A stretch of 64,000 bases of DNA. Origin: Myxococcales bacterium. GTDB taxonomy: Bacteria > Myxococcota > Myxococcia > Myxococcales > JAKAPL01. Numbering within the stretch: the first letter of the stretch is position 1; every line of letters starts with the position of its first letter. The notes under the pieces were generated by a model. It had not been told where the DNA came from and searched no databases. It saw only the letters and a program-made list of their open reading frames with translations. The DNA lies in assembly GCA_021807105.1 (NCBI GenBank), contig JAKAPL010000010.1:1-64000 (forward strand), written 5' to 3'. Position numbers and translations under genes: made by a program. Of this stretch, positions 1 to 64,000 are shown in pieces.

Positions 1-1
1 C

Positions 2-562
2 ACCTACGCCTACTTCGGCGAGCCCGTGTACGTCTACTCGCTCAAGGAGGGCATCAACGACGGCTTCCTCACGCCGTTCAAGGTCAAGCAGATCGCCACC
101 ACGCTCGACGAGTACGTCTACACGCCGGACGACGGCGAGCTCGGCGAGCAGCACCTGCGCGACTTCCAGGACAACGAGAAGGCCATCCCGACCGTCCTGA
201 CGACCTCGCAGAAGCTCTCGACCGGGGTAGACGCCCGCGCCATCCGCAACATCGTGCTCATGCGGCCGATCAACTCGATGATCGAGTTCAAGCAGATCAT
301 CGGACGCGGCACGCGCCTTTACGACGGCAAGGACTACTTCACGATCTACGACTTCGTGAACGCGCACCACCACTTCGGCGATCCCGAGTGGGACGGCGAG
401 CCGCTGGCGCCGGAGCCCAAGGTCAAGGATTACGAGGCCGCGCCACCCCATGATTCACCGCCGGACCAGGCCCGGAAGAACGCTCCGCGCCCGCGCAAGG
501 CGAAGATCAAGCTCGCCGACGGCAAGGCCCGCACCATCCAGCACATGGTCTCGACGACCTTC
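2..562 (+). CDS. hsdR: Type I restriction enzyme R subunit (HsdR) C-terminal part; 5' end outside window, 3' end joined to cytochrome-oxidase sequence
   Basis: Frame open from base 2: TYAYFGEPVYVYSLKEGINDGFLTPFKV...IIGRGTRLYDGKDYFTIYDFVNAHHHFGDPEWDGEP...KIKLADGKARTIQHMVSTTF, typical of the HsdR helicase C-terminus; identity changes abruptly after STTF. Confidence 0.8.
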
Positions 563-1480
563 GGCTTCTACTTCCTCTCCGGGGCGATGGTCGGCGGCCT
601 CGCACTCACCATCGTCGCGATGGCCTGGGCCGATCGCCGGGGACTCGCGGGCAGGCCCCTCCCTCCGTCCCACTGGCACAACCTGGGCAAGCTCCTCTTC
701 GCCGCCGCCTGGCCGTTCCTCACCAGCCCGCCGAGCTCCACGGCCGCGCTCGCACGCGCCCTCGGCTTCCGGTACTCCTACGACCCGATCACGAAGAGCT
801 GGGCTCACGGCGCCCTCCTCTTCCTCCTCTCGCCGGCGGGGAAGATCAGCCGCTACCTCTACGGCGTCGACTTCCCGGCCTCGACCCTGCGCCTCGCGCT
901 CTCGGAGGCCGGCGCGCGCAAGGTCGTCGCCTCGATCGATCGGATCCTGCTCACCTGCTACCACTACGATCCCGCGAGCCGCCGCTACGGCCTCGGCCAC
1001 TCGATGATGCGGGCGGCCGTGGACGTCCTCCCGCCCGACCGCTTCGACGCCTGGCTCGCCGAGCAGCGCCGGGGGCTCGCCGCGCGCCAGGACTCGGGCG
1101 GCCCGCTCGGCACGCCGCCGGCGCGGACCGCGCTCGCGGAGGAGGGCGAGCGCGTGGCGGTAAAGGCCGGCTGCTTCAAGTGCCACACCATCGACGGCAC
1201 CTCCCACATCGGGCCCACCTGGCTCGGCCTCTACCACCGGAGGGAACCGCTCTCCGAAGGCCGCAGAGTCTACGTCGACGAGGCCTACCTCACCCGGTCG
1301 ATGATGGACCCGATGGCGGACATCGTCGCCGGGTTCGAGCCGGTCATGCCGACGTTCCAGGGGAAGCTCGACGCGCCGGAGGCCGCCGCCCTCGTCGAGC
1401 TCATCAAGTCGCTCCAGGATCGCGAGCGGCAAAGCCAGCCCGCCCCGCCGCCCGTCTATGGACCCCTCTTCCAGAAATAG
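563..1480 (+). pseudogene. Mosaic of ActF N-terminus (~563-705), SCO C-terminus (~706-990) and CoxB cytochrome-c C-terminus (~990-1480), in one frame with HsdR
   Basis: FYFLSGAMVGGLALTIV...HWHNLGKLLFA (ActF-like); GFRYSYDPITKSWAHG...GKISRYLYGVDFPASTLRLAL...CYHYDPASRRYG (SCO-like); GLGHSMMRAAVDVLPPDRFDAWL...KAGCFKCHTIDGTSHIGPTW...MPTFQGKL (CoxB with cytochrome c). Confidence 0.7.
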
Positions 1481-1484
1481 CTCA

Positions 1485-1715
1485 GCCCGTCTTATTCACG
1501 GTACGGCGTAGCGAGGCGTTCGAGACCGCGAGCCGAGAAGGGCAAGCGAGAGCGACGACCGACGAGGCGTCGCGTAAAGCACCTCCCCCCAAGTCGTTTG
1601 GAGGGTGGCAAGCCCCCCGCAGGAGGAAGGAGCGAGCACGCCCCCCCATGTCGTTGTAGGGGTGGCAAGCCCCCCCTTCGGGAGGCGCGGGATCGGACGC
1701 CGCAGCAGCCGGACC

Positions 1716-1730
<15 letters not shown>
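1485..1730 (+). mobile_element. MITE-like element, family A, copy 1 (246 bp), flanked by TCA/TCA
   Basis: TIRs GCCCGTCTTATTCACGG / CCGTGAATAAGACGGGC; the same internal sequence recurs at ~8.0, 46.5 and 52.5 kb. Confidence 0.8.
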
Positions 1731-3202
<1,472 letters not shown>

Positions 3203-3206
<4 letters not shown>

Positions 3207-3853
3207 GCGTCGAGGTGATGGGGATCGGCGCGCGCGTCGAGGAACACTTCCAGGACTTCGCCCAGCAGGCGCACGCCGCGCGGCTCGGGATGTGGCTCTT
3301 CCTCGCAACCGAGTCGCTCCTCTTCGGCGTCCTGCTCATCGGCTATGCCTTCTACCGCTCGCTCTTCCCCGCGGTCTTCGCCCTGGCGAGCCGCCGGCTC
3401 GACATCACGCTCGGGACGGCCAACACGTTCGTCCTGATCACGAGCAGCTTCACGGTCGCGCTCGGCCTCCATCTCCTCCGCGCGGGCCGGCGGGCCCTCG
3501 CCGCGGCCGCGCTCTCGATCACCGTCGCCCTGGCCGTCACATTCCTCCTCGTCAAGGGCTTCGAGTGGGCCAACGACTTCCGCGAGGGGATCTACCCGGG
3601 GACCGGCTCCCCGCAGGCTCCCCTGACCGCCCCGGGGGCGGCACTGTTCTACACGCTCTATTTCCTGATGGGCGGGCTGCACGGCCTCCACGTCATGGTC
3701 GGCGCGGGCCTCCTCGCCTGGCTCGACGCGCGGACGATCCGGGGCAGCCTGACGCCGGAGTACACGACGCCTCTGGAGGTCGTCGCCCTGTACTGGCACC
3801 TCGTCGACATCATCTGGATCTTCCTCTACCCGTTGCTCTACCTGGTGACGTGA
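3203..3853 (+). CDS. coxC: Cytochrome c oxidase subunit III
   Basis: ARLGMWLFLATESLLFGVLL...GGLHGLHVMVGAGLLAWL...YWHLVDIIWIFLYPLLYL. Confidence 0.9.
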
Positions 3854-3862
3854 GGGCCCGCG

Positions 3863-4189
3863 ATGGAACAGGCCACCCACCCCTCCGCCGCGCGCGCCGT
3901 CGCCGTCTGGATCGCCCTGCTCGTCCTCACCGCGGCGACCTGGCGGCTCGCCTACGTCGACCGGGGCGCGTTCGGCTTCTTCGTGGGGATGGCCATCGCA
4001 CTCACCAAGGCCACCCTGGTCGCGCTCTTCTTCATGCACCTCTGGGACCAGCGCGCCACCCAGAGGCTCGTCTTCCTCGTCGCCCTCGCCTTCCTCGTGA
4101 TCCTGGGGGGCCTCACGCTGGCCGACGGGGTCGCCCGCTTCCCGCCCTCGATCGAGCGCGGGCCGCCGCTGCCGGTCCCGCGCCGCTGA
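3863..4189 (+). CDS. coxD: Cytochrome c oxidase subunit IV-type small membrane protein
   Basis: Small TM protein right after coxC; ALTKATLVALFFMHLWDQ motif. Confidence 0.75.
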   Translation: MEQATHPSAARAVAVWIALLVLTAATWRLAYVDRGAFGFFVGMAIALTKATLVALFFMHLWDQRATQRLVFLVALAFLVILGGLTLADGVARFPPSIERGPPLPVPRR

Positions 4190-4191
4190 CG

Positions 4192-5091
4192 CTACTGGAA
4201 GGTCGCGTTCGCGGTCACCATCGTCGAGGCCCGAAAGACGACGGTCCCGTTCGCAGGGGTCGCGCCGCCCGCGTTGACGCGCGCGACCGAGATCTGCCCC
4301 GCCTGGCCGGAGGTGAAGTTCGCGAGCAGCGTCGAATCGATGGTGACGGTGCCCGCGTCGTCGTCCGGCGTGCAGGTGATCGACCCGACGGGCGTGCCGC
4401 CGTCCGGGACGGAGACGCCCGGCGCCGCCCCGATCGTGATCTCGACGCTGTCGGCGCCGCCCGGCGCCCACGAGAGGGTCCACGAGCTGCCGGTCGGCAG
4501 GGTCACCCCGCCCGACAGGCTCGGCGAAAGGCCCGTGAAATCGACCGGCGCGTGGGTCTCGACCTCGAACGGCGCGACGACGTCGCCCGCCGCCCTCACG
4601 GTCAGCGAGTCGCCCCCGTCCCAGGAGACCGAGGTCAGCGTCCCATAGCCGTTCGTCGGGTCGAAGGGCATCGACGCGACGGCCGCCGCGTCGTCGAGGA
4701 GGGTGAGCGTGCCCGCGCTCACCGGCGCGCTCCCGCCGCCTCCGGAGGGAGGGAGGTAGCAGCAGGACCCGACGCCGATGCCGTCCGCGCAGCCGGAGCC
4801 GCCGGCCCCCACGTCGGGGTTGAAGAACGCGGTCACCGAGAAGCTGCGGGCGGGCGCGCCCCCGTCCGTCCCCGGAGCGATCAGCGAGACCGCCTCGATG
4901 TCCCCCTCGAACGTCGCCTGGGCGCCGGGGCCGCCGTCGCCCCCGCCGTCGTTCGTCCCGCCGGCCGCCGGGCCGCCGGCGTCTCCCGCGTCCACGCCCA
5001 CGCCCGCGTCCTGTCCGCCGTGCTGCACCGAGCCGCCGCTACAACCCGCGATCGCGGCCGCGATCCAGAGAAAACGAGAAGACGGCTTCAT
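4192..5091 (-). CDS. Predicted lipoprotein, Gly/Asp-rich N-terminal linker
   Basis: MKPSSRFLWIAAAIAGCSGG lipobox; DAGVGVDAGDAGG linker. Confidence 0.6.
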   Translation of the reverse strand: MKPSSRFLWIAAAIAGCSGGSVQHGGQDAGVGVDAGDAGGPAAGGTNDGGGDGGPGAQATFEGDIEAVSLIAPGTDGGAPARSFSVTAFFNPDVGAGGSGCADGIGVGSCCYLPPSGGGGSAPVSAGTLTLLDDAAAVASMPFDPTNGYGTLTSVSWDGGDSLTVRAAGDVVAPFEVETHAPVDFTGLSPSLSGGVTLPTGSSWTLSWAPGGADSVEITIGAAPGVSVPDGGTPVGSITCTPDDDAGTVTIDSTLLANFTSGQAGQISVARVNAGGATPANGTVVFRASTMVTANATFQ

Positions 5092-5699
5092 GATTGCTGA
5101 CCTCCCCGTGACGCCGGCGTTCTAGCCGCGCCGGGAGTCCCCGGCGGGCAGGCCCGCACCTCGGCAGGAAAGAGCTCCCCCACGTGCGTGTCTGCCTCCA
5201 CGCAGAGGTGCGCCCCCCGCGAACAGATCGTCCCGTCGCAGGCTGGCCGCTCGTAACCGGTGTCCCACGTGTCGCCGCCGGAGAGACCGACGATCGTCCC
5301 CGCCGCGTACGTCGCCCCCACCGCCGTCACGAGCTGCGCCTGGGGTCGCAGGTGGAGGAAGCGGAAGACATGGCCCCTCTCCCCGTCCACGAACGTCGGC
5401 TGCCAGCCCCACGGGTAGACCGCCTGCGACAGGAGCGTGGCGGCGCATGGGAGCTGGACGGGCGTTCCCGAGGGGACGGCGTAGTCGAGATCCCAGACCG
5501 TCGTCTCCCCCCCGGTGTCGTTCACCTCGCGCGCCTCCGCCGCCACCCGCGGCTGGTTCCACCAGAGGAGCGCGGCGCACGGGTCGGGCACGGCGACCGC
5601 GATCGCCCGCGGCGAGGCCCCGCAGGCGGGCAGGCCGGCGGCAAGCGCCGATGCGCGGAGGGCGACGCTCGCGAGGCGGCGGGTCATGGGGTTTCCCAC
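5088..5699 (-). CDS. Predicted exported protein, possibly M23/LytM-like
   Basis: Signal-like N-terminus; HVFRFLHLRPQ...GTIVGLSGG...GAHLCVEA resembles peptidase M23 spacing; weak. Confidence 0.45.
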   Translation of the reverse strand: MGNPMTRRLASVALRASALAAGLPACGASPRAIAVAVPDPCAALLWWNQPRVAAEAREVNDTGGETTVWDLDYAVPSGTPVQLPCAATLLSQAVYPWGWQPTFVDGERGHVFRFLHLRPQAQLVTAVGATYAAGTIVGLSGGDTWDTGYERPACDGTICSRGAHLCVEADTHVGELFPAEVRACPPGTPGAARTPASRGGQQS

Positions 5700-5724
5700 T
5701 CTAGCAGAAGCACGGACGGCTCGT

Positions 5725-6810
5725 TCACTCGGGCCGCTTCGGCGTCGTCCTCTTCGACAGGATCGTCCGGGCCTGCTTCTGGACGCCGGAGGGAACGTTG
5801 CGGTTGAACGAGAGTGCCCGGATGTCCGCGTCGTGGAGGAACGTCAGGAACTTCATCGCCGTCGGCAGCGGGACCTTGGGGTTCTTCACGAGGGCGAGCT
5901 TGAGCGGGTACGCCTTGATCCATTCGCGGTTGCGGCAGATGTAGCGGAGGACGTCGTCCGGCGCGGTCCGGCTGTTGGCCACCGTCAGGACCTCCGGCTC
6001 GGTGATGCGGGGGCTCTGGATCGCGGCCATCGCCACGACCGTGTTGCTGTCCCGCAGGAGGAGTCCGCGGGCCTCCTTGTTCCCGAGCAGCGCGAGCTTG
6101 ACCTTCTGCGCCACGCTCATCTGCACCACCTGCTGGGCGAGGGTGAGCCGCCGCGTCTGCTCGATCGGCCCGGCCCCCTCGTCGCCGACCGCGAACTCCT
6201 GGACGACGGCCTCGGCGGTGGGCGTCTGCTCGACCTCTCTCCCTTCGCCGAAGATGCGCCGGCGCGCCTCGACGAGGGCCGGAACGTCGTCGAGGCGCAC
6301 ACCGGACCGGACCGCGAAGTCCGCGGTCATGTCCACGGTCGACCGCGGCGCGCTCGGGTTGTCGAGCAGCGCCCGCAGCACCGCCTCCGACCGCAGCACG
6401 CGGAGCTGGTTCTGGGAGACGAGCTCGCAGATCCGCGCCGAGCCGGCGGCGGCGATCCGGGCCACCGTCTCGTCGGCGGTCGTGGTGTTGAGGCAGATCC
6501 ACTCGAGCGCCTCGTCCCTGCCCGCGCAGATCTGGCCGAAGAAGTCGAGCGTGTGCGGGCTCAGGTCGTCGTCGCGCAGCGCCGCGGACAGGACGGTGAC
6601 CGGCAGGGAGGCCGCGCTCGCCCTCGCCGCCGCCGCGATCTCCGCCTCCGCGTCGAAGGTGAGCATGAAGAGCGCCGTCGTGAGCGTCGACGGCGACATC
6701 GGCACGGTCCCCCGCGCCGCCATCGATCGGAGGACCGGCGGCGACGCGGGGTCGACGTGCTTGCGCAGGTTGGGCGGAAGGACATCGGGCGTCAAGGGGC
6801 AGTCGGGCAT
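5725..6810 (-). CDS. Hypothetical, HEAT-like/DUF2336-like helical repeat protein
   Basis: 361-aa Ala/Leu-rich helical protein with LLDNPSAP / LLLRDSNTVVAMAAIQSP / ICRNREW repeats. Confidence 0.55.
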   Translation of the reverse strand: MPDCPLTPDVLPPNLRKHVDPASPPVLRSMAARGTVPMSPSTLTTALFMLTFDAEAEIAAAARASAASLPVTVLSAALRDDDLSPHTLDFFGQICAGRDEALEWICLNTTTADETVARIAAAGSARICELVSQNQLRVLRSEAVLRALLDNPSAPRSTVDMTADFAVRSGVRLDDVPALVEARRRIFGEGREVEQTPTAEAVVQEFAVGDEGAGPIEQTRRLTLAQQVVQMSVAQKVKLALLGNKEARGLLLRDSNTVVAMAAIQSPRITEPEVLTVANSRTAPDDVLRYICRNREWIKAYPLKLALVKNPKVPLPTAMKFLTFLHDADIRALSFNRNVPSGVQKQARTILSKRTTPKRPE

Positions 6811-6819
6811 CGAGGCTCT

Positions 6820-7009
6820 CCTAGGAGGCTAATGTGAAATGGCTGCCTGCTGCGAAAGCCGATCCCTTCGCTCGCGACGGGCGGCCTCGTCGCTTCGCTG
6901 CAAAACGTACTGCAAAGAGTACGTTTGACGCTCTGCACTCCTCGGGCGCCCGTCTCGCCTTAGGTCTCGGCGCTCTCGCGACGGCACCCATTTCACATTA
7001 GCCTCCTAG
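6820..7009. mobile_element. MITE-like element, family B, copy 1 (190 bp)
   Basis: TIRs CTAGGAGGCTAATGTGAAATGG / CCATTTCACATTAGCCTCCTAG; second copy at 46334-46749. Confidence 0.75.
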
Positions 7010-7013
7010 CGGC

Positions 7014-7781
7014 TCACGGGTTTCGTTCGTGGAGGATCCGCAGCCCTTCGAGGGTCAACATCTCGTCCACCTCCTCGATCAGCTCCGACTCGGCGGCGAC
7101 CAGGGGCGCCAGCCCGCCCGTGGCGACGACCTTCGGCCGCGGCTCCCCCATCTCGGCGATCATCCGGCGCGCGAGGCCGTCGCAGAGCGCGGCGTAGCCG
7201 TACAGCAGGCCCGACTGGAGGCTCGCGATCGTGTTCCGCCCGATCGCGCGGTCGGGCCGCACGAGCTCGACCCGCGGCAGCTTCGCCGCGTGGTGGAAGA
7301 GCGCATCCATCGAGACGTGCAGGCCGGGCGCGATGGCGCCGCCCAGATACTCCCCGGCCGCGCTCACACAGTCGAAGGTCGTCGCGGTGCCCAGATCGAC
7401 GATCACGAGCGCGGTCCGCCAGCGGTCGTAGGCCGCGACCGCGTCGACGATCCGGTCCGCCCCCACCTCGCGCGGGTTGTCGTAGAGGATCGGCATCCCG
7501 GTCCGCGTCCCCGGGCCGACGAACAGCGCGGGCTTGCCGAAGGTCCGCCGCGTGAACTCCTGGAGCGCGAACTGAAGCGGCGGCACCACGCTCGCGACCG
7601 CCGTCGCGTCGATCTCCCGCGACGAGATCCCCGCCTGCCCGAGCAGGCCGAGCGTCAGGATCGCGAATTCATCGGCGGTCCGGGACGGCGAGGTCGAGAG
7701 GCGCCAGTGCGCGAGCAGCTCCTTCCCCCGGAACACGCCCAGCACGACGTTCGTGTTGCCGACGTCGACCGCGAGGAGCAT
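7014..7781 (-). CDS. coaX: Type III pantothenate kinase
   Basis: MLLAVDVGNTNVVLGVF...ADEFAILTLGLL...VIVDLGTATTFDCVSAAGEYLGGAIAPG. Confidence 0.93.
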   Translation of the reverse strand: MLLAVDVGNTNVVLGVFRGKELLAHWRLSTSPSRTADEFAILTLGLLGQAGISSREIDATAVASVVPPLQFALQEFTRRTFGKPALFVGPGTRTGMPILYDNPREVGADRIVDAVAAYDRWRTALVIVDLGTATTFDCVSAAGEYLGGAIAPGLHVSMDALFHHAAKLPRVELVRPDRAIGRNTIASLQSGLLYGYAALCDGLARRMIAEMGEPRPKVVATGGLAPLVAAESELIEEVDEMLTLEGLRILHERNP

Positions 7782-7998
7782 GGGACGATGGTACCGGAGC
7801 GGCGGACGCCTCACAAGCAACGCGATGCCGGTGTGGGTCGCGGCCCCCACGTTCCCTCCGCCGGCTCTCGTCTCTCCGGTCAGCCGGCGCGCGGACGGGC
7901 GATAGGCTCCCCTGGCGTTGCGACGCGAGGCGGGAGCTGGCAGGAGGGGTGCATCCACCCGGGCTGCCAGGGCGCGGGGGACAGCATGAGCTCCTTGA

Positions 7999-8240
7999 AC
8001 CCGTCTGATTCACGGTACGGCGTAGCGAGGCGTTCGAGACCGCAGCCGAGAAGGGCAAGCGAGAGCGACGACCTACGAAGCGTGCGTAAAGCACCTCCCC
8101 CCAAGTCGTTTGGAGGGTGGCAAGCCCCCCGCAGGAGGAAGGAGCGAGCACACCCCCCCCATGTCGTTGTAGGGGTGGCAAGCCCCCTCTTCGCAGGGGC
8201 GGGATCGGACGCCGCAGCAGCCGGACCCCGAAGCAGGCGG
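7999..8240 (+). mobile_element. MITE-like element, family A, copy 2 (degenerate right end)
   Basis: acccgtctgattcacggtacggcgtagcgagg... with the same internal modules; right TIR decayed (ggaccccgaagcaggcgg). Confidence 0.65.
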
Positions 8241-8283
8241 AGGAGCCAATGCCGGCCCCCCCTCTTCGCCCGCTGGCGGCTCG

Positions 8284-8655
8284 ATCACGCGGGTATCTCC
8301 GCGTCCTTGCTAGCGAATCCGGTTGTCCGTCACCGCGTTCCCTGGGGCCGACCTTCCCTCCGCTCTGATCGACCTCATCGCCGATCAGGTCGACCTCTTC
8401 GCCGATCAGGTCGACCTCATCGTCGATTAGGCCGACCTCTTCGTCGGTTAGGTCGACCTCTTCGCCGATCGGATCGACCTCATCGTGGGCAGAGGCCGGC
8501 GGGACGCCGGCGCTCCCAGGAAAATCTGTTGTCACGCTTTCCTCCGTCCAGGCGACCTTGAGAAGTGAGGTGCGAGAGGAGAACTCTCCTCGCGATCGAG
8601 CCCGGAGGCCGTGGACGGCTGCGCGGCCGGCGTCTGATTCCAGCCGGCTGCGAAG
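8284..8655 (-). repeat. Duplicated unit C, copy 1: GTG-start acidic heptad-repeat ORF with ~5.5 copies of a 21-bp unit
   Basis: Flanks and 21-bp units shared with 52735-53365; encoded MTTDFPGSAGVPPASAHDEVDPIGEEVDLTDEEVGLIDDEVDLIGEEVDLIGDEVDQSGGK. Confidence 0.7.
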
Positions 8656-8747
8656 CGGAGACCCCTGCTCCGAATCTCAGTCCACTGCTATCTGCTTGAT
8701 CTCCCCCCGGGCCCCCGGCTAGGATGCGGCTTCTTCAGGAGGAGTGC

Positions 8748-9992
8748 ATGAACAGAGTTGCGATCGTTGGCGCGGGCATCACCGATTGCCGGGGGCGCTG
8801 GGTCGAGGCGACCTACTGGGACCTCTTCCAGCAGGCCACGCGGAGAACTCTCGCCGACGCCCAGGTCAAGGCAGCCGAGGTCGATTCGGTCGTCTACGGC
8901 ATCTACAACGACATCTTCGAGCACCAGGCCATCCCCGAGAGCGCGCTCACGGGGATCCTCGGCATGGCGGAGAAGCCCGGCACCCGGGTGACCAGCGGCG
9001 GCGCCACCGGCTTTTACGCCATGCGCACGGCGATCATGGAGGTCGCCTCGGGCCTCTCCGACCTCGTCCTCTGCGTGGGCGGCGAGAAGGCCACCGACTG
9101 TTACGATCCGCAGTCGAAGACGGCGACCCCGATGGTCATCGACACCATCGCCAAGTCCTGGGACCCCTTCTTCGAGTACCCGCTCGGCGCCACCGCGAGC
9201 GATTCGTACATGCAGATGTGCATGGGGTACGACGACCGCTACCCCGGCGACATCGGCGACGGCCTCGTGCGGGCGAAGATCATCGAGATGCTCTGCCGGC
9301 AGGGAAACAAGAACCCATTCGGCCAGCGGCGCGACGAGACCGTCACCGCCGAGCAGGTCCTCGCCTCCCGCTGGATCATCGCCCCCTTCCTCCGCCTCCT
9401 CGAGGCCTGCATGTACACCGAGGGGGCCGCGGGCATCCTCTTCGCGAGCGAGAAGAAGGCCCGCGAGATCTCCGAGCGCACCGGCGTTCCGCCCATCTGG
9501 GTGAAGGGCGTCGGCGCGGCCAATGAGTCCTACCAGGTCGGGCGCGGCGGCAGCCACAAGCCGCTCCACTCGATCGTCTCCGACCGGGTCGCCGCCGAGC
9601 GGGCCTACGCGATGGCCGGCGTGCGTCCCTCCGACATCCCGCTCGTCGAGCTGCACGACGCCTTCGTCGCCCAGCTCATGGTCACCCTGGGCGAGATGGG
9701 GTTCGTGCCCCTCGGCAAGACCCGCAAGCTCGTCGACGACGGCGTCATGGCCGACATCCGGCAGCTCGGCGACGCCGGGCGTCCGGCGAAGGGCCAGGTG
9801 CTCATCAACCCCTCGGGGGGGCTCATCTTCGGCGGCCACTTCGTCGGCGGCTCCAACATGTTCTCCATGTGGTCGGCGCGGCGCGAGATGCTCCGGCGGG
9901 AGATCCCCCTCGCGCTCATCCACGGGACGGGGGCCATCAACGCGGTTTTCGGCGGCGCCATCGTCGTCGAATTCGAAGGAGGTGTGCGGTGA
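8748..9992 (+). CDS. Thiolase-superfamily / lipid-transfer-like acetyl-CoA acetyltransferase
   Basis: MNRVAIVGAGITDCRGRW...VCVGGEKATDCY...VELHDAFVAQ...NPSGGLIFGGHFVGGSN. Confidence 0.8.
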   Translation: MNRVAIVGAGITDCRGRWVEATYWDLFQQATRRTLADAQVKAAEVDSVVYGIYNDIFEHQAIPESALTGILGMAEKPGTRVTSGGATGFYAMRTAIMEVASGLSDLVLCVGGEKATDCYDPQSKTATPMVIDTIAKSWDPFFEYPLGATASDSYMQMCMGYDDRYPGDIGDGLVRAKIIEMLCRQGNKNPFGQRRDETVTAEQVLASRWIIAPFLRLLEACMYTEGAAGILFASEKKAREISERTGVPPIWVKGVGAANESYQVGRGGSHKPLHSIVSDRVAAERAYAMAGVRPSDIPLVELHDAFVAQLMVTLGEMGFVPLGKTRKLVDDGVMADIRQLGDAGRPAKGQVLINPSGGLIFGGHFVGGSNMFSMWSARREMLRREIPLALIHGTGAINAVFGGAIVVEFEGGVR

Positions 9993-10978
9993 AGCAGGGA
10001 AACATCCTCGGCGAGGTCTGGAACCTCCCCCGCGGGACGAGCGAGATCGCGGGCAAGGACCCCGGCCGCTACCTCCAGTTCAACAGCCACATGGTGACGT
10101 TCTACCAGCAGACCTACGGGGAGCTGTCGCGCTTCTTCCTCGCCCTGCGCGAAGGCAAGCTCCTCGGCGCGCGCTGCCGGAAGTGCAAGCAGGTGCTCGT
10201 CCCCGCCTCGACCTGGCATTGCCCGACCTGCGACTTCGTCGAGATGGAGGAGGTCGACCTGCCCCACCGCGGCGTCCTCGCGGCCACGGCGCCGATCACC
10301 ATCTTCCCCTCGGCCTCGTTCATCGGGGAGGCGCCGTTCGCCCGCGGCTACGTCGACGTGGCCACTGACGCGCGCATCGCCTCCTTCCTGCCGTCGCGGC
10401 TGCGGACCACCACCGGCCTGCCCCGGCCCGGGATCTTCGTGAAGGGCGTCGAATTGAAGCTCGTCTTCGAGGACGATCGGATCGGCGCGATCCGGGACAT
10501 CTTCTGGGTCCCGATGAGCGAGGTCCCGGCGAGGCTGCGGCAGAAGAAGCCGCTCCTCGCTTCGGCCCTGAACTTCAAGAATCCACCCGCGCCCAAGGTC
10601 AGGAAGAGCCGCGAGGCCGCAGCGGCGCTCGGGGAGGCGCTCGCCGCCATGCGCGCGCTCGCCGGGAAGGTCACGAAGAGCCCGCGCGCGCAGAAGGACC
10701 TCGGCGGCCGCAAGCACGTCCTCGGCGTCACGACGGGCGGAGGCGGCTTCACCCTGAAGATCGAGAAGGGCGCGCTGCGCGTCGCCGCCGACCTCGCCAA
10801 GAAGACCGACTTCGTCCTAGTCGCGGAGGACCCCGCCGTCTTCTCCCGCTGGGTCGCCGACGGCTCCCTCACCGACGCCGCCGTCGAGGGCAAGCTCTGG
10901 CTCCCGAGCCGTGAGGCCTTCGGCGTCCTCCCCATCCTCGACCGGCTGCCCCGCTCGGTCCGCCGCGACGTGAAGTAG
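9989..10978 (+). CDS. DUF35 Zn-ribbon/OB-fold protein with SCP2-like C-terminal region
   Basis: ARCRKCKQVLVPASTWHCPTC zinc ribbon followed by OB-like region; GGFTLKIEKGALRVAADLAKKTDFVLVAEDPAVFSRWV C-terminus. Confidence 0.65.
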   Translation: MKQGNILGEVWNLPRGTSEIAGKDPGRYLQFNSHMVTFYQQTYGELSRFFLALREGKLLGARCRKCKQVLVPASTWHCPTCDFVEMEEVDLPHRGVLAATAPITIFPSASFIGEAPFARGYVDVATDARIASFLPSRLRTTTGLPRPGIFVKGVELKLVFEDDRIGAIRDIFWVPMSEVPARLRQKKPLLASALNFKNPPAPKVRKSREAAAALGEALAAMRALAGKVTKSPRAQKDLGGRKHVLGVTTGGGGFTLKIEKGALRVAADLAKKTDFVLVAEDPAVFSRWVADGSLTDAAVEGKLWLPSREAFGVLPILDRLPRSVRRDVK

Positions 10979-11083
10979 CGGTCAGGCGGCCGCTCCGATC
11001 TCATCGGCTCCTAAAGGCCCCATCGAAGATGGGGACCGGGTGGAGGGCAGAGCGTAGAAGGGGCGAGTGAGGTCAGCCGCTCG

Positions 11084-11485
11084 CTACCGCTGCCAGCCGC
11101 GCTCCTCGACGAGCCGCTGGACACGGCCCTGGATCTCGTCGCGGAGCGCGCGGACCCGCTCGATCGTCTGGCCCCTCGGGTCCACGAGCTGCCAGTCCTC
11201 GTGCGGCAGGCCGGGGACGTGCGGGCAGGCGTCGCCGCAGCCCATCGTGACGAGGAGCTGCGCCTGGCGCGCCAGCTCGTCGGTCAGCCGCCGGGGCACC
11301 GCGGCCGCGAGGTCGATGCCGATCTCGGCGAGGACGGCGACCACCTCCGGCTGTACCCGCTCGGCCGGCCGCGTCCCCGCCGACAGGGTGCAGGCCTTGG
11401 CCGGGTCGGCGGCGGCCGTGAAGAGCGCGGCCGCGAGCTGGGAGCGGCCGGCGTTGTGGACGCAGGCGAACAGGACGGTGGTCAC
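11084..11485 (-). CDS. arsC: Low-molecular-weight phosphatase-type arsenate reductase
   Basis: [20 protein letters not shown] active-site loop; [14 protein letters not shown]. Confidence 0.9.
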
Positions 11486-12567
11486 GCGGGGGCCTCACGG
11501 GGGAAGCGACGCTCCAGCCGGAGCGCGACGTTGACGAGACCGATCAGGACGGGCACCTCCACGAGGGGGCCGATGATGGCCGCGAAGGCGGCGTCGCTGT
11601 GGACCCCGAACGTGCCGATGGCCACCGCGAGCGCGAGCTCGAAGTTGTTGGAGGCAGCCGTGAACGACAGGGTCGCGCACTGGGGGTAGCTCGCGCGTGC
11701 GCGCCGGCTCATCGCGAACGAAGCAGCGAACATCAGCACGAAGTAGAAGAGCAGCGGGAGCGCGACGCGGACGGCGTCGAGCGGCAGCCTCAGGATGGCC
11801 TCGCCCTGGAGCGAGAACATCACCACGATGGTGAAGAGCAACGCCACCAACGTGAGCGGCGCGATCCGGGGCGCGAAGACGCCGTCATACCACTCTGCCC
11901 CTCTGGCCGAGAGGAGGGTACGCCGCACGAGGAAGCCGGCGGCGAACGGGATCCCGAGGTAGACGGCCACGCTCCGCGCGATCTCGACGATGCCGATCGT
12001 ACCCGCCGCCCCGACCGCGGCCACGGGCAGCCCGAGCCAGCGCGGCAGGACGGTCGCGAAGAACCACGCGTAGGCCGAGAAGAAGACGAGCTGGAAGATC
12101 GAATTCAGCGCCACGAGGCCGGCCGCAAGCTCGCGATCGCCGTGCCCGAGATCGTTCCAGACGATCACCATCGCGATGCAGCGGGCGAGGCCGATGAGGA
12201 TGACGCCGGCCATGTAGCCCGGCTGGCCACGCAGGAAGAGGGCTGCGAGCGCGAACATCAGGATCGGCCCCACGATCCAGTTCTGGACGAGCGAGAGGGC
12301 GAGCACGCGCTGGTTGCGGAACACCAGCCCGAGCCGCTCGTAACGGACCCGGGCGAGCGGGGGGAACATCATCACGATCAGCCCCACCGCGATGGGGAGG
12401 GAGGTCGTCCCGACGCTCATCCGGTTCAGCGCCGGAGTCACCGACGGCGCGACATGGCTGATCCAGACGCCCGCACCCATGGCGAGGAAGATCCAGACCG
12501 TGAGGTAGCGGTCCAAGACACCCAACTTCTTGGCGGCGCCGTCGGGGTTCGTCATCGTCCCTCCCAC
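11482..12567 (-). CDS. acr3: ACR3-family arsenite efflux transporter
   Basis: Multi-[22 protein letters not shown]...[22 protein letters not shown]. Confidence 0.92.
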
Positions 12568-12570
12568 GGC

Positions 12571-13269
12571 TCATGCACGGTAGATGAGCAGCCCGGCGCC
12601 GAGCAGCAGCAGAAGGCCGCAGAGGCTCTTCACGGCGGCGAGCGCCTTCGAGCGCGCGTTCCATTTCAGATAGCGCTGCACCACGTCCGCCGACGACCCG
12701 GCGAGTCCGATCAGCCCGCAGTGTCCGACCCCGAAGGCAAGGAAGAGGGCCGCGGCGAGGATCGGCTCAGAGCCCGCGCGCCCGAAGGTCACCCCGAGGA
12801 CCGGGGCCAGGAACGCGAACGTGCACGGGCTCAAGCCGATTCCGAAGAGCGCGCCGAGCAGGGCGACGGCCAGGGCCCCTCCTCGGGGTCTCCCCTCGAT
12901 CGACAGGCCCCGAAACGGGAGGCGCACGACCCGGAGCAGATAGAGGCCCGACACGAGGAACAGCGCCGCGACGCCGTAGTTCGTCACGGCGCCGAGGCCC
13001 TGAACCGCGTAGCCCGCCGCGGCCACGACCAGGCCCAGCACAGCGAGCGCGACCAGCATCCCGCCCGCGAACGCGAAGGAAAGGCGTGCCGCGCGACCGG
13101 GCTCGTCCCCGTCCACCCCGGTCCCGACGAATCCGACGACGAGCGGGATCATCCCGAGGTGGCAGGGGCTCAGCAGCACGCTGAGGACCCCCCAGAGCAG
13201 CGACGCGCCGAGCGCCAACGCTGTAGAGGCCCCGAGGGCACCCGTCACCCTGAACACGAGGTCGTTCAT
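12571..13269 (-). CDS. CcdA/DsbD-like transmembrane protein
   Basis: LLSPCHLGMIPLVVGF and GLSPCTFAFLAPVLG paired Cys motifs in TM helices. Confidence 0.75.
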   Translation of the reverse strand: MNDLVFRVTGALGASTALALGASLLWGVLSVLLSPCHLGMIPLVVGFVGTGVDGDEPGRAARLSFAFAGGMLVALAVLGLVVAAAGYAVQGLGAVTNYGVAALFLVSGLYLLRVVRLPFRGLSIEGRPRGGALAVALLGALFGIGLSPCTFAFLAPVLGVTFGRAGSEPILAAALFLAFGVGHCGLIGLAGSSADVVQRYLKWNARSKALAAVKSLCGLLLLLGAGLLIYRA

Positions 13270-13742
13270 GGCACGCGACCCGGCCGCGCTTTGCCGAGGC
13301 CGTAACCGAGCGCCGACCATTCGGCGACCACCGCATCGGTGGGCATGATGCCGACGTGGCGGAAAAGCTCCCTGCCATCGGGACTAAAGAAGATCTGTGT
13401 GGGGATCATCCGGATCCCGTACTTGTCCATGGCCTCCGGGTGCTCCGCCGTGTTCACGAACTCGGCCCGCAGGGCGTCTGGGTATTGCCGCTCGAGCTCG
13501 GACATCACCCCGATCATGACCTTGCACGGCGCGCAGCTCGTCATGCCGAAGTCCACGATCCGCGGCAAGGAGCGCCCGGCCGCCGCCGCGGTGCCCACCC
13601 CCGGCGAAGAGTGCCCCCCTCCCGGAGCGAGGAGTGGATGCGCCTTGAGCACCACGGGAACCGCCACGACCACCGCGCCGATCGAGAGCGCCGCGAGGAC
13701 GGACTTCGCGGACGTCGCGTGACGGGCCGACTCGTCAACCAT
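13266..13742 (-). CDS. Thioredoxin-family protein
   Basis: VDFGMTSCAPCKVMIGVMSELERQYPDALRAEFVNT...YGIRMIPTQIFFSPDGRELFRHVG. Confidence 0.85.
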   Translation of the reverse strand: MVDESARHATSAKSVLAALSIGAVVVAVPVVLKAHPLLAPGGGHSSPGVGTAAAAGRSLPRIVDFGMTSCAPCKVMIGVMSELERQYPDALRAEFVNTAEHPEAMDKYGIRMIPTQIFFSPDGRELFRHVGIMPTDAVVAEWSALGYGLGKARPGRVP

Positions 13743-15714
13743 GAAGGATCTCCTCGGACCGTGAATAAGACGGGCTCAGGGGTGTTGGGGCCTCTGGCGC
13801 GCCCGCTCGCCAGGCTTCGAGCACGAGACGAGGCGCATGGCGCGCGAGGTCGCGTAGAAACGGCGCCTCGTGCGCTCGCCGAGACCGCAGCACCGGGTCG
13901 CTCACGTCCAACGGGGTGAGACTCTGGTTCACGATCCAGGCGAAGGGCTGGATTTCCGCGCGCGAGAGGTCCCGCTCGAGCTGCATCGCCTCGTGAACCG
14001 GCGTCGCTTCCGGAAGCGTGACGAGGAGCACGCGGGTGTAGTCCGGGTCCCGCAGCCTGGGCAGGAGCCGTTGCACGGCGTCGGGGCTCCCGCTCGGCTT
14101 GCGCAGGACCTCGCGGTGGTAGGCCTCGGCGGCGTCGAGCAGGAGGAGCGTGTGGCCCGTCGGGGCCGTGTCGATGACCACGAATCGGTCCTCGCCCTGC
14201 GCCACCGTCTCGGCGAACGCACGGAACACCGCGATCTCCTCGGTGCAGGGGCTGCGAAGATCCTCTTCGAGCAACGCCTTGCCCTGCGCGTCGAGATCCC
14301 CGCCCGCCGCGGACAGCACCTCTTCGGTGTAGCGCCGGGTCTCTGCCGCGGGATCGATGCGTGTCACGTCGAGCCAGGACCCGGCGGGGCCCAGTTCCCG
14401 CGCGGCCTGCTCGACGTGGGCGGCCGGGTCCGTCGTGGTGAGCGTGACCGGATAGCCCCGGCGGGAGAGCTCGCCGGCGAGTCGAGCCGCGACGGTCGTC
14501 TTCCCGACGCCGCCCTTGCCCATCGTCATCACGACGCCCTTGCCCTGCCTCGCGATCGCGTCGACCAGCGCCTCGATTGAATACTCTGGCCTTTCGGCCT
14601 CCGCCCGTCGGCCGGCGGAGCCGGCCTCCTCCATTGGATGCTCCGGCCTTTCGGCCTCTGCCCGTCGGCCGGCGGAGCCGGCCTCCTCCATTGGATGCTC
14701 CGGCCTTTCGGCCTCTGCCCGTCGGCCGGCGGAGCCGGCCTCCTCCATTGGATGCTCCGGCCTTTCGGCCTCCGCCCGTCGGCCGGCGGAGCCGGCCTCC
14801 TCCATTGGATGCTCCGGCCTTTCGGCCTCCGCCCGCGTGCCCAGTTTGCGAAGCGCGTCGAGTCCTACGAGCCCGAACGGCAGCAGCGGGAGCTCGATCC
14901 GTGCCAGATCGCGCAAGCCCACGGGCAGTCCTCCGAGCGAGGCAGCGCCCCGGGCCTCCATGGCGACGGCCGTGGCGTCGCTCGCATCCCGCGCCCGGAA
15001 GACACCGTTCAGGACGAGTTGAACGTTCGCGACCCCCAGCAGGGCCAGTTCGGCCCGGGTGCGTTCAGCTTCGGCGAGGGAAGACCGCTCGGGCCGCGCG
15101 ACCAGCACCAACGTCGTCTGCGCGGGATCGCGGAGCGCGGCATTGGACGCCGCGTACAGCGCCCGTTGCGCGGTCAACCCGCCGAGCGGACCGAGACAGG
15201 AGGTTGCGCCGACGTTCGTGTCGATGAAGCTCGACCAGGCGGCCGGCAGCTCGAGCAGGCGCAGGGTATGCCCCGTCGGCGCGGTGTCGAAGAGGACGTG
15301 GTCGAACCCGGCCGTCGCAGTCTCGTCGCCGAGCAGCTTCGAGAACTCGTCGAACGCCGCGATCTCGACGGTGCAGGCGCCCGAGAGCTGCTCCTCGATG
15401 CTGGCCACGGCGGCTGCCGGCAAGACGCCACGGTACGGTCCGACCACACGTTCGCGGTATGCCTGCGCGGCCCGTTCGGGATCGACGTTCAGCGCCGAGA
15501 GGCCCCGCGCGCCCGGCACCTGCGTCGGGGCCGAGGTGAGCGTCACGCCGAGCACCTCATCGAGGTTCGAGGCCGGGTCAGTGCTTACGAGGAGCACCCG
15601 CCGGCCCGCGTCCGCGAGCCCCAGGGCCGTCGCGCAGGCCAGGGACGTCTTGCCGACGCCCCCTTTGCCTGTGAAGAAGAGGATGCGGGTCGGATTCTCG
15701 ACGAGAGAGGGCAT
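13735..15714 (-). CDS. arsA: Arsenical pump-driving ATPase with two ArsA halves
   Basis: Two P-loops (FFTGKGGVGKTSLACATA, VMTMGKGGVGKTTVAARLA) and two DTAPTGHTLRLLE/DTAPTGHTLLLLD motifs. Confidence 0.93.
   Translation of the reverse strand: MPSLVENPTRILFFTGKGGVGKTSLACATALGLADAGRRVLLVSTDPASNLDEVLGVTLTSAPTQVPGARGLSALNVDPERAAQAYRERVVGPYRGVLPAAAVASIEEQLSGACTVEIAAFDEFSKLLGDETATAGFDHVLFDTAPTGHTLRLLELPAAWSSFIDTNVGATSCLGPLGGLTAQRALYAASNAALRDPAQTTLVLVARPERSSLAEAERTRAELALLGVANVQLVLNGVFRARDASDATAVAMEARGAASLGGLPVGLRDLARIELPLLPFGLVGLDALRKLGTRAEAERPEHPMEEAGSAGRRAEAERPEHPMEEAGSAGRRAEAERPEHPMEEAGSAGRRAEAERPEHPMEEAGSAGRRAEAERPEYSIEALVDAIARQGKGVVMTMGKGGVGKTTVAARLAGELSRRGYPVTLTTTDPAAHVEQAARELGPAGSWLDVTRIDPAAETRRYTEEVLSAAGGDLDAQGKALLEEDLRSPCTEEIAVFRAFAETVAQGEDRFVVIDTAPTGHTLLLLDAAEAYHREVLRKPSGSPDAVQRLLPRLRDPDYTRVLLVTLPEATPVHEAMQLERDLSRAEIQPFAWIVNQSLTPLDVSDPVLRSRRAHEAPFLRDLARHAPRLVLEAWRAGAPEAPTPLSPSYSRSEEILHG
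13756..13774 (+). mobile_element. Solo right end of MITE-like family A
   Basis: GGACCGTGAATAAGACGGGC followed by TCA; no left end nearby. Confidence 0.6.
14584..14838 (-). repeat. In-frame minisatellite, 57-bp unit, 4 copies plus partial, in the arsA linker
   Basis: ctccggcctttcggcctctgcccgtcggccggcggagccggcctcctccattggatg repeated; encodes (AEAERPEHPMEEAGSAGRR)n. Confidence 0.95.
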
Positions 15715-15726
15715 CGCGGCGCTCCT

Positions 15727-16353
15727 TCAGCAGCAGCTCTTCTTCTGCGCCGTCGCCCTCTCCGCGGTCGACGAACCGCAGCAACTGCCCGACTTGGCCT
15801 CGGCAACCGTGACCTCGCCCCCGCCACCGCCGAGGTACCGATCGATGAGCTCGCGCAGCGCCTTGGCCGGCGTCTCCCTCACGGTCTGCGCGACCATCGC
15901 CGCGCGGAGCATGTCGTCTCGCGACACGCCCAGCTTCCGGGCCGCGTCGTAGTGGAACCGGAAGCAGGGCTCACAACCGGAACCAATGGCCGCTCCGATG
16001 GCGACGAGTTCGGACACCGGCTCCGTGAAGAGACTCGGTGCGGGCAGGTCGACGCCAGCCCATCCGGCGAGCTCGGCGCGCGACGGATAGACACCGCTGC
16101 TCTTGATCTCACCGTTCACCTTCACGAGCGGCAGGCCTGCGTCGCCCTTTGTCTCCAGGACCGCCTTCACCGCGGCGTCCTCGGCGAACGCGCCCGGCTG
16201 CTGGCCGAGATTGAAGCGCTCGACAGCCGCCCCCTGACCCGCGAGCCAATCGAGGTCGGCCGCGAAACGGACGAGCTTCGGGTCGACGGAAGGACCACAG
16301 ACTCCGCTCGAGCAGCACATCGCGGGATCGAAGACACGAATCACGGCAGGCAT
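15727..16353 (-). CDS. arsD: ArsD metallochaperone fused to AhpD/carboxymuconolactone decarboxylase-like domain
   Basis: VIRVFDPAMCCSSGVCGPSVDP (ArsD); VSELVAIGAAIGSGCEPCFRFHYDAARKLGVS (CMD/AhpD CxxC); C-terminal SCCGSS...KKSCC. Confidence 0.85.
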   Translation of the reverse strand: MPAVIRVFDPAMCCSSGVCGPSVDPKLVRFAADLDWLAGQGAAVERFNLGQQPGAFAEDAAVKAVLETKGDAGLPLVKVNGEIKSSGVYPSRAELAGWAGVDLPAPSLFTEPVSELVAIGAAIGSGCEPCFRFHYDAARKLGVSRDDMLRAAMVAQTVRETPAKALRELIDRYLGGGGGEVTVAEAKSGSCCGSSTAERATAQKKSCC

Positions 16354-16382
16354 GGGGCTTCCTTTCGTCGTGAGGCGAGAGT

Positions 16383-16745
16383 TCACGAACACGCGCGCGG
16401 GCCCAGTTCGCGGGTCAGCCGCCCGACGATCGCCCGCGTCGACGCCGATCGCCGGAACCGGCGGACCAGAGCTCCGAGCTGAGCCGCGCAGGCGGGATCG
16501 GGCGGCCGCGCGAGCCGGTAGTGAATCCAGCGCTGGTTGCGGCGCGTCTCGACGATCCCCGCGGCGCGGAGGGTCCCGAGCTGGCGCGAGGTCGTCGATT
16601 GTGGCAGCCCGAGCGCCGCTTGGAGGTGGCAGACACAGAGCTCACGCTGGGCGAGCAGGGCCACCATGCCGAGTCGCACGGGGTCCCCGAGCGCCCTATG
16701 AAACTGCGCCAGCGGGCCCAGGTCGCCAATGGGGTGCGCATTCAC
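16383..16745 (-). CDS. arsR: ArsR-family metalloregulator
   Basis: ALGDPVRLGMVALLAQRELCVCHLQAALGLPQSTTSRQLGTLRAAGIVETRR. Confidence 0.92.
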   Translation of the reverse strand: MNAHPIGDLGPLAQFHRALGDPVRLGMVALLAQRELCVCHLQAALGLPQSTTSRQLGTLRAAGIVETRRNQRWIHYRLARPPDPACAAQLGALVRRFRRSASTRAIVGRLTRELGPRACS

Positions 16746-16751
16746 GTATTC

Positions 16752-16780
16752 AGTTTAACGGATGTAGCGTTCAGCGTCAA
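16752..16780 (-). promoter_or_regulatory. Candidate sigma-70 promoter of ars operon: TTGACG-17 bp-TAAACT
   Basis: Minus strand cTTGACGctgaacgctacatccgtTAAACTgaatacGTG; predicted start falls at or next to the arsR GTG. Confidence 0.5.
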
Positions 16781-16937
16781 GCCCCCGCTGGCCCCGGGCT
16801 CCGCTCGCCGCGAAATGTCCCCGGCGGGCCGCGGGCGTGACCCGCGGGGCCGCAGAGGCAGCCCGACGGGCCGGGATCCCCCAAGGCTCGGATCGACCTT
16901 TCGTCGTGCGTCCGCGGCCGTGTTATGACGGCGCACA

Positions 16938-17720
16938 ATGGTCGCCTACCTCCGACTCCTCGCCCGCGTCGCGGCCACTGCCGCGCGGCGATCACTCGCC
17001 GGCTGGCCGGTCGCGCTCTCCGTTTTCCTGTACGCGGCCATCCTGGTGGCGGCGGGTATGCTCTTCGGGCGGCTGGGACTTGCCGGGGGGTTCATCCTGG
17101 GATTCGTGGAGGCCGCCTGCGTCTCGGGCTACCTCTACCTCCTGTCGGTCGTCGTCTCCGGGAGCAGGCTCGCCTGGGGCGACGTGCGGGACGGATTCCT
17201 CGCGCTCCTCTGGGACGTCATCGGCGTCCTCTTCTTCCTCTGGCTGGCTTCGTTCGGCGTCGAGGCGCTCATCCGGATGGCGGGCCCGCACGGCGAGGCG
17301 GTCGGCGCGGGCTGGGGCCTGATCGTCGCCATTTTCCTGAACCCGATCCCCGAGCTGATCTACCAGCGGCGCGCTCCGGGCCGGACGGTCGATCGGCTCG
17401 TCGCGAGCGCCCGCTTCGTGCAGGACCATTGGATCGAGTGGTTCGTCCCGAACCTCCTGTTCGGCGTGGCCCTGCTCGGCCTCGTGTTCGGCGCGGGCGC
17501 GTACCAGGCACGCTTCCTGATCATCGCGCTGCCCTCTCTCTTCTCGCTCGAAGGCGCCTTCCAGCTCGCGCCGGCCCTGCTCGGCCGAGGCGACGCGCTC
17601 TGGGTGGCCCCGCTCGTCCTCGCGCTCTGCCACTACGCGATGGTCTTCCGCGGGCTCCTGTTCCAGGAGATCGCCCGCGGCGGCTGGCGAGCGCGGGCGC
17701 TGCGCGACGCCTGGCGGTGA
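16938..17720 (+). CDS. Hypothetical multi-TM membrane protein
   Basis: Long hydrophobic segments; GAGTNCGAC-type codon bias continuous in this frame. Confidence 0.55.
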   Translation: MVAYLRLLARVAATAARRSLAGWPVALSVFLYAAILVAAGMLFGRLGLAGGFILGFVEAACVSGYLYLLSVVVSGSRLAWGDVRDGFLALLWDVIGVLFFLWLASFGVEALIRMAGPHGEAVGAGWGLIVAIFLNPIPELIYQRRAPGRTVDRLVASARFVQDHWIEWFVPNLLFGVALLGLVFGAGAYQARFLIIALPSLFSLEGAFQLAPALLGRGDALWVAPLVLALCHYAMVFRGLLFQEIARGGWRARALRDAWR

Positions 17721-17723
17721 GCG

Positions 17724-18329
17724 GTGGTCCACCTCGCCGACCGCGTCCTCGCCTGGCTCGCCGCCTCGGGCCCGGTCGCGCCGCTCCTCGTCTTCGCGTT
17801 CGTCTTCGCGGAGAGCGGCCTGCTCCTCTTCGTCCCCGGGGAGACCGCGGTCGTCGCCGGGGGGGTGCTCTCCGCGTCGGGCGCGCTCCCGCTCTCGCAC
17901 GCGCTCGCCGCAGCGGTCGGTGGGGCGGTTCTCGGCGACGGCGCCGGCTACTACTGGGGGCGCGGGCCGGGACGGCGCCGCTTCGCGGCGAAGGGGCACT
18001 TCCTGCTCCTGCACGAGCGTCAGGTGCGGCGAGTCGAGGAGATCCTCGCGCGCTGGGGCGTGCCCGCGGTGCTCGGGGCGCGCTTCTTCCCGTTGGCGCG
18101 GGTGGCGGGCCCGTTCGTCTTCGGTCTGACGGGCCTTCCGCCGCGGCGGTTCTTCCCCTGGATGGCGATCGCGGACGTCGTCTGGGGGATCGCCTACACG
18201 CTGCTCGGCTGGCTGCTCGCGGACGCCTGGGAGGACCTCCACCCGTGGCTGACCCACGTTCGCTGGTTGGCGATCCTCTCGATCCTCGCGGCGGCGGGCG
18301 CGTGGCTCCTCTGGCGCCGCCGGCGATGA
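17724..18329 (+). CDS. DedA-family membrane protein
   Basis: FVFAESGLLLFVPGETAVVAGGVL...GDGAGYYWGRGPGRR...GARFFPLARVAGPFVFGLTGLPPRRF. Confidence 0.8.
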   Translation: MVHLADRVLAWLAASGPVAPLLVFAFVFAESGLLLFVPGETAVVAGGVLSASGALPLSHALAAAVGGAVLGDGAGYYWGRGPGRRRFAAKGHFLLLHERQVRRVEEILARWGVPAVLGARFFPLARVAGPFVFGLTGLPPRRFFPWMAIADVVWGIAYTLLGWLLADAWEDLHPWLTHVRWLAILSILAAAGAWLLWRRRR

Positions 18330-18418
18330 CCCGGGGAGGCTTTCTCTGCCCGCGGCGCCTGCGCCCCCATCGCGCGACCCCTCTCTGCCGGCTGCGGCGA
18401 TGGAACCCGGGACTCGAA

Positions 18419-19363
18419 CTACATCAACCTCGGATTCCTCAACGTCCCGCCGAGCGGCAGGGTGTACGTCCCGTTGTGATCCGGCGGCTTGAGTGCGGAG
18501 AGGCCGAGGCCTAGATACGGAACCCGCTTGAGCAAGTCCGGGCCGAAGTGGACCTTGATCTGCCCGTGGAGCATGCTGAAGGCGAAGTTGCGGTTCAGCG
18601 TCAGCGAGACGCCGTCCCCGTGGAGGTCCACGTCGCCGCCCTCCATCGCGATCCGGCGCACGTCGACCTTGCCGCGGCCGGCGAGGATCTGGAGGTCGAC
18701 CTTGCCGAGCGCCACCTTGGGCAGGTCGTATTCGCCGAACCGCCCACCTTCGAGCGTCGCGTGGTCCAGGCCGGCGAGGACGTTCCCGTCGAGGGTCGCG
18801 AAGTCGCCGCCCTTGAACGCGAGATCGGCGCGCCCGGTCAGCGCGCCGGCGAGCTCCATCGCCCCGAGATCCATCCCCGCGAAGCGCCCGGCCACCGCGA
18901 ACAGGTCGTGCGATTTGTTCAGGTCGAGACGGCCGATCGATAGCGCCAGCCCCTGTTCCTTCTTCCCGAGCCGCACCTGGCCGGAGACCTCGCCCGACAC
19001 CAGCCGGGCGTGGAAGTCGACCGTCGGCCGGCGCCGGACGAGCGGCCACAGCTCGATTCGGACGGTCAGCTCCGGCACGATCAGGGTCGCGGGGGGCGCG
19101 TCCGGCGGGGCCGCTGGATCGCGGCTCACGATGACCAGGCGCTCGAAACGAAGGCCCGTGAACCAGGAGGGGCGCAGCTCCCCGATGGTCACCTGGAAGG
19201 TCGAGCGGTCCGGCCCCCGCAGCGACGACGAGAGCATGGTCTCCAGCCGATCCCGCACCGCGTTCCAAGGGAAGGTCAGGTAGGTAAACAGCAGCGTCGC
19301 CGCCGTGGAGACCACGGAGTAGAGCAGCGCGCGGCGGATCCGGGTGGGCAAGGGGTTCTTCAC
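18419..19363 (-). CDS. gspN: Type II secretion system protein GspN
   Basis: Position at 3' end of gsp operon; LRPSWFTGLRFERLVI...GDVDLHGDGVSLTLNRNFAFSMLHGQIKVHFGPDLL. Confidence 0.75.
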   Translation of the reverse strand: MKNPLPTRIRRALLYSVVSTAATLLFTYLTFPWNAVRDRLETMLSSSLRGPDRSTFQVTIGELRPSWFTGLRFERLVIVSRDPAAPPDAPPATLIVPELTVRIELWPLVRRRPTVDFHARLVSGEVSGQVRLGKKEQGLALSIGRLDLNKSHDLFAVAGRFAGMDLGAMELAGALTGRADLAFKGGDFATLDGNVLAGLDHATLEGGRFGEYDLPKVALGKVDLQILAGRGKVDVRRIAMEGGDVDLHGDGVSLTLNRNFAFSMLHGQIKVHFGPDLLKRVPYLGLGLSALKPPDHNGTYTLPLGGTLRNPRLM

Positions 19364-19917
19364 GTCGTCGGGAGGGAGTAGGTGGCCACGGTGAGCGAAG
19401 CGTCCACCGAGTTCGGGTCGTCGAGGCGCGTGCGCAGCCGGATCTTCTTCACCTTCACGAGGTGCGGCCCGTGCTCGATCGCGTTCAGGAAGCCGGAGAG
19501 CTTGTCGAGGGTGAGCTTGTTCAGGTCGAAGTCGACGATCGACTCGTTGATCTTGTCCGGGCCGGCCGTAGTGCCCCGATCCTGCATGTCCCCGATCTCC
19601 ACGCCTTGCTTCTTGGAGACGTCGTCGATGAAGGTGAACAGCTTCACCGGCGCCCGCAGGCGTTCCTCGAGCTGGCGGCGGGTCGCGGCCCGCTCCCGGT
19701 AGGTGGCGGCGAGAGTCCCGATCTCGGAGAGCGCCTTGGTCTTGGTCTCGATCGACACCTCACGCCGCCGGACGGCGTGGGAGAAGCCGAGCACCGAGAG
19801 GGTGATCGTCCCCATGAGGAACGTGGCCGCGGCCAGGGCGACGAGCAACCGCTCGCGCGGGGAGAGCCGGCCCACGTACTGCTCGACCGAGGCCAGGAGG
19901 TTGCGGAATCGATTCAT
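19360..19917 (-). CDS. gspM: Type II secretion system protein GspM
   Basis: Single N-terminal TM with coiled coil, RLSPRERLLVALAAATF; syntenic position. Confidence 0.8.
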   Translation of the reverse strand: MNRFRNLLASVEQYVGRLSPRERLLVALAAATFLMGTITLSVLGFSHAVRRREVSIETKTKALSEIGTLAATYRERAATRRQLEERLRAPVKLFTFIDDVSKKQGVEIGDMQDRGTTAGPDKINESIVDFDLNKLTLDKLSGFLNAIEHGPHLVKVKKIRLRTRLDDPNSVDASLTVATYSLPTT

Positions 19918-21455
19918 TTTCCCCTCGAAGAGGCGCAGGCATTGCGCGCCTGGAGATTGAACTCGACCGTCTTCCCGTCGCGGGCCTTCTGGACGCGCCC
20001 GCGCTGGACCTCCTGGAAACAGCGCCAGCCCTTGAGCGCGGCGACGACCTTGTCGACGGTCTCGAAGCTGTCCGCCTCGCCACGCAGGTCGACCTGCCCC
20101 GTGCCGACGTCCAGCTCGGTGACCTTGGCCCCCTCGACGTCGAGCCGCTTCGCCGTCTCGGAGAGCAGGTCGAGCGCGGAGTAGCGGGGGATGGTGCCGC
20201 CCGCGGCCGCGCCGCCCGCGAGGCTCGATCGGGCCATGTTGATGTCCTTGACGCACCGGCCGATCGCCTGCTTCGTGGCCGCGCAGACGGCGTCGTCGAT
20301 CGCCATCTCGCGCCGGGACAGCTCGTGGATCTGGGTGTAGCCGCGCACACCGGCGAGCAGGACCAGGGAGGCGGCGAGCGCGCCGACCTGACCGAGCTTG
20401 CCCCGCAACTTCGCGAAGTCTCCCTGGAAGCTCTGGTCGCCGCGGCGCAGGTTGAAGCGCGCCCGCCCATGGGCCCCGAGGGCCAGGGAGACCGCGAGCG
20501 CCGCCGGCGAATCCGCGGGCGTCCCCTCCTCGCCGCCGACGCGCGGCAGCGGCAATGGCTCGACGCTGCCGCCCAGGTCGCGCTCGAGCAGCTCCGGAAG
20601 GCCGGCGAGCTTGCCCCCGCCGCCCGCGAGCCAGATCTTGGCGAGCGGTCGGGGCGAACCGGCCGAGACCATCTTCAGCGTCTGGCGCAGCTCGCGCAGG
20701 AGCGGCTGCAGGGCCCCGGCGAGCGGCAGGACGAGCGCAGGATCGCCGTCCGCGAGCAGCGAACCCCGGCCGCGCTTCTGCACCTCGGCGGCCGCGAAGT
20801 CGAGCTTCAGCTCCTGGGCTACGGCTCGGGTGAGCGAGGCCCCGCCGCCATCGAACGCGCGGGCGAAGAGCAGCCGGCCGCGCTCGCGGACCACGACGCA
20901 GGTGCGCTCCTTGCCGATGTCGAGGAGCAGCTCGTGCCCCTCGGGCGGCGGCTCCCCGGCGGGGAAGAGTCCCGCGAGCGAGAACGGCGCGAGCGTCACC
21001 GTGCGCGGATCCAGTCCCGCGTCGCGCAGCGCCGCCAGCACGTCGAGGAGCAGCGGCCGGCGCGCGAGGCCCACGAGGAGCCGCGCCTTGCCATCCTGCT
21101 CATCGAGAGGCTGGTGATCGTAGGCCACATCGGACAGTTCGAACGGGATGAGCCCCTCGACCTCGAAGGCCAGCGCCTGCTCGATCCTCTTGCGATCCAC
21201 CTGGGGCAGGGTGACGAGGTGGGCGGCCGCGCCCGAGCCGGGAAGGGCGGCGACGACGACGTCCGGGCGGGCCTGCGCCGCCGCGACCAGCGTCGCGAGC
21301 GCGGCCTTCTGCGCGGCGAGGAGCGGGACGCCGGGCCCGGCGCGGACCGGTTCGGCATCCACCCGCTCGATGGTGAAGCCACGGAAGCGGGACTGGAGCA
21401 CGCAGACCTTGACCGAGTCGGCCCCGAGATCGACGCCCCAGATCCGAACCGCCAT
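19914..21455 (-). CDS. gspL: Type II secretion GspL / PilM-like
   Basis: WGVDLGADSVKVCVLQSRFRGF...LLLDIGKERTCVVV...WLAGGGGKLAGLPELLERDLG. Confidence 0.85.
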   Translation of the reverse strand: MAVRIWGVDLGADSVKVCVLQSRFRGFTIERVDAEPVRAGPGVPLLAAQKAALATLVAAAQARPDVVVAALPGSGAAAHLVTLPQVDRKRIEQALAFEVEGLIPFELSDVAYDHQPLDEQDGKARLLVGLARRPLLLDVLAALRDAGLDPRTVTLAPFSLAGLFPAGEPPPEGHELLLDIGKERTCVVVRERGRLLFARAFDGGGASLTRAVAQELKLDFAAAEVQKRGRGSLLADGDPALVLPLAGALQPLLRELRQTLKMVSAGSPRPLAKIWLAGGGGKLAGLPELLERDLGGSVEPLPLPRVGGEEGTPADSPAALAVSLALGAHGRARFNLRRGDQSFQGDFAKLRGKLGQVGALAASLVLLAGVRGYTQIHELSRREMAIDDAVCAATKQAIGRCVKDINMARSSLAGGAAAGGTIPRYSALDLLSETAKRLDVEGAKVTELDVGTGQVDLRGEADSFETVDKVVAALKGWRCFQEVQRGRVQKARDGKTVEFNLQARNACASSRGK

Positions 21456-21458
21456 CGC

Positions 21459-22859
21459 CTACTCCTCCCTCCAGTAAAGAAGCTTGCCGAGCTGGTCGTC
21501 GTAGCGGATGACCGCGGTGATCCGACTCTCGACATCGCCCACCTGGGCCGTCGCCCGGATCTTGAAGGTCTGGCTGGTGTCGCCGAGGAAGGCGTTGGGG
21601 CTATTGGGCGTCGACAGGAAGGGGTTGATCGGTAGGCCGTTGGCGGCGAGCACGGCGAGGAAGCTCTGCACCGACAGGCCGAGGAACGAGAAGGAACGGA
21701 GCACCTGGATCTCGGCGAGCACCGTCTGGAGGAGCATCGGGCTGCCGAGGAGCTGCTGGACGATCGTCGGATCACGGGTCGTATCGAGCGAGACCACGAT
21801 GTTCACGAGCTGCTGGCTCGGGTCGTCGGTGTTCACGTTGAGCTGCGAGTTGGGCGCGGAGTACACGGTCAGGCGGTCGCCAAACGCAGCCATCCACCGG
21901 TCGGTCACGCCGTGGACCATGTGGAGCTCGTCGACCGTGTCGAACGGCGCGTTCTTCGCCCGATAGCGGGGATCGAGCTGCTGGTAGAACTCGTCCTCGT
22001 CCCCGAAGCCCGTGGCGAAGGGGTCGGAGAAGTTGGCGAGGGCGAGCGGGTTGAACGTCGAGGTCGCGTTGTCGGTGTCGATCCAGTCGTGGAGGTTGAT
22101 GAGCACGTCCTCGCGCCGGATCTGCAGGTGCCGGTCGTCGGTGTCCTCGTCCTGGAAGAGGAAGTCATACTTCTGGTCCTTCCAGTGCATCAGGGTCATC
22201 ATCTCCATGGAGGTCGCCGCGGCGAGGGCCGAGAGTTGGTTCAGCGCGTTCACGTTGATCTTCGATTCCTCGTCGCTGATCTCGGCGTGGAAGCTCCCTT
22301 CGAAGTCGCCGAACGCACGGTTGGGACCCACGAGCTTGAACTCGGTCCCGTGCGGCCCGCTCCGCCCGAGGGGCACCGGGGGCGGCGGGGGCTCCGCGTC
22401 CGCGTCCGGGAAGTCGGAGGCGAGCGCATCCTGGGCGGGGCCGATGAAGAGCTGGAGGCTGCCGCTGTCCACCGGGATGATGTCCCAGAGCCGGAGGTGC
22501 ATCGAGCCGCCCTGGGCGCCAGCGAGCGACGACGGGAGCTGCGGCATCCCTCCGGCCATGCCCGGGATCGCGCCGCCCATGCCGCCCCCGAGCAGCCCCC
22601 CGAGCATCGACGTGATGTTCGGGAGCTGGATGGAGTCGACCTGGCGCTGGAAGTGGAGGACCAGGCGCGCAAGGTTCACGGCGGAGCGGGCGAGGTAGTA
22701 GGCGCGGAGCCGGTCGCGCGCGTTGGCCGCGAGCCGCGCCTCGACGCGGGTGCGGTACGAGAACTCCACCGCGACCGCGGTGAGGATGGCGATGGCGGTG
22801 ATGACCATCAGGAGCGCGACGCCCCGCCGCGCGTGGGCCGGTCCGGCGACGCGGGTCAT
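21459..22859 (-). CDS. gspK: Type II secretion GspK
   Basis: ARRGVALLMVITAIAILTAVAVEFSYRTRVEARLAANARDRLRAYYLARSAVNLA. Confidence 0.88.
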   Translation of the reverse strand: MTRVAGPAHARRGVALLMVITAIAILTAVAVEFSYRTRVEARLAANARDRLRAYYLARSAVNLARLVLHFQRQVDSIQLPNITSMLGGLLGGGMGGAIPGMAGGMPQLPSSLAGAQGGSMHLRLWDIIPVDSGSLQLFIGPAQDALASDFPDADAEPPPPPVPLGRSGPHGTEFKLVGPNRAFGDFEGSFHAEISDEESKINVNALNQLSALAAATSMEMMTLMHWKDQKYDFLFQDEDTDDRHLQIRREDVLINLHDWIDTDNATSTFNPLALANFSDPFATGFGDEDEFYQQLDPRYRAKNAPFDTVDELHMVHGVTDRWMAAFGDRLTVYSAPNSQLNVNTDDPSQQLVNIVVSLDTTRDPTIVQQLLGSPMLLQTVLAEIQVLRSFSFLGLSVQSFLAVLAANGLPINPFLSTPNSPNAFLGDTSQTFKIRATAQVGDVESRITAVIRYDDQLGKLLYWREE

Positions 22860-23530
22860 TGGGTCCGATCCAGGGGCTGAGGGAGGTAGAGCCAGGTCTG
22901 GGTCGGGTAAGCGGTCGGCGTATCGCCCGCCTCGCCGACGAGCAACGTGATCTCCACGCGGAACGGCAAGGTGTTCGCGCGATCCACGTCCTGGGTGTTC
23001 CAGTCCTCCACCCACTCCTTCTTCACCGGATCCCAGTAGCGCAACCGCAGCCCCTGGATGTTCTCGCAGAGGATCTCCTCGTCCCCTCCCCGATCGGGTT
23101 CATCGTCGATCACCGTCTTCTCCCGGCGGACGAGGTCGAGCTGGCCGGACTTCTCGGGATCGGGATCCTCGACCACCTTGTACTGGATGAGCGACTGGTC
23201 CGACTCGAAGGCGTTCTCGTAGAGCCGCTGGTGGGAGAGCGAGGTGAAGGTCAGGGTGTCCCGGTCGCCGGCGTTGTGGACGCCGGAGAAGAACGTGATC
23301 ATCTGACGGTAGCGGACCTTGTCGTAGTCGTTCGACAGGAAGGCCATCGAGATCTCGCGAGCCATCCGGTCGACGGCGCCCCGGATCTCGATGTCCCGGT
23401 CGGCCTGCGCCTCGACCGCCTCCTTGAGCGCGTAGCTCGGCCCGAACGTCGCCCAGACGAGGCCGCCCATCATCGCGATGATCGCGATGGCGATGAGCGC
23501 CTCCAGGAGCGTGAACCCGCGGGACCTCAG
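22856..23530 (-). CDS. gspJ: Type II secretion pseudopilin GspJ (apparent CTG start)
   Basis: (L)RSRGFTLLEALIAIAIIAMMGGLVWATF...RGAVDRMAREISMAFLSNDYD. Confidence 0.85.
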   Translation of the reverse strand: MRSRGFTLLEALIAIAIIAMMGGLVWATFGPSYALKEAVEAQADRDIEIRGAVDRMAREISMAFLSNDYDKVRYRQMITFFSGVHNAGDRDTLTFTSLSHQRLYENAFESDQSLIQYKVVEDPDPEKSGQLDLVRREKTVIDDEPDRGGDEEILCENIQGLRLRYWDPVKKEWVEDWNTQDVDRANTLPFRVEITLLVGEAGDTPTAYPTQTWLYLPQPLDRTQ

Positions 23531-24345
23531 GGGATCAACCCTCCGCCCATGACCGGCATCGCGCCGCCCAGGGTGCCCGGCTGCCCCGGGGTTCCGCTGC
23601 CCATGGGGTTCGTCGACTGGCCGTTGGGCGCCGCTCCGGCGGCGCTGGTCCCGGGCCCGGTGGCGTTGAGCACCACGAGGTGGGTCGTCACGGTCAAGCT
23701 GTCTTCCTTCTTGCCGTCCATCCAGCTCACGGTGAGGCGGACCTCCCGCACGCCCTGCTGGATCTGGTTCACGAGGATCTGCACCTGGGATTGGATCAAC
23801 CCGTTGGCCGCCGAACCGAGGAGACCGCCGAGCCCGGCTCCGGTCGGATTGGACGGCGCGGAGCTCGCGGAGGAGCCGGCCGGCGAGGAGAGGCTCTCGG
23901 GGAGCTGAAGGCCGGAGAGGAGCGAAGACTGCCCGAGCAGCGACGCGAGGGGATTGCCGGCGAGGGGGTTCCCCCCGCTCCCGGAGGCTCCGCCAGCGCC
24001 CGGCGCGCCGCCCCCCATCGCGCCAGTGATCAGCGCGGTGAGCTGATCCACGGACTTCGTGAGGTCGGGCTTCAGGATCTGGGCCTTCCACTTGATGTCG
24101 GGGTGCTGCTCCTCGTCGAAGGCGCCGTCGATCTCCTTGTCGAAGTCGGAGAAGCCCTCCTCGTTGAGCTGCTCTTCCAGATCGACCATCTTGCTCCGGG
24201 CGAGCAGCGTGGCGAGGGTGAGATGGGAGCTGGCCTCGTGCAGCCGGGCCGCGCTGGCGTTGATGTCCTCGATCGCCACCAGGCCGAGTGCGAGGACGGC
24301 GAGCGCGACGGTGACCTCGAGCAGGGTGAAGCCGGCGGGCCTCAT
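23527..24345 (-). CDS. gspI: Type II secretion pseudopilin GspI, with Gly/Ser/Leu-rich insertion
   Basis: MRPAGFTLLEVTVALAVLALGLVAIEDINASAARLHEASSHLTLATLLARSKMVDLE. Confidence 0.85.
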   Translation of the reverse strand: MRPAGFTLLEVTVALAVLALGLVAIEDINASAARLHEASSHLTLATLLARSKMVDLEEQLNEEGFSDFDKEIDGAFDEEQHPDIKWKAQILKPDLTKSVDQLTALITGAMGGGAPGAGGASGSGGNPLAGNPLASLLGQSSLLSGLQLPESLSSPAGSSASSAPSNPTGAGLGGLLGSAANGLIQSQVQILVNQIQQGVREVRLTVSWMDGKKEDSLTVTTHLVVLNATGPGTSAAGAAPNGQSTNPMGSGTPGQPGTLGGAMPVMGGGLIP

Positions 24346-24980
24346 TCCTTGGGCACCTCGTCCTCGCCCGGGTCGATCCGCACCTTGCCGGTCAGCGGGC
24401 TCACCGCCAGGGTGAGTGCATCGTCGCCGTGCGCGAGCGCGATGTAGGCGCGCTCGACGTTGCCCTGGGGGAAGAAATACACGTAGGCGTCGCCGGCGGT
24501 GTACTTCTGCGTCTGGTGCGGGGTCCAGATCCAGGCGAAGTTCACCTCCGGCGGGAGCTGGACGCGGTGCACGTCCTCGTCCTGGTAACGGGCGAACGGG
24601 GTCTTGGCCTCGATCTTGGCCTCGATCGGGTTGTCGCGCTGCAATTCCTCCATCCGCTCCTGCTCCCGCTGCACGGCGGTCGCGTCCACGAAACGCTTGC
24701 CGTCCCGGCTCTCCTCCTGGATGGACGAGATGCGGGCCGCGCCGGCCGCGCACTCGGGCCAATAGGTCCGCGCGTCGAGGTCGAACGCCATCCGGCACGT
24801 CTGGCCCGAGAGGGCCGAGTGATCGTAGAGCGCGCGCAGCGAGCCGGCCAGCTCGCCGGCCGACGAGCGCATCCGCGCCCCGGTCACCGACTCGAGCCCC
24901 GGGACGACGATCCCCAGGGCCAGGACGAGGAGCGCCAGCGTGATCACGATCTCGAGCAGCGTAAAGCCGGAGCGCGACAT
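24342..24980 (-). CDS. gspH: Type II secretion pseudopilin GspH
   Basis: MSRSGFTLLEIVITLALLVLALGIVVPGLESVTG. Confidence 0.85.
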   Translation of the reverse strand: MSRSGFTLLEIVITLALLVLALGIVVPGLESVTGARMRSSAGELAGSLRALYDHSALSGQTCRMAFDLDARTYWPECAAGAARISSIQEESRDGKRFVDATAVQREQERMEELQRDNPIEAKIEAKTPFARYQDEDVHRVQLPPEVNFAWIWTPHQTQKYTAGDAYVYFFPQGNVERAYIALAHGDDALTLAVSPLTGKVRIDPGEDEVPKE

Positions 24981-24983
24981 CCG

Positions 24984-25460
24984 TCAGTTGCTGATGTCCG
25001 CGTCTTCGCCGTCGCCGCCGGGCTTGCCATCGGCGCCGTAGGACATGATGTCGTAGGTGTCCGGGTGCTTGGTCCCGGGCGAGACGTAGACGTAGTCGTT
25101 GCCCCAGGGGTCCTTCTTCTGATCGCCTTCGAGGAAGCCCTCCTGGTAGAGGGCCCCGAGCCCCTCGGCGGTGGTGGGGAACCGGCTGTGCTTGAGCTTG
25201 AAGAGGCGCAGTCCGTCGGCGAACCCTTTGATGTCCAGGGTCGCGGTCTGGACCTTGGCCTCCTGGAAGCGTCCCATGACCGCGACGCCGACCACCCCGG
25301 CGATCATGCCCAGGATGGCCACCACCACCATGATCTCGATGAGGGTCATGCCGCGGGCGGCCCGCGCTCCCTCGTACCTTCGTCTCCTTGCCACGTGCTT
25401 CTCCTTTCGGGTCACGCCGGACCCTTCCGCATTCTCCTGCCGCTTCGAGCTCGCTGTCAC
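24984..25460 (-). CDS. gspG: Type II secretion major pseudopilin GspG
   Basis: RGMTLIEIMVVVAILGMIAGVVGVAVMGRFQEAKVQTATLDIKGFADGLRLFKLKHSRFPTTAEGLGALYQ. Confidence 0.93.
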   Translation of the reverse strand: MTASSKRQENAEGSGVTRKEKHVARRRRYEGARAARGMTLIEIMVVVAILGMIAGVVGVAVMGRFQEAKVQTATLDIKGFADGLRLFKLKHSRFPTTAEGLGALYQEGFLEGDQKKDPWGNDYVYVSPGTKHPDTYDIMSYGADGKPGGDGEDADISN

Positions 25461-25591
25461 GGGACCTCCAGCCAGAGCCCGAGCGCCACCAGGACCCCGG
25501 CGAGCGCCACCAGGGCGAACGCCCCCGCCGCGCGGAGCCGCCGCTCGAGCTTGCCCCCGAACCGGTCCTGTCCGCTCGCGTCCAGGGGCAT
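25457..25591 (-). CDS. 44-aa single-TM small protein between gspF and gspG
   Basis: MPLDASGQDRFGGKLERRLRAAGAFALVALAGVLVALGLWLEVP; start overlaps gspF stop and stop overlaps gspG start. Confidence 0.55.
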   Translation of the reverse strand: MPLDASGQDRFGGKLERRLRAAGAFALVALAGVLVALGLWLEVP

Positions 25592-26820
25592 CAGTGGGCC
25601 GCCATGGTGTTCATCTGGAGGATGGGGAGGAGGATCGACATGACGATGAACGCGACCACGCCGCCCATCGCGACGATCATGACCGGTTCGAGCAGCGAGG
25701 TCAGCGCCGTCATCCGGGTCTCCACCTGCGCGTCGTAGGCATTGGCGACGTTCAGGAGCATCTCCTCGAGCTGGCCGGAGCGCTCGCCGATCGCCACCAT
25801 GTGGTAGACCATCGGCGGGAATTCGCCGGAGCGGCGCAGGGGGGCCGCGATGCTCTCGCCCTCCTTGATCGCCTCGCGCGACTCCTCGATCACCCCCGAG
25901 AGGACCGTGTTCGTCACGATCGCCTTGACGATGTCCATCGAGGTGAGGAGCGGGACGCCGCTCTTGAGCAGCGTCGACAGCGTCCGCGAGAAGCGGGCGA
26001 TGGCCAGCAGCCGGATGATCTTGCCGAAGATCGGCAGGTGCAGCGTGGTCCGGTCCCACCACGCCCTCCCCTTCTTGCCGCGGATGTAGGCCAAGAAGCC
26101 CCAGACGGAGAGCACCGCCAGGGTGAGGAGCGCGTACCAGTAGTCCCGCGCCGTGTCGGAGACGAAGATCAGGATTCGGGTGGGCAGCGGCAGGACCATC
26201 CTCATGTCCTGGAACATCGCGGTGACCTTGGGCACCACCACCGTCATCAGGATCCCCATGATGATCGTGCCGACGATCACCATGATGATCGGGTAGGCCA
26301 TGGTCCCGATCACCTTCGATCGCAGGCGGGCCTGGGCCTCGGTGAAGTCGGCGAGCCGGATCAGCACGACGTGGAGGGCGCCCGAGTGCTCGCCGGCCCG
26401 GATCATGTTCACGAACAGGGTGCTGAAGACCTTCGGGTGCTGCGCCATCGCGTCCGCGAGGGTGGACCCCTCGTTGACCCTGTCCTTGACCGCCGAGACG
26501 ACCCGCTTGAGTCGCTCGTGATCCACCTGTTCGATGAGCGCGGTCATCGCCTCGACGAGCGGGATGCCGGCGCCGACCAGCGTCGCGAGCTGCCGGGTCA
26601 TCACCGCGATGTCGTCGGCGCTGATGCGGCCGGTGATGAACCGCTTCACGTCGACCTCGCCCGTGGCGCGGGCGTTCTTCTCCTGCTCCGCGGTCACCTC
26701 GGAGAGGAAGATCCCCTCCTTGCGCAGGAGGGCGCGCAGCCCCTTCGCGCTGTCCGCCTCGCGGATCCCGGCGACCGACTTGCCGGCGTCGGTCACGCCC
26801 TTGTACTCGAAGACCGGCAT
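25591..26820 (-). CDS. gspF: Type II secretion inner-membrane protein GspF
   Basis: MPVFEYKGVTDAGKSVAGIREADS...MTRQLATLVGAGIPLVEAMTALIEQ...VAIGERSGQLEEML. Confidence 0.93.
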   Translation of the reverse strand: MPVFEYKGVTDAGKSVAGIREADSAKGLRALLRKEGIFLSEVTAEQEKNARATGEVDVKRFITGRISADDIAVMTRQLATLVGAGIPLVEAMTALIEQVDHERLKRVVSAVKDRVNEGSTLADAMAQHPKVFSTLFVNMIRAGEHSGALHVVLIRLADFTEAQARLRSKVIGTMAYPIIMVIVGTIIMGILMTVVVPKVTAMFQDMRMVLPLPTRILIFVSDTARDYWYALLTLAVLSVWGFLAYIRGKKGRAWWDRTTLHLPIFGKIIRLLAIARFSRTLSTLLKSGVPLLTSMDIVKAIVTNTVLSGVIEESREAIKEGESIAAPLRRSGEFPPMVYHMVAIGERSGQLEEMLLNVANAYDAQVETRMTALTSLLEPVMIVAMGGVVAFIVMSILLPILQMNTMAAH

Positions 26821-26823
26821 GGC

Positions 26824-28680
26824 CTAGACGATGTCTTCCTGGGTCACCGACAGGAGCTCGGCGATGGACGTGCTCCCGCGCAGGACCTTGGACGCGCCGT
26901 CCTGGATGAGGGTGCGCATCCCCTGGGCGATGGCCGTCTTCTTGATCGTGCCGGAGTCGACCTTGCGCAGGATGAGCTGGCGCACCTCGTCGGTGACCAG
27001 CATCATCTCGTAGATGCCGATGCGGCCCCGGTAGCCCGTGCCGTTGCAGGCCGGGCACCCCTTCTCCCGGTAGAGGCGGTCGACGCCGGCCTCGCGCAGC
27101 GAGTCGGGGCCGAGCCCGATCTCGGCGAGCGCCTCGGCCGTCGGCGCGTAGGCCTCGCGGCACTCCTTGCAGAGGACCCGGACGAGCCGCTGCGCGACAC
27201 AGCCCATGAGGGACGAGGCGACGAGGAACGGCTCGACGCCCATGTCCACGAGCCGGGTCACCGCGCCGGGGGCGTCGTTCGTGTGGACGGTGGAGAAGAC
27301 CAGGTGGCCGGTGAGCGACGCCTGGATGGCGATCTCCGCCGTCTCCAGATCGCGGATCTCGCCGACCATGATCACGTCCGGGTCCTGCCGCAGGAAGCTG
27401 CGCAGCCCCGAGGCGAACGTCAGGTCGATCTTCGGGTTCACCTGGACCTGGCCGATGCCCTTGATCTGGATCTCGACCGGGTCCTCCACGGTCAGGATGT
27501 TCAGCTCGGGGGTGTTGATCTGGGAGAGCGCCGCGTAGAGCGTCGTGCTCTTGCCCGAGCCCGTCGGCCCGGTGACCAGGATGATCCCGTGACTCCGGTG
27601 GATCAGGGAGTCCATGACCTCGAGCTGCTCGGTCGAGAAGCCCAGCTCGCCGAGGTCGAGCAGGACCGCGCTCTTGTCGAGCAGCCGCATGACGAGCCGT
27701 TCGCCGTGGGAGGTGGGCACGGTCGAGAGTCGGATGTCGATGTCGCGGCCGGCGAGCTTGATCCGGATCCGGCCGTCCTGGGGGAGGCGCGTCTCGGCGA
27801 TGTTCAGGTTCCCCATGATCTTGACGCGCGAGGCGATGGCTTTCTGGAACCGCTTGGGGGGCTTGATCTTCTCCCGCAGGACGCCGTCCACCCGGAAGCG
27901 CACCGACAGCTCCCGCTCGAACGGCTCGATGTGGATGTCGGAGGCCCGCTCCTTCGCCGCCTGGAAGAGCAACGAGTTGACGAGCTTGATGATCGGCGCC
28001 TCGTCCTCCCCCGCGTCCAGGAGGTCCTGCGGCTCCTCCAACTCGTGGGCGAGGCTCGCGAGGTCTTCGCCCGCCATGTCGTCCATGAGCCGCTCGGCCT
28101 CGTTGGCGGCCCGGTCGTAGACCTGGTTGATGGCGTCGAGGACGGCCTGCGGGGGGGCGACGTGGGGCGAGACCGGCGCCTCCAGCAGCATCCGCGCCTC
28201 GTCGAGCAACGCGGTGTCGAGCGGATCGCCGGTCGCGAGCACGATCGTCTCCCCCTCGCGGCGCAGCGGCAGCACCTTCGCCTGCTTGGCGAAGTTGATC
28301 GGCAGCTTCTGGATCAGGTCCGTGGGGACCGCGTCGATCGGCAGGCGCGCCGAGAACGGCAGGTCGAGCTGGAGGGCGAGCGCGGAGAGGACCTGCTCCT
28401 CGGTGACCACCTTGAGGCCCACCAAGAGCTCCCCCAGCCGGCCGCCCTTCTCCGCCTGCTGCGCGAGCGCCTCGTCGAGCTTCTCCCGCGACAGCCCCGC
28501 CGTCTCGACGAGGATCTCGCCGAGCGGCCGGCTGCACGGCGAAGGCGGCGGCGGGATCGGCCGGACCTCCCGCATCCCGGGCGCCGTCCCGCCCGCTTCC
28601 ATCGGGATCGAGCCGGGCATCTCCACGTTCGTGACAACCTCCGCGGCCACGCCGCCGTTCCGCTGCGTCTTAGTAACCAC
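26824..28680 (-). CDS. gspE: Type II secretion ATPase GspE
   Basis: ILVTGPTGSGKSTTLYAALSQINTPELNILTVEDPVE...LRQDPDVIMVGEIRDLETAEIAIQASLTGHLVFSTVHTNDA; CKEC/CPAC zinc motif. Confidence 0.95.
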   Translation of the reverse strand: MVTKTQRNGGVAAEVVTNVEMPGSIPMEAGGTAPGMREVRPIPPPPSPCSRPLGEILVETAGLSREKLDEALAQQAEKGGRLGELLVGLKVVTEEQVLSALALQLDLPFSARLPIDAVPTDLIQKLPINFAKQAKVLPLRREGETIVLATGDPLDTALLDEARMLLEAPVSPHVAPPQAVLDAINQVYDRAANEAERLMDDMAGEDLASLAHELEEPQDLLDAGEDEAPIIKLVNSLLFQAAKERASDIHIEPFERELSVRFRVDGVLREKIKPPKRFQKAIASRVKIMGNLNIAETRLPQDGRIRIKLAGRDIDIRLSTVPTSHGERLVMRLLDKSAVLLDLGELGFSTEQLEVMDSLIHRSHGIILVTGPTGSGKSTTLYAALSQINTPELNILTVEDPVEIQIKGIGQVQVNPKIDLTFASGLRSFLRQDPDVIMVGEIRDLETAEIAIQASLTGHLVFSTVHTNDAPGAVTRLVDMGVEPFLVASSLMGCVAQRLVRVLCKECREAYAPTAEALAEIGLGPDSLREAGVDRLYREKGCPACNGTGYRGRIGIYEMMLVTDEVRQLILRKVDSGTIKKTAIAQGMRTLIQDGASKVLRGSTSIAELLSVTQEDIV

Positions 28681-31252
28681 CGCCCGGCGCGGGCGCCGGA
28701 GGCGGCGCGGGCTCGAAGACCGCCCCCGGGTGCCGCCGGGCCTTCGGGTGGATGGTCCGCTCGCCGGCCTCGTCTCCGGAACCGCCGTTCTCGACCTTGT
28801 TCTCCTCCTTGCGCAGGCGCACGGTCATCTCCCCGAGCGGGCCGCTCTTGCGCTCGTAGTCGATCGGCACGTGGTAGACCGACGACTCGCCGTAGAAGCG
28901 CTCCACGAACTCCTGCCGTTCCTGGAGCTTCCTTTCGAAGATCTTCCGGAAGTCCGAGGAGTCACGGATGATGTAGGGGGTCAGGAAGAGGAGCAGGTTG
29001 ACCTTCTGCTTCTTCGTCGTGTCGTAGCGGAAGAGCCAGCCCAGGACGGGGATGTCCCCCAGGACCGGCGTCTTGTTCGACGAGGTGACCACCCGGTCCT
29101 GCATCAGGCCGCCGATCACCACGGTCTCCTGGTCCTTGGCGACGATCACCGTCTTGGCCGCGCGCTTGGAGGTCGTCGGCCCAAGGATGGGATCGGTGCT
29201 CGCGATCTCCTCGGTCGACTCGTCCACGGTCAGCCGGACGAAGTCGCCGGCGTTGATCTGCGGCTTCAGCTTGAGCTTCAGCTCGACGTTCGTCCGCTGG
29301 ATCTGCCCCATCGGCAAGGCGCCGCCGAGGGCGCCCAGGCCGCCCATCATCCCGAGCCCGCCCATCCCGCCGAGGCCGCCCATCCCGCCGAGCCCCCCCA
29401 GGCCGCCGAGCCCGCCCATGCCGGCCATGCCGAGCGCCGGGTTCATCCCGACCCCCGGCGCCCCGCCCAAGCCCCCGAGCCCGCCCATCCCGCCGAGCCC
29501 GCCCATCATCCCGAGCCCCCCGAGCCCGAAGCTGAAGCCGGACTGGAACGGCACGTTCTGGCCGACGGTGATTTCCGCCTCCTCGTTGTTCGTGGTCAGG
29601 ATGTGCGGGGTCGAGATGACGTTGCTGTCGCTGCTCGTCTCCAGGGCCTGGAGCAGGATCGCGAAGGAGGGCAGCGGGAACCCGATGGCCTGACCGATGG
29701 CGGTGTTCGCCGGTCCCTGCAGGCCGGTCAAGAAGCCGCCAAGCGAGGCGAGCCCGGAGACGCCGAAGAGCGAGTTGATCCCCTGCGTGAGCGGGAACGG
29801 CTCGGCGCCGATCGGGATCGGGATGGGCTGACCGCCGTTGACTCCAGGGATGGTGGGGGTCGCGATGTAGTGGGAGGCGCCCCCGAAGTTCATGTCGTGC
29901 TCGAGGTTGACCTCCATGATGACCGCCTCGACGAACACCTGCCGCTGCGGCCGGTCGAGCTTCCCGATCACCTTCTCCAGGCTGTCGAAGTCGTTCGGGC
30001 CGGCGACGATCACCAGGGCGTTCGCCTGCTTGTCGGGGCTGATCTTCACCTGCCCCTCGAAGACCGATTGCTGGCCCTGGCCCGGCGGGCCGATCCGCCG
30101 GCCCTGCGAGACCCCGGAGATCAGGTTGGTGAGCGTCTGCGAGAGCTTCTCCGCCTCGGCGTTCTCCAGGTAGACGACGTGGATCTGTCCCTCGCCGGGG
30201 ACCGGCACGTCGAGCTGCTGCACGAGCGCTTCGATCTGGTCGAAGGACTCCGCGCTCGCGATGACGACGAGCTTGTTGGTCCTCTCGTCGGGGATGATCT
30301 TCGTCAGGCGGACCGTCCTCTCGGTGGCCTTGCCGGGGGGCAGCGTCTCGCCGTGGACGCCATACGGCACGGTGATCGGCGAGGGGCGGTTCGCGCCCGG
30401 CCCCATCCGCCCCTTGTTCTGGGCCTGGAAGATGTTCTGGAGCTTGTCCGCGAGGTCCTGGGCCGAGCCGTAGACCACCTGGATGAGCCGGACCTCGTCC
30501 CCTCCGGAGGGGAGATCGAGCTGCTGGATGATCGTCTCCAGCCGGTGCATGTTGAGCGCCATGTCGGTGACGATCAGGAGGTCCGGCTGGTAGGTGCGGA
30601 TCATCCCGTCCGGCCCCATCAGCTCCTGGAGGATCGGGTTCACCGCGTCGGGGTCGACGTGCTTGAGCCGGAAGAGCCGGGTCACGTACTGCTCGGTCTC
30701 GGGGTAGGCCTGATCGCCGACGAACGTCGGGACGGGCTTGCGCCGCGCGTCCCGCTTCTCGACGATCTTGTAGTACTTGCCGGTCTGGTAGATCGCGAGG
30801 TTGTTCGCGTCGAGGACGGCCAGGAAGGCGGCGAAGACCTCGTCGGCGGTGATGAACTCGGTGCCGTGCTTGGGGCCGATCAGGGTAATCCGGCCGTGGA
30901 TGTTCTCCGGCACGATGAAGAGCTTGCCGGTGATGTCCGCGATCTGTTGGACGAGGTCGGCGATCTCGGCCTTGTCGAAGTTGAGCTGGTACTTGTGATC
31001 CTTGCGGATCACCTTGTCCTTGCCCTTCTCCTTGGGGTCCCCCGGGGAGGAGGAGGAGGGCCCGATCAGGGTGCCGGGCGGCGGGGGCCGGCTCGTGTCC
31101 ACGGAGATGCCGGTCGGGAGCCGCGGCGGGAAGAAGCGCGTCCGCGGGGCGCGCAACGCCTGCCCCACCGCTTGCGCCCGCGCCGCCGCCGGGGAGGCCG
31201 CCACGCCGAGGAGGAGGAGGACGGCCGCCGCCGCGGACTTACTGGATCGCAT
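28670..31252 (-). CDS. gspD: Type II secretion secretin GspD with Gly/Met/Leu-rich insertion
   Basis: N0/N1 domains (NFDKAEIADLVQQIADITGKLFIV) and secretin domain (LLQALETSSDSNVISTPHILTTNNEEAEITVGQNVPF...VPVLGDIPVLGWLFR). Confidence 0.95.
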   Translation of the reverse strand: MRSSKSAAAAVLLLLGVAASPAAARAQAVGQALRAPRTRFFPPRLPTGISVDTSRPPPPGTLIGPSSSSPGDPKEKGKDKVIRKDHKYQLNFDKAEIADLVQQIADITGKLFIVPENIHGRITLIGPKHGTEFITADEVFAAFLAVLDANNLAIYQTGKYYKIVEKRDARRKPVPTFVGDQAYPETEQYVTRLFRLKHVDPDAVNPILQELMGPDGMIRTYQPDLLIVTDMALNMHRLETIIQQLDLPSGGDEVRLIQVVYGSAQDLADKLQNIFQAQNKGRMGPGANRPSPITVPYGVHGETLPPGKATERTVRLTKIIPDERTNKLVVIASAESFDQIEALVQQLDVPVPGEGQIHVVYLENAEAEKLSQTLTNLISGVSQGRRIGPPGQGQQSVFEGQVKISPDKQANALVIVAGPNDFDSLEKVIGKLDRPQRQVFVEAVIMEVNLEHDMNFGGASHYIATPTIPGVNGGQPIPIPIGAEPFPLTQGINSLFGVSGLASLGGFLTGLQGPANTAIGQAIGFPLPSFAILLQALETSSDSNVISTPHILTTNNEEAEITVGQNVPFQSGFSFGLGGLGMMGGLGGMGGLGGLGGAPGVGMNPALGMAGMGGLGGLGGLGGMGGLGGMGGLGMMGGLGALGGALPMGQIQRTNVELKLKLKPQINAGDFVRLTVDESTEEIASTDPILGPTTSKRAAKTVIVAKDQETVVIGGLMQDRVVTSSNKTPVLGDIPVLGWLFRYDTTKKQKVNLLLFLTPYIIRDSSDFRKIFERKLQERQEFVERFYGESSVYHVPIDYERKSGPLGEMTVRLRKEENKVENGGSGDEAGERTIHPKARRHPGAVFEPAPPPAPAPGGGY

Positions 31253-32183
31253 AGTGGTAGTTCGTGCTCTGGCCGCCCCGCTCGATCTGGAGGTCGAGCG
31301 CGCCGGCGTTGCGCAGCTTGGTGTACGCTTCGAGGGCCTTGTCTGGGCTGTCCATGTCGTAGCCGTTGATCCTCTGGATCACGTCGCCGTTCTGGATGCC
31401 GATCTTCGAGTAGAGGCTGTCCGGGCGGACGGAGAAGAGCTTGAACCCGTTGGCCCGTCCGTTCTTGAACGACGGCACGATCCGGGCCTGCATCGCGAGG
31501 TCGTTCAGGTTCGCGAGCGCGTTGTTCACGGTCGAGCGCTCGATCTGGTAATGGCGGTCGTCGATCCGGCGGATGCCCGCGCCGAGGTCCGCGGACTTCC
31601 CTCCCGCCGGCGCGGCCGGACGGCCCCAGGCAGGCCGCGCGCTCCCCGTGCCGGAGGGCTGGTTGTCGATGAACTCACGCCGGCCGTCGTTCATGACGAT
31701 CACCCAGGGCGTGTCCGGGTGCTCGTCGGCCGGCCCCTCGATGTCGACCACGGTCGCCCCCATGAACGGGTCGCCGACCATGTAGACGGAGGTCTGGTTC
31801 TGATCGAGGTCGCGCAGGCTGGCGAGCGACCACTGGGGCCGGTTCGCGAGGGCGGTGCCCATGAGCTGCGAGTGGAGGCTCGTCCGGACGGGGGCCGAGG
31901 AGTTGTCGACGTCCTTGGCCTTCTCGGCGGCGTCCTTCTCGACCTCCGCCGCCTCGGGCAGCTTCATGCCCATCATCCTCGCGAAGGCCTCTTGCGAGAT
32001 CGGCTCGGACACGAGGGCGCTCACCGGCGCGCGGTAGTCGAGGACCGCGTGCGGGGGAGGGCGGATCTTCTCGGCGGCGACGAGGTTGACGGTCCGCGCG
32101 GACAGGTAGCTCCCCGCAAGCAGGAACGACAACGTCACGGTCCAGAAGTAGCGTTCGAGGCCGACTTGGAGGGCTCTGGGCAT
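31239..32183 (-). CDS. gspC: Type II secretion GspC
   Basis: N-terminal TM, HR domain and PDZ-like KLFSVRPDSLYSKIGIQNGDVIQRINGYDMDSPDKALEAY. Confidence 0.88.
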   Translation of the reverse strand: MPRALQVGLERYFWTVTLSFLLAGSYLSARTVNLVAAEKIRPPPHAVLDYRAPVSALVSEPISQEAFARMMGMKLPEAAEVEKDAAEKAKDVDNSSAPVRTSLHSQLMGTALANRPQWSLASLRDLDQNQTSVYMVGDPFMGATVVDIEGPADEHPDTPWVIVMNDGRREFIDNQPSGTGSARPAWGRPAAPAGGKSADLGAGIRRIDDRHYQIERSTVNNALANLNDLAMQARIVPSFKNGRANGFKLFSVRPDSLYSKIGIQNGDVIQRINGYDMDSPDKALEAYTKLRNAGALDLQIERGGQSTNYHYAIQ

Positions 32184-32313
32184 GGCTCCTTCTGCCGACG
32201 AAGCAAGCAACGTGCCAGCGGCCGGCGCAGCTAGGAAATGGCGCGGGTCGAACCAATTCCCGCGATCGTCCATTCCAGGCCCCCTTCCGGCCAGGGATCG
32301 CCCGGCCCCCCCA

Positions 32314-32370
32314 CCGCCATTTTGTCAGCCCCTCTCGGATCGCCCGCCGGCCCCGCTGCCAAAATGGCAG
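32314..32370. promoter_or_regulatory. Pair of 15-bp dyads CTGNCAAAATGGCNG upstream of gspC
   Basis: CTGCCAAAATGGCAG (32356-32370, perfect palindrome) and CTGACAAAATGGCGG (minus strand of 32314-32328); centres 42 bp apart. Confidence 0.5.
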
Positions 32371-32393
32371 ACGACCGGCAGCGAACGGGAGGT

Positions 32394-32828
32394 CTACGCC
32401 GCGGCCCACTTCGACAGCGCCCCCCTGCCCCGGGGACTGCCGACCCGCCGCAGTCTCGGGATCTTCGCGTCGCGCGCCTGGAAGATGGCCGACGAGATGA
32501 CCGCCGGCTTGCGAGAGGCCAGCTCCGGGTAGGTCGCCGTCATCCGTTTCTTGATCTCCGCCACCGTCAGGGCGCGGGGCGCCGCGCCCTGGAGCACCTC
32601 GATGATCGCGTCCATCAGGCCGATCTTCCGGCCGACGACGCCACCGGCCGCGGGGCCGGCGGCGGGCCGCGGCGCCGGGGTCGCGGCCGGGCGGGCCGGC
32701 TCGGGCCTCGCGCCGGCGACGCCGAGGACCGCGCGCAGCAGCGTCCTCTCGCCCTCCAGCGCGCCGATCTCCCCCTCGATCTCCGTGATCCGTGCCGCCG
32801 CCTTCACTCGATCGATCCATCCGTACAT
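32394..32828 (-). CDS. Hypothetical protein with N-terminal coiled coil and C-terminal winged-helix-like region
   Basis: ITEIEGEIGALEGERTLLRAVLG...IGLMDAIIEVLQGAAPRALTVAEIKKRMTATYPELASRKPAVISSAIFQARD. Confidence 0.6.
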   Translation of the reverse strand: MYGWIDRVKAAARITEIEGEIGALEGERTLLRAVLGVAGARPEPARPAATPAPRPAAGPAAGGVVGRKIGLMDAIIEVLQGAAPRALTVAEIKKRMTATYPELASRKPAVISSAIFQARDAKIPRLRRVGSPRGRGALSKWAAA

Positions 32829-32875
32829 GAAACCCTCCTCAAGGTGCAGGTGCCTCCGTGACCCAACCCAACCGG

Positions 32876-32948
32876 TGGAGCTGAACGGGATCGAACCGTC
32901 GACCTCCTGAATGCCATTCAGGCGCTCTCCCATCTGAGCTACAGCCCC
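32876..32948 (-). tRNA. tRNA-Ala (anticodon GGC)
   Basis: Reverse complement GGGGCTGTAGCTCAGATGGGAGAGCGCCTGAATGGCATTCAGGAGGTCGACGGTTCGATCCCGTTCAGCTCCA folds into a canonical cloverleaf. Confidence 0.93.
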
Positions 32949-32955
32949 AAGAACT

Positions 32956-33261
32956 CTACCTCGCCGCGTCCAGCCCTTCGCGGAGGATCGCGTCGACCTG
33001 CCGGCTCTCCGCTTCGATCCGTCCCTCCGTCTCCCGAATCCGCCGGACGAGCCCCGAGAGCTCCTCGGGGACGGGGAGCCGATCGGCGAGCATCAGGTTC
33101 AGCGCCTCCTCACCCAGTTCGAGGACGAGCCGCTCGCGGTCCTTGCGCAGGAAGGTGGAATCGAGCTTGATCTTCCCGATCTGCGACGAGCGGACCACCG
33201 CGTCGCGGACCCTCCCGAGCGCGCCCGCCATCCGTCCAAACAGGTCGTCTTTCTTCTCCAC
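32956..33261 (-). CDS. Hypothetical helical protein
   Basis: MEKKDDLFGRMAGALGRVRDAVVRSSQIGKIKLDSTFLRKDRERLVLELGEEALNLM. Confidence 0.6.
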   Translation of the reverse strand: MEKKDDLFGRMAGALGRVRDAVVRSSQIGKIKLDSTFLRKDRERLVLELGEEALNLMLADRLPVPEELSGLVRRIRETEGRIEAESRQVDAILREGLDAAR

Positions 33262-33599
33262 GGGCGCGTTTCGTAACAGAGGGAGGGCGACTCGTCAATT
33301 GGGCTCTTCGGCGCAAGCAGTGGCTCGCTGACCCTTATGAAACCATGAGACCTGCGGGGAGAGCCTCCGCTTTGCGCCTCCTGGCTTCCTGCGGGTCTCT
33401 TCGATGGCCATTCCCTTTCCGAGCGGTGAACGGCTGCCGCCGCGCGGCCCGCGCGCGGTGAACGGTTCCGCACAACGGACCCATTGGATCTTTTTGAGCC
33501 TTCATGGATGGAGGTGGGGTGAAAACGGGATCCCGTGACAGCCATCGTGGAGGAGACAGACAAGCGCCTGGAATCACGGGCGAATCCGGCCGTCGCGGC

Positions 33600-33850
33600 G
33601 CCGGCCCGAAGCGACGCGGAGGCGGATCGAAGCGATCCCGAGGTTGATCGAAGCCATGCGGCGGTGGATCGAAGCCATGCGGCGCCGGATCGAAGCCATG
33701 CGGCGCCGGATCGAAGCCATGCGGCGGTTGATCGAAGCCATGCGGCGGTTGATCGAAGCCATGCGGCGGTTGATCGAAGCCATGCGGCGGCGCATCGAAG
33801 CCATGCGGCGCCGGATCGAAGCGATCCCACGCCGGATCGAGACGATCCAC
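33600..33850. repeat. Tandem repeat, 21-bp unit (gatcgaagccatgcggcggtt-like), ~11 copies, open in several frames
   Basis: Consecutive gatcgaagccatgcggcg(g/c)(t/c)(t/g) units; encodes IEAMRRL/R heptads on + and MASINRR heptads on -. Confidence 0.9.
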
Positions 33851-33991
33851 CCCGGGATACGCCGCGCGCGGGAGGAGCTCGGCCCCCCCGACCGCGCGTC
33901 AGGCGCCATCCGGCGCTCCGCCATCGCCCCAGGGAGCCGGCAGCCCTAGGGCCCTTGACCTCGCCCCCTCCGGCGCGGGACGCTCATCGCC

Positions 33992-36913
33992 ATGGAGCCC
34001 GCGGACCTCGTCTTCTGGCGCCTGCTCCTCCTCGGCGCCGCCACCGGGACTTTCCAGACGCTCTTCGCCCGCGAGTACCTCGCGGCGTTCGCGGGGAACG
34101 AGTCCGCGCTCGCTTCGCTGCTCGGGCCCTGGCTCGCGCTGACCGCGCTCGGGGTCGCGATCGGGCGGCGCACGGGCTCGCTCGCGCGGGGGGAGCCTGC
34201 CCCTCCCCGCGACGGTTCCGCCTGGTTCTTCGCGGTGGGGCCGCTCTCGGCGCTGGCCCTCGCCGGCGCGCGGCTCCTGCCGCGGCTCTTCACGGGGGGC
34301 GCCGCGCCGGGCGGGCTCTGGGCGCTCTCCTCGGCGGCGCTCCTGCTCGCCCCGGCCTGCCTCTCTGCGGGCGCGGCCTTCGGGGCGGCCACCTCCCGGG
34401 CCTCGCCGGGGCCGCGGGCGGCCGAGACGCTCGGGCGCGGCTACGTCGGCGAGGCGATCGGCAGCGCGGCCGCGGGCGCGGCGCTCTCGCTCCTCCTGCT
34501 CGGCCGCGTGCCGCCCTTCGCGCTCGCGGGCGGCGCGGTCGCGCTCTCGACGGCCGCGGCGGTCCTCGGGTCGTCCCGCGCCCTCGCGCTCCCGGGGGTC
34601 GCACTCGCCGCCGCCCTCCTGCCCGCGGGCCCCTTCCTCCTCCGCCACCAGGCGAGCTTCCTGGCCGGCGCGACCGAGGAGCCGTCGGCGTACGGATCCG
34701 TCGTCATCGCGAAGCACGACGGGCAGACGACGGTCTTCGCCGACCGCCTGCCCGCCGGATCGAGCGGGGAGCGGTTCGCAGCGGAGGAGGCGGCGCTGCC
34801 GCTCGCCTTCGTCGGCGACCCCGGCAGGGTCGCCCTCATCGGGACGGCGCCGATCGGGACGGTCCGGCAGGCGCTGCGCCAGGGGGCCCGGCGCGTGGAC
34901 GTGCTCGTCGAGGATCCGGCGCTCGCGGCGGCGCTCCGGTCGGCGTTCCCGGACGAGTACGCGGACCCGCGCGTGCGCCTCCTCGCCGGCGACGCGCGCC
35001 GCTTCCTCGTCGCGGCCGGCCACGCCTTCGACGCGATCCTCCTGCGCACCCCCGAGCCCTCGACCGCGCAGCAGAACCGCTTCTACACCGCGGAGTTCTT
35101 CGCCGCCGCCCGCGACGCGCTCCGCCCGGGCGGCCTCTTCGCGCTCGCCCTGCCGGGCTTCTCCGAGTACGCGGCCCTCCCCCGCCGGCGGCTCTACTCC
35201 TCGGTCCGCGCGACGCTCGGCACGGCCTTTCGCTCGGTGCGCCTGCTCCCCGCGGGCGAGACGCTCTTCCTGGCCGCGCCCGAGGAGGGGCGACTCGCGC
35301 GGCCCGACCCGGCCGGCGCGATCTCCGCCGTGCTCGCCCGCCGCGGGGTCGCCCCCGTCCACGTGACGCCCGCGACGCTCGCCGTCCTCCTCTCCCCCGA
35401 GCGGCTCGCGGAGGCGGCCCGCTGGTCCTCGCTCGCCGAGCCGATCAACCGCGACCTGCGGCCGACGACCTACCGCCTCGCGCTCGATCGGATCCTCGAC
35501 GAATTCGGCGACCTCGGGGAGGGCGCGCTCCTCGTGCTGGCCGCCGCCCTCGCCCTCGGCGCGCTGCTCGCCTTCGGCCCGCGCTCGCGGCCGGTGGAGC
35601 TCGCGGTGCTGACGAGCGGCGCCGCGGGCCTCTCGGTCGAGCTGATCTCGATGCTCGCCTACCAGATCGCGACCGGCGCGCTCTACCGCGAGCTGGGGCT
35701 CCTGCTCGCCGCGTTCATGGCCGGCGCGGCCGCCGGGGCCCGCCTCTTCGCGCGCCGCGGCCGCTTCCTCCTCGCGGGCGACGCGCTCCAGGGGCTCCTC
35801 GCGGCGGGGCTCGCGCTGCTGCTCCCGCGCCTCGTCGGGAGCCCCCTCGCGGCCCGCGTCGCGCTGCCGGCCGCCGTCGCCGCCGCGGGGTTCTTCGCCG
35901 GCGGGCAGTTCGCCGCGGCCTCCCGCGCGCTCGCGCAGCCGCGCTCGCTCTACGCCGCCGACCTGCTCGGCGCGGCCGTCGCGGCGCTCGTGACGCTCCT
36001 GTTTCTCGTCCCGGCGCTGGGGCTGCCCGGCGCCCTGGTCGCGGTGGCGGCGATCAAGGTCGGGAGCGGCGCGGCGCTCCTCTCGGCGCGGCCCCGCGCG
36101 GCGGCGGGGGGCAGCCCCCTCGCGCCGCTCGTCCCGCTCTCCCTCGCCGGCTTCGTCCTCGCCGTCGCGGCCGACCCCACGGAGGTCCCGCTCTACGCCG
36201 CGGCGTTCAGCGTCGGCTACCGGGCGGCGGCGTGCGCCCTCCTCGCGGGCGTCCTGCTCGCCGCGTTCACGCCGCGCCGCGCGCGGGCCGCCTTCGCCGC
36301 GCTCGCCCGCCGCCTGGAGCCGCTGCGGCGCGCGACGGGCCTCGCGTGGGCGCGCCTCGCGACGTTCGTCCTGCTCCTGCCCATCGCCGCCTTCCCCGTG
36401 GGCCGCTGCTACTTCCAGATCCCCTTCCTCTTCTGCCACGTCTGCCCGCGCCGCTGCCCGTTCGGGGTCTTCCGCCCGTATGCCGTGCCCGTCGCGCTCC
36501 TCGGGAACCTCGGCGACCGCCGCTTCTGCGAGCGGGTCTGCCCCCTGGGGAGCGCGCAGGCGGCCGTCGAGAGCGTCCGCCCCGGGCGGGCGCGCCGGCG
36601 GCCGGCGCTCGCGAAGGTGCGGCTCGCCGTCCTCGTCTTCGCCGCCGTGGCCTACTTCCTCGTCGAGCGCGGCCACGGCCCGGGCCTCGAAGGGACCGGG
36701 CTCTACGCCGTGCTGGCCCGCGGCGCGTTCCTCCCGTCCCTCTGGGTGATCACCGCCATGGCCCTGCTCCTGCTCCTCGCCCTGTTCGTGCGCCGCCCGT
36801 TCTGCGACGCCCTCTGCCCCATCGGCGCGGCCTCCTCGCTCCTCGCCCCGGTCGAGGAGGGGCTCGTCCGCCTCCGCCTCCCGCGGCGCGAGCCCGCCCC
36901 GGAGGGGCCATGA
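33992..36913 (+). CDS. Membrane fusion protein: spermidine-synthase-like methyltransferase fold plus C-terminal NapH/NosR-like 4Fe-4S polyferredoxin
   Basis: GDPGRVALIGTAPIGTVRQAL...DPRVRLLAGDARRFL...YTAEFFAAARDALRPGGLFALALPG; C-terminal CYFQIPFLFCHVCPRRCPFG, FCERVCPLGS, FCDALCPIGA. Confidence 0.75.
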   Translation: MEPADLVFWRLLLLGAATGTFQTLFAREYLAAFAGNESALASLLGPWLALTALGVAIGRRTGSLARGEPAPPRDGSAWFFAVGPLSALALAGARLLPRLFTGGAAPGGLWALSSAALLLAPACLSAGAAFGAATSRASPGPRAAETLGRGYVGEAIGSAAAGAALSLLLLGRVPPFALAGGAVALSTAAAVLGSSRALALPGVALAAALLPAGPFLLRHQASFLAGATEEPSAYGSVVIAKHDGQTTVFADRLPAGSSGERFAAEEAALPLAFVGDPGRVALIGTAPIGTVRQALRQGARRVDVLVEDPALAAALRSAFPDEYADPRVRLLAGDARRFLVAAGHAFDAILLRTPEPSTAQQNRFYTAEFFAAARDALRPGGLFALALPGFSEYAALPRRRLYSSVRATLGTAFRSVRLLPAGETLFLAAPEEGRLARPDPAGAISAVLARRGVAPVHVTPATLAVLLSPERLAEAARWSSLAEPINRDLRPTTYRLALDRILDEFGDLGEGALLVLAAALALGALLAFGPRSRPVELAVLTSGAAGLSVELISMLAYQIATGALYRELGLLLAAFMAGAAAGARLFARRGRFLLAGDALQGLLAAGLALLLPRLVGSPLAARVALPAAVAAAGFFAGGQFAAASRALAQPRSLYAADLLGAAVAALVTLLFLVPALGLPGALVAVAAIKVGSGAALLSARPRAAAGGSPLAPLVPLSLAGFVLAVAADPTEVPLYAAAFSVGYRAAACALLAGVLLAAFTPRRARAAFAALARRLEPLRRATGLAWARLATFVLLLPIAAFPVGRCYFQIPFLFCHVCPRRCPFGVFRPYAVPVALLGNLGDRRFCERVCPLGSAQAAVESVRPGRARRRPALAKVRLAVLVFAAVAYFLVERGHGPGLEGTGLYAVLARGAFLPSLWVITAMALLLLLALFVRRPFCDALCPIGAASSLLAPVEEGLVRLRLPRREPAPEGP

Positions 36914-38061
36914 GGCGCGCCTTCCTCAAGAAGTGCGCCGCGGCCGGCGGCCTCGCGCTGCTCGGCCCCTCCGCGTGGAAGGAGCTCTTCATGGGCGAAG
37001 GCGCGCCGGGGCTCGACATGGGGTTTCGCGACGACGCGCCCGAGAAGCTCGACCGCTTCTCGCGGCCGGCGGCCTTCGCCGTGCGCAGGGGGAGGCTCGT
37101 CCAGTGCGTGCTCTGCCCCCACGCCTGCATCCTCGGCGAGAACGATCGCGGCTACTGCCGCACGCGGGTCGTGAAGGACGGCGTGCTCCAGACCGTCGCC
37201 TACGGCAACCTCTGCACCGCGGCCCTCGACCCGGTGGAGAAGAAGCCGCTCTACCACTTTCTGCCTGGCCGGCCGATCCTCTCGGTGGCCATCGGCGGCT
37301 GCAACCTGCGCTGCCTCAACTGCCAGAACTGGGAGATCTCGCAGAGGCGGCCCGCGGAGGTGGCCGAGCAGGAGGCGTTCCCCGAGGAGCTGGTGGAGCT
37401 CGCCGTCCGGCGGAAGATCCCGCTGCTCGCCTACACCTACTCCGAGCCGATCGTCTGGTACGAGTACGTCCGCGACACGGCGGCGCTCGCGCGCAGACGG
37501 GGGCTGCGCAACGTCCTGGTGACCGCGGGGTTCATCCATCCGCGGCCGCTGCGCGAGCTCTGCCCGTCCATCGACGCGGTGACGCTCGACGTGAAGGCGC
37601 TCACCCCCGCGCTCTTCCGCCGGATCTCGACCGCCCGCGTCGAGCCGGTCCTGCGCGCCCTCCGGATCCTCCGGGAGGAGGGGGTCTGGGTCGAGGTGAG
37701 CTTCCTGATGGTGCCGACGCTCTCCGACTCGCCGGACGAGATCGGCCGCTTCGCCGGCTGGGTCGCCGAGAACCTCGGACCGGGGACGCCGCTGCACCTC
37801 CTCCGTTTCCATCCGGCGAACCGACTCCTGCAGCTCCCGCCGACGCCGATCGAGGAGATGGAGCAGGCGCGGCGGCGGGCCCGCGAGTCCGGCCTCGACT
37901 TCGTCTACCTGGGCAACGTGGCGGGCCGCGAGGCCGGCTCGACCTACTGCCCCCGCGACGGCCGGCTCCTCATCGAGCGCGACGGCATGGAGGTCGTCGA
38001 GAACCACCTCGTCGGCGGCCGCTGCCCCTGCGGCGAGGTCATCCCCGGCGTCTTCACCTAA
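36910..38061 (+). CDS. amrS: AmmeMemoRadiSam system radical SAM enzyme (AmrS-like) with twin-arginine N-terminus
   Basis: MRRAFLKKCAAAGGLALLGPSA; CVLCPHACILGENDRGYCRTR; GCNLRCLNCQNWEISQ (CxxxCxxC-type); CPRDGRLLIERDG. Confidence 0.88.
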   Translation: MRRAFLKKCAAAGGLALLGPSAWKELFMGEGAPGLDMGFRDDAPEKLDRFSRPAAFAVRRGRLVQCVLCPHACILGENDRGYCRTRVVKDGVLQTVAYGNLCTAALDPVEKKPLYHFLPGRPILSVAIGGCNLRCLNCQNWEISQRRPAEVAEQEAFPEELVELAVRRKIPLLAYTYSEPIVWYEYVRDTAALARRRGLRNVLVTAGFIHPRPLRELCPSIDAVTLDVKALTPALFRRISTARVEPVLRALRILREEGVWVEVSFLMVPTLSDSPDEIGRFAGWVAENLGPGTPLHLLRFHPANRLLQLPPTPIEEMEQARRRARESGLDFVYLGNVAGREAGSTYCPRDGRLLIERDGMEVVENHLVGGRCPCGEVIPGVFT

Positions 38062-38080
38062 CCCCTCAAGGAGCCATCGG

Positions 38081-38896
38081 ATGGAGCCCACGAGACCGAA
38101 CGCGCCGGAGCGCCGGGAGGCAGGCTCCCTCTCCATCGATCGCCTCCCGCCTCTGCGCCCCTGCGCGCCGTCCCACCTCCGGGGAGGCGCCCGGCCGCCC
38201 CGGCGCCTCCCCGGCCTGCTCCTCGCGCTCCTCGGCCTCGCCTGCAGCCGCCAGAAGGCCGCCGCCGCGCCCTCCGGTCCCCGGCTCGATCGGACCCTTT
38301 CGGCCCCCGAGGGACGCTTCGAGCTGCTCGCGGGCGAGCAGGAGGCGCTCCTCGGGCTCGCCCGCCGGGCCGTCGCCGCCGCGGCCGCCGGCGGCGAGCC
38401 GGTCGCGCCCGACGCCGAGCTCCTCCGCCGCTTCCCGCGGCTCGCCGCGACGCGGGCGGCGTTCGTGACCCTCAAGGAGGGGGGGGAGCTGCGCGGCTGC
38501 ATCGGGAGCCTCGTCGCGCACGAGCCGCTCGCCGCGGACGTCGCCCAGAACGCCCTCTTCGCGGCGCGCTACGACAGCCGCTTCACGCCGGTCCGCCCCG
38601 AGGAGGTGGCGGGGATCGAGATCTCGATCTCGGTCCTCGACGTCCCGCGGCCGCTCCCGCTCGCGGGGGAGGCCTTGCTCGTCGCCCTCGCGAAGGACCA
38701 TCCCGGCGTCATCCTCGACGTCGGCGGCCGCCGCTCGACGTTCCTCCCCGAGGTCTGGGAGGAGCTCCCCGCGCCGGCGCCGTTCCTCGCCGCCCTCTGC
38801 CGCAAGCAGGGCTCGCCGGAGGATTGCTGGCGGCGGCCGGAGGCGCGCTTCCAGAGCTACGGCGCGCAGTACTTCGGGGAGGAGAGGAGGCGATGA
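38081..38896 (+). CDS. amrA: AMMECR1-domain protein (AmrA-like), possible lipoprotein
   Basis: AFVTLKEGGELRGCIGSLVAHEPLAADVAQNALFAARYDSRFTPVRPEEVAGIEISISVLDVPRPL; LLALLGLACSRQ lipobox-like; start codon uncertain. Confidence 0.85.
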   Translation: MEPTRPNAPERREAGSLSIDRLPPLRPCAPSHLRGGARPPRRLPGLLLALLGLACSRQKAAAAPSGPRLDRTLSAPEGRFELLAGEQEALLGLARRAVAAAAAGGEPVAPDAELLRRFPRLAATRAAFVTLKEGGELRGCIGSLVAHEPLAADVAQNALFAARYDSRFTPVRPEEVAGIEISISVLDVPRPLPLAGEALLVALAKDHPGVILDVGGRRSTFLPEVWEELPAPAPFLAALCRKQGSPEDCWRRPEARFQSYGAQYFGEERRR

Positions 38897-38968
38897 GCGC
38901 CGGGCCCCTGGAAACCCCTCCGGCCCTCCGCTACATTCCCGGGCTCCCCCGTCCTCCCCTGGTGAACC

Positions 38969-39814
38969 ATGCAGCCTGGACCTGAAGCTCGTCTCCTCGC
39001 GCCGCTCCTCCTGAGCCTCTCCGGCTGTTGGGTGAGCTCCCAGCACGGCGACATCATCGATCAGCGCCTCCAGGCGCTCGAGGCCGACAGCCAGGACCAG
39101 AGGAAGGCCATCGCCGATCAGGAGCGGCGGCTCCTCGCGAAGATCGAGCAGACGCGGGCGGCGCTCGACCGGCTCAACAGCGGGACGCATCGCTCGGGCG
39201 CCGACCTCGACGCGCGGCTCGACGATCTGACCGAGAAGCTCCACGAGCTGCAAGGGGAGCTCTCCGAGGCGCTCCACCACCTCCAGGGTCTCGCCGCGGC
39301 CCAGAAGGCCAACTCGACCGAGGTGGACCAGAAGCTCGCCGCGGCGCTGGGATCACAGGCCCTCGCGCAGGTCGACGCCCGGGAGAAGGCGATGAAGCTC
39401 GCGCCGCCGGACCGCGCGGGGCTGTTCGCGGTCGCCTTCCAGCAGTACGGGGCGGGCGCTTACGAGGTGGCCGGGCAGCTCTTCCAGGAGTACCTGCGGC
39501 GCTATCCGAAGGACGCGAAGGACGGGGACGCGCAGTTCTTCGTCGCGGAGTCGTCGTTCCACGCCGGGCAGTACAAGCAGGCCGCCCTGGGGTACCAGAA
39601 GGTCGTCGACGCGTATGGCCGGAGCGACAAGGTCTGCGACGCCCGCCTCGGTCTGGGCGCGAGCCTCGCGGCGCTGAAGATGCGCCCGGAGGCGAAGCTC
39701 GCGTATCAGGAGACCTTGCGGCGCTGCGGCGGGAAGATCGCGGTGGCGAGGCAGGCCCGGCACGCCCTGGCCGCCCTGGGGAGCCATCGGTCCGCCAAGC
39801 ACCGGCGGCGCTGA
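38969..39814 (+). CDS. YbgF/CpoB-like tol-pal associated lipoprotein with TPR
   Basis: LSLSGCWVSS lipobox, coiled coil, then YEVAGQLFQEYLRRYPKDAKDGDAQFFVAESSFHAGQYKQAALGYQKVVDAY. Confidence 0.8.
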   Translation: MQPGPEARLLAPLLLSLSGCWVSSQHGDIIDQRLQALEADSQDQRKAIADQERRLLAKIEQTRAALDRLNSGTHRSGADLDARLDDLTEKLHELQGELSEALHHLQGLAAAQKANSTEVDQKLAAALGSQALAQVDAREKAMKLAPPDRAGLFAVAFQQYGAGAYEVAGQLFQEYLRRYPKDAKDGDAQFFVAESSFHAGQYKQAALGYQKVVDAYGRSDKVCDARLGLGASLAALKMRPEAKLAYQETLRRCGGKIAVARQARHALAALGSHRSAKHRRR

Positions 39815-39850
39815 CCTCGCGGCGCGGATCGGCGTAGAATCTCCTCACGG

Positions 39851-40585
39851 ATGAACGAGACGGAGCAGGACGGGCTGTCGCGCCTGGGCGACGGGGCGGG
39901 GGATCGCCTGCTGCGGCACCTGCTCCACGCCGCGCACGACGGGATCGTCGTCGCGGGCCCGGACGACGTCGTGCAGATCTTCAACCCGGCGGCCGAACGG
40001 CTGTTCGGCCGGCCTGCCTCCGGCGTCATCGGGTCGCTCCCGCTCGATCGGCTCTTCCCCCCGGGGGCGTGGACCCACCTGCGCCGCCATCTCTCGCGCG
40101 CGAGCGGCGGCCCGATCGAGGCCGAGGCGCTCGACGCCTCCGGCGATCGCGTCCCGATCGACCTGTCGCTCCAGCCGCTGGCCGGCGCCGGCATGGCCTG
40201 GATCGTCTGTGGCCTGCACGATCGGCGCCCCCGGGCCGCGCTCGAGGAACGTCTCGCCCGCGCCGAGACGCAGCTCCGGATGGGGCTGCGCCCGGCGATG
40301 CTCTCCGAGCTGGCGGCGGCGGTGGCCCACGAGCTGAACCAGCCGCTCACCGCGATCTATGGGAACGCGGAGCTGGTCCGGCGGAAGATGGTCGAGGGGA
40401 CGCCGGAGGCCGCGCGGCTCGACTCGCTGCTGGCGGAGGCGGACCGGATGGCGGAGGCGATCCGCAGGATCGGCAGCGTCACGCGGTACGCGACGAAACC
40501 CTACGTCGGCCAGTCGCGGATCATGGATCTCGACCGGCCTGGCGACACGGGGCCGCGAGACCCTCCGGACGGCGAGGAGCCGTAG
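39851..40585 (+). CDS. PAS + HisKA (DHp) protein without a visible HATPase domain
   Basis: PAS: DGIVVAGPDDVVQIFNPAAERLFGRPASGVIG; HisKA: ELAAAVAHELNQPLTAIYGNAELV; stops soon after. Confidence 0.75.
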   Translation: MNETEQDGLSRLGDGAGDRLLRHLLHAAHDGIVVAGPDDVVQIFNPAAERLFGRPASGVIGSLPLDRLFPPGAWTHLRRHLSRASGGPIEAEALDASGDRVPIDLSLQPLAGAGMAWIVCGLHDRRPRAALEERLARAETQLRMGLRPAMLSELAAAVAHELNQPLTAIYGNAELVRRKMVEGTPEAARLDSLLAEADRMAEAIRRIGSVTRYATKPYVGQSRIMDLDRPGDTGPRDPPDGEEP

Positions 40586-40681
40586 GCGATCGTCGCGCTC
40601 GGCCCGGGCCCCCTGGCGGGCTCCTGCCCCCCGGCGTTCCCCCGATCGGCTTCCCCCGGTCAACCCGGGTATACTCCCCCG

Positions 40682-42124
<1,443 letters not shown>

Positions 42125-42222
42125 GCCCGCCGGGGCGGCCTGCGGGCTGTCCCCCTCTCTTCACGCGGCGAGGCGGCGGCGCGATCCCCGAACGGGATCC
42201 TCGACCGGAGGCGGGCTCCTCC

Positions 42223-43650
42223 TCACGGCCCCCGCCGCAGGATGAGCGGGTCCGCGCCCATGGCCTCCCCGGTGATCGCCCCCGCCGCGTAGAGGCCGGC
42301 GTCCGCGCCCCCCGCGATCGCGTGGATCGAGAGCGTCAGGATCGGCAGCGGCTCCGGCGTGTAATAACCGTCCAGCCCGTCGAGGAGGGTCGGATCCGCC
42401 GGGCAGTACGCCGGGTTCGGGCAGGAGGCGATCGCGATCGCGTCGCACTGGGCTTGCCCGAGGATCGACGCCGCGAGGACGCGGCCGGTCTCGGGCTCGG
42501 CGACCGCGGTGAGCGCCGCGGCCGCGGGGAACCCGGGCAGCGGGGCGAGCCCGCCGTCCGCGAGCGCATACGCCGTCGCGTTGCCGCAGCCGTCGTCGCC
42601 GACCACGACGAGGTCGCCCGCCGGCCCCTCCGCGAGGTCGGAGAGCTGCCCGCCGTCGAGCGCCGCGATCTCCTCGTAGCCGCCGTCCCCCCGGACGAGC
42701 AGCCGCGGCCCACCCGTCCCCTGCGCGAGCAGGTAGACCGGCCCGCCCGCCGCCCCCACCAGCCGGAACGGCCGCGCGATGTCCGCCGGCAGCCCCTCCG
42801 CGACCACGCCCCCGTCCGGGATCACGTGCAAGGCGACGCCATGGGTGAAGGTCGGGTCGACGCCGACCGCGACCTCCTCGCCGGGCGCGAGCCGGAGGAC
42901 GGAGAGGAGCGAGCCGGTCGCCGGGCCGCCGTCGAGCGCCACCGGGACGAGACCTCCATCGATCGTCCCGGCGAGCAGAAGCCCCGTGCCCGCGTCCGAC
43001 CGGCCGGCCGCGAGCAGGTCGCCCGCCGTGTTCGCCCAGACCCCGTAGAGCGCCTCCGAGACCTCGCTGCCCGCGACCGGCGTCCACGCGGGGGCCGGGC
43101 CGGCCGAGCGCGTGACCACCACGCCGTGGCCCTTGCCGTTGCCGGCCGCGACGAGCACCTGCGCGCAGGGCGCGGCCAGCGAGTACAGCTCGGAGACCTC
43201 GCCCGTGACGACCTCCTCGACCCACGGGCCCGGGGGCGGCGATCCGCCGTCCCCGGAGGAGGCACCGCCGCTCGCGCCCCCGCTGCTCCCGCCGCTCGCG
43301 CCCCCGCTGCTCCCGCCGGACACGCAGGGGTCGCCCGCGTCCGTCTCCAGAAAGAGCGGCAGGCAGAGCCCCGAGGTCGGGTCGCAGGTCGCGACCGTGT
43401 ACTCGACGCCGTTCGGACAGGTCACCGTGCAGCAGGGGACCGTCACCGAGCAGGAATCGCCCTCGTTCGCGCACGACGCGCCGCTGCTCCCTGACGAAGA
43501 GGAGGATCCCACGTCGGGGAGCCCCGCGTCCCCGGCCGGCGCCGCCCCCGCGTCGCCGCCGGGGGCTCCCCCCGGCGCGTAGCCTCCGGTGCAGCCGGTG
43601 AGGGTGAAGGCTCCGAGGAGGGCGATGGAAGAGGCGACGGATCGAATCAT
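42223..43650 (-). CDS. Predicted lipoprotein with Ser/Gly-rich linker
   Basis: MIRSVASSIALLGAFTLTGCTGG; SSSSSGSSGASC and SGGSSGGASGGSSGGASGG linkers. Confidence 0.65.
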   Translation of the reverse strand: MIRSVASSIALLGAFTLTGCTGGYAPGGAPGGDAGAAPAGDAGLPDVGSSSSSGSSGASCANEGDSCSVTVPCCTVTCPNGVEYTVATCDPTSGLCLPLFLETDAGDPCVSGGSSGGASGGSSGGASGGASSGDGGSPPPGPWVEEVVTGEVSELYSLAAPCAQVLVAAGNGKGHGVVVTRSAGPAPAWTPVAGSEVSEALYGVWANTAGDLLAAGRSDAGTGLLLAGTIDGGLVPVALDGGPATGSLLSVLRLAPGEEVAVGVDPTFTHGVALHVIPDGGVVAEGLPADIARPFRLVGAAGGPVYLLAQGTGGPRLLVRGDGGYEEIAALDGGQLSDLAEGPAGDLVVVGDDGCGNATAYALADGGLAPLPGFPAAAALTAVAEPETGRVLAASILGQAQCDAIAIASCPNPAYCPADPTLLDGLDGYYTPEPLPILTLSIHAIAGGADAGLYAAGAITGEAMGADPLILRRGP

Positions 43651-43883
43651 GTCGGGCCATCCTAGTCGCCCTTGGAAGAGAACGAAAACCGGCGAGGCGC
43701 GGGAGGCTCGTCGCGCGTCGATCCCCGCGCTCGCCCGTGGTCTGCCTGCCGGGCGCCGCTGGAGGGCCGCCTCCGCGCGCGACGCCGCCCGGCCCCGCGG
43801 CCCGCGGGATCCCATGGGCGAGGGTTTGACGGGGGGCCGGCGCGGGGCTCGCCCGGTGGTCATGCCCACCCGCGGTCCAGGCA

Positions 43884-46337
43884 ATGGGCCGCCCCCTCGC
43901 CTGGAAGCAGTTGACCCCGGCGGCCCCGGCAGCCGATGATTCCCCCGTGAGCCCATGGATGCCCGCCGAGGCGCCGCCTCTCGCCCCTCGCTGGGCTGGG
44001 GTGCGCCGTTTCGCCTCGAAGACGGCGGCCGTGGCCATACTCGCGGGCGTCGGGGTGGGCGCCGGAGCCCTGCTCACGCCGGGCCTCGCGGGGCAGCGCA
44101 TCCCGTACGACGACCGGAGTCTCGGCCAGATTGCGACGACCACCGTCAAGGCGACCCGGGACTACGACATCCCCGACGAGGAGACGACGGCGAAGAAGCG
44201 CGAGGACGCCGTCGCCCAGGTCCGACCCGTCTACGACCTCGACGGCACGGTCCTCCCGGAGGTCGACAGCCGCGTCCGCGACGCCTTCACGTCCATGCGC
44301 GCCGCCCTCGCTCCGGCGCCGGCCGGTGCGGCCACCGACGCGCCGGAGAAGCCCGTTCGGCGGCCCGCGCCCCCCCCGCCGGCCGTCCTCGAAGCGCTGC
44401 GCGGCGCGTTCGTCGCCAAGCTCCAGGCGTCGGTCGACCCGCGCGACTTCGAGATCCTGGCGCGCGAGGGCTTCTCCCCGGACGCCGAGAGGATGGTGCT
44501 GGACCTCGTGGCCCGCGAGATGGCGGTGCGGCCCGACGTGGCGCGGCTGCTCGTCTCGGACCGGGATCTCCTCGGCAACGACCGCGAGCGCGGCATCTTC
44601 GTGCGGCCGCTGCCGGGGGGGGCGCCGGGGGGGGAGGTGGTCACCGACCTCGATTCGATCCGCGACCTCGCCGCCGCGCGGGTGGACCTCGAACGGGCGG
44701 CGTTCGACCTCCCCGGCACGTTCACCCCTGCGGTGCGCCGGGCGCTCGCGCGCCTCTCGCGCGGGGCGCTCCGGCCGAACTTGACCTACGACTCGGCGGA
44801 GACCGAGCGGCGGCGGCAGGACGCCTTCCACGGGGTCAAGCCCGTGGTCATCCAGATCAAGAAGGGGGAGAAGATCATCGGGGACGGAGAGCGGATCGAG
44901 GAGCGCCACCTCCTCGAGTTCCGCGGCATGCGCGCCCAGGCCCGGCCGGAGGACATCGCCCAGGCGCGGCTCGGCGGCGGCCTCTTCGCGGCGCTGCTCG
45001 TGCTGCTCGCCTACCGCTTCGGCCGGCGGCAGCTCCGCCGCTTCGCCCCGCGGCGCAAGGACGCGCTCTTCCTTGGGCTGCTCCTCCTGTCGAGCCTGCT
45101 CCTCGCCGCGCTGCTGACGACGGCCGGTCAGACGGTCACGGGGCGCGCGGGCTGGCTGCCGGTCGACGCCTTCGTCTACGCCATCCCGGTGGCCGCGGGG
45201 GCGATGCTCGTGCGCCTATGCCTCGGCCCCGAGCTGGCCCTGCTCTTCGCGGTCGTCGCCGGCGCGCTCTTCGGGATCCTGGAAGGGGCGTCGCTCTCCT
45301 TCGCCCTGTTCGCGATGGCGGGTTCGATCCTGGCCGCCGACCGGGTGGGGCGGGCGGCGAGCCGGGCCGGCGTGATGCGCGCGGGGCTGTGGGCGGGGGT
45401 GGGCAACAGCGGGCTGATCGCCTGCTTCGCCCTCTTTGGCGGGAGGCTCTGGACGCCGGGCGCCGGGGCCGAGATGGCGGCCGGGCTCGTCGGCGGCGCG
45501 ATCCTCTCCCCGATCCTGACCCTCGCCCTCATCCCCGCTGCGGAGGGGATCTTCGCCTACACGACCGATCTGCGGCTCGCCCGGCTCGCCAACCTGAACC
45601 ACCCGGCGCTCAAGGAGCTCATCGTCAAGGCGCCGGGCACCTACCACCACAGCATCATCCTCGGCAGCCTCGTCGAGGCGGCGGCGGAGGCCATCGGCGC
45701 GAACCCGCTCCTCGCCCGCGTCTGCGCCTACTACCACGACATCGGCAAGGGCAAGAACCCGCTCGCCTTCGGCGAGAACCTCAAGGGAGAAGGGCGGCAC
45801 GAATCGCTCTCGCCCGAGGAGAGCGCCGACCTCATCCGCAAGCACGTCCAGGACGGCCTGGACCTCGCGAGGCAGCACCGGCTGCCGCGGGCCGTCGCCG
45901 ACGCCATCCGCCAGCACCACGGGACGCGGCTCGTCGGGGACTTCCTGGAGCGCGCGCGGGAGCGGCGCGGCACGTCCGAGGTGGATGCCGGCCCCTTCCG
46001 GTACGACGGCCCCAAGCCGTCGACCCGGGAGACGGCGCTCGTGATGCTCGGCGACGGGGTCGAGGCGGCGAGCCGCTCCCTGCCACGCACGGGCGGCGAG
46101 GAGCTGGCCGCCCTCGTCCGCGAGGTCATCCGCGACGTCGTGGCCGACGGGCAGCTCGATGGCAGCGACCTGACGCTGGGCGAGCTGGAGTCGATCGGGC
46201 GCAGCTTCACGCAGACGCTCGCCGAGCTGCAGCACGCGCGCCCGACCGCAGGGGCCGGTCCGCAGCGCCAGGCCGAGTTGCCGCTTCCGCTGCCGCCGAC
46301 GCGGATCGCGGGTACGGGGCGCCTCCACTTGAACTAG
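43884..46337 (+). CDS. 7TM-HD (PgpH-like) phosphohydrolase; stop TAG lies in MITE-like element B
   Basis: Extracellular 7TMR-HDED-like region, TMs, HD motif YHHSIILGSLVEAAAEAIGANPLLARVCAYYHDIGKGKNP; start codon uncertain. Confidence 0.88.
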   Translation: MGRPLAWKQLTPAAPAADDSPVSPWMPAEAPPLAPRWAGVRRFASKTAAVAILAGVGVGAGALLTPGLAGQRIPYDDRSLGQIATTTVKATRDYDIPDEETTAKKREDAVAQVRPVYDLDGTVLPEVDSRVRDAFTSMRAALAPAPAGAATDAPEKPVRRPAPPPPAVLEALRGAFVAKLQASVDPRDFEILAREGFSPDAERMVLDLVAREMAVRPDVARLLVSDRDLLGNDRERGIFVRPLPGGAPGGEVVTDLDSIRDLAAARVDLERAAFDLPGTFTPAVRRALARLSRGALRPNLTYDSAETERRRQDAFHGVKPVVIQIKKGEKIIGDGERIEERHLLEFRGMRAQARPEDIAQARLGGGLFAALLVLLAYRFGRRQLRRFAPRRKDALFLGLLLLSSLLLAALLTTAGQTVTGRAGWLPVDAFVYAIPVAAGAMLVRLCLGPELALLFAVVAGALFGILEGASLSFALFAMAGSILAADRVGRAASRAGVMRAGLWAGVGNSGLIACFALFGGRLWTPGAGAEMAAGLVGGAILSPILTLALIPAAEGIFAYTTDLRLARLANLNHPALKELIVKAPGTYHHSIILGSLVEAAAEAIGANPLLARVCAYYHDIGKGKNPLAFGENLKGEGRHESLSPEESADLIRKHVQDGLDLARQHRLPRAVADAIRQHHGTRLVGDFLERARERRGTSEVDAGPFRYDGPKPSTRETALVMLGDGVEAASRSLPRTGGEELAALVREVIRDVVADGQLDGSDLTLGELESIGRSFTQTLAELQHARPTAGAGPQRQAELPLPLPPTRIAGTGRLHLN

Positions 46338-46749
46338 GAGGCTGGTGTGAAATGGCGGCCTACTGCGAAAGCCGATCCCTTCGCTGCGACGGGCGGCCTC
46401 GTCGCTTCGCGGCGCAACGTGCTGCAAAGTACTGCTAAAGAGTCCGTTTCCGCCGCGCACTCCTCGGGCGCCCCTCTCGCCTTAGCCCGTCTTATTCACG
46501 GTACGGCGTAGCGAGGCGTTCGAGACCGCAGCCGAGAAGGGCAAGCGAGAGCGACGACCGACGAGGCGTCGCGTAAAGCACCTCCCCCCCAAGTCGTTTG
46601 GAGGGTGGCAAGCCCCCCGCGAGGAGGTACGGAGCGAGCAGGCCCTTCGGGAGGCGCGGGATCGGACGTCGCAGCAGCCGGACCGTGAATAAGACGGGCT
46701 TAGGTCTCGGCTTTCTCGCGACGGCGCCCATGGGACACCAGCCTCCTAG
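46334..46749. mobile_element. MITE-like element, family B, copy 2, split by a family A insertion
   Basis: CTAGGAGGCTGGTGTGAAATGG...CCCATGGGACACCAGCCTCCTAG; outer halves align with 6820-7009. Confidence 0.75.
46485..46699 (+). mobile_element. MITE-like element, family A, copy 3 (215 bp), nested in B; TTA target duplication
   Basis: gccttaGCCCGTCTTATTCACGG...CCGTGAATAAGACGGGCttaggtc versus uninterrupted gccttaggtc in copy 1 of B. Confidence 0.9.
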
Positions 46750-47366
46750 AAGTTCACGCCGGCGAGGAGCAGCGCCTGCGCGCGAAAAGGGTGGAGCCCC
46801 GTCGAGAACAGGTTATTGAAGGTCGACATCGAGCTGAAGCTCGCGATCCACGCGTAGCGCGCGTCGAGGCTGAACTGGCCGAGACGGAGCCGGAGGCCGA
46901 CGCCGTAGGGCAGCGTCCAGCCGTCCGGGGACGCGCCGACGGTGGCGATCGGGGAGGAGTACCAGTCCCGGCCCACGCCGGCGAACACGTAAGGCTTGAT
47001 GTCCGTGATGTCCTGCGGGTCCACGGGGAAGCTGTAGCCTGGGGTCAGGATGGCGTATCCACCATTCCGGTCGATGTCCCCGCCGCCGACGGCCGAAGAG
47101 ATCATCGCCCCGCTGTATCCGACCTCGATCCCGAGGAAGCGCAACGGTTCGGCCTGCAAGCTAAGGCCATAGGTCAAGGCGGGAGACTTGGCGGCGACGA
47201 GCCCCGACCGATACCACTCCGCCCCACCCTGCACGCTCAGGGTCAACGGGTGGCCAAGGAGAACGGGATCCGGCTCCACGACCGGCGCGGCCAGCTCCTC
47301 GCCCATCGCCCGGCCGGCGAGCAGGATCGATGTCACCGCCACTGTGGCCAACATCCAGCGCAGCAT
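46746..47366 (-). CDS. Outer-membrane beta-barrel-like protein; stop TAG lies in MITE-like element B
   Basis: MLRWMLATVAVTSILLAGRAMGEEL signal peptide; alternating YVFAGVGRDWY, VGLRLRLGQFSLDARYAWI, C-terminal AQALLLAGVNF. Confidence 0.75.
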   Translation of the reverse strand: MLRWMLATVAVTSILLAGRAMGEELAAPVVEPDPVLLGHPLTLSVQGGAEWYRSGLVAAKSPALTYGLSLQAEPLRFLGIEVGYSGAMISSAVGGGDIDRNGGYAILTPGYSFPVDPQDITDIKPYVFAGVGRDWYSSPIATVGASPDGWTLPYGVGLRLRLGQFSLDARYAWIASFSSMSTFNNLFSTGLHPFRAQALLLAGVNF

Positions 47367-47465
47367 GGTCTCTCCCTCCGTCTGAATGGTGCCTTCGTTT
47401 CTGAAGCTGTGGACACCACCGGTCCGGTGGCAGGCGTTGACCGCTCCGGGGTGGCGGTGCTTTGA

Positions 47466-47990
47466 ATGCGCGCCGTGCGGATGATGGCCCTGCCCCTCGC
47501 ATGCCTCCTCTGGTGGCCGCTCGACTGCGCGCACGGGGCGCCGCGCGCGCCGGAGCCGCCCGACGCGGGGACGCCGCCGGACGCTGGAACGGCCGCCCGC
47601 GCAGAGCCGCTGGGCTGCGCCGCGGATCTCTCCGGCGAGTGGGAACACCAGGACGATCCCTCGTACCGCTACGCGGCGCGCGACGATGGCCACCGAGTGA
47701 CGCTGCGCCCGTATCGCGTCCAGGACGACGGCGGAGCGCTCCCCACGCCGGAGGGGATGCGCATCGAGCTGGCGCGCTTACCCTCGGGCTTCGCCGGCGA
47801 CTTCGAGATGGTCGAGGACGTGGACGGGCGGAAGTGCCCCGCGTCGTTCGACGCCCGCGTGGTTGCCTGCGCGAAGGACCGCCTGACGCTCCGGATCGAG
47901 CAGTCCTACGCGGTCGGCCAGGATTGCAAGCGGGTCGACGCCGGCGGCCCGGACATCGCCGACCATGTCCTCATCCGAAGCCCTCGCTGA
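47466..47990 (+). CDS. Hypothetical secreted protein
   Basis: Signal-like MRAVRMMALPLACLLWW; Pro/Asp linker; compact Cys-containing domain. Confidence 0.5.
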   Translation: MRAVRMMALPLACLLWWPLDCAHGAPRAPEPPDAGTPPDAGTAARAEPLGCAADLSGEWEHQDDPSYRYAARDDGHRVTLRPYRVQDDGGALPTPEGMRIELARLPSGFAGDFEMVEDVDGRKCPASFDARVVACAKDRLTLRIEQSYAVGQDCKRVDAGGPDIADHVLIRSPR

Positions 47991-48102
47991 CGCGGACCGG
48001 TGCCGCAAGGGGCGACGGGGTTGCCGGGTCGCTCCGGGACCGTGCTAGTATCTCACAGCCTGGCGAGGCCCTTCGCCCGCCCGGCCTACGAAGGAGCAGC
48101 GC

Positions 48103-50433
48103 ATGGTCGACATCCGCCACTGGGTCGTCTTCGTCGGCGCACTGGGCGTCTCCGCGTGCAACTGCCACGGGACCCCGGTCGTCACGAACAGCACGACGGA
48201 TTCGGGATCGTCGGGCGTGAGCAGCGGCAACGGCCGGGACTCGGGTGCGCCGGACCCCTGCGCCTCCCTCTCCGACCTCTGCATCCCCGACGCGGGCGCC
48301 GGCCAGCCGGGCGCCTGCGCCGACCACGACTACTGCGATCCGGTTCACAAGACCGATCCCGCTTTCTCGAAGGCCGTAGCAGCCTGCCACCGCTGCTACT
48401 TCGAGCCGCGCCAGTGCAAGACGGACAGCGACTGTTGCCCCGGCCAGCGCTGCAACCCGAGCCTCGACCTCTGCTTCGACTGCTACAACCTCGACCCGAG
48501 CGGCGCTTGCGGGCAGAGCGACTGCACGACCGACGACGACTGCGTCTCCTCGCTCGGCCCCGGCCATGTCTGCCTTCCGTACAACTCCCCGGACGGCGGC
48601 CCGCCGCAGATCCAGGGCGAGCCTCCCTCGATGCGCTGCACCTACCCGACCTGTAAGTCGAATCAGGACTGCGCGACCGGCGCCACCTGCTTCCCGGAGG
48701 ACGCGGGGACGACCGGCTACTGCGTGCTCACGCCGCCCTGCGGCGGCTCCTGCGCCCAGGGGACGGCCTGCTCGATCCCGGATGACCTCTGCTCCGCGGT
48801 CCCCCCGGGCAAGGCGGGCTGCCAGCAGAGCTGCGCGCCGGGGACGATGCTCGTGTTCAAGGACGAATCGGTCCCGACCGGGATCTATGATGCCTGCAAC
48901 CGGCCGGCGGTCGACTGCACCTGCGCGACGCTGCCGCCCCTTCGCTCGCGCGACCTCGGCCGCTACTCGTCGCTCGCCGCGGCGAACGGCCAAGTCTGGG
49001 TCTCGGCGTACGACGGCCAATATGGCGATCTCGTGGTCTACCACTTCCAAGGCGATGGCACGCTCGTGGATCTCGAGTACGTCGATGGCGTCCCCTCGAC
49101 GGGCAAGGTCGTCGGCGACCCGAACGGCCCGCGCCACGGCATCGCGGACCCCGGGCCCAACGTCGGCCTCTGGACCTCGATTGCGCTCGGCTCGGACGGC
49201 GAACCGCGGGTGAGCTACTACGACGTGGACCACAAGTCGCTCAAGTTTGCGGTCCGGGCCTCCAACGGCGCCTGGACGATCTCCTGGGTGGACGGATGGG
49301 ATGGCAGCGGCACCAGCGACGGCAGCGACGTGGGGCAATACACCTCGATCGCGATGCAGCCCAACGGCAACCCGGCGATCACGTACTTCCAGGCCGCGGG
49401 GCCGGAGAAGACGGCCCCCTGGACGACCGCCGCCAAGATTGCGATCGGCAGGACGCCGAATCCGGCTGGTCCGTCCGATTGGACGCTCGGCGTCGTCGAC
49501 GCGGCCGACCGCCCTGCGCCGCCTTGCGGGGGAGCGTGCGGTTCCTCCCAGGTCTGCGTGGGGACCCCGCCGGCGAACGACGGCGGCCCGACGGTGTTGC
49601 CCGACGGCGGCTGCCTGCCCCCCGGGCCAGTGACCCTCGGCGGAACCTGCGAGGATGCCTGCGGGGCCGGTGACGCCGGCTGCGGGAGCGGGACCGCCTG
49701 CGTGGCGACCGACGCCGGCGCCTCCTGCCAGCCGGTCCTCGCCTCGGCGGCCACGGGCTTCGTCGATCTGCCCGAGGGCGTCGGGCTCTTCACCTCGCTC
49801 GCCTTCACGTCGGACGGCACGGCGCTCGTCGCGTACTACGATCGGCTGCACGGAGACCTCCGGCTCGCCGTCGGAAACGGATCGGGCTTCACGGCCACCA
49901 CGATCGACGGCAGCGCCCCAGGGACCTGCGCGGACACCGGCGACGTCGGCCTCTTCCCGAGCCTGAAGGTGAACCCGACGAACGGGGCGATCTCGATCGC
50001 CTACCAGGACAGCACAGACCAGACGCTGCTCTACTGGACCGGCAAGACCGCGACGCCCATCGCCCCCGCCCAGCGGATCGTCGTCGATACGGGGACGATC
50101 CAGCCGCCCGATGGCGGTCCCGAGGACTGGCCGATGTTCGTCGGCGCGAGCGCCTCGCTCGCCTTCGGCCAGTCGGGAGCGGCTTATCTCGCCTACCAGA
50201 ACCAGACCCAGGTCTCGCTGCGTCTTTCGAGCGAGCCCGCGGGCTGCGCGACCGCGACGCCGGCAAGCTGCCAGCCCTCGGTGGTGAACGAGTGGGCATC
50301 GACCACGGAGGGGTTCTACGCGCAGGTCGCCATCGACGGATCGAACGGGTACGTGTCGAGCGCGCAGATCAAGGCGCTCGCGAACGGCGTCGACAACCAG
50401 CTCCTGCTGGAGGGGCCGATCCCCCTCAAGTAG
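48103..50433 (+). CDS. Large Cys-rich secreted/lipoprotein
   Basis: MVDIRHWVVFVGALGVSACNC; many CxxDxDC-type segments (CKTDSDCCPGQRCNPSLDLC, CKSNQDCATGATC) and two GLxTSIA(L/M)-type propeller-like repeats. Confidence 0.65.
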   Translation: MVDIRHWVVFVGALGVSACNCHGTPVVTNSTTDSGSSGVSSGNGRDSGAPDPCASLSDLCIPDAGAGQPGACADHDYCDPVHKTDPAFSKAVAACHRCYFEPRQCKTDSDCCPGQRCNPSLDLCFDCYNLDPSGACGQSDCTTDDDCVSSLGPGHVCLPYNSPDGGPPQIQGEPPSMRCTYPTCKSNQDCATGATCFPEDAGTTGYCVLTPPCGGSCAQGTACSIPDDLCSAVPPGKAGCQQSCAPGTMLVFKDESVPTGIYDACNRPAVDCTCATLPPLRSRDLGRYSSLAAANGQVWVSAYDGQYGDLVVYHFQGDGTLVDLEYVDGVPSTGKVVGDPNGPRHGIADPGPNVGLWTSIALGSDGEPRVSYYDVDHKSLKFAVRASNGAWTISWVDGWDGSGTSDGSDVGQYTSIAMQPNGNPAITYFQAAGPEKTAPWTTAAKIAIGRTPNPAGPSDWTLGVVDAADRPAPPCGGACGSSQVCVGTPPANDGGPTVLPDGGCLPPGPVTLGGTCEDACGAGDAGCGSGTACVATDAGASCQPVLASAATGFVDLPEGVGLFTSLAFTSDGTALVAYYDRLHGDLRLAVGNGSGFTATTIDGSAPGTCADTGDVGLFPSLKVNPTNGAISIAYQDSTDQTLLYWTGKTATPIAPAQRIVVDTGTIQPPDGGPEDWPMFVGASASLAFGQSGAAYLAYQNQTQVSLRLSSEPAGCATATPASCQPSVVNEWASTTEGFYAQVAIDGSNGYVSSAQIKALANGVDNQLLLEGPIPLK

Positions 50434-50572
50434 GATCGCCGGTCGCCGCCCCGCCCCCCCGCGAGATCCCGTTCGCCGCCCGCGGGGGACCTCGCGTGTC
50501 GGGAACGATGAGCGTTGCGAAGCGGCGCGACTCCGAGGAGGATCGAGGGCGATCCTCCTCCCCCGGAAACAC

Positions 50573-50607
50573 GAAGGCCCCGAACGCGGGAAGCGTCCGG
50601 GGCCTTC
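50573..50607 (-). terminator. Terminator-like hairpin downstream of csp
   Basis: gaaggccccg / cggggccttc 10-bp stem 3' of the csp stop; no strong T tract. Confidence 0.5.
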
Positions 50608-50630
50608 GCTCTAGCGATCGTAGCTTCCGA

Positions 50631-50834
50631 CTAGCCGACCTTCTGCACGTTCGCCGCCTGGAGCCCCTTGGGGCCCTGGACGACATCGAACGACACCTGC
50701 TGGCCTTCGGCAAGCGACTTGAAACCATCGGCCTGGATCGCGGAGAAGTGGACGAACACGTCCTCCCCACCTTCCTGCTCGATGAAGCCAAACCCCTTCG
50801 CGTCGTTGAACCACTTCACACGTCCTTGTGCCAT
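50631..50834 (-). CDS. Cold-shock protein (CspA family)
   Basis: [67 protein letters not shown]. Confidence 0.97.
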
Positions 50835-51137
50835 TTGCGTTCCTGCTCCTTCTATTGCGGCCGGGTCCATCCCGGCGTCTGCCGGTCTCATTCGCCGGCA
50901 AGCGGACGCGCATACTCCGCGAACACGGGTCAAGAGTCAAGTCGGGGCTGGCAGCCTGAGGCGGGGGTTGCCGGGGAGGGCACGCGGGCGGCGAGTCGGA
51001 GGAGAGGCGGGGAAGTCAGAGCGGCAGGTCGGCCGCGGGGGGTTGGCAGCGGGCGGCCCCATGCCCACTCTGCCTGCCGCCGCGCGTTTCGGACGAGGCT
51101 CCGGAGCACGGCGATCGACATCCCATAAGGAGAAGCC

Positions 51138-51350
51138 ATGAACGAGCAGAAGATCGGAGAGCTGGCGGGGCAGGTCTGGCGCTACCTCGAGACCCACGGG
51201 GGGCAGGCGGACTGGAACACCATCCGGCGGCAGGTCGGCAGCTTCGACGGCATCCCGGTGGACATGGGCGTGGGCTGGCTCGCCCGCGAGGGCAAGCTGC
51301 ACTTCACGACCGACGGCGACGCGATCCGCATGGCGCTGCGCCGCAACTAG
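51138..51350 (+). CDS. Small winged-HTH protein (DUF2582-like)
   Basis: MNEQKIGELAGQVWRYLETHGGQADWNTIRRQVG...MGVGWLAREGKLHF. Confidence 0.75.
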   Translation: MNEQKIGELAGQVWRYLETHGGQADWNTIRRQVGSFDGIPVDMGVGWLAREGKLHFTTDGDAIRMALRRN

Positions 51351-51425
51351 CACCGTTCGAAAGGCGCCCGGCGGCTCGACCGGCTGTCCGGGCGCTGCTT
51401 TCCCCCCCTCGGCCCGGAGTCCTCC

Positions 51426-52418
51426 ATGCTCACGCCCGCCTCGGAAGCCTTCCCCCGCGATCTCGTCCCGATTCCCCACGGCGCACGTGAGAGCGCGTTG
51501 GTCAAGAGCCTCGTCGAGCGGTGCGGAGCCGACGGCGCGGCCCTGCTCCTCCTGCGCGGTGGCCTGCTCGGCGCCAGCGACGCGGCCGCCAGCGGCGCCG
51601 CGGCCAGCCACTGTCTCGCGGCCCTCGGCCGCCGGTCGTACCCGCTCCCCGAGGCGCCGCCCAACGGAGGCGCCGCCGCCGTTCCCGCCGGCAGCGGACC
51701 GGATGGCTCGGGGCGCCTCTGGATTGCGGCGCTCTACGATCCCCACAGCCGGCCGACCGCCGTCGTGGCCGCGACCTCGCCCCGCGCCGACGACGATTTC
51801 GGCGCAGCCCTGGTGAGCGTGATCGAGACGACCTTCGGCCCGGCGCCCGGAGCGCCGCCCGAGGGGACGTGGCGCGGCGAGCTGGACCTGCTCGCCGGAC
51901 TGGGGCAGGCCAGCAACCTCCTCGCGGCCGCCGTAGCCGCGAGCGGTGAGGTCCTGCACCTCACCCCATCCCTGTGCGAGGCGGCGGGGATCGGCGGCCC
52001 GGCCGTCGGGCCGAGCGTCGTGGATCTCACGCACGGCGACGAACTGGCGGCCCGGCTCCGGGCCCTCGCCGCGGGAGGCGAGGACCCGGTGGGGGCCTTC
52101 ACCACCGCCTTCCGGGAGAGTCTCGACGACGGGACGGTCGTCCTCGCCCTGCGCGAGTTGGACGCGGCGCGCATCGAACGCATGCTCCTCTCCTTCTCCG
52201 CCCGCAACCGGCTGACCGGGGCTGAGCGCGCGGCCTTGCAGGACATCGCCCGCGGGCTGTCGGCCAAAGAGTCGGCGCAGCGGCTGAACCTCTCTCCGGA
52301 GACGGTCCGCGCCCGCCGCAAGCGGATCTTCCGCAAGGTGGGCGCGGACGGCTGCGGCTCGGTCATGGCGCAGCTCCTCGGCAGCGCCCCGGCCAGGTCG
52401 CGCACGCCGGCTGGCTGA
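51426..52418 (+). CDS. LuxR-type HTH transcriptional regulator
   Basis: C-terminal LTGAERAALQDIARGLSAKESAQRLNLSPETVRARRKRIFRKVGADGCGSVMAQ. Confidence 0.8.
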   Translation: MLTPASEAFPRDLVPIPHGARESALVKSLVERCGADGAALLLLRGGLLGASDAAASGAAASHCLAALGRRSYPLPEAPPNGGAAAVPAGSGPDGSGRLWIAALYDPHSRPTAVVAATSPRADDDFGAALVSVIETTFGPAPGAPPEGTWRGELDLLAGLGQASNLLAAAVAASGEVLHLTPSLCEAAGIGGPAVGPSVVDLTHGDELAARLRALAAGGEDPVGAFTTAFRESLDDGTVVLALRELDAARIERMLLSFSARNRLTGAERAALQDIARGLSAKESAQRLNLSPETVRARRKRIFRKVGADGCGSVMAQLLGSAPARSRTPAG

Positions 52419-52456
52419 ACGCAAGCCCGTCCCCACGACGGTTCGTCTCTACCTGA

Positions 52457-52645
52457 GCCCGTCTTATTCACGGTCCGGCTGCTGCGGCGTCCGATCCCGC
52501 GCCTCCCGAAGGGGGGGCTTGCCACCCTCCAAACGACTTGGGGGGGAGGTGCTCTACGCGACGCCTCGTCGGTCGTCGCTCTCGCTTGCCCTTCTCGGCT
52601 GCGGTCAAAAACGCCTCGCTACGCCGTACCGTGAATAAGACGGGC
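52457..52645 (-). mobile_element. MITE-like element, family A, copy 4 (189 bp, inverted)
   Basis: GCCCGTCTTATTCACGGTCCGGC...GCCGTACCGTGAATAAGACGGGC; flanks TGA / TAA. Confidence 0.8.
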
Positions 52646-53172
52646 TAAATCATGTTCATGGCGGAAGATCGGTGCCTTTCTGCCGGCGAACCGGTCGTTC
52701 CATGCCGGATCACCCCTTCCCAGACGCAGGAGCCACGCGGGTATCTCCGCGTCCTTGCTGGCGAATCCGGTTGTCCGTCACCGCGTTCCCTGGGGCCGAC
52801 CTTCCCTCCGCTCTGATCGACCTGATCGGCGAAGAGGTCGACCTCATCGTCGATCAGGTCGACCTCTTCGTCGATTAAGTCGACCTCATCGTCGATTAGG
52901 CCGACCTCTTCGTCGATTAGGCCGACCTCTTCGTCGATTAAGTCGACCTCTTCGTCGATTAGGCCGACCTCTTCGTCGATTAAGTCGACCTCTTCGTCGA
53001 TTAGGCCGACCTCTTCGCCGATCCGATCGACCTCTTCGTCGATCTGATCGACCTCATCGTCGATCCGATCGACCTCATCGTCGATTAGGCCGACCTGATC
53101 GGCGATCGGATCGACCTCATCGCGGGCGGGGGCCGGCGGGACGCCGGCGCTCCCAGGAAAATCTGTTGTCAC
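52645..53172 (-). CDS. Acidic heptad-repeat (coiled-coil) protein with V at a and I at d
   Basis: ggaggaaagcGTG: GGAGG RBS 5 nt before GTG; MTTDFPGSAGVPPAPARDEVDPIADQV...(VDLIDEE/VGLIDEE)n...DQSGGKVGPRERGDGQPDS. Confidence 0.5.
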   Translation of the reverse strand: MTTDFPGSAGVPPAPARDEVDPIADQVGLIDDEVDRIDDEVDQIDEEVDRIGEEVGLIDEEVDLIDEEVGLIDEEVDLIDEEVGLIDEEVGLIDDEVDLIDEEVDLIDDEVDLFADQVDQSGGKVGPRERGDGQPDSPARTRRYPRGSCVWEGVIRHGTTGSPAERHRSSAMNMI

Positions 53173-53365
53173 GCTTTCCTCCGTCCAGGCGACCTTGAGA
53201 AGTGAAGTAAGGAGGTGCGAGAGGACAACTCTCCTCTCCAGCGTTAAGGAAACACGTTTGCAGCCGTAGGACCCGTCGTTCCAGCATGAATGAGCCCCCC
53301 TCGCGATCGAGCCGGGAGGCCGTGGGCGGCTGCGGGCTCAGCGCGAGATTGACTCCCGCCGGGCA
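52735..53365 (-). repeat. Duplicated unit C, copy 2: heptad-repeat ORF with ~14.5 copies of a 21-bp unit
   Basis: Flanks shared with 8284-8655; gccgacctcttcgtcgattag/a units. Confidence 0.8.
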
Positions 53366-53405
53366 ATCGGCTGTAACGGAACCTTCGCTTCCCGGAGGCC
53401 CCTCC

Positions 53406-55268
53406 ATGCGCTTCGTATTCTCGCTTCTCGCTGCCGTGATCGCCGCAGCCTGCTCGACCCCGTCCCCCTCCTTCTCGGACGCTGGGCAGCACTACGGCCT
53501 GCCCGTGAGCAAGGATGGGGGCGGCTCCGCCGACGGCGGCGGCGCTCCCGACGGCGGCGTCACGGCGAACGACGGAGGCCCCGCCGGAGCGTGCCTCGCG
53601 GGCTCCGACTGCACGCTCGCCGGGAAACAGGCGGGTATCTGCTGCAACGGCACCTGCGTGGATCCGAATGGTGACCCCAGCAACTGCGGCTTCTGCGGCG
53701 ACGCCTGCGGGAAGGGGCAGTCCTGCGTCGCGGGCGGCTGCGGCTTCTCCTCTTGCGTGGGCGCGCCGGCCAACGACCCCTGCCCGCTCGCCGACGGCGG
53801 CTCGGGCTACTGCTGCGGGGACGCCTGCGCCGATCCGAACAGCGCCTTCGCGTCCGACACCGAGAATTGCGGCGGCTGCGGCGCCATCTGCCCCACGGGC
53901 TCGACCTGCCAGGCCGGGATCTGCGCACTTGCCGACGGCGGCCCGTCGCCGTGCGTCGATGGCGGCTGCCCATCTTCGTACGCGTGCTATTCCCTCCAGG
54001 GATCGTTCATCTGCCTCATCGCCGCCTGCCCGACCGGCGCCGATCACGCCACGTGCACCCGCGGAGTCTCGCCCGGGACCTGCTGCGGCGGGAGCTGCAT
54101 CGACACCAGCGCTGACAACAGGAACTGCGGCGACTGCGGGGCCGCGTGTGCCACCGGCCAGTTCTGCGACAACGGGACCTGCGAGGCGAACACGGCCTGC
54201 ACGCCGGCGACCCAGATGGCCGCTTGCCCCCTCGCGGCGAGCGGCATCGGCGCCTGCTGCGGGACGGCCTGCGTGGACATTCAGAACGACGATACGAACT
54301 GCGGCCTGTGCGGGAACGTCTGCCCCACTGGGTCGGCGTGCGTGCTCGGAGCGTGCGCCTGGCCCGACGGCGGGACCGCGACATGCAACCCCGGGAACCC
54401 GCAGGGATGCCCGGCGGGCCTCACCTGCAACGGCGCGGGGGGATGCTCGCCATTCTCCTGTGACGGCGGGGCGACGAGCTGCATCTTCGGCCAGGGCGAC
54501 TACCTCGGCATGTGCTGCAACGGCGTCTGCGTGGACCCGACGCAGGATCCGGCGAACTGCGGGACCTGCGGCGCGACGTGCGGGAGCGGCCTCTGCGCGG
54601 CGCCATTCCTGAAGAACGGCACTTGCGTGCCCGAGGGGAAGGCGGGGGCGGGCTGCGCCGCCGAAGGCGGCTGCCCGGGAAGCGACGTCTGCGTGGACGG
54701 CATGTGCCTCCCCACCGACTGCTCGACGGCGACCTTCTGCGCGCTCGCCAGGCCGGACGGCGGGGCCGCGATCGGCTTCTGCTGCGGCGGGCTCTTCTCC
54801 GCGCCGACCTGCGCCGACCTCGCGAGCGACTCCCAGAACTGCGGCGGGTGCGGCGTGACCTGCCCGGGCAGCTCGACCTGCGTGAACGGCGTTTGCACCG
54901 GCACGCCCGCGGGTTGCGGCGTGGGAAGAGACATGGCGTTCTGCGATCTCGACGCGGGGCAGGCCCTGGTCTGCTGCCCGGGCGAAGGGTGCGTGGACTC
55001 CACCAGCCTGCACGACTGTGGCGCCTGCGGCAACGACTGCACCCAGGCGGGGCCCGGACAGGTCTGCCTCGGAGGCCAGACGTGCGGCGTGACCGCCTGC
55101 GCGGCCACGATGGACGGGGGCGAGACATGCCCGCTCGGAGACGGCGGCAACCTCGGCGGTTGCTGCTCGGGCCGGTGCGTGGACCTCAACTCGGACAACG
55201 ATAACTGCGGCGGGTGCGACAGCCCGTGCGCGGGCGGAACGACCTGCCAGGGCGGCTCCTGCCAGTAG
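53406..55268 (+). CDS. Cys-rich repeat lipoprotein
   Basis: MRFVFSLLAAVIAAACSTPS; repeated CCNGTCVDPNGDPSNCGFCGDACGKGQSCVAGGC-type modules. Confidence 0.75.
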   Translation: MRFVFSLLAAVIAAACSTPSPSFSDAGQHYGLPVSKDGGGSADGGGAPDGGVTANDGGPAGACLAGSDCTLAGKQAGICCNGTCVDPNGDPSNCGFCGDACGKGQSCVAGGCGFSSCVGAPANDPCPLADGGSGYCCGDACADPNSAFASDTENCGGCGAICPTGSTCQAGICALADGGPSPCVDGGCPSSYACYSLQGSFICLIAACPTGADHATCTRGVSPGTCCGGSCIDTSADNRNCGDCGAACATGQFCDNGTCEANTACTPATQMAACPLAASGIGACCGTACVDIQNDDTNCGLCGNVCPTGSACVLGACAWPDGGTATCNPGNPQGCPAGLTCNGAGGCSPFSCDGGATSCIFGQGDYLGMCCNGVCVDPTQDPANCGTCGATCGSGLCAAPFLKNGTCVPEGKAGAGCAAEGGCPGSDVCVDGMCLPTDCSTATFCALARPDGGAAIGFCCGGLFSAPTCADLASDSQNCGGCGVTCPGSSTCVNGVCTGTPAGCGVGRDMAFCDLDAGQALVCCPGEGCVDSTSLHDCGACGNDCTQAGPGQVCLGGQTCGVTACAATMDGGETCPLGDGGNLGGCCSGRCVDLNSDNDNCGGCDSPCAGGTTCQGGSCQ

Positions 55269-55275
55269 CCCTCTC

Positions 55276-55296
55276 CCGGCGATTGACAATCGCCGG
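55276..55296. promoter_or_regulatory. Perfect 9-bp dyad CCGGCGATT-GAC-AATCGCCGG overlapping a TTGACA hexamer, upstream of kdsB
   Basis: ccggcgattgacaatcgccgg; may be terminator of the upstream gene or operator. Confidence 0.45.
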
Positions 55297-55318
55297 TCGA
55301 TAGACGACTCATGCGCCC

Positions 55319-57761
<2,443 letters not shown>

Positions 57762-58592
57762 ATGAGCGTGCCCGTCCGGATCTCCTTCGCGGGGCACGAG
57801 GTCGGTGACGGCCGCCCTCTTCTTCTCATCGCTGGCCCGTGCATCGTGACCACCCGTGAAGAGGTCCTTCGCAACGCCCGGCAGGTCCAGGACCTGGCCC
57901 TGCGGCACGGCGTCCCGGTCGTCTTCAAGGCTTCCTGGGACAAGGCCAACCGGACGACGACCGGGGGATACCGGGGACCAGGGATGACCGACGCGCTCGC
58001 GATCCTCGCGGCGGTCAAGGCCGAGGTCGGACTGCCGGTGCTGACCGACGTGCACGAGCCGGGTCAGGTCGAGCGAGTGGCCGAAGTCGCCGACGCGCTC
58101 CAGATCCCCGCGTTCCTCTGCAAGCAGACGGACCTTGTGCTCGCCGCCGCGCGGACGGGCAAGGCGCTCAACGTCAAGAAGGGGCAGTTCCTCGCCCCGG
58201 AGGACATGCACGGTCCGCTCCAGAAAGCACGGGCCGCGGGGAACAACAACGTCCTCCTGACCGAGCGGGGTGCCTGCCTCGGGTACCACGACCTCGTGGT
58301 GGACATGCGGGGGCTCGCCGTGATGCGCGAGCTCCCGGCGCCGGTCTGCATGGATGCCACCCACGCGGTCCAGCGGCCCGGCGCCGGGAAGGACGGCCGC
58401 AACACGGGCGACCGGCGGTTCGTGCCGCTGCTCGCGCGCGCGGCGGCCGCAGCCGGCATCGACGCCCTCTTCTGCGAGGTGCACGAGGATCCCATGACGG
58501 CGCGCTCGGACGGCGAGAACGCCTGCGACTTCCCGATGCTGGATCGGATCCTGCGCGAGGTCCTCGCGGTGCGCGGGGCCCTCGCGCGGTAG
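57762..58592 (+). CDS. kdsA: 3-deoxy-8-phosphooctulonate synthase
   Basis: LLLIAGPCIVTTREEVLRNA...VVFKASWDKANRTT...GYRGPGM...LTDVHEPGQ. Confidence 0.96.
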   Translation: MSVPVRISFAGHEVGDGRPLLLIAGPCIVTTREEVLRNARQVQDLALRHGVPVVFKASWDKANRTTTGGYRGPGMTDALAILAAVKAEVGLPVLTDVHEPGQVERVAEVADALQIPAFLCKQTDLVLAAARTGKALNVKKGQFLAPEDMHGPLQKARAAGNNNVLLTERGACLGYHDLVVDMRGLAVMRELPAPVCMDATHAVQRPGAGKDGRNTGDRRFVPLLARAAAAAGIDALFCEVHEDPMTARSDGENACDFPMLDRILREVLAVRGALAR

Positions 58593-58615
58593 GTGGCGCC
58601 GGCCCCTCAGGGTGT

Positions 58616-59731
58616 GTGAATGAATCTCCGGATCGAGCTCGGCCGTCGAGGCGGGTCCAGATACGAGGCGCGGCGACGAGCCATCCCCACTGGAGGATGG
58701 TGCAGTTGACCCATCCCCATCTTCGATGGGGCCCCGGACGCAGATGGGCCCGGATCGGCGGCCCGGCGGCGGGAGGGGATTCGTCCAGACGCCCTCAGCC
58801 CACACCGGCCGGAGTCCCGCTTCGCAAGCGATTCCGGCGGGCGATCCGGTACCCGGTGCTTCGCCTGCTCCTCGGGCTCGCCGCGTCTCTCCCGATCGGG
58901 GTCGCGCTGCGGGTAGGCGCGACCCTCGGCCGACTCGCCTTCCGGCTGCTCCGCTCGCAGCGCAGCCTCGCGCTCGACCACCTCGCGCTGGCCTTCCCGG
59001 ACAAGACGGCGTCGGAGCGGTGGGCGCTCGCCGAGGCTTGTTTCGCCGAGCTGGGTCGGTGCGGGCTGGAGGCCTGCGCCGCGGGAAAAATCCAGCCCCG
59101 CCTGCGCGACTACGTCCGGTGGCCCGACGAAGAGATCGAGAGCTTACGGATGGATCTCGCGGGCGGAGGAGGGGGCATCTTCGTCACCGGACACCTGGGC
59201 AACTGGGAGCTCCTGGCCCGGCGAATCGCCGCCGAGGGCTTCGACCACGCGGTCGTGGTCCGCGATTCGGGGGATCCGAGGCTCTCCGACCTCGTCCGGA
59301 GGTTCCGGTCGGCCGGCGGCGTGCGGACCGTCGGGCGCGGACAGGGCCTCGCCCCCGTACGCGAGATGCTCTCTGCCTTCCGGCGGGGCGCGCTGATTGC
59401 TTTCCTCATCGACCAGGACACGCGGGTCCAGGGCGTGCAGGTGCCTTTCTTCGGGCGGCTCGCTCATACGCCGACCGTGGCGGAGGACCTCGCCCGGCGG
59501 ACGGGCGCTCCGGTCTTCGTGGGGTTCGTACACCGACATCCCGACGGGGGACACCGGATGCACACGGAGCGGGTGCCCTGGGATGCCAGCATGCCGCCGC
59601 TGACCGCCCTGCTCACCCGGCGGATCGAAGAGGAGATTCGCAGCCACCCGACCGACTGGGTCTGGATGCACCGCCGCTGGAAGCGAGGAGCGGTTCAACC
59701 CACGGAGAACACTGTCTTATCTTCGGCATAG
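58616..59731 (+). CDS. Lipid A lauroyl/myristoyl acyltransferase-like (LpxL/HtrB family); start uncertain
   Basis: IFVTGHLGNWELLARRIA...LIDQDTRVQGVQVPFFGRLAHTPTVAEDLARRTGAPVFVGF...PTDWVWMHRRWK. Confidence 0.88.
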   Translation: MNESPDRARPSRRVQIRGAATSHPHWRMVQLTHPHLRWGPGRRWARIGGPAAGGDSSRRPQPTPAGVPLRKRFRRAIRYPVLRLLLGLAASLPIGVALRVGATLGRLAFRLLRSQRSLALDHLALAFPDKTASERWALAEACFAELGRCGLEACAAGKIQPRLRDYVRWPDEEIESLRMDLAGGGGGIFVTGHLGNWELLARRIAAEGFDHAVVVRDSGDPRLSDLVRRFRSAGGVRTVGRGQGLAPVREMLSAFRRGALIAFLIDQDTRVQGVQVPFFGRLAHTPTVAEDLARRTGAPVFVGFVHRHPDGGHRMHTERVPWDASMPPLTALLTRRIEEEIRSHPTDWVWMHRRWKRGAVQPTENTVLSSA

Positions 59732-59756
59732 CAAGTAACATACCATTCGCTCTCTG

Positions 59757-59788
59757 GATTGAAGCACGCGGGAAAAGAATGGTAAGAT
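59757..59788 (+). promoter_or_regulatory. Candidate promoter TTGAAG-18 bp-TAAGAT ahead of lptC
   Basis: ggattgaagcacgcgggaaaagaatggtaagatcgctcgcgtATG in the only AT-rich gap of the cluster. Confidence 0.4.
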
Positions 59789-59797
59789 CGCTCGCGT

Positions 59798-60325
59798 ATG
59801 CGGCCCATTGCCCTCCTGCTTGCCGTCCCGGCGACCCTCCTCGCCTGCCGGCCTCCGGCGCGGGGGAGCGAGACGACGGCGCCCCCATCCATCGAGCTGT
59901 TCGGCGCCGAGAGCTTCGAGTTTCGCGAGGGAGCCCTGCGAGCCCATGGCCGTGCCTCCCACGTGTACTACCGCCGCGACACCGGGGATGCATGGGCCGA
60001 GAATCCCGAGGTGGACTTCCCGGATCGCCGGACGAGCGGCCGTCCGAGTGGCCAGGTCCATCTGCGGGCGCCGCACGCCCACGGAAATCCGTTCGCCCAG
60101 GAGGTCGAGGCGGACGGCACGGTACGTCTATCGGCTGACAACGGCGAGCAGGGGCTGACGGAGCGAGCCGCGTATCACGGCCGGCAGGCGCTGGCCTCGG
60201 GCGACCGGCCCGTCCATCTCTGGGCGGCCGCCTTCGATCTCGAGGCGCCGGGCTTCCGCCTCGACACCTTCCACGACCTCCTGGATCTCGGCCCGGCCAG
60301 GCTGGTCGCCCGCGGGGCACCATGA
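59798..60325 (+). CDS. lptC: LPS export periplasmic/membrane protein LptC
   Basis: Lipoprotein-like N-terminus; LRAHGRASHVYYRRDTGDAWAENPEVDFP; synteny with lptA-lptB. Confidence 0.7.
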   Translation: MRPIALLLAVPATLLACRPPARGSETTAPPSIELFGAESFEFREGALRAHGRASHVYYRRDTGDAWAENPEVDFPDRRTSGRPSGQVHLRAPHAHGNPFAQEVEADGTVRLSADNGEQGLTERAAYHGRQALASGDRPVHLWAAAFDLEAPGFRLDTFHDLLDLGPARLVARGAP

Positions 60326-60852
60326 CCGCCTTCCTGCTCGGCGTCCTCCTAGGGGCGGCCCCCACGGCGGCGCGGCCGACCCGCCCCGAGATCCCGGTGC
60401 AGGTCCGGTGCGACGACATGGTCGTCGAGGACAGGCACGCGCTGGCTCGCTGCACCGGCCACGTCGTGGCCATCCGGCAGAACGTGACCTTGACCTGCGA
60501 TCGCGCCGTGGCGAGCTACGACGGCAGCGGCCGGGTCCGAAACCTCACCTGCCTGGGGCGGGTCCACGTGGTCCAGCGCATCGCCGTCGCGAAATCGCCC
60601 CCCGCCCCCTCCCAAGCGGCCGCACCCCCGAGCGAGCGGATCGCCGACGGAGACAAGGGTGTCTACCGCGAGGAGAGCCGGACGCTGACCTTGACGGGCC
60701 ACGCGACGCTCGTCCAGGGCGCGGACCGGCTGGCCGGAGAACCCATCGTCTTCTATGTCGACGAGGATCGCGTCGTCGCGGAAGGGGCGAAGCTCGTGGG
60801 TCGGGCGGAGGACGCGGTGGTCACGCGCCACGCCGACGGCGGGACACCATGA
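60322..60852 (+). CDS. lptA: LPS transport periplasmic protein LptA (OstA-like)
   Basis: VQVRCDDMVVEDRHALARCTGHVVAIRQNVTLTCDRAVASYDGSGRVRNLTCLGRVHV...GHATLVQGADRLAGEPIVFYVDEDRV. Confidence 0.85.
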   Translation: MTAFLLGVLLGAAPTAARPTRPEIPVQVRCDDMVVEDRHALARCTGHVVAIRQNVTLTCDRAVASYDGSGRVRNLTCLGRVHVVQRIAVAKSPPAPSQAAAPPSERIADGDKGVYREESRTLTLTGHATLVQGADRLAGEPIVFYVDEDRVVAEGAKLVGRAEDAVVTRHADGGTP

Positions 60853-61628
60853 TCGCGCTCGCGACGGCCGGCGCTCCGGACGGCCCGCTGCCGATCGGGG
60901 CCAAGGCCGTGCTCGCCGCCGATCGGCTGGTCAAACGATTCGGACGGCGAACGGTGGTCGGGGGGGCGTCTTTCGAGGTCCGTTCCGGCGAAGTCGTCGG
61001 CCTCCTCGGCCCCAACGGCGCGGGGAAGACGACCTGCTTCCGCATGATCGTCGGCTTGTGCGCCGCCGACGCGGGGCGGGTCACGCTCGGGGAGCGGGAC
61101 ATCACCCGCCTGCCCATGCATCGCCGTTGCCGTCTGGGCCTGGGGTACCTCCCGCAGGAGGCGTCGATCTTCCGCCGCCTGACCGTCCGCGAGAACTTCC
61201 TCGCCGTGCTCGAGCTCACGGGCTGCCCGCGCCCCCTCCGGGAAGCGCGGGCTCGCGCGCTCCTCGACGAATTCGATCTCGGACGGGTGGCCGACAGCCT
61301 CGGCGAGAGCCTCTCGGGGGGGGAGCGGCGCCGGGCCGAGATCGCCCGGAGCTTGATCGCGGGTCCGCAGTTCATCCTGTTCGACGAGCCCTTCGCAGGC
61401 ATCGATCCCCTGGCGGTGGGCGAGATCCAACGGCTGATCGCCACGCTCCGGGGGCGGGGGATCGGCGTTCTTCTCTCCGACCACAACGCCCGCGACACGC
61501 TGGGCGTCTGCGATCGGGCCTACCTGATCGCGGAAGGAGGGATCCTCGAGACAGGGACCCCGCGAGCGATCGCCGCGAGCGCCCGGGCGCGGGCCGTGTA
61601 CCTGGGCGAAGCTTTTCGGTTAGACTGA
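60849..61628 (+). CDS. lptB: LPS export ABC transporter ATPase LptB
   Basis: GLLGPNGAGKTTCFRMIVGL...GLGYLPQEASIFRRLTVREN...LSGGERRRAEIARSL...LSDHNARDTLGVCDRAYLIAEG. Confidence 0.94.
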   Translation: MIALATAGAPDGPLPIGAKAVLAADRLVKRFGRRTVVGGASFEVRSGEVVGLLGPNGAGKTTCFRMIVGLCAADAGRVTLGERDITRLPMHRRCRLGLGYLPQEASIFRRLTVRENFLAVLELTGCPRPLREARARALLDEFDLGRVADSLGESLSGGERRRAEIARSLIAGPQFILFDEPFAGIDPLAVGEIQRLIATLRGRGIGVLLSDHNARDTLGVCDRAYLIAEGGILETGTPRAIAASARARAVYLGEAFRLD

Positions 61629-61643
61629 AGAGGAACTCCCATC

Positions 61644-63149
61644 ATGTCGCTCGAGCTCAAGCCCAACCTCCGCCTCTCGCAGCAGCTCGTCATGACGCCG
61701 CAGCTCCAGCAGGCGATCAAGCTGCTGCAGCTCTCGCGGATGGAGCTGCAAGACCTCATCCGCGACGAGATGATGCAGAACCCGGTGCTCGAAGAACCGC
61801 AGGAAGGGGAGGACACCGAGGGAGCGGGCGAGGACGCGAAGGCCGCCGAGAAGAACCAACCCCTGCTCGAGACGGAGGAGCCCCCTCCCGAGGCGCAGAA
61901 GCCCTCGGAAAAGATGGAGGAGGTCAAGGGCGAGGGGCAGAACGAGATCGACTGGGACGACTACCTGAACAACTACCAGATCACCCGCACCGCGCCCTCG
62001 GGCGGGCGCCCCTCCCCGGAAGATCTGCCGAGCTACGAAGCGACGCTCACGAAGAAGGTCTCCCTTTTCGACCACCTGCTCTGGCAGATCAAGCTCTCGC
62101 CGTTCACCCCCGAGGAGAAGCGGGTGGCGATGCTGATCATCGGGAACCTCGACGACGACGGCTACCTCCAGGTCGAGGGGGAGCAAGGCGATCCCCTCCT
62201 GGCGATCGCCGCGGACGCCGGCGTCTCCATCGAGGTCGCGGGACGGACGCTGCGCAAGATCCAGATGCTCGACCCGGTGGGCGTCGCCGCGCGGGACCTC
62301 CCGGAGTGCCTGCTCCTCCAGTCCCGTCACCTCGGTGTCGAGGGAAGCCTGGTGGGCGCGATCATCAACCGGCACCTGCGCCACGTGGAGAGCAAGAACT
62401 ATCCGGCGATCGCGCGCGACCTGAAGGTCCCCCTCGAGGCGGTGGTCGCCGCCGTCCGGGTCATCTCGCAGATGGAGCCCAAGCCCGGGCGGGCGTACGC
62501 CGGCGAAGATCCGCAGTACATCACCCCCGACATCTACGTCTACAAGGTCGGCGAGGAGTACCTGACGGTGCTCAACGACGACGGCCTCTCCAAGCTGCGG
62601 ATCTCCAACATCTATCGCAGCAAGCTTAAGAACGGGGGGGCGAACGGGGACGGCGCCAGGGAGTACATCCAGGAGAAGCTCCGTTCGGCCGTCTGGCTGA
62701 TTCGATCGATCCACCAGCGGCAGCGGACGATCTTCAAGGTCACCGAGAGCATCGTAAAGTTCCAGCGGGAGTTCTTGGACAAGGGCGTCGCGTTCCTCAA
62801 GCCACTCGTCCTGCGCGACGTGGCCGAGGACATCGGGATGCACGAGTCCACGGTCTCGCGGGTGACCTCGAACAAGTTCGTCCACACGCCGCAGGGGATC
62901 TACGAGCTCAAGTACTTCTTCAACTCGTCCATCGGCAGCGTGGGCGGAGGCGAGGATCTGGCCAGTGCGGCGGTCAAGAACCACCTGCGCCAGATCGTCG
63001 CCGACGAGGATCCGAAGGAGCCGTACAGCGACCAGAAGATCGTCGAGTTGATGCGGGCGAGAGGCATCGAGATCGCGCGCCGGACGGTGGCCAAGTACCG
63101 CGAGGTACTCGGAATCCTTCCATCCGCCAAACGGCGCCGTTATTTCTAG
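61644..63149 (+). CDS. rpoN: RNA polymerase sigma-54 factor
   Basis: [101 protein letters not shown] RpoN box. Confidence 0.97.
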   Translation: [501 protein letters not shown]

Positions 63150-63176
63150 CCGTTACCTTCCACCGAGGAGATCGGC

Positions 63177-63734
63177 ATGCAGACGAACATCACTTTCCGC
63201 AACCTGGAGGCGAGCGAGGCCATCAAGAGCTACGCTCGCGAGAAGGTAGACCGCGTCAACAAGTACCTGGACAAGGCCAGCGAGGCCCACGTCGTCCTGG
63301 CCCTCGAGCGCCACCTGCACCACGCCGACATCACCGTGCACGCCGGGCCCTTCTTCCTGCGGGGACGCGAGAAGAGCGAGGACATGTACGCCTCGATCGA
63401 CCTCGCCATGGACAAGATCGAGCGCCAGCTCAAGCGTTACAAGGAGAAGCTGAAGAGCCACCGCGCCCTGCCCCACCACGCCGAGGTCGCGACGGTGACG
63501 GTCCGCCACGATGTCGTCGCGGTCAGCGGGCCGGAGGCGCCGCCGGCGCCGCCCCGCGTCGTCCGCACCGACGAGTTCCACGCCAAGCCGATGTCGGTCG
63601 AGGAGGCGATCCTGCAGCTCGATCTCGTCGAGAGCAGCTTCCTCGTCTTCACCAACGCGGCCAGCCGCGAGGTGAACGTCGTGTACCGGCGTCAGGACGG
63701 CAACTACGGGCTCATCGAGGCGCGCCCGCGGTAG
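63177..63734 (+). CDS. hpf: Ribosome hibernation promoting factor, long form
   Basis: MQTNITFRNLEASEAIKSYAREKVDRVNKYLDKASEAHVVLALERHLHHADITVHAGPF; C-terminal KPMSVEEAILQLDLVESSFLVFTNAASREVNVVYRRQDGNYGLIEA. Confidence 0.95.
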   Translation: MQTNITFRNLEASEAIKSYAREKVDRVNKYLDKASEAHVVLALERHLHHADITVHAGPFFLRGREKSEDMYASIDLAMDKIERQLKRYKEKLKSHRALPHHAEVATVTVRHDVVAVSGPEAPPAPPRVVRTDEFHAKPMSVEEAILQLDLVESSFLVFTNAASREVNVVYRRQDGNYGLIEARPR

Positions 63735-63770
63735 CGAGCGGCCTCGTCCCCGGCCCCCCCGGAAGGACCG

Positions 63771-64000
63771 ATGAACATCAGGCAGTTCCTGGAGCCGTCC
63801 GCGGTCCTCGCGGACCTGCGCGGCCGGAATAAGCACGACGTGCTCGCGGAGCTTTGCGAGCCGGTCTCGCGGCTGCACCCGGCCCTGCGGCAGGAGCGGC
63901 TGCTCGCGACCCTGCTGGAGCGGGAAGGGCTCAGCTCGACCGGGCTGGAGGGGGGGGTCGCCGTGCCCCACGGCAAGCTCCCCGGCCTTCCGGCCATCGT
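63771..64000 (+). CDS. ptsN: PTS EIIA (PtsN-like) N-terminus, truncated by window edge
   Basis: MNIRQFLEPSAVLADLRGRNKHDVLAELCEPV...LLEREGLSSTGLEGGVAVPHGKLPGL. Confidence 0.88.
   Translation, partial: MNIRQFLEPSAVLADLRGRNKHDVLAELCEPVSRLHPALRQERLLATLLEREGLSSTGLEGGVAVPHGKLPGLPAI

Follow-up and report, generated by a model that had tools for sequence, protein, structure and literature searches.

What brings a spermidine-synthase-like fold and a redox module of the 4Fe-4S type together in one membrane protein? The question is raised by a gene in the window (here, the whole 64,000-nucleotide stretch of DNA that was analysed), which runs directly into a gene for a radical-SAM enzyme. Radical-SAM enzymes need SAM and low-potential electrons, and for this reason they are seen as cytoplasmic. 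The initial annotation had described the fusion alone, and the operon and system context, which it had not seen, is the more interesting part.

Fusion gene

The open reading frame comprises the 973 codons noted at the outset and has no internal stop (Table 1). An antisense ORF of 925 aa overlaps it. Because long chance ORFs are common at the GC content of the window, the genuineness of the frame was settled by homology: full-length relatives (47-53% identity) occur in other genomes of the phylum. In Pfam, both halves are significant, with PF01564 (Spermine_synth) matching residues 312-384 (27.5 bits, cut-off 22.9) and PF12801 (Fer4_5) residues 918-952 (25.2 bits, cut-off 22.0). The initial annotation would have been undone by a frame or assembly error joining two genes, or by domain searches that failed to support one half. 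Neither was the case, the former being ruled out by the single ORF, its conservation in relatives, and the domains in both halves. The motifs it had listed are all in place (GDARRFL at 333-339; C806-x8-C815-x2-C818-P-x2-C822-P; C846-ERV-C850-P; C938-DAL-C942-P). Thus, the fusion of a spermidine-synthase-like fold with a redox module in one membrane protein is real.

The fusion protein is single-copy in its genome, where a second, weak match is a generic SpeE-like protein. A phage or viral origin was dropped, as the protein has no relatives in IMG/VR. We also rejected a defence system, for which PADLOC gave just a weak mad2 match on the SpeE/methyltransferase fold. Directly upstream of the gene is a 21-bp tandem repeat array of about 12 copies (unit GCGGCGCCGGATCGAAGCCAT; window 33595-33855), which could influence expression.

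Table 1. Features of the window and of related loci. Positions refer to the window unless a locus is named; residues are those of the encoded protein.
Feature	Position	Strand	Size or basis
Fusion gene, SpeE-like membrane protein (14 TM) plus NapH/NosR-type redox module	33992..36913	+	973 aa
TM1-6 (residues 3-191), first half of 2x6 tandem repeat	33998..34564	+	AlphaFold2 helices, hhalign
TM7 (residues 196-218)			AlphaFold2 helices
Spermidine-synthase-like domain (residues about 225-490), predicted extracytoplasmic	34664..35461	+	
TM8-14 (residues 509-698), with TM9-14 the second half of the repeat	35516..36085	+	AlphaFold2, K+R counts, hhalign
NapH/NosR/RdhC-like redox module (residues 790-943)	36359..36820	+	PF12801, TIGR02163 below cut-off, alignment, TM/Cys map, low-confidence model
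C806-x8-C-x2-CP-x2-C822 motif, predicted periplasm-facing loop	36407..36457	+	Conserved in 5/5; sidedness inferred
First CX3CP (CERVCP), predicted cytoplasmic	36527..36544	+	
Second CX3CP (CDALCP), predicted cytoplasmic	36803..36820	+	
AmmeMemoRadiSam radical-SAM enzyme	36910..38061	+	383 aa; TIGR04337 313.5 bits, cut-off 220, 1.5e-93
Twin-arginine signal MRRAFLKKCAAAGGLALLGPSAWK of the radical-SAM protein	36910..36981	+	TIGR01409 22.3 bits, cut-off 16.7; conserved in clade
Radical-SAM CxxxCxxC motif (CNLRCLNC), intact	37300..37323	+	
AMMECR1 / AmmeMemoRadiSam protein A	38081..38896	+	PF01871 6.6e-38; TIGR04335 161.6 bits, cut-off 99
Probable lipoprotein signal of the AMMECR1 protein, LPGLLLALLGLA-C55, imperfect lipobox	38207..38245	+	Sequence
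Single-ORF fusions SpeE-TM/redox module/radical SAM with internal twin-arginine motif	L120 4323-8594; L121 5278-9357		Candidate new-type Sec/Tat dual-inserted proteins
G010:C56 relative locus: Memo-AMMECR1 lipoprotein fusion, FMN_bind plus CX3CP SpeE-TM variant, ApbE directly downstream	L032 5792-12501		

Spermidine-synthase-like domain and membrane scaffold

AlphaFold2 (27 sequences) models residues 1-700 well, as seven helices, a SpeE fold, and seven helices. This agrees with the N-terminal and further TM helices that had been placed on either side of a "nucleotide-binding core". The core itself is a spermidine-synthase fold (pLDDT about 90), for which the top PDB matches in Foldseek are aminopropyltransferases exclusively. 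TM1-6 and TM9-14 form a tandem repeat (hhalign probability 97.1%, E 7.4e-11), and this 2x6 arrangement is an MFS-type feature. No MFS family model in Pfam matched the fusion protein, no transport family model reached its cut-off, and on relatives NF037959 matched the SpeE part alone, below its cut-off. Counts of K+R alternate over the loops in the 27 sequences, in a pattern that has the N-terminus on the inside, the SpeE-like domain outside, and the beginning of the C-terminal module again on the inside. On this positive-inside analysis, the SpeE-like domain is predicted to be extracytoplasmic.

We refer to this protein and its relatives as the SpeE-TM family. Invariant in the family are D334-x-R336, P356, and R363 inside a PEPxxAQxNRxYTxEFF signature. 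The catalytic motif D-[ST]-x-D-P is missing from the window protein, in which the residues aligned with DSSDP read RTPEP. The protein also scores far under the equivalog cut-offs of NF002956 (45.8 vs 472) and TIGR00417 (25.9 vs 249.6), and on these scores and the missing motif we rejected an active spermidine synthase. Most SpeE-TM relatives keep the positions of the G-rich loop, E-x-D, and D-x-R, and many have an intact SAM glycine loop. In redox-fused members the SAM glycine loop is GxxPxG (GTAPIG instead of GGGxxG in the window), and it is degenerate in several others too. With DSSDP replaced and the glycine loop reduced to GxxPxG, the residues indicate that the domain is probably no aminopropyltransferase. 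In the window protein, it might not bind SAM either. The "SAM/dcSAM-fold" of the initial annotation holds as a fold; the function that the name implies is not demonstrated.

Redox module

The C-terminal module has four probable TM segments. TIGR02163 (NapH/MauN) matches residues 838-953 (1.3e-6) with 28.1 bits, below its cut-off of 213. Profile searches found no PDB relatives of the module, and Pfam found no FMN_bind domain in the window protein. C-terminal 4Fe-4S ferredoxin motifs are absent, the protein stopping about 30 aa past the last CX3CP. Calling this half a "4Fe-4S polyferredoxin" was correct as to a redox module of the 4Fe-4S type and loose as to "polyferredoxin": it is a NapH/NosR/RdhC-like core without C-terminal ferredoxin motifs. 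Eight cysteines (C806, C815, C818, C822, C846, C850, C938, and C942) are conserved in all five proteins with the same module. The positive-inside pattern agrees with a cytoplasmic location of the two CX3CP motifs, but the structural model is poor, the AlphaFold2 prediction (five sequences, pLDDT 47) being too weak for cluster placement. Binding of Fe-S clusters and the outward side of the Cys4 motif are therefore inferences. The CX3CP motifs are possibly disulphides rather than cluster ligands (PMC5928378).

Among 195 surveyed genomes of the phylum, five have the redox module, every time fused to SpeE-TM. In G116 and G120, one ORF (1424 and 1360 codons, respectively) encodes SpeE-TM, the redox module, an internal twin-arginine segment, and the radical-SAM enzyme. 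A sixth genome, G010, encodes a SpeE-TM protein with FMN_bind and a CX3CP module instead, and ApbE downstream, which is the layout of RdhC/NosR (PMC5928378). The CX3CP module of G010 is homologous to that of the window protein (hhalign 90%, E 1.5e-6). Thus, two different transmembrane electron modules are joined to the same exported-radical-SAM partner. In most SpeE-TM relatives from other phyla, no redox module was detected, either fused or nearby. Since most relatives are without it, the module counts as an accessory rather than as the family's core, and SpeE-TM cannot have electron delivery as its core function.

Operon and export signals

The stop codon of the fusion gene overlaps the start of the radical-SAM gene (ATGA), and the AMMECR1 gene follows twenty bases beyond the latter. 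Memo (protein B) is unlinked (G000:C91; PF01875 134 bits, cut-off 27) and has a lipobox-like LLFAAC. The signal of the AMMECR1 protein consists of a basic, hydrophobic stretch ending in LLGLAC, and lipoboxes are clearer in relatives. The Tat and lipobox assignments are based on rules for motif and hydropathy or, for Tat, on TIGR01409. The genome also encodes TatC and an ApbE protein. Because the CxxxCxxC motif is invariant (14/14 aligned exported-class relatives), the exported-class radical-SAM enzymes look catalytic, as far as this motif can tell.

Other genes surround the operon. Upstream are a type II secretion block with GspE-, GspD-, and GspC-like genes, so named by sequence (window 26824-32273, minus strand), and a tRNA-Ala (32874-32948). 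Window positions 39851-42124 (plus strand) encode a PAS-histidine-kinase fragment without an ATPase domain, then an FHA-sigma54 activator.

Distribution and phylogeny

Scanning about 85,000 species genomes for the SpeE-TM family returned 80 loci. In sixteen of the strong matches the radical-SAM gene is close by, in most cases accompanied by a Memo-AMMECR1 fusion protein; a further one has Memo-AMMECR1 without it. Of the other strong matches, several sit on short contigs. According to record titles, the SpeE-TM/radical-SAM set occurs in Myxococcota, Bacteroidetes, Planctomycetota, KSB1, Krumholzibacteriota, Acidobacteria, Spirochaetaceae, Aminicenantes, Electryonea, and others. The Memo-AMMECR1 proteins of these relatives mostly start with a lipobox, signal peptide, or TM anchor, and their radical-SAM proteins mostly with RRxFL-type Tat motifs. 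One SpeE-TM relative adjoins a different, weakly similar radical-SAM protein (L053 7077-8171; E 5e-5), possibly an alternative partner.

Across the 195 genomes of the phylum, radical-SAM scores are bimodal (canonical, 475-650 bits; divergent, mostly 300-393 bits), and SpeE-TM scores split into 22 matches of at least 396 bits and the rest of at most 176. All 21 SpeE-TM genomes have the divergent radical-SAM gene, which is found without SpeE-TM in seven other genomes (Fisher p 1.5e-22, not corrected for phylogeny). Canonical radical-SAM genes show no association with SpeE-TM in the 195 genomes (p 0.74). More than half of the SpeE-TM genes (12 of 22) lie no more than 2 kb from the divergent radical-SAM gene or share an ORF with it. 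One is 20 kb off, and the rest are on other contigs.

In a phylogenetic tree, the radical-SAM domains fall into a canonical clade, a small divergent clade whose members have no signals, and a group that includes every SpeE-linked enzyme. Every radical-SAM protein that shares a contig with SpeE-TM lands in one group. The base of this exported group is weakly supported (local support 0.475), so we treat it as a group and not as a proven clade. A Tat-like signal is present in 31 of 34 members of the SpeE-linked group vs none of the 21 canonical controls. The three exceptions are L032 (the G010 locus, whose radical-SAM protein has no clear Tat signal), L043 (a plain TM anchor), and L061, in which SRREFF is present but did not pass the filter. 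G068 has a Tat-bearing copy alongside an unsignalled one. One genome (G165) has a Tat-group radical-SAM gene without SpeE-TM. A second divergent AmmeMemoRadiSam radical-SAM clade, which is without signal peptides, often shares a genome with a Tat-type copy (L162, L163, L166, L169, L172, L173, L175, and L179).

Proposed role and alternative explanations

Signals and co-occurrence give good support, by computation alone, to an exported AmmeMemoRadiSam set that is conserved and has SpeE-TM as membrane partner. As for the window fusion, we lean slightly towards a role as docking site and electron conduit in the membrane for an AmmeMemoRadiSam system outside the cytoplasm. Two MFS-like repeats of six helices each, together with TM7 and TM8, make up the 14 TM helices that would hold the SpeE-fold domain at the outer face of the membrane. 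In that position the domain, inactive or repurposed, would be a dock for, or otherwise serve, the exported (Tat) radical-SAM enzyme and the Memo and AMMECR1 proteins with their lipid anchors. In the myxococcal lineage, the NapH/NosR-like module would move electrons across the membrane, from the quinol pool or the cytoplasm to the radical-SAM enzyme, with the extra Cys4 motif here, and the FMN domain in one relative, as the putative outward redox centre. The model for this route is the passage of electrons from NapH to NapG; an equivalent transfer has been proposed for RdhC/NosR with their partners in the periplasm. From the analogy with NapH/NapG and RdhC/RdhA, we infer that the module may deliver electrons to the exported enzyme in the window's lineage, which is moderately supported; the direction of electron flow and the donor are likewise inferred. 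As a donor to a radical-SAM cluster, menaquinol (-74 mV) is poorly suited, an unsolved problem that RdhC poses as well.

An exported radical-SAM enzyme has to get SAM, and we know of no evidence that SAM is available outside the cytoplasm. SpeE-TM may therefore mainly translocate or present SAM, or a SAM-derived nucleoside, in the same exported system, with the redox module a lineage-specific add-on. The MFS-like 2x6 helices would export SAM and the outer SpeE-fold domain would receive it for the enzyme. It suits this explanation that the strict partner of the enzyme combines an MFS-like internal repeat with a SAM/dcSAM-family fold on the outside, and that the G-rich loop, E-x-D, and D-x-R positions persist in most relatives. 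Such a role is attractive but weakened, because precisely the redox-fused proteins have a degenerate SAM loop (GTAPIG in the window), as do several others; moreover, no transport family model reaches its cut-off. We consider it unlikely as the main function. A wider proposal is that the system runs wholly extracytoplasmic in many phyla, with SpeE-TM supplying or holding SAM and, in some lineages, also the electron, so that one membrane protein would handle both co-substrates. We regard this as doubtful, if still worth entertaining.

The radical-SAM enzyme might also not be exported at all, its twin-arginine segment anchoring it to the inner membrane facing the cytoplasm, where SAM and reductants are found, and the fusion being an ordinary inner-membrane oxidoreductase partner. 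Some of the N-terminal segments are indeed weakly hydrophobic and without a clear cleavage site, and that of L043 is a plain TM anchor. However, no such extension occurs in the 21 canonical radical-SAM proteins, the Memo-AMMECR1 partners have lipoprotein or signal peptides, the SpeE-like domain is predicted outside, and the one-chain fusions resemble known Sec/Tat substrates (PMC5449189). These observations leave retention on the cytoplasmic side quite unlikely in our view. The redox module could instead be a sensor or a metal or disulphide reductase (CcoG/RdxA- or thiol-type) that tends the iron/copper of Memo or exported Fe-S clusters, and not a donor for catalysis. Relatives of Memo are iron- and copper-binding proteins (PMC11081632), CX3CP motifs could act as redox thiols (PMC5928378), and the module is limited to few genomes. 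Yet in two genomes it is fused to the radical-SAM enzyme and not to Memo, and the variant with FMN and ApbE has a makeup typical of electron supply; we give this explanation very little credence.

Whether radical-SAM chemistry takes place outside the cytoplasm becomes testable, given a conserved exported group with a dedicated membrane partner that is sometimes fused to a transmembrane electron conduit and even to the enzyme. The proposed role would also place the unexplained Memo-AMMECR1-radical-SAM set, which includes relatives of human MEMO1 and AMMECR1, in the cell and provide it with partners for membrane attachment and redox supply.

Comparison with known systems

The component families are known, and it is their arrangement that we did not find described. 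The exported radical-SAM group, its SpeE-TM partner, and the NapH/NosR-type fusions are undescribed in the open-access literature searched, which leaves out most subscription literature, among it the 2019 study of Memo-Ammecr1 systems by Burroughs. All three components of AmmeMemoRadiSam (TIGR04335/04336/04337; function unknown) exceed their curated cut-offs in the window genome. They differ from that system in having export signals, a radical-SAM gene from a divergent clade, and a dedicated SpeE-TM membrane partner, which is outside the three-component NCBIfam set.

Membrane-fused spermidine synthases (NF002956/PRK03612, and the fused MFS/spermidine synthase NF037959) likewise have an N-terminal TM block then a SpeE fold, and relatives of the window protein align with NF002956 over the TM helices and the domain. 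The window protein, in contrast, has a second TM block, PEPxxAQxNRxYTxEFF rather than D-S-x-D-P, a fused redox module, and a score far below the cut-off.

The redox module resembles the electron conduits NapH/MauN, NosR, and RdhC (PceC) in its two CX3CP motifs and its predicted four-TM layout, and the G010 relative has FMN_bind and ApbE as well. Unlike NapH and NosR, the window module is without C-terminal ferredoxin motifs (PMC5928378). It adds C-x8-C-x2-CP-x2-CP, and its partner is a radical-SAM enzyme rather than a respiratory enzyme. A further parallel is the Sec/Tat dual-inserted NapH-NapG polyferredoxin of MLMS-1 (PMC5449189): in G116 and G120, too, a weakly hydrophobic twin-arginine segment lies between a NapH-like module and a C-terminal Fe-S enzyme. 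That enzyme is a radical-SAM protein instead of NapG, and in the window the corresponding parts are encoded by two separate, overlapping genes.
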